The notes under the pieces are model-generated. The model saw only the letters and a program-made list of their open reading frames with translations. It made no database searches and had not been told where the DNA came from. 64,000 nt of DNA from NCBI RefSeq assembly GCF_027579695.1, contig NC_083583.1, forward strand, positions 2,531,542 to 2,595,541. Reading direction: 5' to 3'. The translations under genes were made by a program, and so were the position numbers. This document shows positions 1-64,000 of the stretch, piece after piece; the stretch's first letter is position 1, and the number at the start of each line of letters is the position of its first letter. Source of the DNA: Neoarius graeffei (lineage: Eukaryota > Chordata > Actinopteri > Siluriformes > Ariidae).

Positions 1-921
1 GAGCTGTATGGGTTACTGGGGATTAAGCCTATCTGCACCAGCGTCTATCACCCACAAACTGATGGCTTAGTGGAACGTTTTAATCGAACTCTCAAAAATA
101 TAATTCAGAAGTTCATAAGCAAAGATGCACGTAATTGGGATAAGTGGCTCGAGCCCCTGTTATTTGCAGTACGAGAGGTTCTGCAAGCCTCCACAGGTTT
201 TTCACCGTTTGAATTATTATATGGGCGTAAGCCGCGTGGCATTTTGGATGTACTACGTGAAAATTGGGAGGAGGGACCTTCACCTAGTAAGAACAATATT
301 CAATATGTTCTCGACCTGTGTGCCAAACTCGACACACTCACACACTTAACCCAGGAGAATTTGCGGCAGGCGCAAGAACGTCAAGTCCGACTGTACAACA
401 GGGGTGCACGCCTTAGAGAGTTCACACCGGGAGACAAAGTACTCGTATTACTGCCCACGTCAAGCTCCAAATTGATCGCCAAGTGGCAAGGGCCCTTCGA
501 GGTCACACGGCGAGTCAGGGACGTCGACTACGAGGTGAGGCGAACGGACAGGGGTGGGGCATTGCAAATTTACCACCTCAATCTATTAAAATGTTGGAAT
601 GAGGAGGTCCCTGTGGCATTGGTGTCAGTAATCCCGGAGAAGGTGGAGCTGGGGCTGGAGGTTCAGAAAAGAAAATTGACATCACCCACCACTCCAGTCC
701 CCTGTGGAGACCACCTTTCCCCGGCCCCACTCACGGAGGTAGCCCAGTTGCAGAAAGAATTTTCTGATGTGTTTTCGCCCCTGCCCGGCCACACCCACTT
801 CATAGAACACCACATTGAGATGCCCCCGAGGGTGGTAGTGCGCAGTCGCCTTTACTGCCTGCCCAAACACAAAAAAAAGTGGTCTGGGATGAACTCGAGG
901 CCATGCTTGAAATGGGGATAA
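1..921 (+). pseudogene. Gmr1-like integrase C-terminal half plus start of RT
   Basis: The frame is open from base 1, so the product is 5'-partial. It starts inside the integrase core: a YHPQTDG stretch is followed by VERFNRTL, which holds the catalytic Glu of the DDE triad. A GPF motif (KWQGPFEV) near residue 160 marks the GPY/F module at the integrase C-terminus. The frame then runs straight into the N-terminal RT region (EFSDVFSPLPGH, then LPKHKKK). Reading is lost in a run of eight A at about 871-878, after which RT continues in another frame. No catalytic Asp of integrase is in the window. Confidence 0.85.
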
Positions 922-1712
922 TCGAGGAGTCCCACAGTGACTGGAGGAGCCCAGTGGTCCTTGTCCCCAAGACTGATGGGTTGGTCCGGTTCTGTGTGGA
1001 CTATAGGAAAGTCAACGTGGTGTCTAAATTTGACGCGTATCCAATGCCTCGCACTGATGAGCTGCTCAATCGATTAGGCACTGCTCGTTTTTATTCGACA
1101 CTGGATTTAACGAAGGGATATTGGCAGATCCCCTTGACTCCTCTATCCCGAGAGAAAACGGCCTTTTCCACACCGTTTAGCTTACACCAATTCATCACAC
1201 TTCCTTTTGGGTTGTTTGGGGTGCCCGCTACGTTCCAGCAGCTTATGGACAGGGTCCTCCGCCCCCACACCACCTATGCAGCCGTGTACCTCAATGATAT
1301 TATCATCTACAGCAATGACTGGCTGCGGCACCTCGAACACCTTAGGGCCGTCCTAAAGTCGCTGAAGCGGCCGGGTCTCACAGCTAACCCAAAGAAGTGT
1401 GCAATTGGTTGGGTAGAAGTACGGTATCTGGGTTTCTACTTAGGCCATGGGCAGGTGCGTCCCCAAATTAATAAGACGGCAGCGATTGCGGCCTGCCTGA
1501 GGCCCAAGACCAAAAAGGAGGTGAGACAGTTCCTGGGGCTGGCTGGCTACTATCGGAGGTTCATACCTAATTATTTGAATGTCACCAGCCTGCTGACTGA
1601 TCTCACTAAAAAGGGAGCACCAGATCCGGTCCAGTGGATGGAGCAATGCCAACAGACTTTCTCTAGGGTAAAGGCTGCACTGTGTGTGGGGGCCACTGTT
1701 ACACTCCCCTGA
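879..1712 (+). pseudogene. Gmr1-like reverse transcriptase domain, active site altered
   Basis: This is the RT palm and fingers of the Gypsy pol. Visible motifs are VLVPKTDG, RFCVDYRKVN, STLDLTKGYWQIPL (motif A Asp), LPFGLFGVPATFQ and FLGLAGYYRRFIPNY (connection to the thumb). The expected YxDD box reads YLND, so the first metal-binding Asp is replaced by Asn. The upstream frame break at about 871-878 and a downstream break near 1690 separate it from integrase and RNase H. Both breaks lie in simple runs. The YLND change argues for decay rather than programmed frameshifting. Confidence 0.88.
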
Positions 1713-2124
1713 CTTTTCTCTCCCCTTTACTTTACAGACAGATGCATTGGACAGAGGGCTGGGGGCCGTTCTGTCCCAGAAGGTGGAGGGGGAGGAGCGT
1801 CCTGTGCTGTACCTCTGCCGGAAGCTGTCAATGTGGAAAGGCAGGTACAGCATGATAGAGAAAGAGTGCTTAGCCATCAAGTGGGCAGTCCTCGCCCTCC
1901 GGTACTACCTACTGGGACGCCCTTTCACCCTCTGTTCGGACCACGCACCCCTCCAGTGGCTCCACCACATGAAGGATGCCAACGCGTGGATCACCCGTTG
2001 GTATCTTGCCCTCCAGCCATTTAAATTCGAGGTGGTCCACAGGCCGGGGGCCCAGATGGTGGTGGCGGACTTCCTGTCCCATTGGGGGGGAGTCCGCTGC
2101 AGACCAGACAGCTCCCCGGCCTGA
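1684..2124 (+). pseudogene. Gmr1-like RNase H domain
   Basis: This frame continues pol after the break near 1690. It carries the four acidic positions expected in a Gypsy RNase H: LQTDALDRGLGAVL (Asp), IEKECLAIKWAV (Glu), LCSDHAPLQWL (Asp) and VVADFLSHW (Asp). The stop at 2122-2124 is only 17 bases before the LTR, so nothing more is encoded downstream. In this element class the RNase H follows RT directly and ends pol, which fits. Confidence 0.86.
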
Positions 2125-2141
2125 GTCGGGTGGTGGGGTTA

Positions 2142-2446
2142 TGTGGCAGTGGGGGCGTGGCCCAGCGTCAGTCTGTGAATGGAGGGAGGAGTCAGGGAAG
2201 ATGAGTGGTCGTATCGCTACACCTGTTGTCAATTAACGTGTGTTTGTGTGTCTCCTCCAGTGACCGCGCCCTATAAAAGGAGAGTGAAAAAGGGAGGTCA
2301 GCGCTGAGGGCTTGATAGTAGCCTGTGCGTGTGTGAGAGAGAGAGTTTGAGTTGTGTGCTGAAAAGCAACAATAAAGATAAGAATTAAGACGCAAACAAC
2401 CGTCTGCCGTGCTTCTGTGCTCCACCCACATCAGGGTCTCTCTACA
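2142..2446 (+). repeat. 3' LTR of the Gmr1-like element
   Basis: The segment begins TGTGGCAG just after a G-rich tract (2128-2139, a plausible polypurine tract) and ends CTCTACA, giving TG...CA ends. Inside are a TATA box (CTATAAAAGG, 2271-2280) and a poly(A) signal (AATAAA, 2371-2376). The U3-R-U5 order is therefore readable. The right edge is inferred from the CA end, and there is no second LTR in the window for comparison. Confidence 0.7.
2271..2280 (+). promoter_or_regulatory. TATA box in the Gmr1-like LTR
   Basis: CTATAAAAGG lies about 100 bases upstream of the AATAAA signal inside the LTR, the expected place for the element's own promoter. Activity is inferred. Confidence 0.55.
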
Positions 2447-2818
2447 GCTGATTTGCTGTATTTTGCTCTTAAATAAGTAACATTGCATTTTTCAAGCGAA
2501 GAATCACAACCTGACAAAATGTAATGAAACAGCATTCGTGCTCAGGGCATGAGGTCATCAGGGACTTTAAGATTTACTGAGAATTATAATAAACGTTTAT
2601 TTTAAAAAAATCTTTAATAAAAATGCATTAACCCCCCCAAAGGTTTCTCAGCTGATTTGCTGCATTTCACTCAATAAATGGTAACAGAGTTGAGTTTTGG
2701 TAAATATTCAGCAAATACAAAAGATAACACTAGCACCACGCTCATATTAGCATGAGGACATTAAAGGTGCAATAATCATTATTTTCATACTAATAATATG
2801 AATAAGCTGGAAATTATG
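2447..2818. other. Intergenic, no gene seen
   Basis: AT-rich sequence. The only structure noticed is a short direct repeat: CAGCTGATTTGCTG occurs at the LTR edge (about 2446) and again near 2649. Confidence 0.5.
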
Positions 2819-3465
2819 GCCCTGTTCACATCTGGTGTTAACATCTGTACTGGGTGATCAGGACAGCTGTCAGGGCGTCTGCTCACACCTGCATTTACTG
2901 TGTCTGGAGTGAACATGTGATCAGATCTCACTTCCCCTCGATACACAAATAAACACATCCATCATTTCTGTTTGTAAAGACAGAGCATCTCGTTTTTAAG
3001 CAGAGGGAGGAGGCAGAGCACGTCCTGTTCCGCTCAGGGTTTTATTCAGGATCGTGTATCGATGTCCAGCAGAGGAAAATATCAAAACAGCCAAAATTTC
3101 TGATGGGAAACAGGTCAAACAAGCAAACAAACAAATTCATACTGTGTGACTTATAAAATATGCTGCTGACAACTTAAATTTAAACTAACTAATGCAAAAT
3201 TTTGGTTTTACTCAAATTGCCATTACGGCGGTGAATGATTCAGTGAGTATTTGGTCATGTGATTAAAAGCGTTCTGTGAGATCGAAAGCCTACAGCAGAC
3301 CGCACGCACGACATCACATCGGTTCTGTACTTTGGCTCGACTCTGAAACGTCAAAGCAGATGCCCCTCAGCCAGGTTCATTCACAGAGTTGCCAAGGGTT
3401 CATTTGTGCGACAACTTTTAATATGTTTACTGGATCATCGCATTTGAAGAAGAAAAAAACAACAA

Positions 3466-3790
3466 CAAGAAGCCTTTATTAGTCACATGTACACTCAAAC
3501 AGCGAAATTCCTCATCTGCATTTAACCCATCTGAAGCAGTGAACACACAAGTGAGCACATACACACACCCAGAGCAGTGGGCAGCGATGCTACAGAACCC
3601 AGGGAGCAGTTGGGGGTTCGGTGCTTTGCTCAAGGGCAATTCAGCCCTGATGCAGAGGGACAGAGGGAGGGGAAAGTGCTGTTCATTCACTCAGCTGTGA
3701 GGGGAGTTTTCCTGTTGGCCCCAGGAATTGAACCAGCGACCCTTGGGGCCCAAGGCTGCTTCTCTCTCCTACAGGCCACAGCTGCCCCCA
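3466..3790. repeat. Dispersed teleost repeat (LINE/SINE 3'-type)
   Basis: The stretch from TTTATTAGTCACATG through CATCTGAAGCAGTGAACAC, GGAGCAGTTGGGGGTTCGG and CTCAAGGGCA to the GGCCACAGCTGCCCC end matches a very common teleost interspersed repeat I recognise by sight. The overlapping open frames are not genes. The family name is not certain. Confidence 0.5.
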
Positions 3791-4000
3791 TATTTGTGTT
3801 TTATTGCTGTTTAAATGAAGGATATTATACGATATTTAAAACAGACGTCTGTTAGTAGTAGCAGTAGTTGGTAGTGTTTGTTGTCATTGCACTTTAATAC
3901 GATGTCATTGGCACTCGAATGTCAGTGAGTCTGCAGTCCTTCACGTGGCCCAGAACACATCTGCATCCAATAGAACCTCCTCCGAATGTGGGCTGAGTTA

Positions 4001-4120
4001 GATTAGATTAGATTAGATAAAACTTTATTGATCCCTTTGGGAGGGTTCCCTCAGGGAAATTAAGATTCCAGCAGCATCATTACAGATAAACAGAGAAAAG
4101 AAATAGAGAAAAACTTCTAG
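4001..4120. repeat. LINE 3'-tail fragment
   Basis: A GATTA run (4003-4020) leads into ACTTTATTGATCCCTTTGGG and a short inverted match, GGGAGGGTTCCCTCAGGGAA. This is a common 3'-terminal fragment of fish non-LTR elements. It has no coding part. Confidence 0.45.
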
Positions 4121-4710
4121 ATAAATTAAAATAAATTAAGTATTTACATATACAAATATAAAAAGAATAAGATATGGGGAAGAGAGGAAGGGGGGAGGGG
4201 GGAAAGGGGTGGAGAGGTGGGGTTAGGGTAAGTGTGTGTAAGTGAGTGATCACATCCCAATGTGCATTTGACCCTGTTCATATCTGTCCTCAGAGCAGCT
4301 TGATCGTCCAGGAGGCACATTAAAATCATCACGAGGTCAAAATGTGAATTTAATCTAAACCTTAAATTCAGACGTGTATTTAAGTTTCCTTTATTGAACT
4401 TTTTAAATTCATTCAATATACCAGCAACTTTAATCAACATCTTAAATGTTCTTTTTAATAGCATTTCATTCTCTTTAAGAAGTCATGGAAAGTTATACTA
4501 CAAATAAAGACACTGAAATTTAGCATTTAATTAACTTTGAGGATACTTTAGGAATATCTTAAAGCTGTGAATTGGTCTGGTGCAGGTGTGAACAGGGCCT
4601 GTGTAGAACGTGATATAAAACGATGGTGACCTCACCGTGACCTCATGAGAAGAGGATCATGTGGCTGAGAAACACTTTCTGGGAAAACTGTCTTCCAGTC
4701 CAGTATACAT

Positions 4711-6057
4711 AGACTGGTACCAAAATTCAAAAAAGTGCTTATTTAAGGAGTTAAAGGCATTTTTGAGACAAAGTCGGCAAACAGTCTTATTTTGTCAATT
4801 TGGGTGTGCCGAATTCAAATCTGCAATATGCCGAGCTCTATCTGAGCTCTGTTGACCTCTAGAGGTCATTGAACTTTGGGCCTGTAAACGTCTCAGCTGA
4901 ACCCAGTTTCTCAGCTTTCTAAGGAATGAAATGTACTAAAATGATTAATGAAGTTAGCAAACGGCCTTGTTTGTTAAATGTTTGGGTGCTGAATTCATTT
5001 TTCATTTGTAAAACAACATACGACCTCTGATAACCTCAAGGTCATTAAACTTGGCCTATAGGCCTATGCATTTAACGGCATTTTTAAACTGACTTTACTC
5101 CCCCAAAAAGAATATGAACAGACAAAAAACAAATAGAAAGGAACAAATACAACATTAAATGCCAGCCCATGTACATGTGACTTACTTTTCACAATGAGAA
5201 TGCCTCGGCGATCACCTTACATAACATTGCATTACATTTAGCGGTTATTGTTTATACAAAGCTACTGAAAAAAGGACAGATTCAGCAGCATACAAAATGT
5301 GGGGGCATACAGGGTATACAGGTTCATCAGGGTTAGTATATATGAGAGTTTTTTTCTTTGTTGTTTGTTTTTTGTAAAGGCTTTACCCCGTTTAAAACAA
5401 AACAAAAAACAAACAACAAAGAAAAAAACTCTCATCTATACTAACCCTGATTAACCTGTATACCCTGTATGCCCCCACATTTTGTATGCTGCTGAATCTG
5501 TCCTTTTTTCAGTAGCTTTGTATAAACAATAACCGCTAAATGTAATGCAATGTTATGTAAGGTGATCGCCGAGGCATTCTCATTGTGAAAAGTAAGTCAC
5601 ATGTACATGGACTGGCATTTAATGTTGTATTTGTTCCTTTCTATTTGTTTTTTGTCTGTTCATATTCTTTTTGGGGGAGTAAAGCCAGTTTAAAAATGCC
5701 GTTAAATGCATAGGCCTATAGGCCAAGTTTAATGACCTTGAGGTTATCAGAGGTCGTATGTCGTTTTACAAATGAAAAATGAATTCAGCACCCAAACATT
5801 TAACAAACAAGGCCATTTGCTAACTTCATTAATCATTTTAGTACATTTCATTCCTTAGAAAGCTGAGAAACTGGGTTCAGCTGAGATGTTTACAGGCCCA
5901 AAGTTCAATGACCTCTAGAGGTCAACAGAGGTCAGATAGAGCTCGGCATATTGCAGATTTGAATTCGGCACACCCAAATTGACAAAATAAGACTGTTTGC
6001 CGACTTTGTCTCAAAAATGCCTTTGGGTGTCACAATTCTGGATTTTGGTACCAGTCT
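4711..6057. repeat. 1.35-kb near-perfect palindrome (foldback repeat)
   Basis: The left arm (4711-5374) and right arm (5403-6057) are reverse complements with few differences and a 28-base loop. The outer end is AGACTGGTACCAAAAT on the left, mirrored by ATTTTGGTACCAGTCT on the right. The outermost 60 bases have diverged more than the centre. Each arm also contains a degenerate direct duplication of about 105 bases (4773-4886 and 4953-5056), both copies running from a GCAAAC start through GAATTCA to GGTCATT and GGCCT. No ORF or clear target duplication is seen. It could be a foldback transposon, or a transcript from it could form a long hairpin. Confidence 0.93.
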
Positions 6058-6187
6058 AACACACGTTTGTGTTTACATTTCCATCCTGTCAGTCATTTTA
6101 CAGACACTCCCTCGCACCCCCTCACACCACACCCTGCTAACATTCTAACATCGCAGCTCTGCGCTCAGAAGAGCTTACTGTGAAGGA

Positions 6188-6236
6188 TAAAAGGACAGTG
6201 TGGAAAAGGACAGTGTGGAAAAGGACAGTGTGGAAA
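6188..6236 (+). repeat. 15-bp minisatellite, three units
   Basis: Three consecutive perfect copies of AAAAGGACAGTGTGG. Confidence 0.85.
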
Positions 6237-7386
6237 TCCTCATAAATCATCATCAGCCAGATTCTGTGTGTTTATTGTTTTAGATGTTGCTCATGAAAGT
6301 GATGTCGTGATCATACTCACTAATGACAATTAGCTGCTTTGTGTTCAGGACTGGAAAAGGAGGCGGGCTTAAAGAGTTTTTTTTAAAAAAAGCATTCAAA
6401 TTTTATTCAGCTCCACCTACTTCAACACGGGGACACGGTTGGAGAAATCTTACCTCATGCATCTTTAAAGACTTTCTCATGATTTACATAAAATTTGCAT
6501 ACATATTCTTTACATTAATAGTTTTCTTTCTATTTATAATTTTGTGGAACAGTTTTGCACCTTCATAGTGACGACGTCATTCAAAATCACAAACTCATTA
6601 TAAATAAAAGAAAAAGGAGAGAACTTACTTTTCTTCTTCCTGTGATCTTCAGGAAATCTGAATGATGTGACAACGCCATTTTGTTTTATGAAGGGAAATT
6701 GAACCATGGAAAATTTATTTTACTTTTATATTCTACACAGATTTACTAATGTAAGCTCAGTAGAAGAGGAACGTCTCTGCCATCGTAGAATCAGCGCATG
6801 AGTAATGTCTCTAATCTCACGACTGCCTTTTAGCCTCCGTCTCCAGTCTTTCCACGCCAATCACATCCCATTAGTGTCCATTTGCAGAGCGCAGGTTAGC
6901 AGTAATTTCCTAATGAACTCAGAAACGCTGTAAAAATTTTCACTTTTCCTTCACCATAATGACCGGCACTCTAATTATTGCTCTCTTGGAGACACTAAAA
7001 ACCTGCCCACTTCTCTTTCCTTCTCGTGCATTACATCACTAAGATATCTGCTAGCATTAAGGCAGGCTGAGCTGTGAAGTGAAAACGGAACGTTTAGTTA
7101 TCGCCTCAGATCTCAGTCTCCCTCCTTCACATATCTATGAGGATAAAACTCCTCATAAAAGCGAGTCCACGCTGCTACGGGTTTTAATGATAACCAACTT
7201 GTGAGTGTTCACTTGAATAGCAGACTGGAGAGAGACAGTTTAACGCGAGCTGTCTTGTGAGTGAACTTAGTTAGCAAACTGCAAGTAAAGGTAACATTTA
7301 ATAAACTAATTATTTAGCAGGATAATATTAGCACTGTAGTGAACGTTCGAATGGACCGTGTTACTCTTGTTCAGAAAGGGTGCCAA
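6237..7386. other. Intergenic, no gene recognised
   Basis: AT-rich sequence without splice-framed coding similarity that I can recognise. The 81-codon frame at 6323-6568 is hydrophobic and low in complexity and is not supported as a gene. Confidence 0.5.
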
Positions 7387-7465
7387 TTGCTGGGTTTCAG
7401 TCACGTAACTTTTCTTAGCGGTTTTACTGGAAGTGAAATAGCTGGTGGTCTAAACGGCTGCCGTA

Positions 7466-7969
7466 GTGCAAACAACTAGCGATAACTTATCAGAGTATGA
7501 TCGTAATCTAGAAGCCACTGCTGGCTTTAGATATATTCAGAAGATTGCTGTGTGCAATGGAATCGACCCCTACAGTCTGGGAAAGAAGGATTTGTCATAC
7601 GATCTCGAAAACTACCCTTCAGTCGAGTTCCCCGACATCTCCAACTATCTGGTGTTGCAGACGTCCTTCTACACCGCAAAACAGATGAAAGCGTGGAAGA
7701 GTATGGAGGCTTACAGCTTTTTTGCATGTGGCTGGGTAAAGGACCTCGCTATCAAGTCGCTGCCCAATGAATCCTGTATTGTTTTTGCCCGTGGAAGTCT
7801 GGTGTTTTTATTTAAGCTTTTTGTTCACGTCTTTACAACGAAGCGCTGCAAGTTGAAGTGTAAACAAACAACGGTTGGCTTGATTCTCACTTGTGTTGGC
7901 TCTTATCTCTCAGCTAAATCATTCACAAAGATCATCAGAAACCCCTTTAAAGACCTGGATCTGAGTTAA
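7466..7969 (+). pseudogene. Exon-like fragment of a fish YqaJ/SWIM-associated protein family
   Basis: The frame opens only at a GTG. The recognisable part begins near 7490 (LSEYDRNLEATAGFRYIQKI) and continues through GIDPYSLGKKDL, YPSVEFPDISNYLV and MKAWKSMEAYSFF to GWVKDLAIKSL, about 95 residues. I recognise this as resembling the N-terminal part of large fish proteins that also carry a SWIM zinc finger and a YqaJ-type exonuclease domain; neither domain is present here. A possible splice acceptor (TTATCAG) sits at about 7487-7493. After residue 107 the translation turns hydrophobic and unlike the family, probably intron or unrelated DNA. Likely a mobile-gene remnant. Confidence 0.5.
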
Positions 7970-8187
7970 ACGAGATGGAGAAGTGATCACAGCGCATTGT
8001 AACTGTACGGCTGGGTAAGAATTTTGTCGTGACCTTCATGCATATGCACTTTGTGAGGAGTAAACAAAGAAACAGCTGGGGACTTTAGCGCTTCGGGACT
8101 AAAAAAAGTACTGTAAAATAACAACACGTAGCAAGAAAAGTACTTGGAAAACACTAAGGACAGGATAGCTGAGAGGGAAATACAAAC

Positions 8188-8422
8188 CTTTCACGAAGCG
8201 ATCACTGCAAACTCGAGCATGCTTCGACTCGACTCCCTTCGATTTCACTGAGAGGTTCAAAAGCCACCTTTCTCCACGTCTTTTTGTGAAATCCTGTGTT
8301 CGTTCACCCATTTTTATTAGTGCACGGGGAACCCTGAAGAAACTTATCACTTTCACAGTTCGATTGATTCGAACGACATAAAACAACGCAAGCGTAAAGC
8401 ATTTTTCATGCGAGCAATGCAC
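8188..8422 (-). pseudogene. THAP zinc-finger first exon, degenerate
   Basis: The minus-strand reading starts at a GTG (8422) that follows AAG where a Met codon might be expected. It shows a THAP C2CH layout: Cys3 and Cys8, a PRALIKMGERTQDFTKRRGERW block with the conserved Trp, then VCSDRFVKG. The His of the final C-x2-H is Arg here, which would impair zinc binding. The reading ends at a good splice donor (AAAG then GTTTGT) at 8188/8187. THAP domains bind DNA in transposases and their domesticated relatives. The next exon was not found. I read this as a decayed exon from a mobile gene family. Confidence 0.6.
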
Positions 8423-8597
8423 CTTCTCTGTACAAATGCTTTGTCAGCTGAGCTTTGGTAGACCACCAGCTAAAGCTTTGAATAACTAATGAGGCGGATG
8501 TGACGTCATGTGAAACCCAGTAATACTTTTTATTCCACCAATTTAACAGCACAGAGGGTTTTATTAGTTGCTCTGGTGTCTGCACTTTAAAGCATAT

Positions 8598-9095
8598 TGT
8601 CACGCTCCCGGGCTCACCTAACACTCAGGACTCCACTTCCCACAATCCCCCTCACACACCAGTCACTACCACGTGCACGCCATCAGCCAACTTCCTAGGA
8701 GTGGCTCCCCCAAGTTCTAATTACCATCACCTGTACCTTCTTGTTTCCATTTGTATTTATACCCCTTTGTTTGTTTTGTTCCTTGCACAGTATTGCCTCC
8801 ACATTTCGTGAGCCTACTGAGCGTTACTATCCTGATTGTATTCCTGTGTATGACCCTTTTTGCCTTCCGGTTTTCTCCCGTTTTGCCTAGCCCTTGTGTT
8901 TGTTTGCTCGTGTCTCTTGTTTCCCAGTTTCTCGATCCTTGCCTGTTTTCTGACCATGATTTGTCTAGCCCTTGTTACTGTTTTGGATCTCTTGGTATTG
9001 ACCTGGCCTGGCTGTTGTACTTTCCATGTCTTTTTCCATTGTGTTCATTAAAACCTTGAGTTCATTCATAATCCGCGAGCATCTGATTTGTTACA
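8598..9095 (+). repeat. Solo-LTR-like repeat
   Basis: The segment starts TGTCACG and ends TGTTACA. It contains a TATA-like TATTTATACC (8754-8763) and an ATTAAA signal near 9047, in LTR order. Its pyrimidine-rich GTTTTG/CCTTG composition resembles LTRs of fish Gypsy elements. A near repeat of TTAAAGCATA flanks it (about 8587 and 9102), which may be an imperfect target duplication but is longer than usual. The two plus-strand ORFs here are not genes. Confidence 0.5.
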
Positions 9096-9374
9096 GCCAC
9101 ATTAAAGCATACACGCAGAGCCATGGCCTCACTTTTATTTATAAATGCCTTGAAACCTCAAGAATGGCACAGGAAGAGTTTTAAGCATGAACAATAAATC
9201 TAATATAGTAATTTTTATGATTAAAGTGATTTATATAGGTAGCGGTCTGAGTGAATGACCTTGACATCCGTAACGTCACCGCAGGAAGTCTATCGGTCTC
9301 ATCGCCATTTCCGCTATACTAAAACACAGAGCTGACTGCAACTCCGATCCTCCATTTAGAGCTAATTTATCGCC

Positions 9375-9767
9375 ATGCCACGTAGATGTGTTGCTGGCCG
9401 GTGCAGCAACATGACAGAAGGTGGATTTACGTTGCATTCACGGCCCAAGAATGTTCAAACTGCAAAGATTTGGACGCGTTTTGCGAGAAGTTCATGGGCA
9501 CATTGGGCGCCTACGAAGTGGTCTCTCCTCTGCTCTGCACATTTTACTGAAGACTCGTACGAGACCTCTGATCTGTTGAGGAGCGTTGGCTATAAGCCCA
9601 GATTGAAAGAGGGTGCAGTATCAAAGGAAAACAAGAAAAGGAAAGTGTTTTGTTTTATTATTTATTTAAAAAGGAAAGTTCAGTTGCACCAGTCCTCCCG
9701 GAGTGAGCCGAGGGTTGTTGCTAAAACCCGGGATGGAACTGGACGTGACCTATCGCTCTGGCAGTGA
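9375..9767 (+). pseudogene. THAP-domain protein fragment, 130 aa
   Basis: The ATG follows a 5'-leader-like sequence. Residues 1-90 form a THAP zinc finger: Cys5, Cys10, Cys53 and His56 (LCSAHF), with Trp33 and Phe58 also present, then a weak AVPTIF-like box (GAVSKE) near residue 80. After a basic KENKKRK stretch the frame runs into unrelated sequence (FCFIIYLKRK) and stops, so the remainder of the protein is missing or in unseen exons. THAP proteins are sequence-specific DNA binders, often derived from P-element or Kolobok-type transposases. Unlike the minus-strand copy at 8188-8422, all four zinc ligands are intact. Confidence 0.65.
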
Positions 9768-9817
9768 CCTCCCCGTGGTTGTTGCTAAAACCAATGATGT
9801 TCCGTCCCGGGTTTTAG
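9720..9817. repeat. Short inverted repeat with CCCGGG core
   Basis: TAAAACCCGGGATGGAAC near 9728 is mirrored, with one mismatch, by GTTCCGTCCCGGGTTTTA near 9798-9815. A direct copy of GTTGTTGCTAAAACC also occurs on both sides. This may be a small MITE-like structure. Confidence 0.5.
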
Positions 9818-9839
9818 TAATTGCCTGAGCTGAGCAGTA

Positions 9840-10034
9840 ATGGCGGAGTACTCAGTATGGAGAAAACAGAGAATGAGTGAAGCAGCCGTCTGATTTCTAA
9901 ACTGGATATCGCTGCCATCTCGCCCTTACGTGGAAGAAGTGAATGAATGGAGAACTGAACGAACAACTGAAAGTCAGATTGTTTCAAAACAATCAGCCAC
10001 AAGCTCGGCCTTCAAGAAGCGAGAACACAGACAG
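9840..10034 (+). pseudogene. Exon relic with one in-frame stop
   Basis: From ATG at 9840, 65 codons read to a consensus donor (ACAG then GTAAGC at 10034/10035). The translation is hydrophilic and protein-like: MAEYSVWRKQRMSEAAV, then a TGA at codon 18, then FLNWISLP, YVEEVNEWRTERTTESQIV and SSAFKKREHRQ. One TGA, which a single C-to-T change from CGA would create, is the only disruption. I do not recognise the protein. Its position behind the THAP fragment suggests it belongs to the same mobile gene group. Confidence 0.5.
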
Positions 10035-10836
10035 GTAAGCTCCGACTCTCATTTGGACGTAAAACAACAAAAATGCGTTGTTTACCTGCGTTTAGATTAA
10101 TCCATGTAACTTGTATTGTGTGTTTAAGTTAGCGGTATAAGATTATTTAATTTGCTTCAGAATGTGATCGTCTCAGTTCATCTGATTATTTAATGAGCCT
10201 TTTACGTTTTATCAGTGAAAATGCATGCATGTACATGTATGTTGCATAAGTTATAGCACCCATCCTGTTTTAATGAAAGTCAACCCACAATCAGTGAAGT
10301 CAAATCAGTCTTAGTTGAGCGAGTCGGTAACGCTATTTCTTACTTTCACCATAAATGTTTATTTATATGACTTTGGTCTATAGCTGTAAAAGGCCTCGGC
10401 CTTAAAACCGGTTCCCGCTGTGACGTCACGCACTCAGGGCTGGCTGGCTCAGCGGGGCAGCGCCAATCACAACTTTGCAGTCGATTTAACTCTCAAAAAT
10501 ATAGATTTTATTCCATTTATGCAGCATACAAGAATCAGGGATGGAGATACTATCCACTCAGAAATGCATAAAAAATAAAGGTTCTGCAGATCTGCTTTAA
10601 GCTTCTAAACGTATTTTGAAATGGTGTGTGTGTCTGTGTGACTACAAGCACAACATCTGGATTTCACCCAACTCTAGCTGCAATAACATCATCAGTGTGG
10701 GATGTCACACAAGGGAACATTATTGTGATGGTTAATAATTCTATTCTATAAGAGTAAATTGGATCTCACACACACACACACACACACACACGCGAGGAGA
10801 GGGTGTGGTCAAGCAAAGGAGAAGAAAAAGTACATT

Positions 10837-10878
<42 letters not shown>

Positions 10879-11271
10879 CAGTAAAAATGAAATTATAAAA
10901 ATTTTAATTGGAAAAATACAAATTAGAGTAAGGACATAAAAAGTACACCAATATAAAATAATTAAATGTATATAAAAATACTAATGTAGATTTTCCCCCA
11001 TTTTTTAAATAAATAAATAAACAAAATATTCAAATGAAAACTGGTGAATATTTAAATTAATTTAACTTCGGCACAGACTCGGCTCATGTTCTGATGTGTG
11101 CTGGATTCTTTTTATCAGAAACATCGTTTCAGTTGGTTTTTTTTTTTCCTGTCTGGACCTTTAGTTTAGTGTAAAGATGAAATTATGAGGGAGTGAAATA
11201 TCAGTTCCTCATCTGTGGCTCCAGATTAACCTCCTCCAGATGTGTAATTAATATCAACATCAACCATCATT

Positions 11272-11311
<40 letters not shown>

Positions 11312-11572
11312 TTCCAGCAGCACAGTTGTGTAATTACAGGAGCTCTCGGGACTTCTGTTTTGTTGTGCTAGAGATAAAAGTCAGTGTGAATAACCATCGC
11401 TACAACTCATTAAATACCATCACGCTGAAACACACTGTGTGTGTGTGTTCACTATATCCAACATGGACAGGACATTAAACCCAAACATGCTGGTGAAACA
11501 AAATAGAATTAATCACCAACAACCTCTTTATGATCCTTCTGTGCAGCAGGAAGCTGGAGCGATTTCTGAACA
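10035..11572. other. Intergenic with microsatellites
   Basis: No gene recognised. It includes a (CA)n tract at about 10769-10791, an (ATA)n tract at 10838-10879 and an (AG)n tract at 11277-11310. The sequence near 10395-10460 is GC-richer, with a TGACGTCA site at 10421-10428. Confidence 0.6.
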
Positions 11573-11583
11573 GATGTAAGTGA

Positions 11584-11971
11584 CGGGGTGGCACGGTGGT
11601 GTAGTGGTTAGTGCTGTCACCTCACAGCAAGAAGGTCCGGGTTCGAGCCCCGTGGCTGGCGAGGGCCTTTCTGTGCGGAGTTTGCATGTTCTCCCCGTGT
11701 CCGCGTGGGTTTCCTCCGGGTGCTCCGGTTTCCCCCACAGTCCAAAGACATGCAGGTTAGGTTAACTGGTGACTCTAAATTGAGCGTAGGTGTGAATGTG
11801 AGTGTGAATGGTTGTCTGTGTCTATGTGTCAGCCCTGTGATGACCTGGCGACTTGTCCAGGGTGTACCCCGCCTTTCACCCGTAGTCAGCTGGGATAGGA
11901 TCCAGCTCGCCTGCGACCCTGTAGAACAGGATAAAGCAGCTAGAGAGAATGGATGGATGGATGGATGGATG
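11584..11971 (+). repeat. tRNA-derived SINE, full length, copy 1
   Basis: The head contains pol III promoter-like boxes: a GTGGTGTAGTGG A-box region and a B box GGTTCGAGCCC. The body includes TTGCATGTTCTCCCCGTGT and GACCTGGCGACTTGTCC, and the tail ends in GGATAAAG...(GGAT)n. An 11-bp target duplication (GATGTAAGTGA) flanks it at 11573-11583 and 11972-11982, so the ends are exact. The open frames on both strands are SINE sequence. Confidence 0.93.
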
Positions 11972-12062
11972 GATGTAAGTGATGCATGTTTTAAACAAAC
12001 CATTTCTATATGTTATAACCCAGTTAAAGAGTAACAGAAGAGTGTCCTGACTACTGCACATG

Positions 12063-12206
12063 ATCAGATTGTACAGAGAGAGAGAGACAAACACACACAC
12101 AGAGCAAGAGAGACAGAATCAGAGACAGATATACAGACAGAGAGAGACACACAGACAGAGAGACACACACAGACAGACAGAGAGAAAGCACCACAGACAG
12201 ACAGAC

Positions 12207-12249
<43 letters not shown>

Positions 12250-12266
12250 GAGAGCCACAGACAGAG
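12063..12266 (+). repeat. Purine-rich (GACA/GAGA)n microsatellite
   Basis: Mixed runs of CAGACAGA and GAGAGA. The strings of Ser/Leu/Val or Asp/Arg/Gln in the overlapping frames are artefacts of the repeat. Confidence 0.9.
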
Positions 12267-13274
12267 AGAGGTCCAGAGACACGGTGCCTCAGTAAAATGT
12301 GTGTGTGTTATAGAGATGCACTGACATTGTTACACTTTTACATTCCAGCATTTAACAACCCAAATCTCTCATCAGTGTAACTGGTGCGCGTGTGTGTGTG
12401 TGTGTGTTTTCTCCACAGACATGAACAAAGAATTGAAAATGTAAAAATCATTTTGTATTTTTGTCTTCAAACTTTCATTAAATTCTTCAGTTAAATGTGT
12501 TTTTTTTAATAAATGCAGCTGTAACTGTGCCGATTCGCTCCTTTCTGAGATGGAACTCCTTTCTCAGAGGAAGGAATGTGTGTGTTGTGTCTCTGATGGT
12601 GTTTGGACACCACAGGAACCTTCAGGAAAGTGAAAAAAAAAGTGAAACTACTTTTTAATGTTGGAAAGTTGGATAAAAGTCCATAAGAACAGCTTGAGGA
12701 AGATTCTCTCTTGCGTCTGTTTCTCTCGTCGTTCCTGTGGAACAGCTGCAAGTTTGTGTTTTGTCTCAATTTATATTTTATACACTTTTTGCCAAAATTG
12801 ATTAATAAGTCCTCAGAGTTGTAATTTAAGGACAAGTAGATTGGAGTTTTTGTTCTTTTGGCAGCAAAGGGAGACGAGTCTAAATTCTTCTCCAAACACT
12901 TCATATTACTCAAGTGATGATGATGATGATGATGATGTATTTGTGAGGAAAAAAGTTTAAAACTGGGATCTAAAAGGCAGCAGATTGTGAGGAGAGATGC
13001 GTCTGATTTTCTGTAAAACTCTACAGCTCTCAGCATGTTCACGTCTCCTGCTGGGTCTAAAATGCCAACGCTGCTCGCTCACGTCCACTCCACCACAACA
13101 GCTCATTAACAAACAAACACGCACACGGAAGTGAGTGAGTGTCCAGGACAGGTACTGATGAAGCGTTTACTGCAGGTGTGTTAAGGCAGTGTGCTGCAGG
13201 AGTCCAGCGCTGAATAGCGTGCGGTGTTTAACGCACCTGAGTCAGCGTGATGATCAGGTCACAGCCGAGTCAGC

Positions 13275-13315
<41 letters not shown>

Positions 13316-13379
13316 CATTCGACTCAAAATACTCACAACTGTAGTGATTTAAATTTCCCACAAGGTTTTTATAAACTTT
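12267..13379. other. Intergenic with microsatellites
   Basis: No gene recognised. It contains a (TG)n tract near 12391-12408, a (GAT)n tract at 12916-12936 and a long (CA)n tract at 13274-13314. Confidence 0.5.
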
Positions 13380-13924
13380 ATACTCCTGATATTCTTCTTC
13401 TTGGTCGGCTCCGTCTCATCTTGTGGTCAAGAAACGTGAGGCGGCTTTCATTTCGATCTCGACAAGACTCGATCCTTGGCAGCAGTCCGCACTTCCCTCT
13501 CATCCAGCATGACATCACTGCTTCGAAGTTTGACAACATGTTGCGAGTAGTTTGATTTCTGTCTCTGCTTCGATGACCATGAGATGGACCATACAGACAG
13601 TACTGTTGGAGATCGCTTTCATTCCTCTTGATTGAGTGACCAATAAAAGACAGCTGCTGATGAATTACTGTCTCTATCAGGGGACCCGTTCCTATCTGCT
13701 CATATATACAGTTGTTGGTGATGTGCTCTCTTTTGCTGATGTTCAGAATTATTCAAAGACATTGAAGACGTTGATCTCAAGGGACTCATTGATTATATAC
13801 AATTCTGTACAAGACGACACTGAGAACAGAAGCGTTAAAGAGCTTTACTTTGAGGCTGATGTGACCTTTGGATTGCCAGATGTTTTTGAGCTTCCTAAAG
13901 GCTGACTATGCTTTAGCCCTATGG

Positions 13925-14686
13925 TAGGGATGTCCCGATCAGGTTTTTTTGCCCTCCGATCCGATACCGATCATTTGATTTTGAGTATCTGCCGATACCG
14001 AGTCCCGATCCGATACTTCTTATAATCCATAAAAAATAAAGACGAGGAAAGAAACGGATCCAGGATGTTCCTCATTTTTTATTTAACACCTTATTTTAAT
14101 ATCCAACAACTCCGTTAGCAAACAGAGCACTTACGTGAGGCAGTTTGAACAATAAATAACAAATTAAAAAAATAACCTTAAAATACCTGGCAGGAATGTA
14201 AACAAATAAAAAAAAAAAAAGTGCCACAGTGCCGGTAATTTGCTTTTAAGAACGCATCTCACAGTGGTGTACAGTAATTTCAATTAAGGAAATGAACGTT
14301 TTTCTTGATGAAAACAAGCATTTCTACCCTTTCAGGTTTGAGCCCGTTTCTTTTGTCATCCAACGAAAAAAAAAATGATCTCATGCTTTGCTTTCCGCTT
14401 CGAACTGCTTCCGTGTTCAACTTTGCCGGCAACAGGCAGCCAATAACCAATAGCATCTCCGCTACAAAGTGATGTCATGCCGCACGCGTTGATGTTGCTG
14501 TGTTGAGACAAGAGGTCTGGTCTCACTCTGTGCCAACGCATAGCTATTGATGTGTTAAAAATGAGAATATATTATATAGATATATATCCGATCCCTGATC
14601 GGGAGGCAATGCCCGATTCCGATCGAGTCTGAAACCATGTGATCGGGCCCGATTTCCGATCACGTGATCGGATCGGGACATCCCTA
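13925..14686. mobile_element. Non-autonomous hAT-type MITE
   Basis: Terminal inverted repeats TAGGGATGTCCCGATC and GATCGGGACATCCCTA bound 762 bases. A perfect 8-bp duplication, CCCTATGG, lies at 13917-13924 and 14687-14694, the length typical of hAT transposition. Subterminal regions are rich in GATC/CGATC words. No transposase is encoded. It interrupts the minus-strand LINE and is therefore younger. Confidence 0.9.
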
Positions 14687-14702
14687 CCCTATGGTGCTTG
14701 AA

Positions 14703-15011
14703 ATCACGGAGAGTATCGTTCACAAAAGCACCAAGGTATTGGAAATCATCCACTACTTCTAGAATGTTTCCATCTAGCTCGATGGTCAGTTGGCCAATGG
14801 ATTTTGCCAAGACTTTTGTTTTCTCCATGTTGATGACAAGTCCAACTTCTTTGGCTGCAGAGGACAACGTATCAAGTTGTTTTTGAGCATTCTCAACCAC
14901 GTTCTCAAGTAAGACAATATCATCAGCATACTCCATATCTCTGATCTTCTTTTCCAGGTGTCTATGAGATGTCTTTGTGGGTAATAAAACCCAAATCTGT
15001 GATTTCGGCAT
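14703..15011 (-). pseudogene. LINE reverse transcriptase fragment with YADD box
   Basis: Visible elements are EYADDIVLLEN (the catalytic YADD), a helical AQKQLDTLSSAAKEVGL, INMEKTKVLA and the C-terminal DDFQYLGAFVNDTLRDFK, in the order found at the RT palm-thumb junction of LINEs. The remainder of the frame, below 14695, is read-through into the hAT MITE and not part of this protein. Confidence 0.78.
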
Positions 15012-15137
15012 TTCGTATTACCTGGTCGATCACTAATGATAAAGAGAGAGGGCACAAGCACATCGCCTTGGACTATGCCAGTTTATACCTCAAACTCTTC
15101 TGTTAATGCACCATCGATGATAACTGCTGATAATAAT

Positions 15138-15268
15138 CTCATCTCATCTCATTATCTGTAGCCGCTTTATCCTGTTCTACAGGGTCGCAGGCGAGCTGAA
15201 GCCTATCCCAGCTGACTACGGGCGAAAGGCGGGGTTCACCCTGAACAAGTTGCCAGGTCATCACAGGG
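15138..15268 (-). repeat. SINE 3' fragment, minus strand
   Basis: This is the 3' end of the tRNA-derived SINE found elsewhere in the window, inverted: TATCTGTAGCCGCTTTATCC, then CAGCTGACTACGGGCG, then GCCAGGTCATCACAGG. It is flanked by GATAATAAT at 15129-15137 and 15269-15277, consistent with 5'-truncated insertion. Confidence 0.82.
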
Positions 15269-15372
15269 GATAATAATAATAAACTTCATTTAAAGATGGA
15301 GCCAATCTAGCTACTGGGGGTGCATAAGCGTACTCTTGGTGCTGGTCCCAAGCCCGGATAAATTGGAGAGGG

Positions 15373-17208
15373 TTGCGTCAGGAAGGGCATCCAGCATTAA
15401 ACTGTGCCAAGTCTAACATGCAGAATGAAAAGAGAAATACCATACCGGATCGGTTGGGGCCCGGGTTAACAACGGCCACCTCCAGTACTGTTGGTCAACA
15501 GGGTGCTGGTGGAAAGTGTGCTACTGTTGCCCCAAAACTGAGAAGGAGAAAGAGAGGGGGGAGCCGTGTTAGGAGAGAGCGTGAAAGATGGAAGGGAAGG
15601 AGCTTAGAATTGAGGGTAGGAACACTGAATGTGGGAACACTGACTGGCAGAGCGAGAGAGTTAGCAGGTCTGATGGAAAGAAGGAAGTTGGACATTTTGT
15701 GTGTGCAGGAGATGAGGTGGAAAGGAAGCAAGGCCAAGAACATTGGAGATGGATGCAAGTTGTTTTATTATGGAGTGGATGGAAAGAGAAATGGTGTTGG
15801 TGTTGTTTTGAGGGGAGAGTTGGTCAACAGTGTGATTGATGTGAAGAGGGTGTCAGATAGAGTGATAGGCATGAAGCTGGAGATTCAAGGAGTGGTAATC
15901 AATGTTGTGTGTGCGTACGCCCCACAGGTTGGATGTGAGAATGGAGAGAAAGAGTCTTTCTGGGAAAAGATGGATGAAGTGGTAGAAAGTATACAGAGGG
16001 AGGAGCGCGTGCTGATAGGAGCAGATTTCAACGGACATGTTGGCGAGGGAAACAGAGGAGATGAGGACGTGATGGGCAGATATGGTGTAAGAGAGAGAAA
16101 TGTGGAAGGGCAAATGGTGGTTGATTTTTCAAAGAGATTGAATTTGGCAATAGTCAATACATACTTTGAGAAGAAAGAGCAGCACAGGGTGACATTTAAG
16201 AGTGGAGGAAGAGCTACACAGGTGGCCTACATACTCTGCAGAAGGGGTAACCTGAAGGAGATTGGAGACTGTAAAGTGATGGCAGGGGAGAGTGTAGCTA
16301 GACAACATCGAGTGGTCGTGTGCAGGATGAGCCTGAAAGTGAAAAAGAGGAAGCGTGAAATAGTGGAGCTGAAGATTAAGTGGTGGAAACTAAAAGAGGT
16401 TGAACATCAGAAGGAGTTTAGGGAAGAAATGAGACAAGCATTGAGTGGTAATGGAAGTCTGCCAGAAGATTGGGATACTACTGCTGTACTAGTAAGAGAA
16501 GCAGCAAGGAAGGTGCTAGGGTGGTCATCGGGAAGGAGGAAGGAAGACAAGGAGACATGGTGGTGGAACAAAGAAGTGCAGGAAATTATAAAAGAGAAGA
16601 GGCTAGGAAAGAAGAATTGGGACGAGCAGAGAGACGAGGAAAGCAGGCGGTTAGAATGGAATAGAATAGAATATACTTTATTATTGTCCCCATGGTTATA
16701 CAGAGAGACGAGACAGAAGGCAAAAAGAGCGGTAGCGAAGGCGAAAGCAGATGCATACCAGGAGTTGTACGAAAGACTGGAGACCAAAGAAGGAGAGAAA
16801 GACCTGTACAGACTAGCTAGGCAGAGAAACAGGGAAGTGAGGGATGTACAGCAGGTAAGAGTGATGAAAGATGGAAATGGAAATGTGCTGACAAACAAAG
16901 AGAGTGTATTAAGAAGGTGGAAAGAGTACTTTGAGGATTTATTAAATGAGGAGAATCCAAGAGAGAAAAGGTCAGATTCATTGGAGACAGCAAATCAGGA
17001 AGCAGAGTTGGTTAGTAAGGATGAGGTGAGGGCAGCCATGAAAAGAATGAAGACTGGGAAAGCAGTCGGACCAGATTGTATCCAGATTGAGGCTTGGAGA
17101 TGTTTGGGTGAGACGGCTGTGGAGTTCCTAACGAGATTGTTTAATAAGATCCTAGAGAATGAGAAAATGCCAAATGAATGGAGAGTGTGCTCGTCCCAAT
17201 ATACATGA
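15373..17208 (+). pseudogene. RTE-like LINE ORF: endonuclease and start of RT
   Basis: Of 611 residues, the first 75 or so are basic leader. The apurinic endonuclease runs from GTLNVGTLTGR (about residue 85) through ILCVQEMRWKGSK (catalytic Glu), SAYAP-like VVCAYAPQVG and ADFNGHVGE to QHRVVVC (catalytic His). The expected Asp in the block before it is Ala (TQVAYILCRR), so the nuclease is probably inactive. A Lys/Arg/Glu-rich linker follows, and the RT begins at VRAAMKRMKTGKAVGPD. Codons for WNRIEYTLLLSPWL (about 16660-16700) look like a short in-frame insertion of a LINE-tail-like CTTTATTATTGTCCCC. The frame ends at 17208; RT continues in the next frame. Confidence 0.85.
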
Positions 17209-17666
17209 ATAAGGGAGATGTACAGAGCTGCAGTAATTACAGAGGAATAAAACTGATGAGCCACACCATGAAGCTATGGGAAAGGGTATTGGAGGCGAGA
17301 TTGAGAAGAGAGGTAGCAATCTGTGAACAGCAGTACGGGTTTATGCCAAGGAAGAGCACGTCGGATGCGATTTTTGCTTTAAGAATGTTAATGGAGAAGT
17401 ACAGGGAAGGCCAGAGAAAGCTACATTGTGTGTTTGTAGACCTGGAGAAGGCATACGATAGAGTGCCGAGAGACGAGTTATGGTATTGTATGAGAAAGAG
17501 TGGAGTGAATGAGAAGTATATCAGAGTGGTGCAAGACATGTATGAGAACAGTGAAACAGCAGTGAGGTGTGCAGTTGGAACGACTGAATGGTTGAAGGTG
17601 AAGGTGGGACTCCATCAAGGATCTGCTTTGAGTCCTTTCTTGTTTGCCATAGTGATGATAGCTTGA
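17178..17666 (+). pseudogene. RTE-like LINE RT, middle part
   Basis: This continues the RT after the frame change near 17190: [53 protein letters not shown] (motif A with catalytic Asp) and [18 protein letters not shown] (motif B). The frame is lost again near 17650, just before the catalytic ADD box, which continues in the third frame. Confidence 0.85.
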
Positions 17667-18337
17667 CGGACGAAGTGAGGCAAGAGTCACCATGGAACAT
17701 GATGTCTGCGGATGATATTGTGATATGTGGTGAAAGTAGAAAGGAGGTTGAGCTGGGTTTGGAGAGATGGAGGGATGCATTGGAACGAAGAGGAATGAAG
17801 GTGAGCAGGAGCAAAACGGAATACATGTGCATCAATGAGAATGGGGATGAGAGTGTAGTGAAGATGCAAGGAGTAGATGTAAAGAAAGTTGGTGAATTCA
17901 AGTCCCTGGGGTCAACTGTGCAGGAAAATGGGGGCTGCGATAGTGAGGTGAGAGAGAGAGTGCAGGCAGAGTGGAGCAGGTGGAGAAGGATTTCGGGAGT
18001 CATTTGTGATAGGAAAGTCCAAGCAAAAGTGAAAGGTAAGATGTATAAGACAGCAGTGAGACCAGCTGTGATGTACGGATTGGAGACCGTACCCTTAACG
18101 AAGAGACAGGAGGCAAAGTTGGAGGTGGCAGAGTTGAGGATGTTAAGGTTTGTGATGGGAGTGAGAAGGTTGGACAGGATAAGGAACGAGCACATCAGAG
18201 GGACAGCACATGTGGAGAGCTTGGGAATTAAGCTAAGAGAGATGAGACTGAGATGGTATGGGCACATCCTGAGAAGAGATGCAGAGCATGTGGGAAGGAG
18301 AATGTTGAGGATGGAGCTGCCAGGAAAACGAAAATGA
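17650..18337 (+). pseudogene. RTE-like LINE RT, C-terminal part
   Basis: MSADDIVICGES holds motif C (usually FADD, here SADD). KVSRSKTEYMCIN, FKSLGSTVQENG, YGLETVPLTKRQEAKLEVAE and MRLRWYGHILRR follow, the usual C-terminal order in this LINE type. After the stop at 18335-18337 similarity continues (GRPKRRYMDVVREDMK, in the +1 frame), so this stop is also a lesion. The part of the 249-codon frame before about 17650 overlaps motif B in another frame and is not coding. Confidence 0.83.
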
Positions 18338-19547
18338 GGAAGGCCAAAGAGGAGATACATGGATGTGGTGAGAGAGGACATGAAAGTGGCAGGTGTGGTA
18401 GAGAAGGATGCAGAAGACAGGGAGCAATGGAGACGAAAGATCCGCTGTGGCGACCCCTAATCGGGAGCAGCCAAAGGAAGAAGATGATTTAAAGATGGAG
18501 CCAATTTAGCACCACTAATCTTACATTGGGCCATCTGATAAATATTGCTGATGTGTTCTTGTATAAGATTTGAGTTGCTTCAGTGATAGGTTCTGGGATT
18601 CCGGAATGTCGGAGGATTTTAAACAGGACAGTATGATCGATCGAATCAAAGGCCTTCTTAAAGTCGACAAAGACTGCTACTAGAGGAAGATTCTGTCCAT
18701 CACATCCTTCCAGGAGTCTCCTGAGAGTGTGGACATGCTCAATGCATCCTCTACCCAGGCGAGAACCTGCTTGGTTGACTCTCAGTTTCGTATCAAGTTA
18801 GTCTCTTATACGGTTCAGCAGTAATTTGTTGTAAAGTTTTGCAGCAATGCTCAGCAGTGTTATACCTCTAATTTTTTTGTTTTAAATCTGAGTTCGATCT
18901 CCTTTTTTTGGCAGTGGGACAATCATGTTCTTCATCCAATCACTCAGTGCTTTTAGACTGTTCTTGATTACACTGACCAGTTTAAGTAGCCTCTCTGATA
19001 GAGAATTGCCACTTTATTTGAGCACTTCAGCGGTGAAACCAGGAGTTTTGTAGTTGTTTAAGCCTTTGATAGCTTTTTCTAGTCCCTTTCTATCGAAATC
19101 TCCTATTTTGATGTCTAAATCACACTCTACTGGAGGAATTTCACGTGTTGAAGTTACTCCAGGAGCATTTCACACGTTGGAAAAGTATTTTCTCCGTTCC
19201 TGAAGAAGTTCTGATTGAGATTTGATGACGTCTCCGTTTGGCTTCCTGGCTTTACTAGCAGGGCACGACAATGATGTACCGCTGATTTAATTCAAATTTT
19301 CCAAGTCTTCCTTGACGCTCCTTTCCTGTTAGCTTGTTCCAGTTCTTGGATCTGCTTTTCGATGCATCTCTGTCATCATAGTAGGACTGTTGTACTTTCT
19401 TTGCAAGAGCTTTCCAGATTTCTTTCTACACTTGTGTTTTCTTATGATGATGATGCTTTTTGCCAATGTTTCTTTTAGACAAAAGGCACAACGTTGCATC
19501 GGACACCCATTTCTTTGTAGCTTGCTAAAAAAAAATTTTAACGTACA

Positions 19548-20662
19548 TGTAACAACTGCTCATCAGCCTTATGTTATTACTATTATTAACTTCTAGGGAT
19601 GATCGCTCACTTCAACGGGGGCCGGGAATAGCATGACTATAGATGAATGTTGTGTTATTTTGCTCTGAGCCCCCACTTTGAGCTACACCTCAAAGACATA
19701 TCACTAAAATATTTAAACTATATATTTACACTATATTCATCAATATATATATCAATACATATAAAAAAAGGAAGGTTAAACACGTGTTAGAAAAAAAAAT
19801 CAATAAGTAATATTTATTTGAAACCATTCGTGTGAATCTGATATTTACCTAAACCCACACATTAACACTATATGACTCAAACAGCATTAGGCGATCAACA
19901 ATAAACAGCAATAAAAAAAGAAAATAAATACACGGGTATTAAAACAGTTAATTATTGGTACCAAGTTGGCGCGCGTTGGAACTCTTGCCGATGTAGAACA
20001 GAATAACAGTTGACTCGCGTATCCAGGAACATGAATTGCTCGCCTTGTAGGCTAAACTGAAGCCACCACCCGACTGTACATCACCCCGGTCTCAAAACGT
20101 CCAACGCTGTCCGTCACCGTTACCATCCACACAGCAGACAAGGTTGGACCCCAGCGAACCTCCCTGGCACCTCAGAGTAATCCTCGTTCTGTTGTGGTGA
20201 TGCTAATGTTTTGCTAGTAAGCTAGCAAAGATTCTGTTGGTCACAGCTAGCATTTTCAGCTCCAGCTGGAAAAAGTGGGCAAAGATGCACTTTCACAAAA
20301 CTGTGACACATAAATGACGTGTGCCTACCGCCGGTGTCTAAAAGTCCATCTTCCCTTGTGCATCTGCAGTCGTCTTTAAATAGGTCTCCAACATTGTTAT
20401 CACACTCGGGGGGAAAAAAAACACGTCACTTCCCCCAACTCTTGTTTCTCCTCCCACCCCCATTACCATAACAATCAGGCGGGCATACAAAACAACAGTA
20501 CGCCAAGCAAAATACAATACATATCGTACAATTACAACGTTAAATATCAATTCTTAAAAGATTATAGCTAAATACTTATTCAATCTCTTATTAAAAATAC
20601 ATAATATTACAGACAGTATATAAACACAAATTCGGCTTAGCCTAATTTTCAGGTGTGTTACA
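19548..20662 (-). repeat. 3' LTR (short form, 1115 bp)
   Basis: Same sequence as the outer parts of 23148-25514, from TGTAACAACTGCTCATCAGC to GGTGTGTTACA. A TTTCACAAAACTGTGACACAT junction replaces the extra 1.2 kb present in the other LTR. Confidence 0.88.
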
Positions 20663-20790
20663 CTCTCCCCCTACAGAAAAAGGTCATGTCCTCATGACAA
20701 AGGAAAATAGATTAGACTACACCATCCCAAAATTACCACACATACCAGAAATTAGTCCTATGTAAGGAACTATTTGAAAGAAAGAGTTTT

Positions 20791-22062
20791 TTACCTGAGC
20801 CCAGGGCCTACCCATTTAAACACAGTACTGACATATCTAGTAGCAGGGGTGGTATCTGACCTACTGACTACTAGAAAGAGGGATGGTAAGGTTACTGAGG
20901 TGGGCTGCCCCAGGGAGTCATATGTCAATCTTGCTGGTGCCCTTCTCACCCTCTGGGGTCTTGGGGTTTCAGGTGCAGAAAAGCTCTGTGTCCTTATGTC
21001 ATGGGGGGACCTCTCATGCTGTCTTTGGGTCTCTGGGGCATTAGTCTCCATCTCTTGCAGACCATCTGCCACTCGCCTTTCATCTTCAGCAAAGGTTGCC
21101 GGTAAGGGTTGACTGAAGTCAGCAGTGGACATATCCTGAACAGAGGGCAGACTGGAACAAGAGTGGCTGAGTGGGGAGTCAGGGTAAGGCAGAGGCGTGT
21201 TTGGACAAGTGTGGCCAGGGGAGGCAGCTTCAGGGGTAAAGACAGGTGGATGTACACCAGACTGCCCTAACAGAGAATCAGAGTCATTCGTCACGGCAGG
21301 CCAATCCCTTTCAAAGACCAGCCAAATGGGCACATCTGAGTCATCTTCACCAGTGTCCTGAACCATGGATGGATAATGTAGAGTGTATGCACTCAGCTCC
21401 TCTCCTTCTGACTCAGAAGTAGATGGTTCACTAGCCAAAATGCTCTCCACCTCCTCAGGCAAAGGCACTTGTCTCTTTCTCAGCTGTCTGCTTGACCTTC
21501 GCTTGAGTTTGCCCGTCTCTGAAGTGTCTCCTGGCCTCAGCTGAACGTCTTGTCCGAGGGGTAGCAGTAGGTTGCGGTGTAGAACTTTATCAGGACCCAC
21601 TCCATTCTCTGGTCTTAATTTGTACATGGGTAAGCCTGGCAGTTGACTTTGTACAATGTAGGGGTCTGAACACCAACGGTCTGCAATCTTGTGCTTCCCT
21701 TGTAGGCCAAGGTTCTTCATCAACACTCTGTCCCCAGGAGCAAGAGGACAGTATCGGACCCTCTGGTCATAGCAGTGCTTGTTTGCCTTATTTCTCTTTC
21801 CAGCCATGCTCTCAGCCGCCTGATAAGCCGCTTGAAGATCTCGTCTCATATTTGCGACATATCTTGCATAGGACTTTGGGGATGAGCTGTCACTGGACAC
21901 GCCAAAGCACACATCAACTGGCAGGTGAGCTTCATGTCCAAACATCAAGTAGTAAGGGCTGTAGCCAGTGCTGTCATGCTTGGTGCAGTTGTATGCATGG
22001 ACAAGGTAGCTAATGTGCTGGCTCCATTTCCCCTTTTCTTCTGGCTTCAGTGTACCCAGCAT
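20791..22062 (-). pseudogene. Gypsy-type integrase C-terminal part with long tail
   Basis: The frame begins MLGTLKPEEKGKWSQHISYL, the region just after the integrase catalytic Glu, and continues YNCTKHDSTGYSPYYLMFG, PVDVCFGV, an alanine-rich helix, YDQRVRYCPLAPGDRVL and ADRWCSDPYIVQSQLPGLPMYKL, a GPY/F-like module. About 250 residues of polar, Ser/Pro-rich tail follow and contain no motif I know. It is separated from the catalytic core (22088-22534) by a one-base lesion near 22100. The stop lies 128 bases from the 3' LTR. Confidence 0.85.
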
Positions 22063-22087
22063 GTTGAGCAGTGTCCTACTGAAACGC

Positions 22088-22472
22088 TCAGGCTGTGGAT
22101 CTCTCTGCGGGTGATATGGTTCTTGACTTCTTCACTCCCAGCATACCCAGCAGTTCATGGATGAAATGACTCTCGAAATCTCTGCCTTGGTCTGAGTGCA
22201 CTCTGTTAGGTAGGCCATAGTGAACAAAGAACTTCTCCCATAACACTTTAGCCACTGTAGATGATGTCTGGTCTTTTGTGGGAAATGCTTGTGCATACCG
22301 GGTGTAGTGATCGGTGACCACAAGAACATTGCAGATATTCTTAGAGTCTGGTTCAAGGGACAGAAAGTCAATGCAGACAAGATCCATTGGCCCATTACTG
22401 CTGAGGTGGGAAAGTTCAGCAGCTCTGGTTGGCAAGGTCTTTCGCTGAATACAGCTGAACCAGTTCTTACAG
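22088..22472 (-). pseudogene. Gypsy-type integrase catalytic core, 5'-truncated
   Basis: It starts in the integrase zinc finger (CKNWFSCIQRKTLPTRAAEL, the last two Cys), then DLVCIDFLSLEPDS (first Asp), VVTDHYTRYAQAFPTKDQ and HSDQGRDFESHFIHEL (second Asp). The Glu-containing HPQ...PERF text follows a frame break near 22100. The upstream half of pol is missing: at about 22473 the sequence changes to STK33-like coding on the opposite strand. The frame above 22472 is shadow. Confidence 0.85.
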
Positions 22473-23074
22473 AAAAAAGGCCATTTCAGTGAAGAGGACA
22501 ATAAATACATCATCGGCGGCTTAGCCGAGGCCACTGTCTACCTTCACAAGCGGGGCATCGTTCACAGGGATCTCAAACTGGAAAACATTCTTGTGGACAG
22601 TTATGAACAGAGAAATGATCAGACCATCGTAAACATCAAGATCACAGACTTTGGACTGTCCGTGCAGAAACGTGGAGTGGGCAGTGCGCGCATGATGCAA
22701 AGCACATGTGGGACACCTCAGTACATGGCACCTGAAGTGCTCGCTGGCCATGACTACAGCCAGCAGTGTGACGTATGGAGCATCGGTATAATCATGTACA
22801 TTCTGATAAGTGGAGAACATCCGTTCACGCCCAACTCTCATGAACATTTGTTTCAAAAAATTAAGAAGGGGGAACTGAATTCTCTGCTGCTGTGTGGGAG
22901 ACCATCAGTGACACAGCCAAAGCGGCGCTGATCTGTCTGCTGAAAGTTGACCCAGTGTATCGCATCACAGCCAGTGAGCTGCTGGATCACCCCTGGATCA
23001 TGGGAGACACGTCTGCGGATATCTTCCCCACCAACGTCCTGGAGATGATGAAAGAGTTCCAGAATGAGCTATAG
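22473..23074 (+). pseudogene. stk33: STK33-like protein kinase, intronless fragment inside the LTR element
   Basis: The plus strand reads without introns from GHFSEEDNKYIIGGLAEATV through the catalytic loop (IVHRDLKLENIL), the DFG motif (ITDFGLSVQK), the activation segment (TCGTPQYMAPEV) and helix F (DYSQQCDVWSIGIIMY) to HPFTPNSHEHLFQKIKKGEL. A frame change near 22880 moves it to VWETISDTAKAALICLLKVD, RITASELLDHPWIMG and TNVLEMMKEFQNEL before a TAG. The TNVLEMMKE end is characteristic of STK33 to my knowledge. The N-lobe, with its glycine loop and VAIK lysine, is absent, so no active kinase is possible. Lack of introns over 600 bases indicates a cDNA-derived copy, antisense to the host element. 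Confidence 0.85.
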
Positions 23075-23128
23075 GATGAGGAAAGCAAGCAGGCGAGCCA
23101 GGGAACGGGCGACCTCCCTCACAGCCAC

Positions 23129-23145
23129 TCCCGGACGAGCCCCCA
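23129..23145 (-). promoter_or_regulatory. Primer-binding site, tRNA-Pro type
   Basis: On the minus strand, two bases after the LTR, the sequence reads TGGGGGCTCGTCCGGGA. It is complementary to the 3' end of tRNA-Pro, as used by several retroelements. It fixes the element's orientation and the LTR edge at 23148. Confidence 0.85.
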
Positions 23146-23342
23146 CATGTAACAACCCTGCTCATCAGCCTTGTGTTATTACTATTATTAACTTCTAGGG
23201 ATGATCGCTCACTTCAACGGAGGCCGGGAATAGCATGACTATAGACGAATGTTGTGTTATTTTGCTCTGAGCCCCCACTTTGAGCTACACCTCAAAGACA
23301 TATCACTAAAATATTTAAACTATATATTTACACTATATTCAT

Positions 23343-23343
<1 letters not shown>

Positions 23344-23406
<63 letters not shown>
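23344..23406. repeat. (AT)n microsatellite in the 5' LTR
   Basis: About 63 bases of alternating AT. The matching place in the 3' LTR (19741-19751) is only about 11 bases, so the tract expanded after the LTRs separated. Confidence 0.95.
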
Positions 23407-23408
<2 letters not shown>

Positions 23409-23928
23409 ATACGTATAAAAAAGGAAGGTTAAACACGTGTTAGAAAAAAAAATCAATAAGTAATATTTATTTGAAACCATTCGTGTGAATCTGATATTTA
23501 CCTAAACCCACACATTAACACTATATGACTCATAAACAGCATTAGGCGATCAACAATAAACAGCAATAAAAAAAGAAAATAAATACACGGGTATTAAAAC
23601 AGTTAATTATTGGTACCAAGTTGGCGCGCGTTGGAACTCTTGCCGATGTAGAACAGAATAACAGTTGACTCACGTATCCAGGAACATGAATTGCTCGCCT
23701 TGTAGGCTAAACTGAAGCCACCACCTGACTGTACATCACCCCGGTCTCAAAACGTCCAACGCTGTCCGTCACCGTTACCATCCACATAGCAGACGAGGTT
23801 GGACCCCAGCGAACCTCCCTGGCACCTCGGAGTAATCCTCGTTCTGTTGTGGTGATGCTAATGTTTTGCTAGCAAGCTAGCATTTTCAGCTCCAGCTGGA
23901 AAAAGTGGGCGAAGATGCACTTTCACAG

Positions 23929-25157
23929 AACACAAACTCAAACTAGAGACAATTTCCTTGTGGGAAATTGTGAGAGTGATGGAGTGCGCATAGCAGTTAC
24001 AGTTGCTGGAGCTGAGCTGTACTGTGTGAATGTGTGACTTGCCTTGATGCTTCAAGCCTGTGTCTCTCTGAGAGCGAGCAGCCCCTCCCTCCCGTGTGTG
24101 AGAGCAAGCAGCCCCTCCCTCCCGTGTGTGAGAGCGAGCAGCCCCTCCCTCCCGTGTGTGAGAGCGAGCAGCCCCTCCCTCCCGTGTGTGTGTGAGATCG
24201 AGCAGCCCCTCCCCCACCCGCGCGCTGCGAGCAGAGATACAGAGAGGCACACAGAAAGTGAAGGATTTGCTCAGAGTGCTCCCTCCAAACAACGGGGATT
24301 TACACGGAAACGGAAGGAGATATTCACAAAATTCTTTCTGAGTGCCACAAGGGTCTCCTGAACACATTGATGTAATTTTTTTGTCTGTAGTGTAAAAAAT
24401 GAGGTCACTAGAGCGAGTTAAAAACGAGTGACTTTTCTGCCACGTTTATAATGGGAGTCTATGGGGCAGCGCGCCTGTCCTCTCCTTACTTTCAGGCTTC
24501 TCATTCAAAAACTGTAAATCCTATCGTGTAGTTAGACACATTCTGTGAATCAGGACAAGTGTGGCTACTACTTTTGAGAAAATTATGTGTGTGTAGAGTG
24601 AGAAATGTGGCTGAAATCACAGTTTAAAAGAGAAAGTTTGAGCTTTTTTTTCAGGCTGCCTACACTCTAAATTCCTGAGCTCCACTGGTGTGTAACGCAA
24701 TAGGCACCCATTATAAAGCCTGATTTTTGTCCTGGCACCCACATGGTGTTTGAGCTGGGACTGATCCAAAAGTATAGAACCTAGCAAAAAAGTTGAATGG
24801 CAGATCCACAGAGGAGAAGTTTGTCTACATTTTAAAGTTTGAATCATGTCTCTAGGTGAAAGCATGCCAGAGCAGCGGAGGTTTGAAAAACATTGAAAAA
24901 GTGCGTTGTTTTTCAATTAATTCCATAGAAATGAATGGGAAATTTTGGGTGATTCACAGAATGCTGAACAAAGCAATAGCACACCGAGTCCGATCGAGCC
25001 GCACGTTTTGATGTATTGCTTGTCTGTGTGCGATGTACGGTTATTGGGTTATTAAGAATCGAAATTTCTAGAGAGCCTAGGTACTCCTCTAATAATAAGA
25101 AGAAACACACAGAACAACAATAGTTATGCGTGCCTAGGGACTGCATCACTAACTAAA
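23929..25157. repeat. 1.2-kb block present in one LTR only
   Basis: This block is absent from the other LTR. It includes a GC-richer tandem repeat (24065-24215) and AT-rich flanks. No ORF is supported. It is either a nested insertion or original LTR sequence lost from the short copy; clean ends or duplications were not found. Confidence 0.7.
24065..24215 (+). repeat. About 30-bp minisatellite, 4-5 units
   Basis: Units are built from GAGAGCGAGCAGCCCCTCCC followed by TCCCGTGTGT. Overlapping frames give repetitive peptides on both strands that reflect only the array. Confidence 0.92.
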
Positions 25158-25581
25158 AGTGTGGCACATAAATGCCGTGTGCCTACCGCTGGTGTCTAAA
25201 AGTCCATCCTCCCTTGTGCATCCGCAGTCGTCTTTAAATAGGTCTCCAACATTATCACACTCGGGGGAAAAAACACGTCACTTCCCCCAACTCTTGTTTC
25301 TCCTCCCACCCCCATTACCATAACAATCAGGCGGGCATACAAAACAACAGTACGCCAAGCAAAATACAATACATATCGTACAATTACAATGTTAAATATC
25401 AATTCTTATAAGATTATAGCTAAATACTTATTCAATCTCTTATTAAAAATACATAATATTACAGACAGTATATAAACACAAATTCGGCTTAGCCTAATTT
25501 TCAGGTGTGTTACACACATTTTGCTTGATTACTTATAGCATGAGGAACAGAATTCACACCTGTTCGTTTATGGTGCGTGTA

Positions 25582-27185
25582 CAGTGAGGCAAAAAAATAT
25601 TTAGTCAGTCACCAATTGTGCAAGTTCTCCCACTTAAAAAGATGAGAGAGGCCTGTAATTTTCATCATAGGTACACTTCAACTATGAGAGACAGAATGAG
25701 AAAAAAAAATCCAGAAAATCACATTGTCTGATTTTTAAAGAATTTATTTGCAAATTATGGTGGAAAATAAGTATTTGGTCAATAACAAAAGTTCATCTCA
25801 ATACTTTGTTATATACCCTTTGTTGGCAATGACAGAGGTCAAACATTTTCTGTAAGTCTTCACAAGGTTTTCACACACTGTTGCTGGTATTTTGGCCCAT
25901 TCCTCCATGCAGATCTCCTCTAGAGCAGTGATGTTTTGGGGCTGTCGCTGGGCAACACGGACTTTCAACTCCCTCCAAAGATTTTCTATAGGGTTGAGAT
26001 CTGGAGACTGGCTAGGCCACTCCAGGACCTTGAAATGCTCCTTACGAAGCCACTCCTTCGTTGCCCGGGCGGTGTGTTTGGGATCATTGTCATGCTGAAA
26101 GACCCAGCCACGTTTCATCTTCAATGCCCTTGCTGATGGAAGGAGGTTTTCACTCAAAATCTCACGATACATGGCCCCATTCATTCTTTCCTTTACACGG
26201 ATCAGTCGTCCTGGTCCCTTTGCAGAAAAACAGCCCCAAAGCATGATGTTTCCACCCCCATGCTTCACAGTAGGTATGGTGTTCTTTGGATGCAACTCAG
26301 CATTCTTTCTCCTCCAAACACGACAAGTTGAGTTTTTACCAAAAAGTTCTATTTTGGTTTCATCTGACCATGTGACATTCTCCCAATCCTCTTCTGGATC
26401 ATCCAAACGCTCTCTAGCAAACTTCAGATGGGCCTGGACATGTACTGGCTTAAGCAGGGGGACACGTCTGGCACTGCAGGATTTGAGTCCCTGGCGGCAT
26501 AGTGTGTTACTGATGGTAGCCTTTGTTACTTTGGTCCCAGCTCTCTGCAGGTCATTCACTAGGTCCCCCCGTGTGGTTCTGGGATTTTTGCTCACCGTTC
26601 TTGTGATCATTTTGACCCCACGGGGTGAGATCTTGCGTGGAGCCCCAGATCGAGGGAGATTATCAGTGGTCTTGTATGTCTTCCATTTTCTAATAATTGC
26701 TCCCACAGTTGATTTCTTCACATCAAGCTGCTTACCTATTGCAGATTCAGTCTTCCCAGCCTGGTGCAGGTCTATAATTTTGTTTCTGGTGTCCTTTGAC
26801 AGCTCTTTGGTCTTGGCCATAGTGGAGTTTGGAGTGTGACTGTTTGAGGTTGTGGACAGGTGTCTTTTATACTGATAACGAGTTCAAACAGGTGCCATTA
26901 ATACAGGTAACGAGTGGAGGACAGAGGAGCCTCTTAAAGAAGTTGTTACAGGTCTGTGAGAGCCAGAAATCTTGCTTGTTTGTAGGTGACCAAATACTTA
27001 TTTTACCGAGGAATTTACCAATTAATTCATTAAAAATCCTACAATGTGATTTCCTGGATTCTTTCCCCCCATTCTGTCTCTCATAGTTGAAGTGTACCTA
27101 TGATGAAAATTACAGGCCTCTCTCATCTTTTTAAGTGGGAGAACTTGCACAATTGGTGGCGACTAAATACTTTTTTGCCCCACTG
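25582..27185 (-). mobile_element. Tc1/mariner transposon, copy 1, apparently complete
   Basis: The ends are CAGTGAGGCAAAAAAATATT and the inverted TACTTTTTTGCCCCACTG, each next to TA (25580-25581 and 27186-27187), the Tc1 target duplication. Long terminal inverted repeats include TTGTGCAAGTTCTCCCACTT and AGGCCTGTAATTTTCATCAT on both sides. The left end differs slightly (GTGAGG for GTGGGG). One ORF fills the middle. Confidence 0.95.
25798..26820 (-). CDS. Tc1-family transposase, 340 aa, open
   Basis: The length is normal for a Tc1 transposase and the frame has no interruption. Residues 1-110 form the paired-type helix-turn-helix DNA-binding region ([20 protein letters not shown], then RPRSGAPRK-like [12 protein letters not shown]). 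The DD34E catalytic triad is present: Asp153 ([11 protein letters not shown]), Asp244 ([11 protein letters not shown]) and Glu279 ([12 protein letters not shown]), with 34 residues between the last two. The glycine-rich box is [17 protein letters not shown]. It differs from the second copy (55609-56631) at about ten residues, for example Asp33 versus Gly and Cys108 versus Arg. Whether it still moves DNA cannot be judged by eye. Confidence 0.95.
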
Positions 27186-28162
27186 TATATATATTTTTTA
27201 AACTGTCTAATCTACATTTTCCACATATTTTGTGATTGGACATGCCAGATTTCAGCTATCATTAGCAGCTGGTTCACTGTGATCTGATGTGTGAAACTGG
27301 ATCTAAATATTTTTCTTTTGGGTGACTCAGAAACATCAGATTATAGACTTTATTATATATGATCTATCCATCTATCTACAACCCCGATTCCAAAAATGTT
27401 GGAACGCTGTGTAAACTGTCAATAAAAACAGAATGTGAGGATTTGCAAATCATGTAAACTCTATATTTCATTGAAAATAGTACAAAGACAACATATCACA
27501 ATGTTGAAAGTGAGAAATGTTATTGTTTTTTGAAAAATATTTGCTCATTTTGAATTTGATGTCAGCAACACATTTCAAAAAAGTTGGGACGGGACGTGTT
27601 TACCACTGTGTTGTATCACCTCTACTTTTAACAACATTCTGTAAAAGTTTGGGAACTGAGGAGACCAATTGCTGTAGTTTTGAAAGAGAAATGTTGTTCT
27701 ATTCTGCTGCTGATGTCACAGGGCACAGGTCACATGAGCTTAAATACAATTTCAGTTGCTCAATAGTTCAGGGTCTCCTTTGTAGTATTTTGCACTTCAT
27801 AATGCACCAAATGTTTTAAATAGGAGACAGGTCTGGACTGCAGCAGGCCAGTTTAGCACCCAGACTCTTTTACTCTGGAGCCATGCAGTTTTAATACGTG
27901 TAGAAAGCAGTTTGGTGTTGTCTTACTGAAAGAAGGAAGGCTTTCTGTGCTGCCTTGTCAGTCAATTGATTGAAGAAACACAGGACGAGTTGGAATTATC
28001 CTTTATGTGCCAGCGTGTACTAAGACTTGCCAACGGAAATGACACAGAGGAGTTATCATCAAGTGGGCACCCCCTTCATCAGCGTTTCGTTGATTTAAGC
28101 CCACGACGCCTCCGGAAGGCTCAACGGTAACCCCAGGCGTCCCTGAAGTACCCCCCTCTGTG

Positions 28163-28979
28163 TCATCCCTGGCTGCCACTTGATGCCCAACAGGTGTCCT
28201 TGCGCTTCGGCCAAAGCCAGTGGCTACTAACTTCAGCTGCTCCTGACAGCGCTTTGATGGCATGACGTAGGGCATGGCCTCTTACTCCCATGTCCTTGAG
28301 CAGCCTGGTGGTGGATGACGCCACAAAGCCTCTGCATCCCACCTCCACAGGGCACACCTCCGTCCTCCAGCCATGCTGCTGTGCCTCTGCAGCAAGGTCA
28401 GCATATCGTAGGTGTTTCCTTTCATATGCCTCTTCTACGGACTCCTCCCAGGGCACAGTGAGTTCAATGATATAGACCTTCTTAGCAGATGGTGACCAAA
28501 ATACCAAGTCAGGCCTAAGAGTAGTGGCAGCGATCTCAGGAGGAAAGGCAAGGCGTTGACCAACATCTACCAGCATTTTCCAGTCACAGGCTATGCGTAA
28601 CTGGCAATGCTCTGCAGTTGCGCTGTAATTTTCCTTTGCCCCCTCCCGCACAAATGCAACGGCTGGCAGGGAGTTGGATCCTACAGATGTTGCTGAGTTG
28701 GCTGTTGTTCGTCTATACTCCAAAGTGGCAGCAAGGTTCTTCAACACCTGGTTGTGATGGCCAGGTATAACGCCCCTGGGCAAGACTCACTTTACAACCA
28801 GTGAGAATATGCCTAAGGGATGCCGGCTTGGAGCAGAGTACACAGGCTGGATCTTCTCCTCGCCACTGCTGGAGATTTATGGGTGTGGGGAGAACATCGT
28901 AGGTTGCCCTGATGATGAAGCTGATTCGCTTTAACTCCATACTCCATAGGTCTTTCCAGCTCAACTTCCTTCCCTCCAC
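28163..28979 (-). pseudogene. R2/HERO-like zinc knuckle and restriction-like endonuclease
   Basis: Two frames are needed. From 28979: RISFIIRATYDVLPTPINLQ, then a CCHC knuckle CVLCSKPASLRHILTGC. After a break near 28750 the second frame reads SLPAVAFVREG, ATTLRPDLVFWS and KKVYIIELTVPWEESVEEAY, in which PD and ELT fit a PD-(D/E)xK nuclease; RKHLRYADLAAEAQQHGW and VEVGCRGFVASST follow. This nuclease nicks the target site in R2-type elements. The active-site residues look intact although the ORF is broken. Confidence 0.78.
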
Positions 28980-28994
28980 ACTGTCCCACTTAGT

Positions 28995-30443
28995 TCACTT
29001 TCCCTGCTTACCAAGTGCCACCATCTTGGCCCTCCTGATGCCTTCCTCCTGGTTTTTCACCTCATCCACGATCATCCTCCTCCTTTCAGCAGCTGAGGTC
29101 TTGCTCCAGGCTGGATGCTGAGCAGTTAAACCCAGACCTCCTCTTCCATGCTGAACATATCCCACGATGTCTGCATGCTTGAGGGCTGCCACTGCCTCCT
29201 CAACTGCTTGCACCAGTCTCCATTTGCGGCCTGCCATGATGGCTGGGGCATTCTTGCTCACCATTAGGTCTTTGGATTCCGTCAGTGTCACCTGGAGTCT
29301 TATCTTGGCACACTTGAATTCCTCCGTAAGACTGGTGAATGGCAGTCTGAGGAGGCAGTCTCCATAGAGGGCAGTGGATGTCAGGCACCGAGGGACTCCC
29401 AACCACTTCTTTATGTGGTTAGTGATTCCCTTCTCCATCCTCTCCACAACTGAAATGGGCACCTCGTAGAGGGTGAGAGGCCACAGCACCCGAGGCAAGA
29501 GGCCAAACTGTAGGCACCAAATCTTTAGTTTCCCAGGGAGTTCAGTGTTCTCAATGGCTTGCACTCCACTACTGATATCCCTCTGCAGTTGTGCTATTTG
29601 GTCCTTATCTTTCAGGCTTGCATCAAACCATCTCCCCAAGCTCTTGATTGGCTCGTCCCCGATGAAGAATTTAAGGTCCGACAGCACTCCCTTGACAATG
29701 GAAATGCTGCATGACTTAGATGGTTTTATCTTCATACGGGCCCAGCTGATGTTCTCCTGTAGTTTCCTGAGCAGACGTCTGGTACATGGCACTGTGGTTG
29801 TTAGGGTAGTAATATCATCCATATACGCTCTGATTGGAGGAAGACGGGAGTCGGGGTTGAGTCTTTGTCCACCAACAACCCATTTAGAGGCTCGGATGAT
29901 TACCTCCATTGCCATTGTAAAGGCCAAGGGAGAGATCGTGCAGCCTGCCATGATGCCAACCTCCAGGCATTGCCAGGAGGTGGTAAACTCCATGGTGGTG
30001 AAACAAAACTGCAGGTCTTGAAAGTATGACTTGACCAAGACTGTAATATTTCCTGGGACACTGAAGAATTCAAAGGCAGTCCAAAGGAGCTCATGTGGCA
30101 CTGATCCAAACGTGCTGGCCAGGTCCAGAAAGATCACATAAAGGTCATCTTTCTTCGCCTTTGCTGTCTGGATCTGGTGCCAAATCATGCTAGAATGTTC
30201 CAAGCATCCAGGGAAGCCTGATATACCTGCCTTCTGTACAGATGTATCTATGTACTGGTTATTAAGCAGGTATGCAGAGATCCTCTGAGCCATCACCGAA
30301 AAGAAAATCTTGCCCTCTACATTCAGTAGGGAGATTGGACGAAACTGACTGATGTTTTCTGCCTCTTTCTCTTTCGGGATAAGGACACCTACTGCTCTAC
30401 ACCACACTTTGGGTACGTTCTTCTTCTGCCATATGATCTTCAT
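28995..30443 (-). pseudogene. R2/HERO-like reverse transcriptase
   Basis: Of 482 residues, the first 200 hold RT motifs: WCRAVGVLIPKEKE, ISQFRPISLLNVEGKIFFSV, VIFLDLASTFGSVPHELLW (motif A), GIMAGCTISPLAFTMAMEVI (motif B) and IRAYMDDITTLTT (YMDD, motif C, intact). KMKIKPSKS-like and LGRWFDASLKDKDQI follow, then a thumb region PGKLKIWCLQFGLLPRVLWP and KKWLGVPRCLT. The upstream N-terminal DNA-binding motifs are missing. The frame closes at KQGK and continues with the zinc-knuckle frame at 28979. Confidence 0.82.
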
Positions 30444-30704
30444 CAGTTTCCAAAGAATTGTATTGTTTCATAAAGTAGCACCTCCTGTTGTTGGGGATGT
30501 ATAGTGCATTGCATAGTGTTAAGCTCATGTGACCTGTGCCCTGTGACATCATCAGCAGGCCTCATGGCAGTTCTCCATGTCTGAGGATAGTGACAGCTGT
30601 CATGTTTCCATCTGTTATCATCTGGCTGTTCAGGTCTTTGAAAGCATCGTTGGTATGTAAGAATAACATTTACGTTTATCATTTATTGATATTTACATAT
30701 ATTT

Positions 30705-30802
30705 TGCGCCTTTCACCCGTAGTCAGCTGGGATAGGATCCAGCTTGCCTGCAACCCTGTAGAACAGGATAAAGTGGCTAGAGATAATGAGATGAGACATA
30801 TC
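30705..30802 (+). repeat. SINE 3' fragment
   Basis: GCCTTTCACCCGTAGTCAGC to GGCTAGAGATAATGAGATGA, matching the tail third of the full-length SINEs. ACATAT lies near both edges (possible target duplication). 30445-30704 and 30803-31164 hold no recognised feature. Confidence 0.8.
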
Positions 30803-31361
30803 TACAGGGTTGCAGTTTATGAACAGATAGAAATTTGGATGGAGTTTGTTTTGGTCACATGTTTTGGTTAGGTTGTATTGACAGAAAATATTCATGATTT
30901 TGGGTTAGCAATACAATGCTTACTGTAACAGTAGTGTTATTTCAGCAATAATTTGTACCATCTGTGGTGTGATTAACGCATACTGTACTTGCGTTAACAT
31001 GGAACATGGTCATTTTGTGAATGTATATATTTTCCTCTTTGTCAGTTTTACCCTACTGCCAGCTGCTACATTAAAGAAAGGTTAACCTGGAACACCTTGT
31101 CTGCGTAGTACCTGGAGATGGCGTTTATCTACCTGGTAATTCATGCAAAGGCGTGTGAAGAGATCAGGACACCTTCCCTGAAAAAGATTTAGTCTGGATG
31201 GCAGCATATTGCTCTGAAATGTGTTTATATCATTCAGCATTAATGATGCCTTCCCAGATGTACAAGCTCCCCATGTCATGTGCACTAACGCCCCCTCATA
31301 CCATCACAGATGCTGCTTTTGTGCTGCGCACTGATAACAAGCCGGATGGTCCCTCTCCTCT

Positions 31362-31604
31362 TTAGTAGTGTCCATGATTTCTAAAAAGAATTTCTACTTT
31401 TAGTTTGTCAGACCTCGGGACAGTTTTCCACTTCGCCTCAGTCCATCGTAAAAGAGCTCGGGCCCAGAGAAGGAGGCGGGGTTTCTGGATATTGTTTATA
31501 TCTGGTTTTAACCTGCATTTGTGGATGCAGTAATGAAGTGTTTTCACAGACGATGATTTTCTGAAGTGTTCCTGAGCCCATACAGTGATTTCCACTACAG
31601 ACAC
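31362..31604 (-). pseudogene. Tc1-like transposase relic
   Basis: The 80-residue reading VWAQEHFRKSSSVKTLHYCI, then LLLWARALLRWTEAKW resembles the middle of Tc1-like transposases, between the DNA-binding region and the first catalytic Asp. The catalytic Asp region (SDKLKVEILFRNHG) has lost the DES/DET sequence. Further fragments lie on the same strand at 31082-31285. Confidence 0.65.
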
Positions 31605-32277
31605 GTGTCTGCTTTTAATGCAGTGTCTCCTGAGGGCCTGAAGATCACAGGCATCCAGTGTCAGTTTTCAGCCTTGTCTCTCGCATACAGAGATTTCTCC
31701 AGATTCTCTGAATCCTTTAATGATATTATGGACCATAGATGATGTGATCCACAAATTCTTTGCAGTTTTACATTGAAGAACGTTATTATTAAATTGTTGC
31801 ACTGTTTGCCCACACAGTCTTTCATAGAGTAGTGAACCCCTCCCCATCTTTTCTTCTGAGAGACTCCGCCTCTCTAGGATGCTCTTTTTATACCCAATCT
31901 TACTGACCTGTTGACAATTAACCTAATATTAGTGGGGTTTTTTTTTTGCATTATACAAATTTTTCAGTCTTTTGTTGCCCCATCCCAACTTTTCTGAAAC
32001 GTCTTGCTGACATCAAATTTAAAATGAGCAAATATTTGAAAAAATAAAAAAATCTCATTTTCAACAGTTATGTTGTTTTTGCAATATTTTCAATGGAATA
32101 TAGGGTTTCCATGATTTATAAATCCTCAAATTCTGTTTTTATTTATGTTTTGCACAGTGTCCCAACTTTTTTGGAATTGGGGTTGTAGTAAAATATTTTA
32201 AAATAATTTTATAAAGGCCTATAATTAGGTGTGTTTGCTCAAGCACTGCTGTGTGGAGCACACTATTGTTCTTCTTA

Positions 32278-32805
32278 CACTACCATTCAAAAGTTTGGGG
32301 TCACTTTGAAATGTCCTTATTTTTGAAAGAAAAGCACTGTTCTTTTCAATGAAGATCACTTTAAACTAATCAGAAATCCACTCTATACATTGCTAATGTG
32401 GTAAATGACTATTCTAGCTGCAAATGTCTGGTTTTTGGTGCAATATCTCCATAGGTGTATAGAGGCCCATTTCCAGCAACTCTCACTCCAGTGTTCTAAT
32501 GGTACAATGTGTTTGCTCATTGCCTCAGAAGGCTAATGGATGATTAGAAAACCCTTGTACAATCATGTTAGCACAGCTGAAAACAGTTGAGCTCTTTAGA
32601 GAAGCTATAAAACTGACCTTCCTTTGAGCAGATTGAGTTTCTGGAGCATCACATTTGTGGGGTCGATTAAATGCTCAAAATGGCCAGAGAAATGTCTCGA
32701 CTATATTTTCTGTTCATTTTACAACTTATGGTGGTAAATAAAAGTGTGACTTTTCATGGAAAACACAAAATTGTCTGGGTGACCCCAAACTTTTGAACAG
32801 TAGTG
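32278..32805. mobile_element. Tc1-type MITE, 528 bp
   Basis: The ends are CACTACCATTCAAAAGTTTG and the inverted CAAACTTTTGAACAGTAGTG. TA precedes the left end; the right flank is CA, perhaps a mutated TA. No transposase. This sequence is a common non-autonomous element in teleosts. Confidence 0.88.
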
Positions 32806-32819
32806 CAAGTTTACTTATT

Positions 32820-33425
32820 CTGCCTTATTCCGACACGTTTTTTTTGGATCCACTACTCCTCCTAGGGCGTTCGAGATCGAGACACCGTTCCAACTCTGAG
32901 ACGTCTGGCCCGAAGTGGTGTAGTGTGCTTGTATACAGCTTTTGGATCAACGCGCCCATTCTCTTGTTCTTGTCGTTTTTCTTTTGTTTTTTTCCCATAG
33001 AGAATGAATAGGGCTCATGAATCAAATCGTCCTCCATCGCAAATGCACCAAACCTCATGTGATCCTTCAGGCCAACTCCCCCGACACATACATGCAATCG
33101 GTTCTGACCCGCACTCATATTTTTCCTTTCTTTTTGCTCATCCCTTTTTCCTCCATAGGCTTGCATTGATTTTTGGCCCCATTCTAATGAATGGAGTTTT
33201 GCTTAGTAATACTTCACCACACATCCACCAAACTTCATACGGCACCTCAGGCCAAATCACCATCACACACACGATATCGGTTCTGACCCGCACTCGCCTT
33301 TCTCTCGCCTTTCATCCGTCCGTTTTTTTCTCCATTTTGCCGCTAATCAGTGGAAGCTTGACTGAGTCGTTCCTCCCTTCCCCCATAGGTGGTGATGCAT
33401 TTGGCAAGGATCTGCTCATCTGAGA
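32820..33425 (+). repeat. Unclassified repeat with internal duplication
   Basis: ATCGGTTCTGACCCGCACTC occurs at about 33098 and again at about 33274. Similar text precedes each (CACCAAACCTCATGTG against CACCAAACTTCATACG), giving a unit of about 175-190 bases. The overlapping open frames have no recognisable protein content. Confidence 0.6.
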
Positions 33426-33489
33426 CTTTGACAGCAAATCAACTCCAACTCAATGGCCACTTTATTAGGAATACTTACACGCACACACG

Positions 33490-33960
33490 ATAGCAATTAG
33501 CATATAAGCATTCACGTGTTACCATGCTAGCTGTTAGCATGTTACCCATTATGATATCATGCCTGCTGTTAGCTCCTGAGTTGTTAGCATGTTCACCATT
33601 AGCATGTTATCATAAGAGCTGTTAACATGTTAGGATTAGCATGGTAGCATGCAGAGTTTGCATGTTTGCTGTTAGCGAGTTCGCCTGAGCATGTCACCCT
33701 CAGCGTGTTAGCATGCTAAAAGTTAACATACTAGCCATTAGCATGCTAGCCTTTTAACAAGATAGCTGTCAGCATATTAGCCTTAAAGTGTTAGAATTTT
33801 AACAAAGAGCATGTTAATCATTAGCATGTTAGAATGCTAGCTGTTAGCAGGTTATCTATTAGCATGCTAACGTTAACATGCTGTTTACATGTTAGTATGC
33901 TAACTGTTAACATGCTAGTTGTTAGCATGTTGGCATGCTAGCTGTTCTGCTACACCTCAG
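33490..33960 (+). repeat. Degenerate GTTAGCATG-type tandem array
   Basis: About 470 bases consist of variants of GCTAGCTGTTAGCATGTTAG. Many units contain short palindromes (GCTAGC, GCATGC). Unit length varies, so it is an eroded satellite-like array. Confidence 0.88.
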
Positions 33961-35667
33961 CAAGCACACTTTGCATTTTCTCTGCGGAAATGCAGTCTAG
34001 TTATTGAATTGCTATTTATTTTGATGTTATTATAAGTGTGTTACCAAGTTAAATCCACCAGGTTAAGGCTGAAGCCCAAGTTTATTTTAAATCCTTCAGA
34101 AGTTTCCACGTAACCAAACACTAACAAAACACAGCCGTGAGTTAGTGCACTGTGTGAAAGTTCACGCAAGGACTGAACCAATCTCCAGATTACAAAAAGT
34201 GACCGTCTCTCCACCCCCCACACCATTCTCAATAACACACACAGGCTGTGTTTATACACACTTAATATTTATAATGCTAAATACAAAAAAACCTGTAATA
34301 CAGAACAATTTACGTAACAAAAGTTTTATAAATATTTGTCAGAACGACGAGTAAAAACGTCTTGCTGAAGGAGTCTAAGTCTGTTGGTCCTCATTGTTGG
34401 TTGCTGATGTTGGTCCAGAAGGTGAATTGTTTTTATTGCTTAAACAGTAAAGTCAGGACAAACTGGAGCTCAACGTTAGAGCTGTGACACACCGAGCCGA
34501 CATTAAAGAACTAAACACCAACCAGGGCTGAGTACTCATCACCTCATCCTCCCCATCATCACCTGTAAAATACGCTGTATGGAAGTCCTGCACGTGTGAG
34601 GGGAACGTCACTAACGGGGGACGACAGACCGGATATATAACTGGAAAAAAAAAAAGAAGAAAAAAAGTGTCACATTATGGACTCCCACTTGGAATTCGCA
34701 GCCTGCTCTTTGTAGCAAAAGGGGCGGAGCTAACAGAGTCCATAGTGGATTACACTTATAAAGACTGAAGTGCTGATGGAGAACACCACAATGCGCGCGC
34801 ACACACAACGGGGGTTCCGATTTATAATTAACACAAAATCAGGACTATAATGTACATTCATGATCTGATCAGCCAATCAGAGAGTTCGCTTTCTCTTCCA
34901 CTGCCAACCAGCACTACTGAGGGCCGACCGGTGCAGACGGCTCACGGTGAGCTGGTTGTGTCAGAACTCCAACATCAAAACACACACACAGCAAAGCAAA
35001 CACAAAAATGAGTGTGAACCTGGAGAGAACGTTTACACAGCACACAGACGTGACGACACGACACTGCATTCTGTACGAAGGAATAAACGCCGTAGTGGAA
35101 CAGAAAAGTCATAGAAAGCTGAGGAAGAGTGTAATGACGGCACTTTTACACTGGGACAGTACACAATGGTAAGGTACGGTAAAATTTCCTACATTTAATG
35201 AAAAGGGATGTGTGGGCGGAGCTAGAAATGGTGCAGAATGATGATTGGTCATCTTCAGTGGCGTCTGATCATCTAAACAATCCAACTGTCTGAGATTTTA
35301 GCTCTCTGTATAATAAACAAAAATAAAATCAGTTTCTCTGTTAATGTTTGTGTTCAGTGTTAGCAACAGGAAATGATGTCACCACCCCACAAGCTCCACC
35401 TGTACCTGTAGTGTACTGTAACAAAGTAAAAGCGCTGTATTCGGGTCCGAGAGCACGGCTCAGCGGAAGCGATCACAGAAGACGACGCAAGTGAGATGTG
35501 TGGATGCTGAAGTCACTTCCTCCTCCAGTTCCTCTGCTGCTCTCTGTACAGGAACCACAGAGGAACCATCCCCATGTTTCAGACACAGTTTCACATCAGA
35601 ACCCGTCCTGTGTCCTGTATGAGCTGGACAGTTTAAAGGTCCCAGTTTGGATATTATGGGATGCTGT
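33961..35667 (-). other. Downstream of ccdc102a: probable 3' UTR and flank
   Basis: This is non-coding sequence beyond the ccdc102a stop. Minus-strand AATAAA signals occur, for example at 34432-34437, about 1.2 kb after the stop, so the 3' UTR may reach there. The poly(A) site is not determined. An A-rich tract lies at 34648-34665. Confidence 0.45.
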
Positions 35668-35806
35668 TCACGGGATCTGAATCTGCAGCTCTTCCTCCTC
35701 GTCAGGGTCGCTGACCGTGCGCTCGGGGTCATCAGGGCAGAACCGTGACGAGGACGACGACGTTCTCATCTTCCCAAACAAGCCTGGGTTCTGCTGACGC
35801 CTCAGC
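35668..35806 (-). CDS. ccdc102a: ccdc102a, last coding exon
   Basis: The minus-strand exon starts after an acceptor TTCTCTCGTAG (35807 and up). It begins with one base completing an Arg codon, then LRRQQNPGLFGKM, a Ser-rich stretch, FCPDDPERTVSDPDEEEELQ and the end IQIP before TGA at 35668-35670. The LRRQQN...LFGK start and acidic ELQIQ-type tail match the C-terminus of coiled-coil protein CCDC102A as I know it. The single-base phase fits the two bases left by the exon at 39607-39710. CCDC102A is a predicted cytoskeletal or myosin-tail-like coiled-coil protein; reports tie it to centrosomes. CCDC102B is the closest alternative. Confidence 0.85.
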
Positions 35807-36041
35807 CTACGAGAGAACAACAAGGAAATAGTCAAGAGGGAAAAAAAAAAACGTCATCTGGAATCTTTTAAGAGGATCTGCTGGTATTAGCTCCTGATTT
35901 CCTGGGAGAGTTCCTGTGGTTCTACTGGGGGGAAGGGGAGACCCAGGAAGTACATCTGATGAATCTTTGGGTTTCAGTTTATTCTGAACCCTTATCTGGA
36001 TTTCTAACTAAAATTCAAGTTGTTTATTTGGCAGCACTTTA

Positions 36042-36083
<42 letters not shown>

Positions 36084-36730
36084 GCTCAGCACCTGCCACG
36101 TGATGGAGTTTAAAGAAAAGGAGCATCAATACATTTCTAAAAAGTTTAAACACTAAGGCTTGAATGCCTCAACACTGCTAGCGTGCTTGATGACAAGGCT
36201 TAAAACCCAGCCCGGGAATTAAAATCAGACATGGAAAGGTGTACAGTGTACCCCTTTTTTTTTTTTTAAGGAGACTGTTGTACTGATTTCAGGGCTCCTC
36301 AGCATTCCCAACCCTCATCAGGCTCTTAAATATTTCTACATCGCATTTTAAACCTGCAGCTTATTACAATCCAAACATTTCCACAAAACACTGGTTTGCA
36401 GTAACGCTGATGTCAACATCATTTTCCCAAAACAAAGCAGAAACCATAAAGAGACATTTTAATCTCAACTCCATCCGCAGGTTCCATCCCCACCACAGAG
36501 TTCTCTGAGCCGCTGTGAATCACTAAAAGCAGATAAAAATATCTCGGGGATGATTTATTAGTGTGTGAGTCAGGAGAACAGAGGTGTGCTTTGTGATGAT
36601 TCGACTTTAATTCACATTTACAAAGCAATCTGCCTTTGTGCAGTTGGTCCAAAATCTGTGCATTAGACAAAAAACACAGGAGCTAAAATACAGCATGCTG
36701 AATTCACTAAAACAAACACACACAAACAAA

Positions 36731-36761
<31 letters not shown>

Positions 36762-36866
36762 CTCTGTGCCCAGAGGAGAACATGGGAACTGTGTCTGTTC
36801 TACTTTGCACCGATACGACATCCTAATCTTCCAGAGATGTTGTTTCAGCAGACAAAACCTGCCTGG

Positions 36867-37024
36867 CAGCTAAACACGCCCACACACCAGATAAACACAC
36901 CCACACACCACCTGTGCACACAAACACACCATATAAACACACCCACACACCATATAAACACGCCCACACACTGCCTATGCACACAGACACACACCATATA
37001 AAACATGCCCACACACCGGATAAA
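36867..37024 (+). repeat. About 19-21-bp minisatellite
   Basis: Units vary around ACACACCATATAAACACACC. The Cys/Val/Trp-rich frames on the minus strand are products of the repeat. Confidence 0.85.
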
Positions 37025-37065
37025 AATAGAGAATCTATTCTTTCCAGCAGCTCTGACAGTGCGGG

Positions 37066-37975
37066 GCAAATCACGGGTTTATATTAATGCACTCGCTCCA
37101 ATACATTCTCATTACTATAGTAACAGCTCATTCAAGTTTTCTGTAAGGAAATGCTCATGTAGGGGTGGCACGGTGGTGTAGTGGTTAGCGCTGTCGCCTC
37201 ACAGCAAGAAGGTCCGGGTTCGAGCCCCGTGGCCGGCGAGGGCCTTTCTGTGTGGAGTTTGCATGTTCTCCCCGTGTCCGTGTGGGTTTCCTCCGGGTGC
37301 TCCGGTTTCCCCCACAGTCCAAAGACATGCAGGTTAGGTTAACTGGTGACTCTAAATTGAGCGTAGGTGTGAATGTGAGTGTGAATGGTTGTCTGTGTCT
37401 ATGTGTCAGCCCTGTGATGACCTGGCGACTTGTCCAGGGTGAACCCCGCCTTTCCCCCGTAGTCAGCTGGGATAGGATCCAGCCCGCCCGCAACCCTGTA
37501 CGGGATAAGTGGCTACAGATAATGGATGGATGGATGGATGGATGGATGGATAGACGGAAATGCTTATGTAAGATTTCTGGAAGGAGTCTCCAGTGTCAGT
37601 GCTTTGTAACAGTCAGAGTTAAAAGTTGGAACCAAGTCTTCTGACATCTTCAGGACGGAGGAGTTTACACTTCTTTCTGGTTTCTCAGTAACGTGCAACA
37701 CGCTGCGCTTTTTTGTCTTATGACCTTCAAGAGAGAATAAAGAGAGTCTGCTGAGGGAAAGACTGTTTATAGCTGCTATAACATCAGTGACAACAGGAAC
37801 TAACTTGTTTCATGGACATTAAATGCAAGTATAAAATAAAAAAAAAAAGTATGAAGTTCTTTAATACATAACTGTAATTCTTGGTAAGTTGCTGTGGTGT
37901 AAGAGGAATTAAAAACACTCCAGGATGGTAACAGTAACTCTGCTACATCACACCATCCCATCACTCAGTATTTTA
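37066..37975 (+). repeat. Unclassified MITE-like repeat, copy A, with SINE inside
   Basis: The left part (GGGTTTATATTAATGCACTC, then ATAGTAACAGCTCATTCA) and right part (GGAGTTTACAC... to GGTAACAGTAACTCTGCTAC) surround the SINE at 37162-37555. The right part recurs inverted at 52667-53010, and the left part recurs at 60243-60305. The element type is not determined; the window lacks an uninterrupted copy. Confidence 0.6.
37162..37555 (+). repeat. tRNA-derived SINE, full length, copy 2
   Basis: Same family as 11584-11971. The target duplication is 15 bases with one mismatch, GGAAATGCTCATGTA (37147-37161) and GGAAATGCTTATGTA (37556-37570). The tail is (GGAT)n. Confidence 0.94.
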
Positions 37976-38479
37976 CTGTAAAACACACACACTATATAAT
38001 TAATAATACCCTTGCTTGTGTACAGATCTGAGGCTCTGCGGGAGAAGAGCAGTGTGGAGCAGTGACAGGAATCATCTGCCTTTAAATGGTGCTAAATTAC
38101 ACAATATGCAGTTTTGAGCACATTTACTTGCTAAAACACTAAAAGCTTTTCAATTGAGGTCACTTACTGAGGTTCTGCTTACCCAAGAGACAGCAATATA
38201 AGAGGAATACACAGAGAGAGAGTGTACGTGTGTGTGTCTAAGGGAAAGACAGACATTAATCCCACCATGACGCACGTCTTCAGGCAGTGATATCTCTGAT
38301 TCCCTTCATATTTTAGGATTTTAAAAATCTTGAACAGCCAGGAGGAAAAAACTAATGTTCCATGCCCAAGATTTCATGCATTATATTTGATAGATTCATG
38401 CTCATTTTTAGTCACAAGTTAAAATAAATCTCAGTTTGGTCTTTAGGATCTCTAGGAAAAGTTGACTCTTGTTAATTCT

Positions 38480-38760
38480 GTCTTTTCAAGGAATTGGATC
38501 ATTTGATTCAGTTCATCAATAAAGTGCCTTTTCTTTCAGATCCAATCTCTCTTCACGGAGTCAGATCACGTATCCTGGCTCAGCAGTAAGAGAGTCAACT
38601 CTTCAGTTTCATTTCTTTTTTTCACAAGTCAGACCAACTGACTCGACTCGCCAATAAGAGTCAATTATTTGTTTTAAATTCCGTCCCTTTTCAGAGAGTC
38701 AGATAATTTGACTCATCTCAGCAAAGAGTCGACTCTTTATTTCAGCTCCCAAATGGCCAA
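38480..38760 (+). repeat. Tandem array, about 75-bp units, three degenerate copies
   Basis: Each unit contains a version of GAGTCAGAT...TTGACTC followed by AGAGTCGACTCTT and a pyrimidine run. One related unit stands alone at about 46665-46730. Confidence 0.7.
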
Positions 38761-38999
38761 ACACTAATATTTCCATTTTACATTTATTACTCTATAAAGC
38801 CCACTTCTCTTCAGTCACTGTGACGACCCCAACCAGAATCCTCCTGTGCCAGGCCAACCTCAGTTTCCATGACAACTGAACACATGCTCCATCTGTCATG
38901 AGACAGGTTCCGCCCTCTTCTCCATTGCCATGACTACATCAAACCCTAACCTACCAGCTCTTCTAATGTTCTCTCTCATACTCATTTACACAGCATCCC

Positions 39000-39160
39000 T
39001 CTGTCTGTCTGCCTGTCTGTCTCTCCATCTGTCCTTTTCTTCTGTCTGTGTGCTTCTCTCTCATGCTGTCTCTGTGTCTGTTACTGAATCTGTCGGTCTC
39101 TCACTCTGTAACCGTCTCTTTGTGCTTCTCTCTCTCAGTCTGTCTTTGTGTCTCACTCTT
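39000..39160 (+). repeat. TCTG-rich pyrimidine microsatellite
   Basis: Irregular runs of TCTGTCTG and TCTCTC. The Leu/Ser-rich plus-strand frame at 38930-39166 comes from this repeat. Confidence 0.8.
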
Positions 39161-39184
39161 TGGTGAGAACAAAATATACAGTTG

Positions 39185-39185
<1 letters not shown>

Positions 39186-39233
<48 letters not shown>
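39186..39233 (+). repeat. (TAA)n microsatellite
   Basis: About 16 perfect TAA/ATA units. Confidence 0.95.
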
Positions 39234-39234
<1 letters not shown>

Positions 39235-39387
39235 TTTCAGTCCTGTAGGGGTGCCACTACATTATAGATAATATTTTACTTTATTAATAATTCCTTTAAG
39301 AGTGATAGGAGTCAACAAAATACTAATGTTTTAAGGATTTCTATTAAGTGAATAAACCGTGTATGTTCAAGCCTACATATATGAAAG

Positions 39388-39390
<3 letters not shown>

Positions 39391-39431
<41 letters not shown>
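39391..39431 (+). repeat. (TG)n microsatellite
   Basis: About 20 TG units, in the ccdc102a intron. Confidence 0.95.
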
Positions 39432-39432
<1 letters not shown>

Positions 39433-39553
39433 TTGAATCATCTGCCTGACAGGAGGGATTCAGGCTTCTCCAAGTCTCCCTGTTACTACGGTAACCCACA
39501 GCTAGGCAGCTCGGGATTGGCTGCAGGGAGGCAAGAGCCAGAATGCAGGGAGA

Positions 39554-39556
<3 letters not shown>

Positions 39557-39590
<34 letters not shown>
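39557..39590 (+). repeat. (TG)n microsatellite next to a splice donor
   Basis: About 17 TG units. The ccdc102a donor (minus strand, 39606) is 16 bases away, so length change here lies within the first 50 bases of the intron. Confidence 0.93.
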
Positions 39591-39592
<2 letters not shown>

Positions 39593-39605
39593 ACACGCCA
39601 TTTTA

Positions 39606-39791
<186 letters not shown>

Positions 39792-40273
39792 TCATGTGCT
39801 GTGATGTCACCATGAAGTAGTGGGCGTGGCTTGTGTGACTGTCAGGCTGTCTTGTATTTTATTTTCAGTGTGTTGAATCAGGGTTCAGAAAGTTAAACTC
39901 CACCCTGAAACACATTAAATCTGTTGATATTAAAGTATTTGAGAGTGTTTAGTGATTCTGGTGCCAATCTCTGCTGTTTGTTATTGTTAACACAGCGACA
40001 AAACATTTCAGCGATCTCAAACATAACCGCTGGGACTCTACTGTTCACTCCGAAGACGGTCAGGATCACATTAATGACAAATCCAGTGTAGAGCTGGATA
40101 CACTGGAACAAAACTACTTTAGGTAGAGATGAAGCAAGAGATAAATCCCACTGCACCACCATCAGCACAGCATTGTGGGTAATGTTGGAAACTGTTCAAC
40201 TAAAAGTAGACCAACGTGTCCATGAATGACATTTAAACAAATTTTTATAATAAAATAAATCTGATTCTGCTGA

Positions 40274-40647
40274 GGGTGGCACGGTGGTGTAGTGGTTAGC
40301 GCTGCCGCCTCACAGCAAGAAGGTCCGGGTTCGAGCCCCGTGGCCGGCGAGGGCCTTTCTGTGCGGAGTTTGCATGTTCTCCCCGTGTCCGCGTGGGTTT
40401 CCTCCGGGTGCTCCGGTTTCCCCCACAGTCCAAAGACATGCAGGTTAGGTTAACTGGTGACTCTAAATTGAGTGTAGGTGTGAATGTGAGTGTGAATGGT
40501 TGTCTGTGTCTATGTGTCAGCCCTGTGATGACCTGGCGACTTGTCCAGGGTGAACCCCGCCTTTCGCCCGTAGTCAGCTGGGATAGGTTCCAGCTCGCCT
40601 GCGACCCTGTAGAACAGGATAAAGCGGCTACAGATAATGAGACGAGA
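40274..40647 (+). repeat. tRNA-derived SINE, full length, copy 3
   Basis: A 12-base target duplication, TGATTCTGCTGA, lies at 40262-40273 and 40648-40659. The copy sits in the ccdc102a intron between exons 39607-39710 and 40732-40902, in antisense to the gene, ending only 73 bases from the exon donor. Confidence 0.95.
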
Positions 40648-40665
40648 TGATTCTGCTGAAGATCA

Positions 40666-41933
<1,268 letters not shown>

Positions 41934-42065
41934 CATCCATCTCATCTCATTATCTCTAGCCGCTTTATCCTTCTACAGGGTCACAGGCGAGCTGGAGCCT
42001 ATCCCAGCTGACTACGGGCGAAAGGCGGGGTTCACCCTGGACAAGTCGCCAGGTCATCACAGGGC
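41934..42065 (-). repeat. SINE 3' fragment with long target duplication
   Basis: The inverted tail of the SINE family. The duplication TGACAACTTTAAAGTC (16 bases, perfect) flanks it at 41918-41933 and 42066-42081, so it is a 5'-truncated retrotransposition product. Confidence 0.93.
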
Positions 42066-42081
42066 TGACAACTTTAAAGTC

Positions 42082-43454
42082 AGAATTATTAAATTAGATT
42101 AAAAGTTATTAAAAAAAAAAAAAAAAAAAACACCACGACAAAATGAAACACATCCTTCCACAAACTGCAAATAGTAAATGTCCTGAAAGGATTCTGCTGT
42201 TTAAAGACGTCCCACTAAGCTGATAGATGTGTGATTAATTAGAATAAAACACACCCTGCTGATGTTACACACAAACAGATGGATCACTTTTAGGAGGAAA
42301 AACAAAACAAATTACATCTAAAAATCACAGAAGAAAAAAAAAAACCTGACAGCAGCACAAAGAAGACACCGCTCCTCACTGAGAAGCTTCCAGAAACTCA
42401 CGACTTCAACACTTTGTTTTAATAAAAAAAAAAAATCTCTGAGACACAGACTTCCTGCTCTGCTCTTCCTGCTTCCTCTACACACTGATCTTTCTTACCA
42501 GCTTCCAAAATCAAAATCACTGACTGAAATCAGATAGGATGCAAACACTGAGAGATAACTTAAAATATCTTTAAATGATTCTTCACACCAAAGCATCTAA
42601 AACTGTGAGAACATGCAGGTGTGTGTGCGCTGGGAGACAGCAGATACTGGCACAGCAGCTTTAGATTTCAGAGGAAGTGAAGCAGCAGGAGAGCAGCGAG
42701 TCGCTGGGGGGTGGGGGGCAAAAAAAAAACAAAACTCCTGCATCATCAGTGAACATCAGTTATGAATAAATGATGGTGTGAGCCGGTGTGGGTTCGCCTT
42801 CATCCGCTCTGCACCAAACAAAACAAACAGTCTGACTCACACTCGATGACTCACCACACACACACACACTCTCTCTGTGTGTGTGTGTGTGTGTGTGTGT
42901 GCAGGTTCCACTACGTCAGCAAGCATTACATTTAAGTTTAAAAAAAAAAAAAAAGGCTGCAAGTCTCCTGGAAGTCAAATCAAATCTTTTTACACTTCAG
43001 CAAAATTCAAGAACCGGAAAAATACTGAAATATTTACATTTTAAAACAAAAACACAAAATTACTAAAAAAAAATAAAAATAAAATAAAATTCTACATTAA
43101 AAAGTGAAGTGAAAGACTTAATTTAAAAAAAAAAATATTTTTAAAATACTAAAAAAAAAATATTTAAAAAACACTGAAACAGTTTGAGAACTTGTGCTCA
43201 TTTTTCACCTGAAACTGAGTACATCCATCATCCATCCATCCATCATCCATCCTTTTAATGAAAACATTTCTTGGCTTCATTAATAAATACAGCTATTAGA
43301 TTACAACTATAAGCGTGTAATGTGAGCTGAGTGGAACACACAGATTTTATTTCACATTTATGAACTCCGAACTTTCTCTATTTACCATGACAGAAAGAGA
43401 AGACGTCGCAGGAGTGCATCTTAAAGTGGAAGAGCTGAAAGAATTTGGGGTGTG
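42082..43454. other. Non-coding, AT-rich
   Basis: No gene recognised. It contains several poly(A) tracts, a (CA)n/(TG)n head-to-head tract (42853-42901) and a (CATC)n tract (43222-43250). Confidence 0.55.
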
Positions 43455-45233
43455 CACTGCAAAAAATAAAAATCTTAGGAATTTATTTGTCCATTTTCAA
43501 GTCAAAACATCTCGCCACCCTTATTATAAAGACATAATTGCCCAACAAGCAAAACCTCATTTAGCTAGAAAGGCTGGTTTTTAGACAGTCCATCTTGAAA
43601 ATCTTGTATAGACAAAATGTCTTGAAAAAGTCTTATTTGGAGCACCTTTGAAAATAAAACAAGTTTTTTTTAAAACAAGTACATTTTGGACATTTGTCAA
43701 ATGCAGTTCATCTTGTTTCAAGAAAAAAAAAAAGTATGCTTGTTTTGGGAATAAATGAACTTTACTGAAATCTTTGAATCTTTCATTACAATTCATCTCC
43801 ACCTTTCATATCCTAAGTTTACTGTGACTGTTTTCTCAGTCAGTCATTCAGAGTGAGCTCCTTCTAGATGCTGTACAGACTCTAGACCAGACAAGTGCCT
43901 TCAAAAAGGCTGTGAGTGAGTGGAGGCGTTTTAGTGAGGTCTTTTTGGAATGCTGTGAGTTAAGTTCAGTGGGTTTTTTTGTGCCTGATCTTGTAAACCC
44001 CTCGTACACATGAATAGTCAGTGCCCCCAAAATGCACTGTTGCTTTGGCATTGTGTAAAGGCCAATTTATGCTGACAACCCAGTCCTCGCAGACGGCGTC
44101 GCAGATAGCGTCTGTGTAGCCCACCCACCTTCGCAGACGCTCTGCGCGCACCTCCCAAAAATTGTGACCACCGCAGAAGCCTCGCAGACAGCGTCGCAGA
44201 CAAGAGGGCTCTGATTGGTCCACTCTACATCCGCTGTACATGCACTTCCGCTTCCTTACTTTCCCGGTTTGGTTTGTTTTCACGACCGCCATTTTTAAAA
44301 ACACGAGCGAAGATGGAGCAGCACAAAGAGCGGTTGATCGAGGAAGTACGTACATCCATAGACATAGGATGTCTATGCGTACATCTATACGACTCCAGTT
44401 CTAGTCATTATAAGTAACCGGAGGATAAACACTCCACTAACCACACCCACCAACTACTCCTAGCGATTTCGCGACTTCGCGCCCCCTTCCGTTGTGGCGG
44501 TGAATAACATCGCGCACGCCTATTACTCCCCGCTCAACGATAAATTACAACTGTCTGTGAAAAGCTATCTGCGAAAGCCTTGTCGCAAGAGCATGCAGAG
44601 GCCTTAAGCACCAAGTCAAAATGCGTAGACTTTTTTTGATTATTATTTTTTTGGTGCCTGAGGTCCTGGGGAAGTGGAATCTTAAGAGATGTTTTAATGT
44701 TTGAATGTTGAAATGGGAAAAAAAAAAAAAACTTGTTGCAATGCTACACGTGTCGTCAACTTGATTCAAGATAGTCTCTGGTCTCATATCTCGAGTATTT
44801 TACTAATTACAGGTCACAAAAGGAGAATCTTTTAAGCTAGCAATGCTTAGTTGTAGAATTTAACAATCCTAATATTAGTATATTTATCTTAAATTCAGTT
44901 TTTATTGCTAAGACTTTGTCATGAATTTAAGTGAAATACCCTTAAAATGAAATAAATAAAAATGACTTGAATGGCTAAATGTAAGAAGTACGATCTTGTT
45001 ATAAGAACTATTTTGATTATTTTGAGTTAATCAGATCTCGCATAATAAGTTCCCCAATCTTATTTTGGAATTATTTCATCTAAAAACAGGTTAGATTTTT
45101 CATCTTACTTTAAGAAATCTTACCAAGTCAAATTTGACTAGTTCCATTGGCAGATTTTTTTCACCTAATTCAAGCAAATATGCTTTGTTTTAATCTTTTA
45201 TTTCTTATTTTGGAAAGGCCATTTTTTGCAGTG
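43455..45233. mobile_element. Non-autonomous DNA transposon with CACTGCAAAAAA ends
   Basis: CACTGCAAAAAATAAAAATC on the left is mirrored by ATTTTTTGCAGTG on the right. Subterminal regions share TTTTCAAG/CTTACT-type words. CACTG ends suggest the CACTA/EnSpm superfamily, but I am not certain. No transposase remains. It contains a Harbinger-type MITE at 44059-44604. Confidence 0.7.
44059..44604 (+). mobile_element. Harbinger-type MITE retaining a MADF/Myb-like first exon
   Basis: The ends AGGCCAATTTATGCTGAC and the inverted GAGCATGCAGAGGCCT are flanked by TAA at 44056-44058 and 44605-44607, the 3-bp TWA duplication of PIF/Harbinger. Internally, ATG at 44312 begins MEQHKERLIEEVRTS, which resembles the start of the MADF/Myb-like accessory protein that Harbinger elements encode next to the transposase. 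The reading decays after about 15 residues. Repeated GTCGCAGA words lie at the left end. Confidence 0.75.
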
Positions 45234-45415
45234 AGGGTGGGGGGCAGTTAATAGAGTTCCTGTCAATTGCTCCAGATTCACATGTTGACCGACTCGTGTG
45301 CCATTTTTATTTGGGGGGGAAAAGACGGCTGCTGTTTGCTGCATGTTGAAAAAGGTCGTAAAAGGTTGGTAGAGATACGGACAGTTACAGATTTATTTTT
45401 TGGTAGTTTTTCCAT

Positions 45416-45766
45416 CGGCACGGTGGTGTAGTGGTTATCACTGTCACCTCACAGCAAGAAGGTCTGGGTTCGAGCCCCGTGGCCGGCGAGGGCCTTTCTG
45501 TGTGGAGTTTGCATGTTCTCCCCGTGTCCGCATGGGTTTCCTCCGGGTGCTCCGGTTTCCCCCACAGTCCAAAGACATGCAGGTTAGGTTAACTGGTGAC
45601 TCTAAATTGAGTGTAGGTGTGAATGTGAGTGTGAATGGTTGTCTGTGTCTATGTGTCAGCCCTGTGATGACCTGGCGACTTGTCCAGGGTGAACCCCGCC
45701 TTTCACCCGTAGTCAGCTGGGATAGGATCCAGCTCGCCTGCAACCCTGCACAGGATAATGAATAGA
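45416..45766 (+). repeat. tRNA-derived SINE, nearly full length, copy 4
   Basis: Begins at CGGCACGGTGGTGTAGTGG and ends ACAGGATAATGAATAGATGA. The target duplication is not clear. The tail is shortened (CTGCACAGGATAATG). Confidence 0.9.
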
Positions 45767-46165
45767 TGAAAGGATCTGACGCACAGACAGACTCCCTCTG
45801 TCTGGAAGTGGAAAAAAGCAAAATGAAGCTCAGGAACATCAATAATTTAAGAAAATAATTAAAGCAGTAATTTCTATAATGATGTCCTGCATCAGCATAA
45901 CAGCCAACTAGGGATATATAAAATATATATGGAGGGGAAGAAGAGAGAAGGAGGAAAAAAAAAAAAAGCACAGAACATGGAGCACATAACACAGTCACTG
46001 TGTGTGTGTGTGTGTGTGTGTGTGTATACACACAAATGTGGTTTGCAAAATCAGACTGAGTGATTAACTGTAATCCCACAGGGAGAAGTTAAAACGGTCT
46101 GATCGGAGCTCGTCTGGTACAAAACAGGTTCTTTACTTTAAATCCATTAATTAACAGTCTGGCAC

Positions 46166-46199
<34 letters not shown>

Positions 46200-48341
46200 A
46201 AATGTAGCACTGCATCTCTCTGTCTTTCTCACAGAGTTCATTTTAAAAGAGCCAGGTAGTTTAATGGAACATGTGGTTAATTATTTAGTGAAATAAAAAC
46301 TAGGATTGACGCAAGCAAAATAAATGTAAAGTGATTTTTTTTTTGGGGGGGGGGGGGGAACACCCCATATGTGCATTGCACACAAAAATCAATACGATCA
46401 AAAACATCAGGGAACATCCAGACGGCCAAACCTTACGTACATTTATCAGATTATTTTATTCCCAGATATGCTCTTGTAAAGTCTGAGTTTGTTTTTATGA
46501 AACTTTTTCCTCATGGTGTAAAAACTCTACAGACAAACTGATTTTGAGACAGTGCCTTTCAATATTAGCTATGTAAATAGCTTCACTCTGATTGGCTGCA
46601 TCTTTAAATGAGAACTCCATCCATATTATCCACCTCCTCGGAATACGGATGGGAATTTTGGCTCTTTTCAGGGAGTCAGATCATTTGACTCAGTTCACCA
46701 ATAAGAGTCGACTCTTTCGGCTCCAAAACGACACTTTTCTTTCCGAAACCGGACATGTTTGTTATGACTGACGATTGTTTGTACTTGCCTACACATCGCA
46801 TATACTGTTGAATGAAACTCAATTCAAATTAACAAAATTGTTTTTATATTATATTTAAAACAGCAGTGTGTTGTGCGCACATTTACAAATATGTATTCAT
46901 TAATATTTTGGTGCCTGTTGCTGAAAATTGGATTGTATTCATCAAGGTTAAAATTAAGATCATTTTAAAAATCCAGATGATACTTTAATGAAACTTCAGT
47001 GCAGATGTGTAGCAAAAGATAAGGCTCGTGACTTGTTTACAAACGACACGACACCCACGGAAGTGTTTTGTTACGTTCTTCACACTGCTGTTTTGATGAT
47101 GACCTCCAGATGTTTGTGTACATATGAAACTACACACACATGCACGCACTGCCCATTTTAATAGGAACTCGCTGTTGGTTCTAAGATCCCTGTTCTTGGC
47201 TGCAGGAGTGGAACCCAACGTGTTCTTCTGCTGTTGCATGTGGACATGCTTTTCTGCTCACCACGGTTGTAAAGCATGATTATATACGAGTTACTATATC
47301 CTTCCTGGCAGCTCAAACCAAAAGCTGTCCATTTCCCTCTGACCCTCTCTTATCAACAAGGCGTTTGTTTCCACCCACAGAACTGTCGCTCACTCACTCA
47401 GTGTTTTTTGTTTTCTGCACCATTCTGTGTAAATTCTACAGACTGCTGCATGTGAAAACCCCAGGAGGAGATCAGCAGCTTATGAAATACTGGGATTAAA
47501 CTTCGGGGTTATGCGAGTGTTTAGTCAAGTACAGATGGAGTGACAATGAATAAAACAAGCTCCAGTCTGATGAATGATCCATGATGAAGGAGGAATGAGG
47601 GATTAGTCATGAAGCTGGAACGGAAACGCCATCAGTGCGTGTGAACGTCTTATACACATGGTGTAAATATACAGAAATAAAAATGTGCAGCGTTTACAAG
47701 AGCCTACAGGCGCCAGCAGGAAGACACGCACAGTTCGAAGAAAACTAGGAGCCGAATTTGCACCACTTGAACCCTGACCAGGTGATCAGTAAAGATGCTG
47801 TAAATGCAGCTTTCCTTTTTCCTGTAAGCTTCATATGCTCATTAAACTAAAAATGCTTTTTTACAACAAACAAACAAAAACATGCATACAAAACAAAACA
47901 AATAAACTTGTGTCCTGTGGAACCCATCGTCATCTCCACCAGGTGCCCTGTGAACCTTTCTGATGAAATGTTCTATGCCTCCTGTTACAGTGCGCCTCCT
48001 ATTTGTATCCGTTGGAACACACCGAGACTTTAGTTTTGTTAAAATCAGACTGTTCTGTATCTCGGTTATTCCCGTTAGACTGAGGTGATACTCAACACCT
48101 GGCTACACAAACAGCATCTCGTATTACTGCGTCTCATTAAAGCTCATAACTCAATCTTCCAGCTCCAAAAACTCGAAAGAACACACCCAATTAACTCACT
48201 TTCTATTCAGGAACTCAGGATGGTTTCCTCGACCCCGAGTTCAGGGAGTGACGTTAAATCAAAATGGCAGCTCACAGCACCAACAGGAAAGGCAACAGAA
48301 CTTCAGCTTTACATCAACATATAGATTTAACACGTGAATGT
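45767..48341. other. Non-coding, no exon recognised
   Basis: It includes (TG)n tracts at 46001-46024 and 46167-46196, a T10G14 run near 46337-46360, and a unit of the 75-bp repeat near 46670. Confidence 0.5.
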
Positions 48342-48353
48342 CTCACACTAATG

Positions 48354-48476
48354 ACCTGGCGACTTGTCCAGGGTGAACCCCGCCTTTCGCCTGTAGTCAG
48401 CTGGGATAGGCTCCAGCTCGCCTGCGACCCTGTAGAAGGATAAAGCGGCTACAGATAATGAGATGAGATGAGATGA
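48354..48476 (+). repeat. SINE 3' fragment with target duplication
   Basis: The SINE tail from ACCTGGCGACTTGTCCAGGG onward. CTCACACTAATG (12 bases, perfect) flanks it at 48342-48353 and 48477-48488. Confidence 0.93.
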
Positions 48477-48811
48477 CTCACACTAATGTGTAGTTTCCTC
48501 TAAATAGTGAACTGTAGTATCACTCACTGTTAGCTAGTTAGCTTGTTGCTCACAAATGATCAACAGAGAGATGTCCATGTTTCCCCCACCCCTTGAACAT
48601 GCAGAGGTTGATAAATGACATCATTCTGAGCTCAGACTTCCTGCTTGTGAGTGAAGGCAAGTGCAGCTTGCTCCACACGGGAGCAGATCAGAGCTAAAAT
48701 AATCCTTGCTAGAACTACGATGCTGTCTTTAGCCCTATTCAGACGGGATTAGAATTTACATCAGGACATGAAATCCAGCTTTTTTTGCTGTTCCCCCCAC
48801 CTTCCTCCTCT

Positions 48812-49735
48812 GAATCAGAATCACTTTTATTGCCAGGTATGTGAACACACACACACACACACGAGGAATTTGACTCCGGTTTCACTTAGCTCTCTTCGTA
48901 CAAACAGATAAAAAAAAGCTATGTACATGTAGAATCTTTTGGTGCAAAATGGTGCATAGTGCAAGGATGACTTAGTAAATATAAATACACAGTGAGCACA
49001 GAATGACGGTACGAGTGTGCAGATATTTCACAGTTGATGTTGCTGATATTTGAGTCTGGTTTCAGCTGTTCATCACAGAGACAGCCTGAGGGGAAAAAAC
49101 TGTTCTTGTGTCTGGTTGTTTTTGCGTACAGTGATCTGTAGCGTCTCCCAGAGGGGAGAAGTTTAAACAGTTTGTGACCAGGGTGTGATGGGTCCACGGA
49201 GATGTTACCTGCCCGTTTCCTGACTCTGGACAGGTACAGGTCTTGAATGGCGGGCAGGCTGACACCAATAATTTTCTCTGCAGACCTTATTGTCCGTTGC
49301 AGTCTGTTCTTCTCCTGCTTGGTGACCGATCCAAACCAAACAGTGCTGGAAGAGCAAAGAACAGACTGAATGATGGCAGAGTAGAATTGTGTCAGCAGCT
49401 CCTTAGGCAGGTTGAGCTTCCTGAGCTGGCGCAGAAAGTACAACCTCTGCTGGGCCTTTTTGATAATGGTGACTGTTGGTCTCCCACTTCAGGTCCTGGG
49501 AGATTGTGAAGTCCAGAAACCTGAAGGTTTCAACAGCAGTCAGTGTTGCTGGTGATGGGCGGCAGTGTGGGGGTGGGTGGGGGGCTCCTCCTAAAGTCCA
49601 CAGTCATCTCCACAGTTTTGAGCGTGTTCAGCTCTAGATTGTTCTGACTGCACCAACAGACCAGCCGTTCAACCTCCCGTCTGCACGCAGACTCATGAGT
49701 GAAACAAGTTTTTGACTCACACTGTAGCCATCACA
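48812..49735 (-). mobile_element. 5'-truncated L2/Rex1-like LINE, 3' part
   Basis: The minus strand carries the C-terminal end of a LINE RT, then a 3' end with a TTTATTGCCAGGTATGTG (plus-strand) tail found on many teleost non-LTR elements. A (CA)n run lies at 48844-48862. The upstream edge is approximate. Confidence 0.7.
48919..49443 (-). pseudogene. L2/Rex1-like RT C-terminal region
   Basis: Of 174 residues, the start YFLRQLRKLNLPKELLTQFY and the next block IIQSVLCSSSTVWFGS, NRLQRTIRSAEKIIG, DPSHPGHKLFKLLPSGRRYR and RHKNSFFPSG are the usual C-terminal features of CR1/L2/Rex1-type RTs. Upstream RT in a neighbouring frame (LVWCSQNNLELNTLKT) reaches about 49700. The catalytic YADD region is missing. 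Confidence 0.75.
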
Positions 49736-49885
49736 ATTTCAGTTTTGTCTGGAACAAACACCTGGTTGTTTTTATTAATGATATCAGGACATAAAGGGCA
49801 TGTCCAGATTTGCATATTTATAGATCCTGGTATTTTTTAACAAAGGTAAAGCCCATTTCAAATAAAATATATGTACATTAAAAAT

Positions 49886-50264
49886 GCGGCGGCACGGTGG
49901 TGTGGTGGTTAGCGCTGTCGCCTCACAGCAAGAAGGTCCGGGTTCGAGCCCCGTGGCCGGCGAGGGCCTTTCTGTGTGGAGTTTGCATGTTCTCCCCGTG
50001 TCCGCGTGGGTTTCCTCCGGGTGCTCCGGTTTCCCCCACAGTCCAAAGACATGCAGGTTAGGTTAACTGGTGACTCTAAATTGACCGTAGGTGTGAATGT
50101 GAGTGTGAATGGTTGTCTGTGTCTATGTGTCAGCCCTGTGATGACCTGGCGACTTGTCCAGGGTGAACCCCGCCTTTCGCCCGTAGTCAGCTGGGATAGG
50201 ATCCAGCTCGCCTGCGACCCTGTAGAACAGGATAAAGCGGCTACAGATAATGAGATGAGATGGT
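49886..50264 (+). repeat. tRNA-derived SINE, full length, copy 5
   Basis: Complete head with A-box-like and B-box sequence, body and tail ending GATAATGAGATGAGATG. No clear target duplication. Confidence 0.92.
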
Positions 50265-52660
50265 TCTCTCCCTCTCCCTCACACACACACACAGAGTAGT
50301 TGTACCTGTAATAGCAGGTGTACAGTCTGATCTTTAACCTGAGCAGCTGAGTTTTTCAACCTTTAACCCTCATCTCAGAAACCCCACTCTCACTGTAACA
50401 TGATGTTCCAACTACCTTTTCTTTCCCTCTTCATCCTGCTCACACTCCCCCCCCATTATGACCTCAAAATCAATTTCCCCTGAGTGGACCGCTGTTCATC
50501 TCTCTTTATTTTCAGCTCCTCAGCACATTTCGCTCAGATCCTCATTGTTCATATTTTGTACATTCACCTTCACTTTGCCTCAGTGTCCTTCTGCCTCCGT
50601 ATGCCCAGTCCACTGAGGATGCACGTCGCATTTTTTTTTGCTGACCTACAGCTTTACCAATTTTTTTTTTTTTTAAATCTGGCATAAAGAACTCAAACAA
50701 AATAAGACCCAAGAGAAGTCGAGTCACCCAGTAAATCATGGTTATAGGATTTATGGGGAGGAAAAAAACAATACCTTTTTAAATCCAACTCTATTTGGAT
50801 AAAAAGTCTTAAATGTGCATTTATTGTATTTTATCCAGGAAGTCAGTCAGTCAAATCATTGCACTATAAAAAGAATGACCACCATATGCTTCCTCTGACG
50901 TGCACGCGCGCACACACGGCTGTAGATCAGCAGTAACGGCATGCCATGAGTGCAGGAGAAACTCAGCCGTTTGCTCTGGCGGCTCATAAATAAAGTGCAG
51001 CCGCAGGTGATAATGGACTCGTTTAGAGCAGACGCCACGATGGAACCTGTGCTAATGGGAGCTCTTTAAACAGGTCAGGGTTCAGGCGATGGCAAAGGGA
51101 CAATCGTTTATATTTATTCTATACAGCCACGGTGACTGATGTGGCTTAAACTCCAGCAGCCATGTGCACCAGCTGAACCCAAGTTCAATCAAAAGTGGCA
51201 AAAAATAAATAAGTAAATAAAAATAACCTCACCCATGCAGCCCTGAACTGTTTATATCATCTTTATAATTAACACATGAGCTTTCATGGACATGTTGCTG
51301 TGTTTTCACTTTGCTTAACGGTTTCCTACATTACCCACAATGCTGTGCTGACAGCAGTGCAGCAGGATTTCCACCCTCGCTACAGCTCGAACCGCAAACA
51401 GTGATGCAGCAGTGCTTTAGTCTGCACAGCTCTCACCTGTTCATCTGTACACTCAGCTCAAACATCAGCTTCCACACCAACACTCTTCATGTCCTACATC
51501 ACTAACCAGCAGAGGCTCAGATATCGTACAGAGTGCAGTGTTTACGCCAATGTCTACACTATGTCGACACTGGATTTCTCATTAATACGATGCTGAACGT
51601 CACCAGAAAATTAGAGATTTTGATCATAAAGATACTATTAATCAGTAGTGCTTACTGAGAAAAAAAAAAATACAGCACCGTTTTACATTTTACTCATCAT
51701 TTACTTTCCATTCTGCTTGAAAGTGCATCAGTGAGCAAGCAACAGACAGACAGACAGACAGACAGACGTCAGAAACAAAAGAATCAGGCCAAAATATTTG
51801 AACCTCGCTGGAGGAGCAGCCGAGAATCTCAGAAGCAAAACAATCAATTTCACACCAGCTTTAACCCAGATGGAGCGAGTGCAAGCTACCGGAGCTCATT
51901 TACACACACACACACACACCTCTGAGATCTGAGACTTAACTCTGTGTGTGCGCGCCTGTTAATACCACTAAGCTTGCTTTCATCAGAACCAGACACCCTG
52001 TACACAACTCTGAACAGATGAGCACAGATACAACCTCATTAATCACTCTGATTGGCTCCACCCCTCCTGGAGGAAAGGGGGTGTGGCGACATCTGTGTGG
52101 ATGAGCTGGCATCTGGACAGATGTTGGAAGGATGCTGATGCACTATGAAAAGTACAACTGCAAAAGATAGTGCACCCTTATGGAATCAGTGAAAAATGTA
52201 CATTTTAAACATAAATAAATAACTCAAATGCTGAATAAATAAGTTTAATACAGTGTAAATGGGTGTGTCAGAGAGGAGATGCTTCTGGGGCTTTGAGGGA
52301 AGTTATCGAGTTCCTAGCACAGGTATACAATACAGATGTTAAATGTCACATGACTTACTAATCATTTGATCAAATAGTTATGGACTTTACAGTTCAAAGC
52401 AGCTCAGATCCGAATCTCGATTCCTGAAATAAAAATAACGCTCTGTTCTCGGAGTCATCACTCGAGGCCGCTCATTCGCATTCGGGTTGCTCATCTGTGA
52501 AGCCGTTAACACTCAGATCCCCGTGTGTGCGCTATAGTAACAGTCCTGATGGTGGTGGTGGTGGGGGGAGAGCAGCAGTGAGAGAGAGAGAGAGAGAAAC
52601 AGACGATGCAGTGAACACAGAGCTAGGATGGATGTAAGGAATAAAAAGTGTGTGTGAGAG
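50265..52660. other. Non-coding, no gene recognised
   Basis: It contains short (CA)n and (GACA)n tracts (51749-51769 and 51902-51919), T-rich runs (50630-50673) and a (GTG)n/(GA)n patch (52548-52597). No splice-framed coding text was seen. Confidence 0.5.
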
Positions 52661-52666
52661 AACAGT

Positions 52667-53080
52667 AAAATACAGGGTGGTGTGATGAAGCAGTTACTGT
52701 TACCACATGTTGATTATTTTCCAATCACAGCACACCCTGGAGTGTTTTATTCCTCTTACATCACAGCAACTTCCCAACAATTACAATATTTAAAAATGTA
52801 TTAAAAGATGAACAGCTCAGTTTTTATCCATTTATAGCTATATTTAATGTTGTGGAATGTCTAAGAAACAAGTTCTTACTTGCGTTATAGCAGCTATAAA
52901 CAAACAGTCATTCCCTCACCAATCTCTCTTTTTCCTTTAAGGTAATAAAGAAAAACAAAAAAATAAAAGTAGTTTGTTATGCAGGTTATTGAGACATGAA
53001 AAGAACCGTAAACTCCTCTGTCCTGTGGAAAACCTAAGTTTACAGCTTTAGCACGGACAGTGGAGATTCCTTCCAAAAAT
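52667..53080 (-). repeat. Unclassified MITE-like repeat, copy B
   Basis: This is the inverted counterpart of 37640-37975: CAGTTACTGTTACCA, GGAGTGTTTTATTCCTCTTA, TATAGCAGCTATAAACAAAC and GTAAACTCCTCTGTCC match the complement of copy A. Edges are approximate. Confidence 0.6.
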
Positions 53081-54463
53081 GTTACATAAACACATTTCTC
53101 CTGAGAGAAAACTTCACCTTTATTTAACCAGGAGTAAGAAACTCACTGAAACTAAAAATCTCTTTTCCAAGAGCGTCATGGCCAAGACAGCAAAACTTGA
53201 ACAGATTTAAAAAAAAAAAAAAAGTATTGATCAGTGGAGTGTCTGCTGTACGAGACCCTGCGAATGAGCTGTTGCTGTAGAAACGAAAACAAGGCCTTTA
53301 CACACTGGGTATGACATTAAGTTGCGATATGAAAAATTAATGTGCAAAATTTTTGTGCACAAAGTCTGATGTGTATTTAATATTTCACATTTTATTTCAT
53401 ACTCGTTTCACACGGTGACCATCACTGCGCTCAAGAAAGAGAATGTTTTGGGTTCACCAGTTATTCGAACAGGAAGAGCTTCATAATCTCGCTCAAAAGT
53501 TGCAGATGTACCACGACAGATTCAGACAATATTTTACAACAATTGTGGTGGAGTTCAAGGCTGTTTTGCGTATCCTGGCTCCTCACCTGAGGAGACTACA
53601 GAGAGCACACTGATCCTGAACCTCAGTACGTGAACACCTTTCCTTGTAGCAGGCTCGTCAGTCAGCCAGTATAAACTCTCCTACCTCTGGAAAGTTATTT
53701 AGCTTGATTGTATAACTGCCTTATGTTATAACCATCAAACCTTTCTGATCTGCATTCATTCCAACTGTCCTGTTATTTCTCAACAATAGGGCACTTTACT
53801 GGACGAGGAGTTCACTCATTTCCAGACAAGATGTCCCTCCTTTAGACGTCAGGAACCCTCATTTGATTGTTCAGGCGATCATTTTCGCAACAAACTCGAC
53901 TGACCCGGATTTATTTTTCATCATATTAAATTTCTTTCTTGGTCTGTAGAGACTAAGAATACCACATGTCTTTAATGACCCATGTGATTTCATGCGAATA
54001 TTTCACTCAAAAAATAAATTTAAAAAAATTCAGACTTTGTGTGCAGAGGAAATTTCAAAGGAGTGGATTAATACACACTGTGCTAACGTCAGCGCCGCTG
54101 CTGCAAACTGAACTAACTAATCGTGAAGGAAAGCCGAGCCATTTCATCCAGTCAGGGCTCTATTTCTGGCCTCACACACGCTCCTGGACATACTGGTTGA
54201 ATAGCACAGCGACAAAGATCAATCTGAGGAAGAAAGTAAAAAAGTGAAATGGGGAAGGAGAGAGATAGAGACACACAGAAGAGAAAACAGTGAGTCAGGG
54301 TCAGGAAAGCGCAACAATTTCAGTATCAATCACACTTTGTTCTTGCTCCTGGTCCTCCAGCCCCGCCCGCATCGACCCATTTGTCCCAGCAGTTATAAAA
54401 GAACTGCATCAATCTCCCAGTTCCTGTCTGATACCTCAGGATGGCTGCAAGCACACTGGTACA

Positions 54464-54499
<36 letters not shown>

Positions 54500-55171
54500 T
54501 GTGCATCTTCGTCCCTGAGACCAATGTAATACGGATCCCAATTCATTGCCAATGATGCATTAAAAGATATATACATATAAAGTAACTGCTAATACGATAC
54601 AATTTCAGCCCTATTCAACGTGATGCAAAAGAATATGATGCTATACGGTACAGTATACAATATGGTATAGTGTTTGATTTTCTTTGGTCTTCTTAACACT
54701 TAATGGTTAAGCAACTGAAGGATGTCTCAGCAGGTAAGATAACTCCGCACTGGGCAGAAAGCAGAGCTGCTGCATCTACAGGAACAGTAAAAATAAAAAC
54801 CCTTCACAAACATGTCTTTTATACCAGCTTTTGTATGGGGGGGGGGTAAACTAAATAGGGATTTTTATTTTGAAATAACGTTAAGCCACGCCTCCAACTC
54901 ATGTGAGACTTGGTGAGTGACAGCAGTGTGATTGTGAGCATGCTTAAACACTTGAGTGGAGGAATCAATCCAAGTATTAAATTATTGGTCACATTTCTAA
55001 ATAATAAAGGCATCGGGCCTATTATAATAAAAACTTATCGGATTTTACCAATGCAAAGATGTTACAAGTTCATTCCAAATTGTATCCGATGCACTTTTTT
55101 TTTTTGGTCAGGGCAATTGCATCCTGACCTTTTGAATCAATATGCTGTTGTGAATCGGTAAATCTTACCAT

Positions 55172-55172
<1 letters not shown>
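53081..55172. other. Non-coding, no gene recognised
   Basis: A (CA)n tract lies at 54463-54496. Frames here have no recognisable protein content. Confidence 0.5.

Positions 55173-55206
<34 letters not shown>
55173..55206 (+). repeat. (CA)n microsatellite
   Basis: About 17 CA units, 38 bases left of the Tc1 copy. Confidence 0.93.
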
Positions 55207-55210
<4 letters not shown>

Positions 55211-55244
55211 CCGGTACTTAGACATTGTACACAGCTGGCTTATA

Positions 55245-56846
55245 CAGTGGGGCAAAAAAGTATTTAGTCAGCCACCAATTGTGCAAGTTCTCCCACTTAA
55301 AAAGTTGAGAGAGGCCTGTAATTTTCATCATAGGTACACTTCAACTATGAGAGACAGAATGGGGGGAAAGAATCCAGGAAATCACATTGTAGGATTTTTA
55401 ATGAATTAATTGGTAAATTCCTCAGTAAAATAAGTATTTGGTCACCTACAAACAAGCAAGATTTCTGGCTCTCACAGACCTGTAACAACTTCTTTAAGAG
55501 GCTCCTCTGTCCTCCACTCGTTACCTGTATTAATGGCACCTGTTTGAACTCGTTATCAGTATAAGACACCTGTCCACAACCTCAAACAGTCACACTCCAA
55601 ACTCCACTATGGCCAAGACCAAAGAGCTGTCAAAGGACACCAGAAACAAAATTGTAGACCTGCACCAGGCTGGGAAGACTGAATCTGCAATAGGTAAGCA
55701 GCTTGGCGTGAAGAAATCAACTGTGGGAGCAATTATTAGAAAATGGAAGACATACAAGACCACTGATAATCTCCCTCGATCTGGGGCTCCACGCAAGATC
55801 TCACCCCGTGGGGTCAAAATGATCACAAGAACGGTGAGCAAAAATCCCAGAACCACACGGGGGGACCTAGTGAATGACCTGCAGAGAGCTGGGACCAAAG
55901 TAACAAAGGCTACCATCAGTAACACACTACGCCGCCAGGGACTCAAATCCTGCAGTGCCAGACGTGTCCCCCTGCTTAAGCCAGTACATGTCCAGGCCCG
56001 TCTGAAGTTTGCTAGAGAGCATTTGGATGATCCAGAAGAGGATTGGGAGAATGTCATATGGTCAGATGAAACCAAAATAGAACTTTTTGGTAAAAACTCA
56101 ACTTGTCGTGTTTGGAGGAGAAAGAATCCTGAGTTGCATCCAAAGAACACCATACCTACTGTGAAGCATGGGGGTGGAAACATCATGCTTTGGGGCTGTT
56201 TTTCTGCAAAGGGACCAGGACGACTGATCCGTGTAAAGGAAAGAATGAATGGGGCCATGTATCATGAGATTTTGAGTGAAAACCTCCTTCCATCAGCAAG
56301 GGCATTGAAGATGAAACGTGGCTGGGTCTTTCAGCATGACAATGATCCCAAACACACCGCCCGGGCAACGAAGGAGTGGCTTCGTAAGAAGCATTTCAAG
56401 GTCCTGGAGTGGCCTAGCCAGTCTCCAGATCTCAACCCCATAGAAAATCTTTGGAGGGAGTTGAAAGTCCGTGTTGTCCAGCGACAGCCCCAAAACATCA
56501 CTGCTCTAGAGGAGATCTGCATGGAGGAATGGGCCAAAATACCAGCAACAGTGTGTGAAAACCTTGTGAAGACTTACAGAAAACGTTTGACCTCTGTCAT
56601 TGCCAACAAAGGGTATATAACAAAGTATTGAGATGAACTTTTGTTATTGACCAAATACTTATTTTCCACCATAATTTGCAAATAAATTCTTTAAAAATCA
56701 GACAATGTGATTTTCTGGATTTTTTTTTCTCATTTTGTCTCTCATAGTTGAAGTGTACCTATGATGAAAATTACAGGCCTCTCTCATCTTTTTAAGTGGG
56801 AGAACTTGCACAATTGGTGACTGACTAAATATTTTTTGCCCCACTG
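55245..56846 (+). mobile_element. Tc1/mariner transposon, copy 2, complete
   Basis: The ends are CAGTGGGGCAAAAAAGTATT and AATATTTTTTGCCCCACTG, flanked by TA at 55243-55244 and 56847-56848. Terminal inverted repeats of over 100 bases match copy 1. Length is 1602 bases against 1604 for copy 1, and it lies in the opposite orientation. Both have an open 340-codon ORF. Confidence 0.96.
55609..56631 (+). CDS. Tc1-family transposase, 340 aa, open
   Basis: Cuts and reinserts the element at TA sites by a DDE mechanism. The N-terminal paired-type helix-turn-helix ([20 protein letters not shown], then [20 protein letters not shown]) is complete. Asp153 ([11 protein letters not shown]), Asp244 ([11 protein letters not shown]) and Glu279 ([10 protein letters not shown]) form the DD34E triad. 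About 10 of 340 residues differ from copy 1. Where the copies differ, this one often has the residue I would expect for the family (Gly33 and Arg108), which suggests copy 1 carries more changes. Function cannot be judged without a consensus. Confidence 0.96.
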
Positions 56847-56848
56847 TA

Positions 56849-57759
56849 AATATCAGATTTCTACCCAATTTGATTTTGACTCCTAAGGCAATAAGATCAC
56901 TGAATACGCTACAACACGATACAGCCGTGTGACCAGCTTTGTTCAATAGTCGATATATTTTGACTAAGTTTCTTCTGCTTCCAAGGCCAAAAACATCTGC
57001 TCCGCGTTTCAGCAAAATCACCTTTTCTTCTCAAGTTTCTTACTTCTAGCCTGTTTATTTACGTCAGGTTAAAAATATGAAACATGGTCATTTCTCCATT
57101 TTTTTAATTAAATGGTCACCACGATTCATTTCAGTCGCTGCCTTAAAAATAAATAAATAAAATATCGTCACATCCATCCTAATCTTTGAACTGTTACACT
57201 GCTGATGTAGAGTTCCTGTCTGATGCATAACAGCAGCAGCTTGGTACAGTGGGCGGAGTCTCTCTGAAGAGAGATTAGGGATAAAATTAGCTCATGTTTA
57301 AAAGTCACTCATATTCTGTAAAGCTGCTTTGTGACAACGTCTACTGTTAGAAGTGCTATACAAATAAACTTGACTTGAAGAGTATGGCGCAGAGACTAGT
57401 GAATGACTATCAGTAAACAACGACCCCAATTAACACGAAGTCAAGGGAGAAAATAACACACACGGTACTGTTTGTTCTTGAGGTCAGTGACAAGAACTGA
57501 ATAATCTGGACTGACTCTGGGCTTGGATGAGGGGCGGGGTTTACAATCACAAATTTGCTTTCATGTACAAGAATTCCTTCTGGACCACAGACCAATTGGA
57601 CAATTCCATAGGTGACGTCTGTGCAATGCAGGTTTGCAAAACAGTAATGATCCTGCTTGTTGTTGGGTTTTTTTTTTGGGGGGGGTCACACGACCGTCTC
57701 ACAAAAACACTATATTAATCAACTGGTATAAAAACGCAAGCCCATGGTAGAGAGACAGA
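56849..57759. other. Non-coding, with a repeat tail
   Basis: 57316-57378 (CTGTAAAGCTGCTTTGTGAC to AATAAACTTGACTTGAA) is a common 3'-tail fragment in fish genomes. A T10G8 run lies at 57667-57684. Otherwise nothing is recognised. Confidence 0.5.
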
Positions 57760-59739
57760 TTTATTATGAACGCTCTGTACAAACGTTCCTGGTGTTTTCC
57801 AACATCCTTCTCTAAGGTCAAAAAGAACAGAAAAACAAAACAATGATCAAATTGTTCTTCTCATCTTTGAGAACAGGTATTCCATGAAATATGCTTGCGC
57901 GTGTTCTTTCACACAAACCAGGGCTTACATTCTTAAAACTCATGACAAAACAGTAAACAAGCAGCTTATTTACATTAAAATGGCTGTGGCTCTGCTTCAC
58001 AATTCACATCAGGCCAGTGATACGGTCTTTACACATACAGCGTGACATGAATAAATGATGTGAAAGTTGGGGGTGGGAGGAGACAAAATAAATAAATAGA
58101 TAGATAACCCACACATCGACGACTTTAGCGCAACATTAACATAAAACACGATTATGTGAGTATTCCACAAAAACAATTACATGGTACATCCTCTCCTGAG
58201 CAGTAGATGAGAAGGCAGGGCATTTCACTGCTTGGTTCAGGAGATACAGAGACTGATAGCAAGTTTCACCACCTCACAAAGGCAGCTACAGACCATGGAT
58301 TGGGGACACACTACTGTTTTCAGGACCCAGATCCTTTCCTTACCCCCCGACACTCTCTTTAAAGAAAGTCATTATCTTTATAATTTTTGTTCCCTTGTAA
58401 AACAGTGCTGGGTTTTGACACAAAAGGTACCAATCATCCAAGACTATTAAATGCCTACTGAGTATCTGGACACCCTACATACTAGTTTTTGCGCACTAAT
58501 GGTATGGAAGTACGCGTATTCAGATGCATTTGAACTGAATAAGAGACTCCAAGCCTGACACCTCAAGCCAGAACGTTTCCACAACCTGCACCCTGATTGG
58601 TTGAATGTGTTCCTTTCACAGACAAATATTAGGAAAACTCAAACCTGTTTAAAAAACAAAACCTTGCTTTCATGAACATTCACCTTTGATGGGACAGTCA
58701 GGATAGTTGTTGGATAAATAAATAAATTATTATTCATAAACTGCGACATTGTGTGTGTGTGTGTGTGTGTAAGATCTTTGTACTTTCCACAGCTGTGAGC
58801 ACGCAAGGGTCTGCTTGGGTCCATATGACAAATTTCATCAAAAGGTGTACAAGAGATTCTGTACGGATACCCACATACCCGAGGGCACCTGTGCGCAGGC
58901 GCTGGAGGGCCGTCACAATCCCTTCTGTACAATTCGGCTTTAGAACAATATCAAGATGATCAAATGTGCGGCAATGTGTGGTGGGAAATGTAGATCTACG
59001 TGTCCAAGTGGACGAGACAGTAGTATAATAAGAACAGCGACACGTCCGTGGTATCTGCAGCCACCTACATGCACATCTGCAAGGGTGGGTAACTGAGCCA
59101 TAACCCAGCGAACTACATAAAGGGTGTCATGCATACTTCATACAATCTGCCAGAAAGTAGAGCGTGAATGAACATTAACGACAAGAAAACATGACTGCAA
59201 GTTTAAAAAAATAAATACATAAAAGCTGAGATATAAACAATGATACAATTCTGATCTGAAAAGGAGATTAGAAAAGGGAGAGAAATTAGAAGCGGAACAA
59301 GACGACACACAAGCACTTCTTTAAACTTTGTCCAATCATGTTAAAATGAGAGATGTTTTGCAGAGCTGGACACCACTGAAGATTTAAAAACACCATAGAA
59401 ACAATAAACACTCCACTAACACACTGAACCAACCTTTCGTTAATCCGGGATCTGGCATTGAAATAAATTATCGACAAATCACTGCATGGAAAACGTGACT
59501 CTTCACCTCATCTGGAGTACGAGCGGAGAGAAAGGAGGAGGTGACTCGGGATGATCAGAGCACAATGATCTCATACTATAAATCTCTACCAGCGCTAACA
59601 AGAGCTCACAGATATACAAGTGCTCACGCTTCCCCTCTCTCTCAAACACCTCAATCAGTGCTATATCAATCACACATACACACACTTCATGAAGATCTCC
59701 TCCAACTCCAACCCAGCACCTGATCAGGTTCATTCCCAC
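57760..59739 (-). other. Possible long 3' UTR of an unidentified minus-strand gene
   Basis: A minus-strand AATAAA (57760-57765) ends a 2-kb stretch that looks largely free of the repeats found elsewhere in the window, apart from a (TG)n tract near 58750. It lies directly downstream of the candidate exon at 59740-59796. This is inference from composition and position only. Confidence 0.25.
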
Positions 59740-59796
59740 CTTCAGCAGAGCCTGACTGTCAGGGTCCCGGATGAAACTGAAATTCTGTAATAAAGC
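59740..59796 (-). CDS. Candidate exon of an unidentified host gene
   Basis: On the minus strand, an acceptor-like CGCCTTCAG precedes 19 codons (ALLQNFSFIRDPDSQALLK) and a donor-like GTGGGA follows. The text is compositionally protein-like, and the frame also stays open past the donor (VGMNLIRCWVGVGG) to a stop near 59503, so it could be part of a longer terminal exon. I do not recognise the protein. Being on the same strand as ccdc102a but 19 kb upstream, it could be a separate gene. Confidence 0.3.
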
Positions 59797-59944
59797 CTGA
59801 AGGCGGAGCGTCAGATGTGGAATGACAAATCAAATGGTGTACATTATTATTTTATTTTTATTAAATATGTTTATAAATACTAATAATTTAAGATTGTGTA
59901 CACTCCTCATACCACAGTTACTTCAAGAATTTGTAAAAAAATAA

Positions 59945-59949
59945 AATAA

Positions 59950-59984
<35 letters not shown>
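59945..59984 (+). repeat. (TAA)n microsatellite
   Basis: About 13 TAA units. The poly-Leu frame on the minus strand is an artefact. Confidence 0.93.
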
Positions 59985-59986
<2 letters not shown>

Positions 59987-60121
59987 CAGTTAATTTTGTG
60001 TCAACATTTATAACAGCATGTTGGAATGCTCGAATCCGATTTGTCAGATGTGCATTATTTCTGTAGAACAGCACAGCTCGGAAAGTAGTTCCAGCTGTAA
60101 CATAGTTCCTGAACCAGCAGG

Positions 60122-60240
60122 AATGGCTGAAATGCCCTGAAGCAAGGCACCTAATCCCCAACTACTACCCGGCTAGGATCCTGTTGTACGTCACTCTGGA
60201 TAAAAGCATCTGCTAAATGCCATAAATATAATGTAATAAA
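60122..60240 (+). repeat. L2-type LINE or SINE 3' tail
   Basis: GCAAGGCACCTAATCCCCAA and CTGGATAAAAGCATCTGCTAA followed by AATGCCATAAAT are the common terminal sequence of a teleost L2-like family. Confidence 0.7.
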
Positions 60241-60348
60241 TGACAGGTTTACATTAACGCATTCATTCCAATATGTTATCGTTTCTATAGCAACAGCTCA
60301 TTCAGAGGGACGTGTACAGGAGACGCGCCACAGAATCGAATACTAATA

Positions 60349-60682
60349 AACGAGGGTTATGTATATAACCGCGGTTCTATGAGTTTTGGATGACCGCCAG
60401 AGGCGGTGCTTTCAGCACATGGATATCCATCACACGAACGTGCAGGTCGAGTAATAGTAACAACAAAATCACGTGTGACCTGGGTGACGTCACCCCGTGA
60501 CCCCGGCACAAAAGACCGGTGAACCCAGGAAGTGACCTCTTGGCAAATCTTCTCGTGTACACTCCGAGTGACTGCCAAGCTCTGGCGGTCATCCGAAACT
60601 CACAGAACCGCGGTTATATACATAACCCTCGTTCTATTTCGTTTCTCCTGACCACCAGAGGCGGTGCTTTCAGCACATGGAT
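60349..60682. repeat. DIRS terminal and internal complementary repeats
   Basis: 60349-60402 (AACGAGGGTTATGTATATAA onward) is the reverse complement of 60581-60633, with two or three mismatches. CAGAGGCGGTGCTTTCAGCA occurs in direct orientation at about 60398 and 60656. This mix of inverted and direct copies fits the terminal repeat and internal complementary region of DIRS elements. Confidence 0.8.
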
Positions 60683-60722
60683 GACTAATACCAACCAGGT
60701 CATGAGGAGTGCCTACCCGTAC

Positions 60723-61733
60723 TCAGTGCTGCTGCGACGGGCCTGGAATTACGGCCGTCGCCACAGGATTATGTGGGACAACATTAAGACGGTAAAACCT
60801 GGTGAAGGTGCAGCTGGACGCCCAGGAGGCTGCGCTGCATAAGTCTGAAAGGGGTACGCCTTTCAGTGATGCCCATGAGGCCGCCACGCCCCGTGCAGAG
60901 TGCGCACTGACAGCCGGAGGAATCGGGGAGCCACTGTGCCTGTAAGCATGTAATATGGCCTCGACTATCCACTTGGATAGCCTCTGTTTAGAGAGCGCCA
61001 GACCCCTCCTCGGCCCTGTGTGGCACAGAAACAGGGCGTCACTCCTACGGAAGCCCTCCGTACGGGACACGTACACCCTGAGGGCGCGAACTGGGCACAA
61101 AAGTTCCGACCTCTCACCATGGCCCGCCTCGAACGCCGCAAGGCTAAGGGGCTGGTTGACGAAGGTAGCAGAGAGGGTCTTCGGGAGGAAAGAGGGGTTA
61201 GGCCACAGAGTGACCCCACTGTCGCCGGAGTGCCACTGCAGGCACTCCCCACTGACTGACAGTGCATGTAATTCCCCGACGCGCCTCGTCGATGTAATGG
61301 CCAGAAGAAAAACAGTCTTCAGGGAGAGCCATGAAATGTCTGCCGTGAGCAGGGGCTCAAACGGTGCGTCGCAGAGAGCCTGCAGCACCAAGTGAAGATC
61401 CCATGTGGGTACCCGGCTCCGTCGGGGGGGTCTCAACCGGAGAGCACCCTTCAAGAAACGTGCCACCAAGGGGTCGGACCCCACGGTCCTTCCCCCAACT
61501 CTGGCATGCTGAGCAGAGATGGCAGCTGCATAGACCTTGATGGTGGAAGGAGTAAGACCCTTGTCAAACAGAGACTGGAGGAACAGTAGAATGGTCGGCA
61601 GGGGGCAGCATGTAGGCTCCTCCCCCCGAGTCAAGCACCAGTTGGAGAAAAGCCTCCATCTGTTGGCGTAGAGGGCATTGGTGGAGGGTGCCCGAGAGCT
61701 TGCAATGGTGTTGACCACTGCCGGCTCACAAAG
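60723..61733 (-). CDS. DIRS tyrosine recombinase
   Basis: This is the recombinase end of a 654-codon open frame on the minus strand that starts at 62687; the part above about 61740 overlaps RNase H in another frame and may not be used. The N-terminal core-binding region is SSRAPSTNALYANRWRLFSN to TPSTIKVYAAAISAQHARVG. Catalytic residues: Arg in ITSTRRVGELHAL, His-x-x-Arg in SAHSARGVAASW, and the Tyr nucleophile in FTRFYRLNVV. All are present, and the frame is open to the TGA/TAG end at 60723. In DIRS elements this enzyme inserts a circular DNA copy. It is the best-preserved gene of this element. Confidence 0.85.
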   Translation of the reverse strand, partial: LCEPAVVNTIASSRAPSTNALYANRWRLFSNWCLTRGEEPTCCPLPTILLFLQSLFDKGLTPSTIKVYAAAISAQHARVGGRTVGSDPLVARFLKGALRLRPPRRSRVPTWDLHLVLQALCDAPFEPLLTADISWLSLKTVFLLAITSTRRVGELHALSVSGECLQWHSGDSGVTLWPNPSFLPKTLSATFVNQPLSLAAFEAGHGERSELLCPVRALRVYVSRTEGFRRSDALFLCHTGPRRGLALSKQRLSKWIVEAILHAYRHSGSPIPPAVSAHSARGVAASWASLKGVPLSDLCSAASWASSCTFTRFYRLNVVPHNPVATAVIPGPSQQH

Positions 61734-61735
61734 AC

Positions 61736-62780
61736 CTAGCAGGGGGTCCGGCCCTTCAGCAGCCACACCCAGAGCTGCAGACGGGCTGGATCCGGGTGCC
61801 AGATCTGCCCTCCCAGCTGTGATAGCAGGTCCGTCCTCACTGGCAGGCACCAGGGGTCGCCGTTCAGAAGTTGCAGCAACTTCGGAAACCACACTCGGCC
61901 CGGCCACCGAGGGGTGACAAGCAGCAGCCCGTGGTGGTCCATCGCAACCCTGTGTAGGGTTGGCACGATCAGCGGCAGAGGGAGGAAGGCATACAGCAGT
62001 TGCCTCGGCCAAGCATGCGCCAGCGCGTCCTGGCCCAGGGAGCTGGGGCCGTGGAGGCTGAACCACAGAGGGCAGTGTGTCAACTCCTGGCAGGCAAAGA
62101 GGTCCACCTCTGCCCTGCCAAAACGTTCCCAGATGGCGAGAACCACCGCTGGGTTGAGTCTCCATTCCCCGGGATCGGGGTCCTGGCGGGACAGCAGATC
62201 CGCTGCCCTGTTGGCAGTGCCTGGCAAGTACATGGCACGCAGGCTCAAGAGATGTCGATGGGCCCACCGCAGAAGTTGGCCGGCCACTTCCAAGCACTGG
62301 AGGGACTTGGTGCCTCCCTGGTGGTTGATGTAGTATACTACCGTAGCGTTGTCCGTCCGCACCAGAACATGTCTGCCGGCCAGGCCTGGGAGGAAGTGCT
62401 GTAGGCCGAGGAACACAGCCCATAGCTCCAGCACGCTGATGTGCTGCTGTCGCTGCCCTGGACTCCAGCAGACTCTGACGGTCCGGCATTGCCAGACTGC
62501 ACCCCAACCTCCCAGGGAGGCATCCGTGGTGATGACCTCCCTCCGGGAGGGGATAGCCGCCAGCGGAACACCCTGCAGAAGGTAAGCCCTCCTCCTCCAT
62601 GGACGGAGGAGCCTGCAAAAAGTATCCGTCACCTTCACAAGCCTGTACCCGTGCAGCGCCGGGTGGAGGTGGAGACCGTTGAGCCACCTCTGAAGCGGAT
62701 GTAAGTCCAGGAGCCCCAGCAGGACCAGAGAGGAGGCTGAAAGGTCTTCAGGGCGAGTGACCTGCCCCGTCCGAAGCGGC
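61736..62780 (-). pseudogene. DIRS RNase H and downstream domain
   Basis: From LNGLHLHPALHGYRLVKVTD the frame holds VITTDASLGGWGAVWQ (first Asp), SVLELWAVFLGLQHF (Glu), VLVRTDNATVVYYINHQGG (Asp) and NRAADLLSRQDPDPGEWRLN (Asp), a DIRS-type RNase H. A following block (VDLFACQELTHCPLWFSLHG onward) is the region after RNase H in these elements. RT lies in a different frame upstream and joins at a break near 62770, where the RT frame becomes nonsense. Confidence 0.8.
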
Positions 62781-63459
62781 CAAGCAGCAGGCGGATGTTG
62801 TGGATCCTGGTCTGGGAGGGGGTTGCCATCAACGACCTCGAATCCAGGTGCATGCCCAAGAAAATCGTCTCCTGGCTGGGCACCAGCGAGCTCTTCTTGT
62901 AATTCACCCTGAGCCCCAGCTCTGCGACATGTGAGAGCACAGTCGCGATGTCGGTGTGGGCCTGAGCTGCTGAACCTGAACAGACGAGCCAGTCGTCCAG
63001 GTAAGGCAGGACACGCAAACCCCGTGCCTGAAGTGGTGCCAATGCCGCTGCCACACACCTGGTGAACACACGGGGTGCCAGCGATATCCCAAAGGGCAGA
63101 ACATTGAACTCGAAAGCCTGGCCCTCGAAAGCAAACCACAGGAACTGCCTGTGGTGTGGCGCAATGGGAACATGGAAGTAGGCGTCTTTCAGGTCGACGG
63201 TGGCAAACCAGTCGCCCGCCTGGATGTGGTGTAAGACATCTACTGTACGCAGCATGCGGAATCTCATGGTCTTCAAGTGGGAGTTGAGGGACCTCAGGTC
63301 GAGGATCGGGCGGATACCGCCGTCCTTCTTTGGAACCAGAAAATACCTGGAGTAGAACCCACCTTGCTGTCTCTGCCTGTCGACGGGAGAGATTGCTCCT
63401 TTCTCCAGGAGGGTGGCGATTTCCTGCTGGAGGACGAGGGACTTCCCCGGATGGCTCAC
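62770..63459 (-). pseudogene. DIRS reverse transcriptase
   Basis: Motifs in order: VLQQEIATLLEKGAISPV, GFYSRYFLVPKKDGGIRPIL, LDLRSLNSHLK, WFATVDLKDAYFHVPIAPHH (motif A), LPFGISLAPRVFTR (motif B), LRVLPYLDDWLVC (YLDD intact) and LGLRVNYKKSSLVPSQ. The RT text is well kept, but a stop at 63504 upstream and a frame change near 62770 separate it from neighbouring domains. The last 45 codons of the raw frame (below 62770) are out of frame with RNase H. Confidence 0.86.
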
Positions 63460-63504
63460 GGTGGTGTGTTTGACCCCATGAAAACGCGGCGGTCGGCAGC
63501 AGAA

Positions 63505-63957
63505 CTAGATGCGGTAACCCTCGGTGAGGGTCACCAGCACCCAGGGGTCTGGGGTCAATGCTCTCCAGCGTTGGAGCTGTTCGCTGGAAAAGCAGCCGAC
63601 CGCCGGCGCGCTGATGTCAGCGCCGCCCAGACTGCCCCCGTCGGTCACCAGGTGAGTGCGGGGGCATCGGGCGTCAGGCCGCAGAGCCTCGTTGGGCGAA
63701 AGGACGAGGGCAGCCACGGAGGGCTCAATGTTGGGCATTTGCTGGAGGCCGTAGGTGGGAGCGTCCTGCATTGCTGCCAGGGCCCTGCAGTCACTAGGGA
63801 GGTGGGAAAGGCGTCTGGGGTCCGCCCAACATCTCTGTAACTCCTCGATGTATGGGGCCGAGGGCGGAACAGACAACGAGGAAGGCTGTGTGGAGCCTCT
63901 GAAAAAAGCGCTCTGATGCTGGGCCACCGGGGGCGTGTCCAAACCCAGACGGGCCAA
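63505..63957 (-). pseudogene. DIRS region upstream of RT (gag end or RT leader)
   Basis: Of 150 residues, the last 40 (FSSEQLQRWRALTPDPWVLV, then TLTEGYRI) lead straight to the RT block beyond the in-frame stop at 63502-63504. The first 100 are Ser/Pro/Ala-rich and I see no known motif. It may be the end of the gag-like ORF fused to the RT leader. The single stop before FCCRPPRFHG is the only break. Confidence 0.6.
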
Positions 63958-64000
63958 TGCAGCCCTCAGCGTTGGCTGGATGGATGAGCGTCCGCCTTCC

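Follow-up and report, generated by a model that had tools for sequence, protein, structure and literature searches.

An intronless stk33 segment antisense to its host LTR element, probably acquired during plus-strand synthesis

A Ty3/Gypsy-type LTR element on the minus strand of the window (the whole stretch of 64,000 nucleotides analyzed here, from a host assembly of 2.34 Gb in 38 contigs) carries a segment of the host kinase gene stk33 between its primer-binding site (PBS) and its integrase, in the orientation opposite to that of the element. The chimera probably arose in a single round of reverse transcription, in which the strong-stop plus strand switched to a spliced stk33 mRNA and returned to the element within the integrase. 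The best-fitting route, a plus-strand switch onto a sense, spliced mRNA, is absent from the routes listed in the initial annotation of this DNA.

The features of the element are collected in Table 1. Its LTR and integrase are homologous to those of a sibling copy, C2, whose domains run in Ty3 order, which places the element in the family with a PNMA-type gag. Between the PBS and the integrase, C2 contains a PNMA gag (PF14893, 1.2e-39), RVT_1 and RNase H, followed by H2C2 and rve, and an ORF between its gag and RT carries the motif LLDSG, has no Pfam match, and was judged by eye to be a putative protease. The LTR, the tRNA-Pro PBS and the polypurine tract are common to C2 and the window copy, whereas the window copy lacks gag, protease, RT and RNase H, and 673 nt of stk33 stand in place of approximately 4.58 kb of C2 (from gag to the integrase zinc finger). 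The kinase had been annotated as occupying the place of gag, protease and RT next to a truncated integrase zinc finger, and both statements hold in this comparison, the finger being cut at its last Cys, where the pol remnant starts (22452 downwards). The first ORF of the remnant corresponds to rve in Pfam (3.6e-13, minus strand), the second has no match in Pfam, and the remnant is 94-96% identical to siblings C17, C2 and C11, with 96% identity to C2 in the integrase region.

Table 1. Features of the chimeric element in window coordinates.
Feature	Position	Strand	Basis or remark
Target duplication, one side	19544..19547	.	TACA, 4 bp
3' LTR	19548..20662	-	1115 bp, TG...CA; self-BLAST pair with 23148-25514, ends read
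Polypurine tract adjoining 3' LTR	20663..20674	-	sequence; siblings C17 and C2 have the same tract
Pol remnant: integrase core and C-terminal region	20791..22452	-	two ORFs, frame change near 22100
Junction 2 (22452/22453)	22433..22472	-	homology CTG[C/T]AAGAACTG on stk33 side
Processed stk33 segment	22453..23125	+	7 exons fused, kinase domain to part of last matching exon; antisense to element
Two nt between PBS and stk33	23126..23127	-	junction 1 is 23125/23126
Primer-binding site, 18 nt	23128..23145	-	exact match to host tRNA-Pro with C59
5' LTR	23148..25514	-	interrupted by 1.2-kb insert, 23932-25154
Target duplication, other side	25515..25518	.	CACA; 3/4 bases match TACA

The identity of the captured gene is clear. 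The best match of the kinase segment among solved structures is human STK33 (8vf6, E 3.4e-51; the next kinase has 2.9e-29), and Pfam recognizes it as Pkinase (5.7e-40), which bears out the STK33-like kinase of the initial annotation. The parental stk33 gene at C15:1833088-1847264 has seven separate matching exons (95-100% identity), all of which are fused in the window copy, meaning that six introns are absent; the lack of introns noted at first is thereby confirmed, and an origin of the copy through an RNA step is supported. The copy and the parental exons are identical at 658 of 672 aligned bases, with 14 substitutions and one deleted base, and chance similarity is therefore excluded. The same comparison with the parental exons, which had been proposed as a check, corrects two boundaries: the kinase segment does not start at 22473 but runs from 22453 to 23125, and there is no gap of some 70 bases before the PBS, as the exon matches up to 23125 and the PBS lies at 23128-23145. 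An assignment of 22453-22472 to the integrase was rejected, given that the siblings carry a different though similar sequence there and the stretch is stk33.

The copy has since decayed. Its reading frame is broken by the deleted base near 22878 and by a TAG at 23072; eight of the 14 substitutions are nonsynonymous, including one that creates a stop, and the chimeric locus appears to bear no sign of function. The divergence between copy and parent (14/672) is close to that between the two LTRs (22 differences in 1082 aligned bases, a few of which come from a misaligned AT repeat), which indicates that capture and insertion are of similar age. Because a constrained parent should have diverged less, the stk33 capture may be somewhat older, or copying errors may have contributed. 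Probably, the chimera was integrated as a finished unit and decayed later.

The chimera is a single, decayed event and not a mobilised family, as had been envisaged. With as many as three mismatches allowed, the junction 2 pattern has a single match in the 2.34-Gb assembly (reversed control, 0), and the junction 1 pattern occurs once exactly; at three mismatches, the latter also matches the parental exon and its reversed control gives 3 matches, and the exact match alone was counted. A search with 751 bases gave one chimeric locus among 27 matches. In a scan of viral contigs, the kinase gave 13 pattern stretches, none of which was confirmed, and the pol ORF gave no match.

At junction 1, all ten siblings examined pass from CCGGGA (or a one-base variant) through 2-4 variable nt, which include GCT in five of the ten, into GAAGTTGA. 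The window reads CCGGGAGTG and then antisense stk33, GCTGTGAGG, and the parental stk33 in antisense reads GTCCTGGGAGCAGCTGTGAGG. Position 59 is C in 34 of 46 listed loci that match the tRNA-Pro 3' pattern exactly, two of the 34 being read-through elements, and the PBS was therefore taken as TGGGGGCTCGTCCGGGAG; ARAGORN called tRNA-Pro genes in all three loci inspected. The window matches the antisense of a host tRNA-Pro over 19 nt and the PBS has 18 nt, which puts junction 1 where plus-strand strong-stop DNA is expected to end. A tRNA-Pro PBS and a zebrafish tRNA-Pro probe are already in print. Additionally, sibling L048 carries GTG after the PBS, as does the window, and the chimera may therefore stem from a switch that followed closely upon a regular transfer. 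A PBS 11-mer within stk33 was considered and rejected on the parental exon sequence, in which the match consists of CTCCC and GGAC with one extra base.

Homology at junction 1 was scored against four siblings. The left-side local score is 7.5 with three of them (P 0.055) and 8.0 with one (P 0.033), and the right-side local score is 6.0 (P 0.25); in register, 8 of 12 bases agree with one sibling (P 0.004), and 5, 5 and 2 of 12 agree with the other three. Junction 1 thus has weak homology, which counts against the model.

At junction 2, siblings L018-L020 read CTGCAAGAACTGTGCTAGAT followed by GTATTCAGCG, and a related sibling subfamily reads CTGTAAGAACTG or CTGTAAGAATTG. Antisense stk33 reads CTGTAAGAACTGGTTCAGCT followed by CTCC, and the window reads CTGTAAGAACTGGTTCAGCT followed by GTATTCAGCG. 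Six of the nine siblings fetched were scored against stk33. To the left of the breakpoint, four agree with it in register at 14/20 bases and two at 15/20, values of at least 14 having a frequency of 6e-5 among 200,000 position pairs of a random control; to the right, the identity is 5-7/20. In the sense of the element, the homology is thus 5' of each breakpoint, and over it the chimera carries the sequence of the 5' parent, which is the direction of plus-strand growth; of the two junctions, only junction 2 is convincing by itself.

These observations are consistent with the following course of events. Plus-strand strong-stop DNA would run from the polypurine tract through the LTR into the 3' end of the primer tRNA-Pro and, in the normal course, would transfer to the complement of the PBS at the end of the minus strand. 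Here, this second-strand transfer would have failed, with a truncated minus strand possibly behind the failure, and the strong-stop 3' end (...GTCCGGGAGTG) would have been extended on a co-packaged, spliced stk33 mRNA at the site CTCCCAGGAC, the growing plus strand copying the mRNA into antisense cDNA. Approximately 673 nt later, the strand would have returned to minus-strand DNA at a point of the integrase zinc finger at which CTGTAAGAACTG is similar to CTGCAAGAACTG, and a product with two complete LTRs would then have been integrated. The introns were removed in the stk33 sense, so the template was the sense mRNA and the antisense copy is its first cDNA strand, which is continuous with the plus strand of the element. 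Growth of the plus strand on the mRNA, or the joining of such a cDNA, would thus give an antisense copy without any antisense transcript. A search of titles and abstract openings within one open library gave no description of antisense host capture at second-strand transfer.

The joining of a cDNA is the alternative that survives best, although we regard it as unlikely: a separate stk33 cDNA would have been linked by alternative end-joining (alt-EJ) to strong-stop DNA and a truncated element cDNA. Section 12 of a review (PMC12786077) reports a host alt-EJ pathway that uses PBS microhomology to perform second-strand transfer, and other copies in the genome show scars that vary and joins made directly to internal sites. 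However, junction 2 has a long homology, over which the chimera keeps to the stk33 sequence as it would in template switching, and end-joining requires a separately primed stk33 cDNA with an end inside an exon. A switch of the minus strand onto an antisense stk33 transcript or antisense cDNA, which amounts to the common LTR-retrocopy model on a reversed template, is quite improbable; it would also produce the antisense orientation, but the six introns are gone at splice sites of the sense direction, unlike in any antisense transcript, and growth from right to left would call for homology on the opposite side of each junction (a weak argument at junction 1). The antisense transcript that had been offered as a possible template is hence not borne out.

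The insertion of a processed copy, another of the routes first offered, is disfavored as well. A processed pseudogene made by a LINE and put into an older element, from which gag-pol was deleted afterwards, would account for an intronless and 5'-truncated copy of a host mRNA, but we consider it very improbable: poly(A) is absent beside the kinase, the 3' end of the copy lies within a coding exon and adjoins the PBS instead, and the copy and the 4.58-kb deletion have both ends in common, one of them also shared with the PBS. An assembly error that fused stk33 cDNA-like sequence to the element, for which the single copy of the chimera would speak, is hardly credible, since the copy has its 14 substitutions, deletion and stop scattered along its length and the LTRs have diverged by 2%, which indicates that the locus aged as one unit.

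Several observations sit uneasily with the plus-strand switch that we favor. It requires two template switches, and a constrained parent predicts a copy-parent divergence below that of the LTRs, which is not what is found. The target duplication is imperfect, with 3/4 bases matching; the ten siblings examined comprise seven with a perfect 4-bp duplication, one with 3/4, and two in which an end was not found. Additionally, the model leaves unaccounted for the position of the copy (C15:2553994) only 0.71 Mb from the parent on the same contig, a closeness that was noticed after the fact and has a chance of approximately 6e-4 (twice 0.71 Mb / 2342 Mb). This distance would be accounted for if plus-strand synthesis were finished in the nucleus near the stk33 locus, in which case an mRNA may be acquired close to the gene that encodes it and the product inserted in that neighborhood; papers on HIV-1 contain the phrase "completes in the nucleus".

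The chimera resembles the products of LTR-mediated retroposition, known from zebrafish among others, in which a host mRNA lies between LTRs with joins of microsimilarity (PMC5408686). As in those retrocopies, the whole stk33 copy is flanked by the LTRs of one element, with PBS and polypurine tract, and the microsimilarity at the switch points is clear at junction 2 and weak at junction 1. In the model given there (PMC5408686), the mRNA is acquired while cDNA is being made from the PBS, from which we would expect a sense orientation, whereas the segment in the window is antisense, starts at the end of the PBS, and fits plus-strand synthesis. The orientation of the element, which we would expect from this first-strand model, is not that of the copy: the kinase is on the plus strand and the integrase on the minus strand, the antisense arrangement originally annotated, and the chimera is therefore a variant, not a plain member, of the LTR-mediated retrocopies. 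Oncogene capture by retroviruses likewise places host mRNA sequence in an LTR element, in that case in the sense orientation and followed by spread, whereas the window copy is antisense, broken, and single.

To place junction 1 in context, the PBS pattern was followed through the assembly, in which it occurs 134 times (reversed control, 0); 91 of the 134 sites were read, nine further listed places being left out and the remainder unlisted. In three families, diversity over the four columns that follow the PBS exceeds that of the leader (0.23/0.09, 0.31/0.05 and 0.36/0.17). Columns 5-8 reach a diversity of 0.39 in the first family but do not vary in the second and third (0), and the third varies at its LTR end too (0.23). 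The variation of this spot in other copies speaks for the plus-strand model; the invariant columns 5-8 and the variable LTR end speak against it. An eleventh cluster member, L110, whose leader lacks GAAGTTGA, was excluded from the ten in this count. We infer that the variable bases correspond to tRNA position 59, at which the host genes differ, and position 58, at which m1A is expected.

By leader sequence, 14 of the 91 sites are singletons, including the window. Seven of the 91 continue for approximately 17-48 nt into antisense tRNA-Pro and then pass into sequence that differs in each. With tRNA positions numbered from the anticodon position, the read-through ends before position 37 in L065, L088 and L111, before position 9 in L092 and L113, and elsewhere in L068 and L125. 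The sequence that follows is, in the sense orientation, RT in L065, SCAN-type gag in L068, and integrase in L113. Rfam gave no match in the seven read-through loci, and the tRNA identity therefore rests on alignment to the host tRNA-Pro genes. On these grounds, failed second-strand transfer seems to recur.

One of the seven, L092, together with L139 (C15:73421500-73423650), reads through to tRNA position 10 and continues into sequence with antisense ORFs, and L092 is a possible candidate for a second antisense capture; a BEL/Pao-like antisense ORF seen in it by eye was dropped, as Pfam does not support it. In L074 (C6:68123467), the PBS is joined straight to the family leader approximately 50 nt downstream, without tRNA read-through.

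The positions of the read-through ends can be compared with those described for retroviruses. According to PMC13191261, plus-strand strong-stop DNA ends at m1A58, a modification present in tRNA-Pro among other primers; minor strong-stop products end at 55, 54 and 37, and only the products with ends at 58, 55 and 54 serve as active templates. For the primer tRNA of HIV-1, stops are described at 58 and 37, and m1G37 is mentioned for E. coli tRNA-Pro (PMC13191261). The stop at m1A58, the minor products at position 37, and a primer match extending past the PBS are shared with retroviral second-strand transfer, whereas the position-37 product is inactive there (PMC13191261) and copies with such ends, joined elsewhere, are present in this genome.

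It can be suggested tentatively, and with more doubt than confidence, that failed second-strand transfer is a general doorway for foreign RNA into LTR elements, which it would enter in antisense from a stop at a methylated base of the primer tRNA, the element ends recording the modifications of that tRNA (58, 37 and 9); if so, L092, whose join follows tRNA position 10, would represent another instance. Position 9 is included on the assumption that m1G9 is present in vertebrate tRNA-Pro. The proposed mechanism, which would explain antisense host sequence in LTR elements without an antisense transcript, is testable in any genome in the sequence after the PBS. In five of the seven read-through copies, the end falls at a base of the primer tRNA whose methylation is known or suspected, and such ends would make genomes readable for imprecise second-strand transfer, a step known mainly from HIV-1 work, as far as PMC13191261 indicates.

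Other repeats are present in the window. A near-perfect palindrome at 4753-6024 consists of two 636-bp arms (620/636 identical) with no spacer and may be a fold-back element or an assembly artefact. A Tc1-like transposon, recognized by eye, is present in inverted copies at 25580-27189 and 55241-56848, which are 98.7% identical and have TIRs of approximately 210 bp; one copy has a transposase-like ORF of 361 aa (25798-26883). Additionally, a repeat family of approximately 342-391 bp has five long copies, at 11585, 37162, 40274, 45417 and 49888, and several partial copies.
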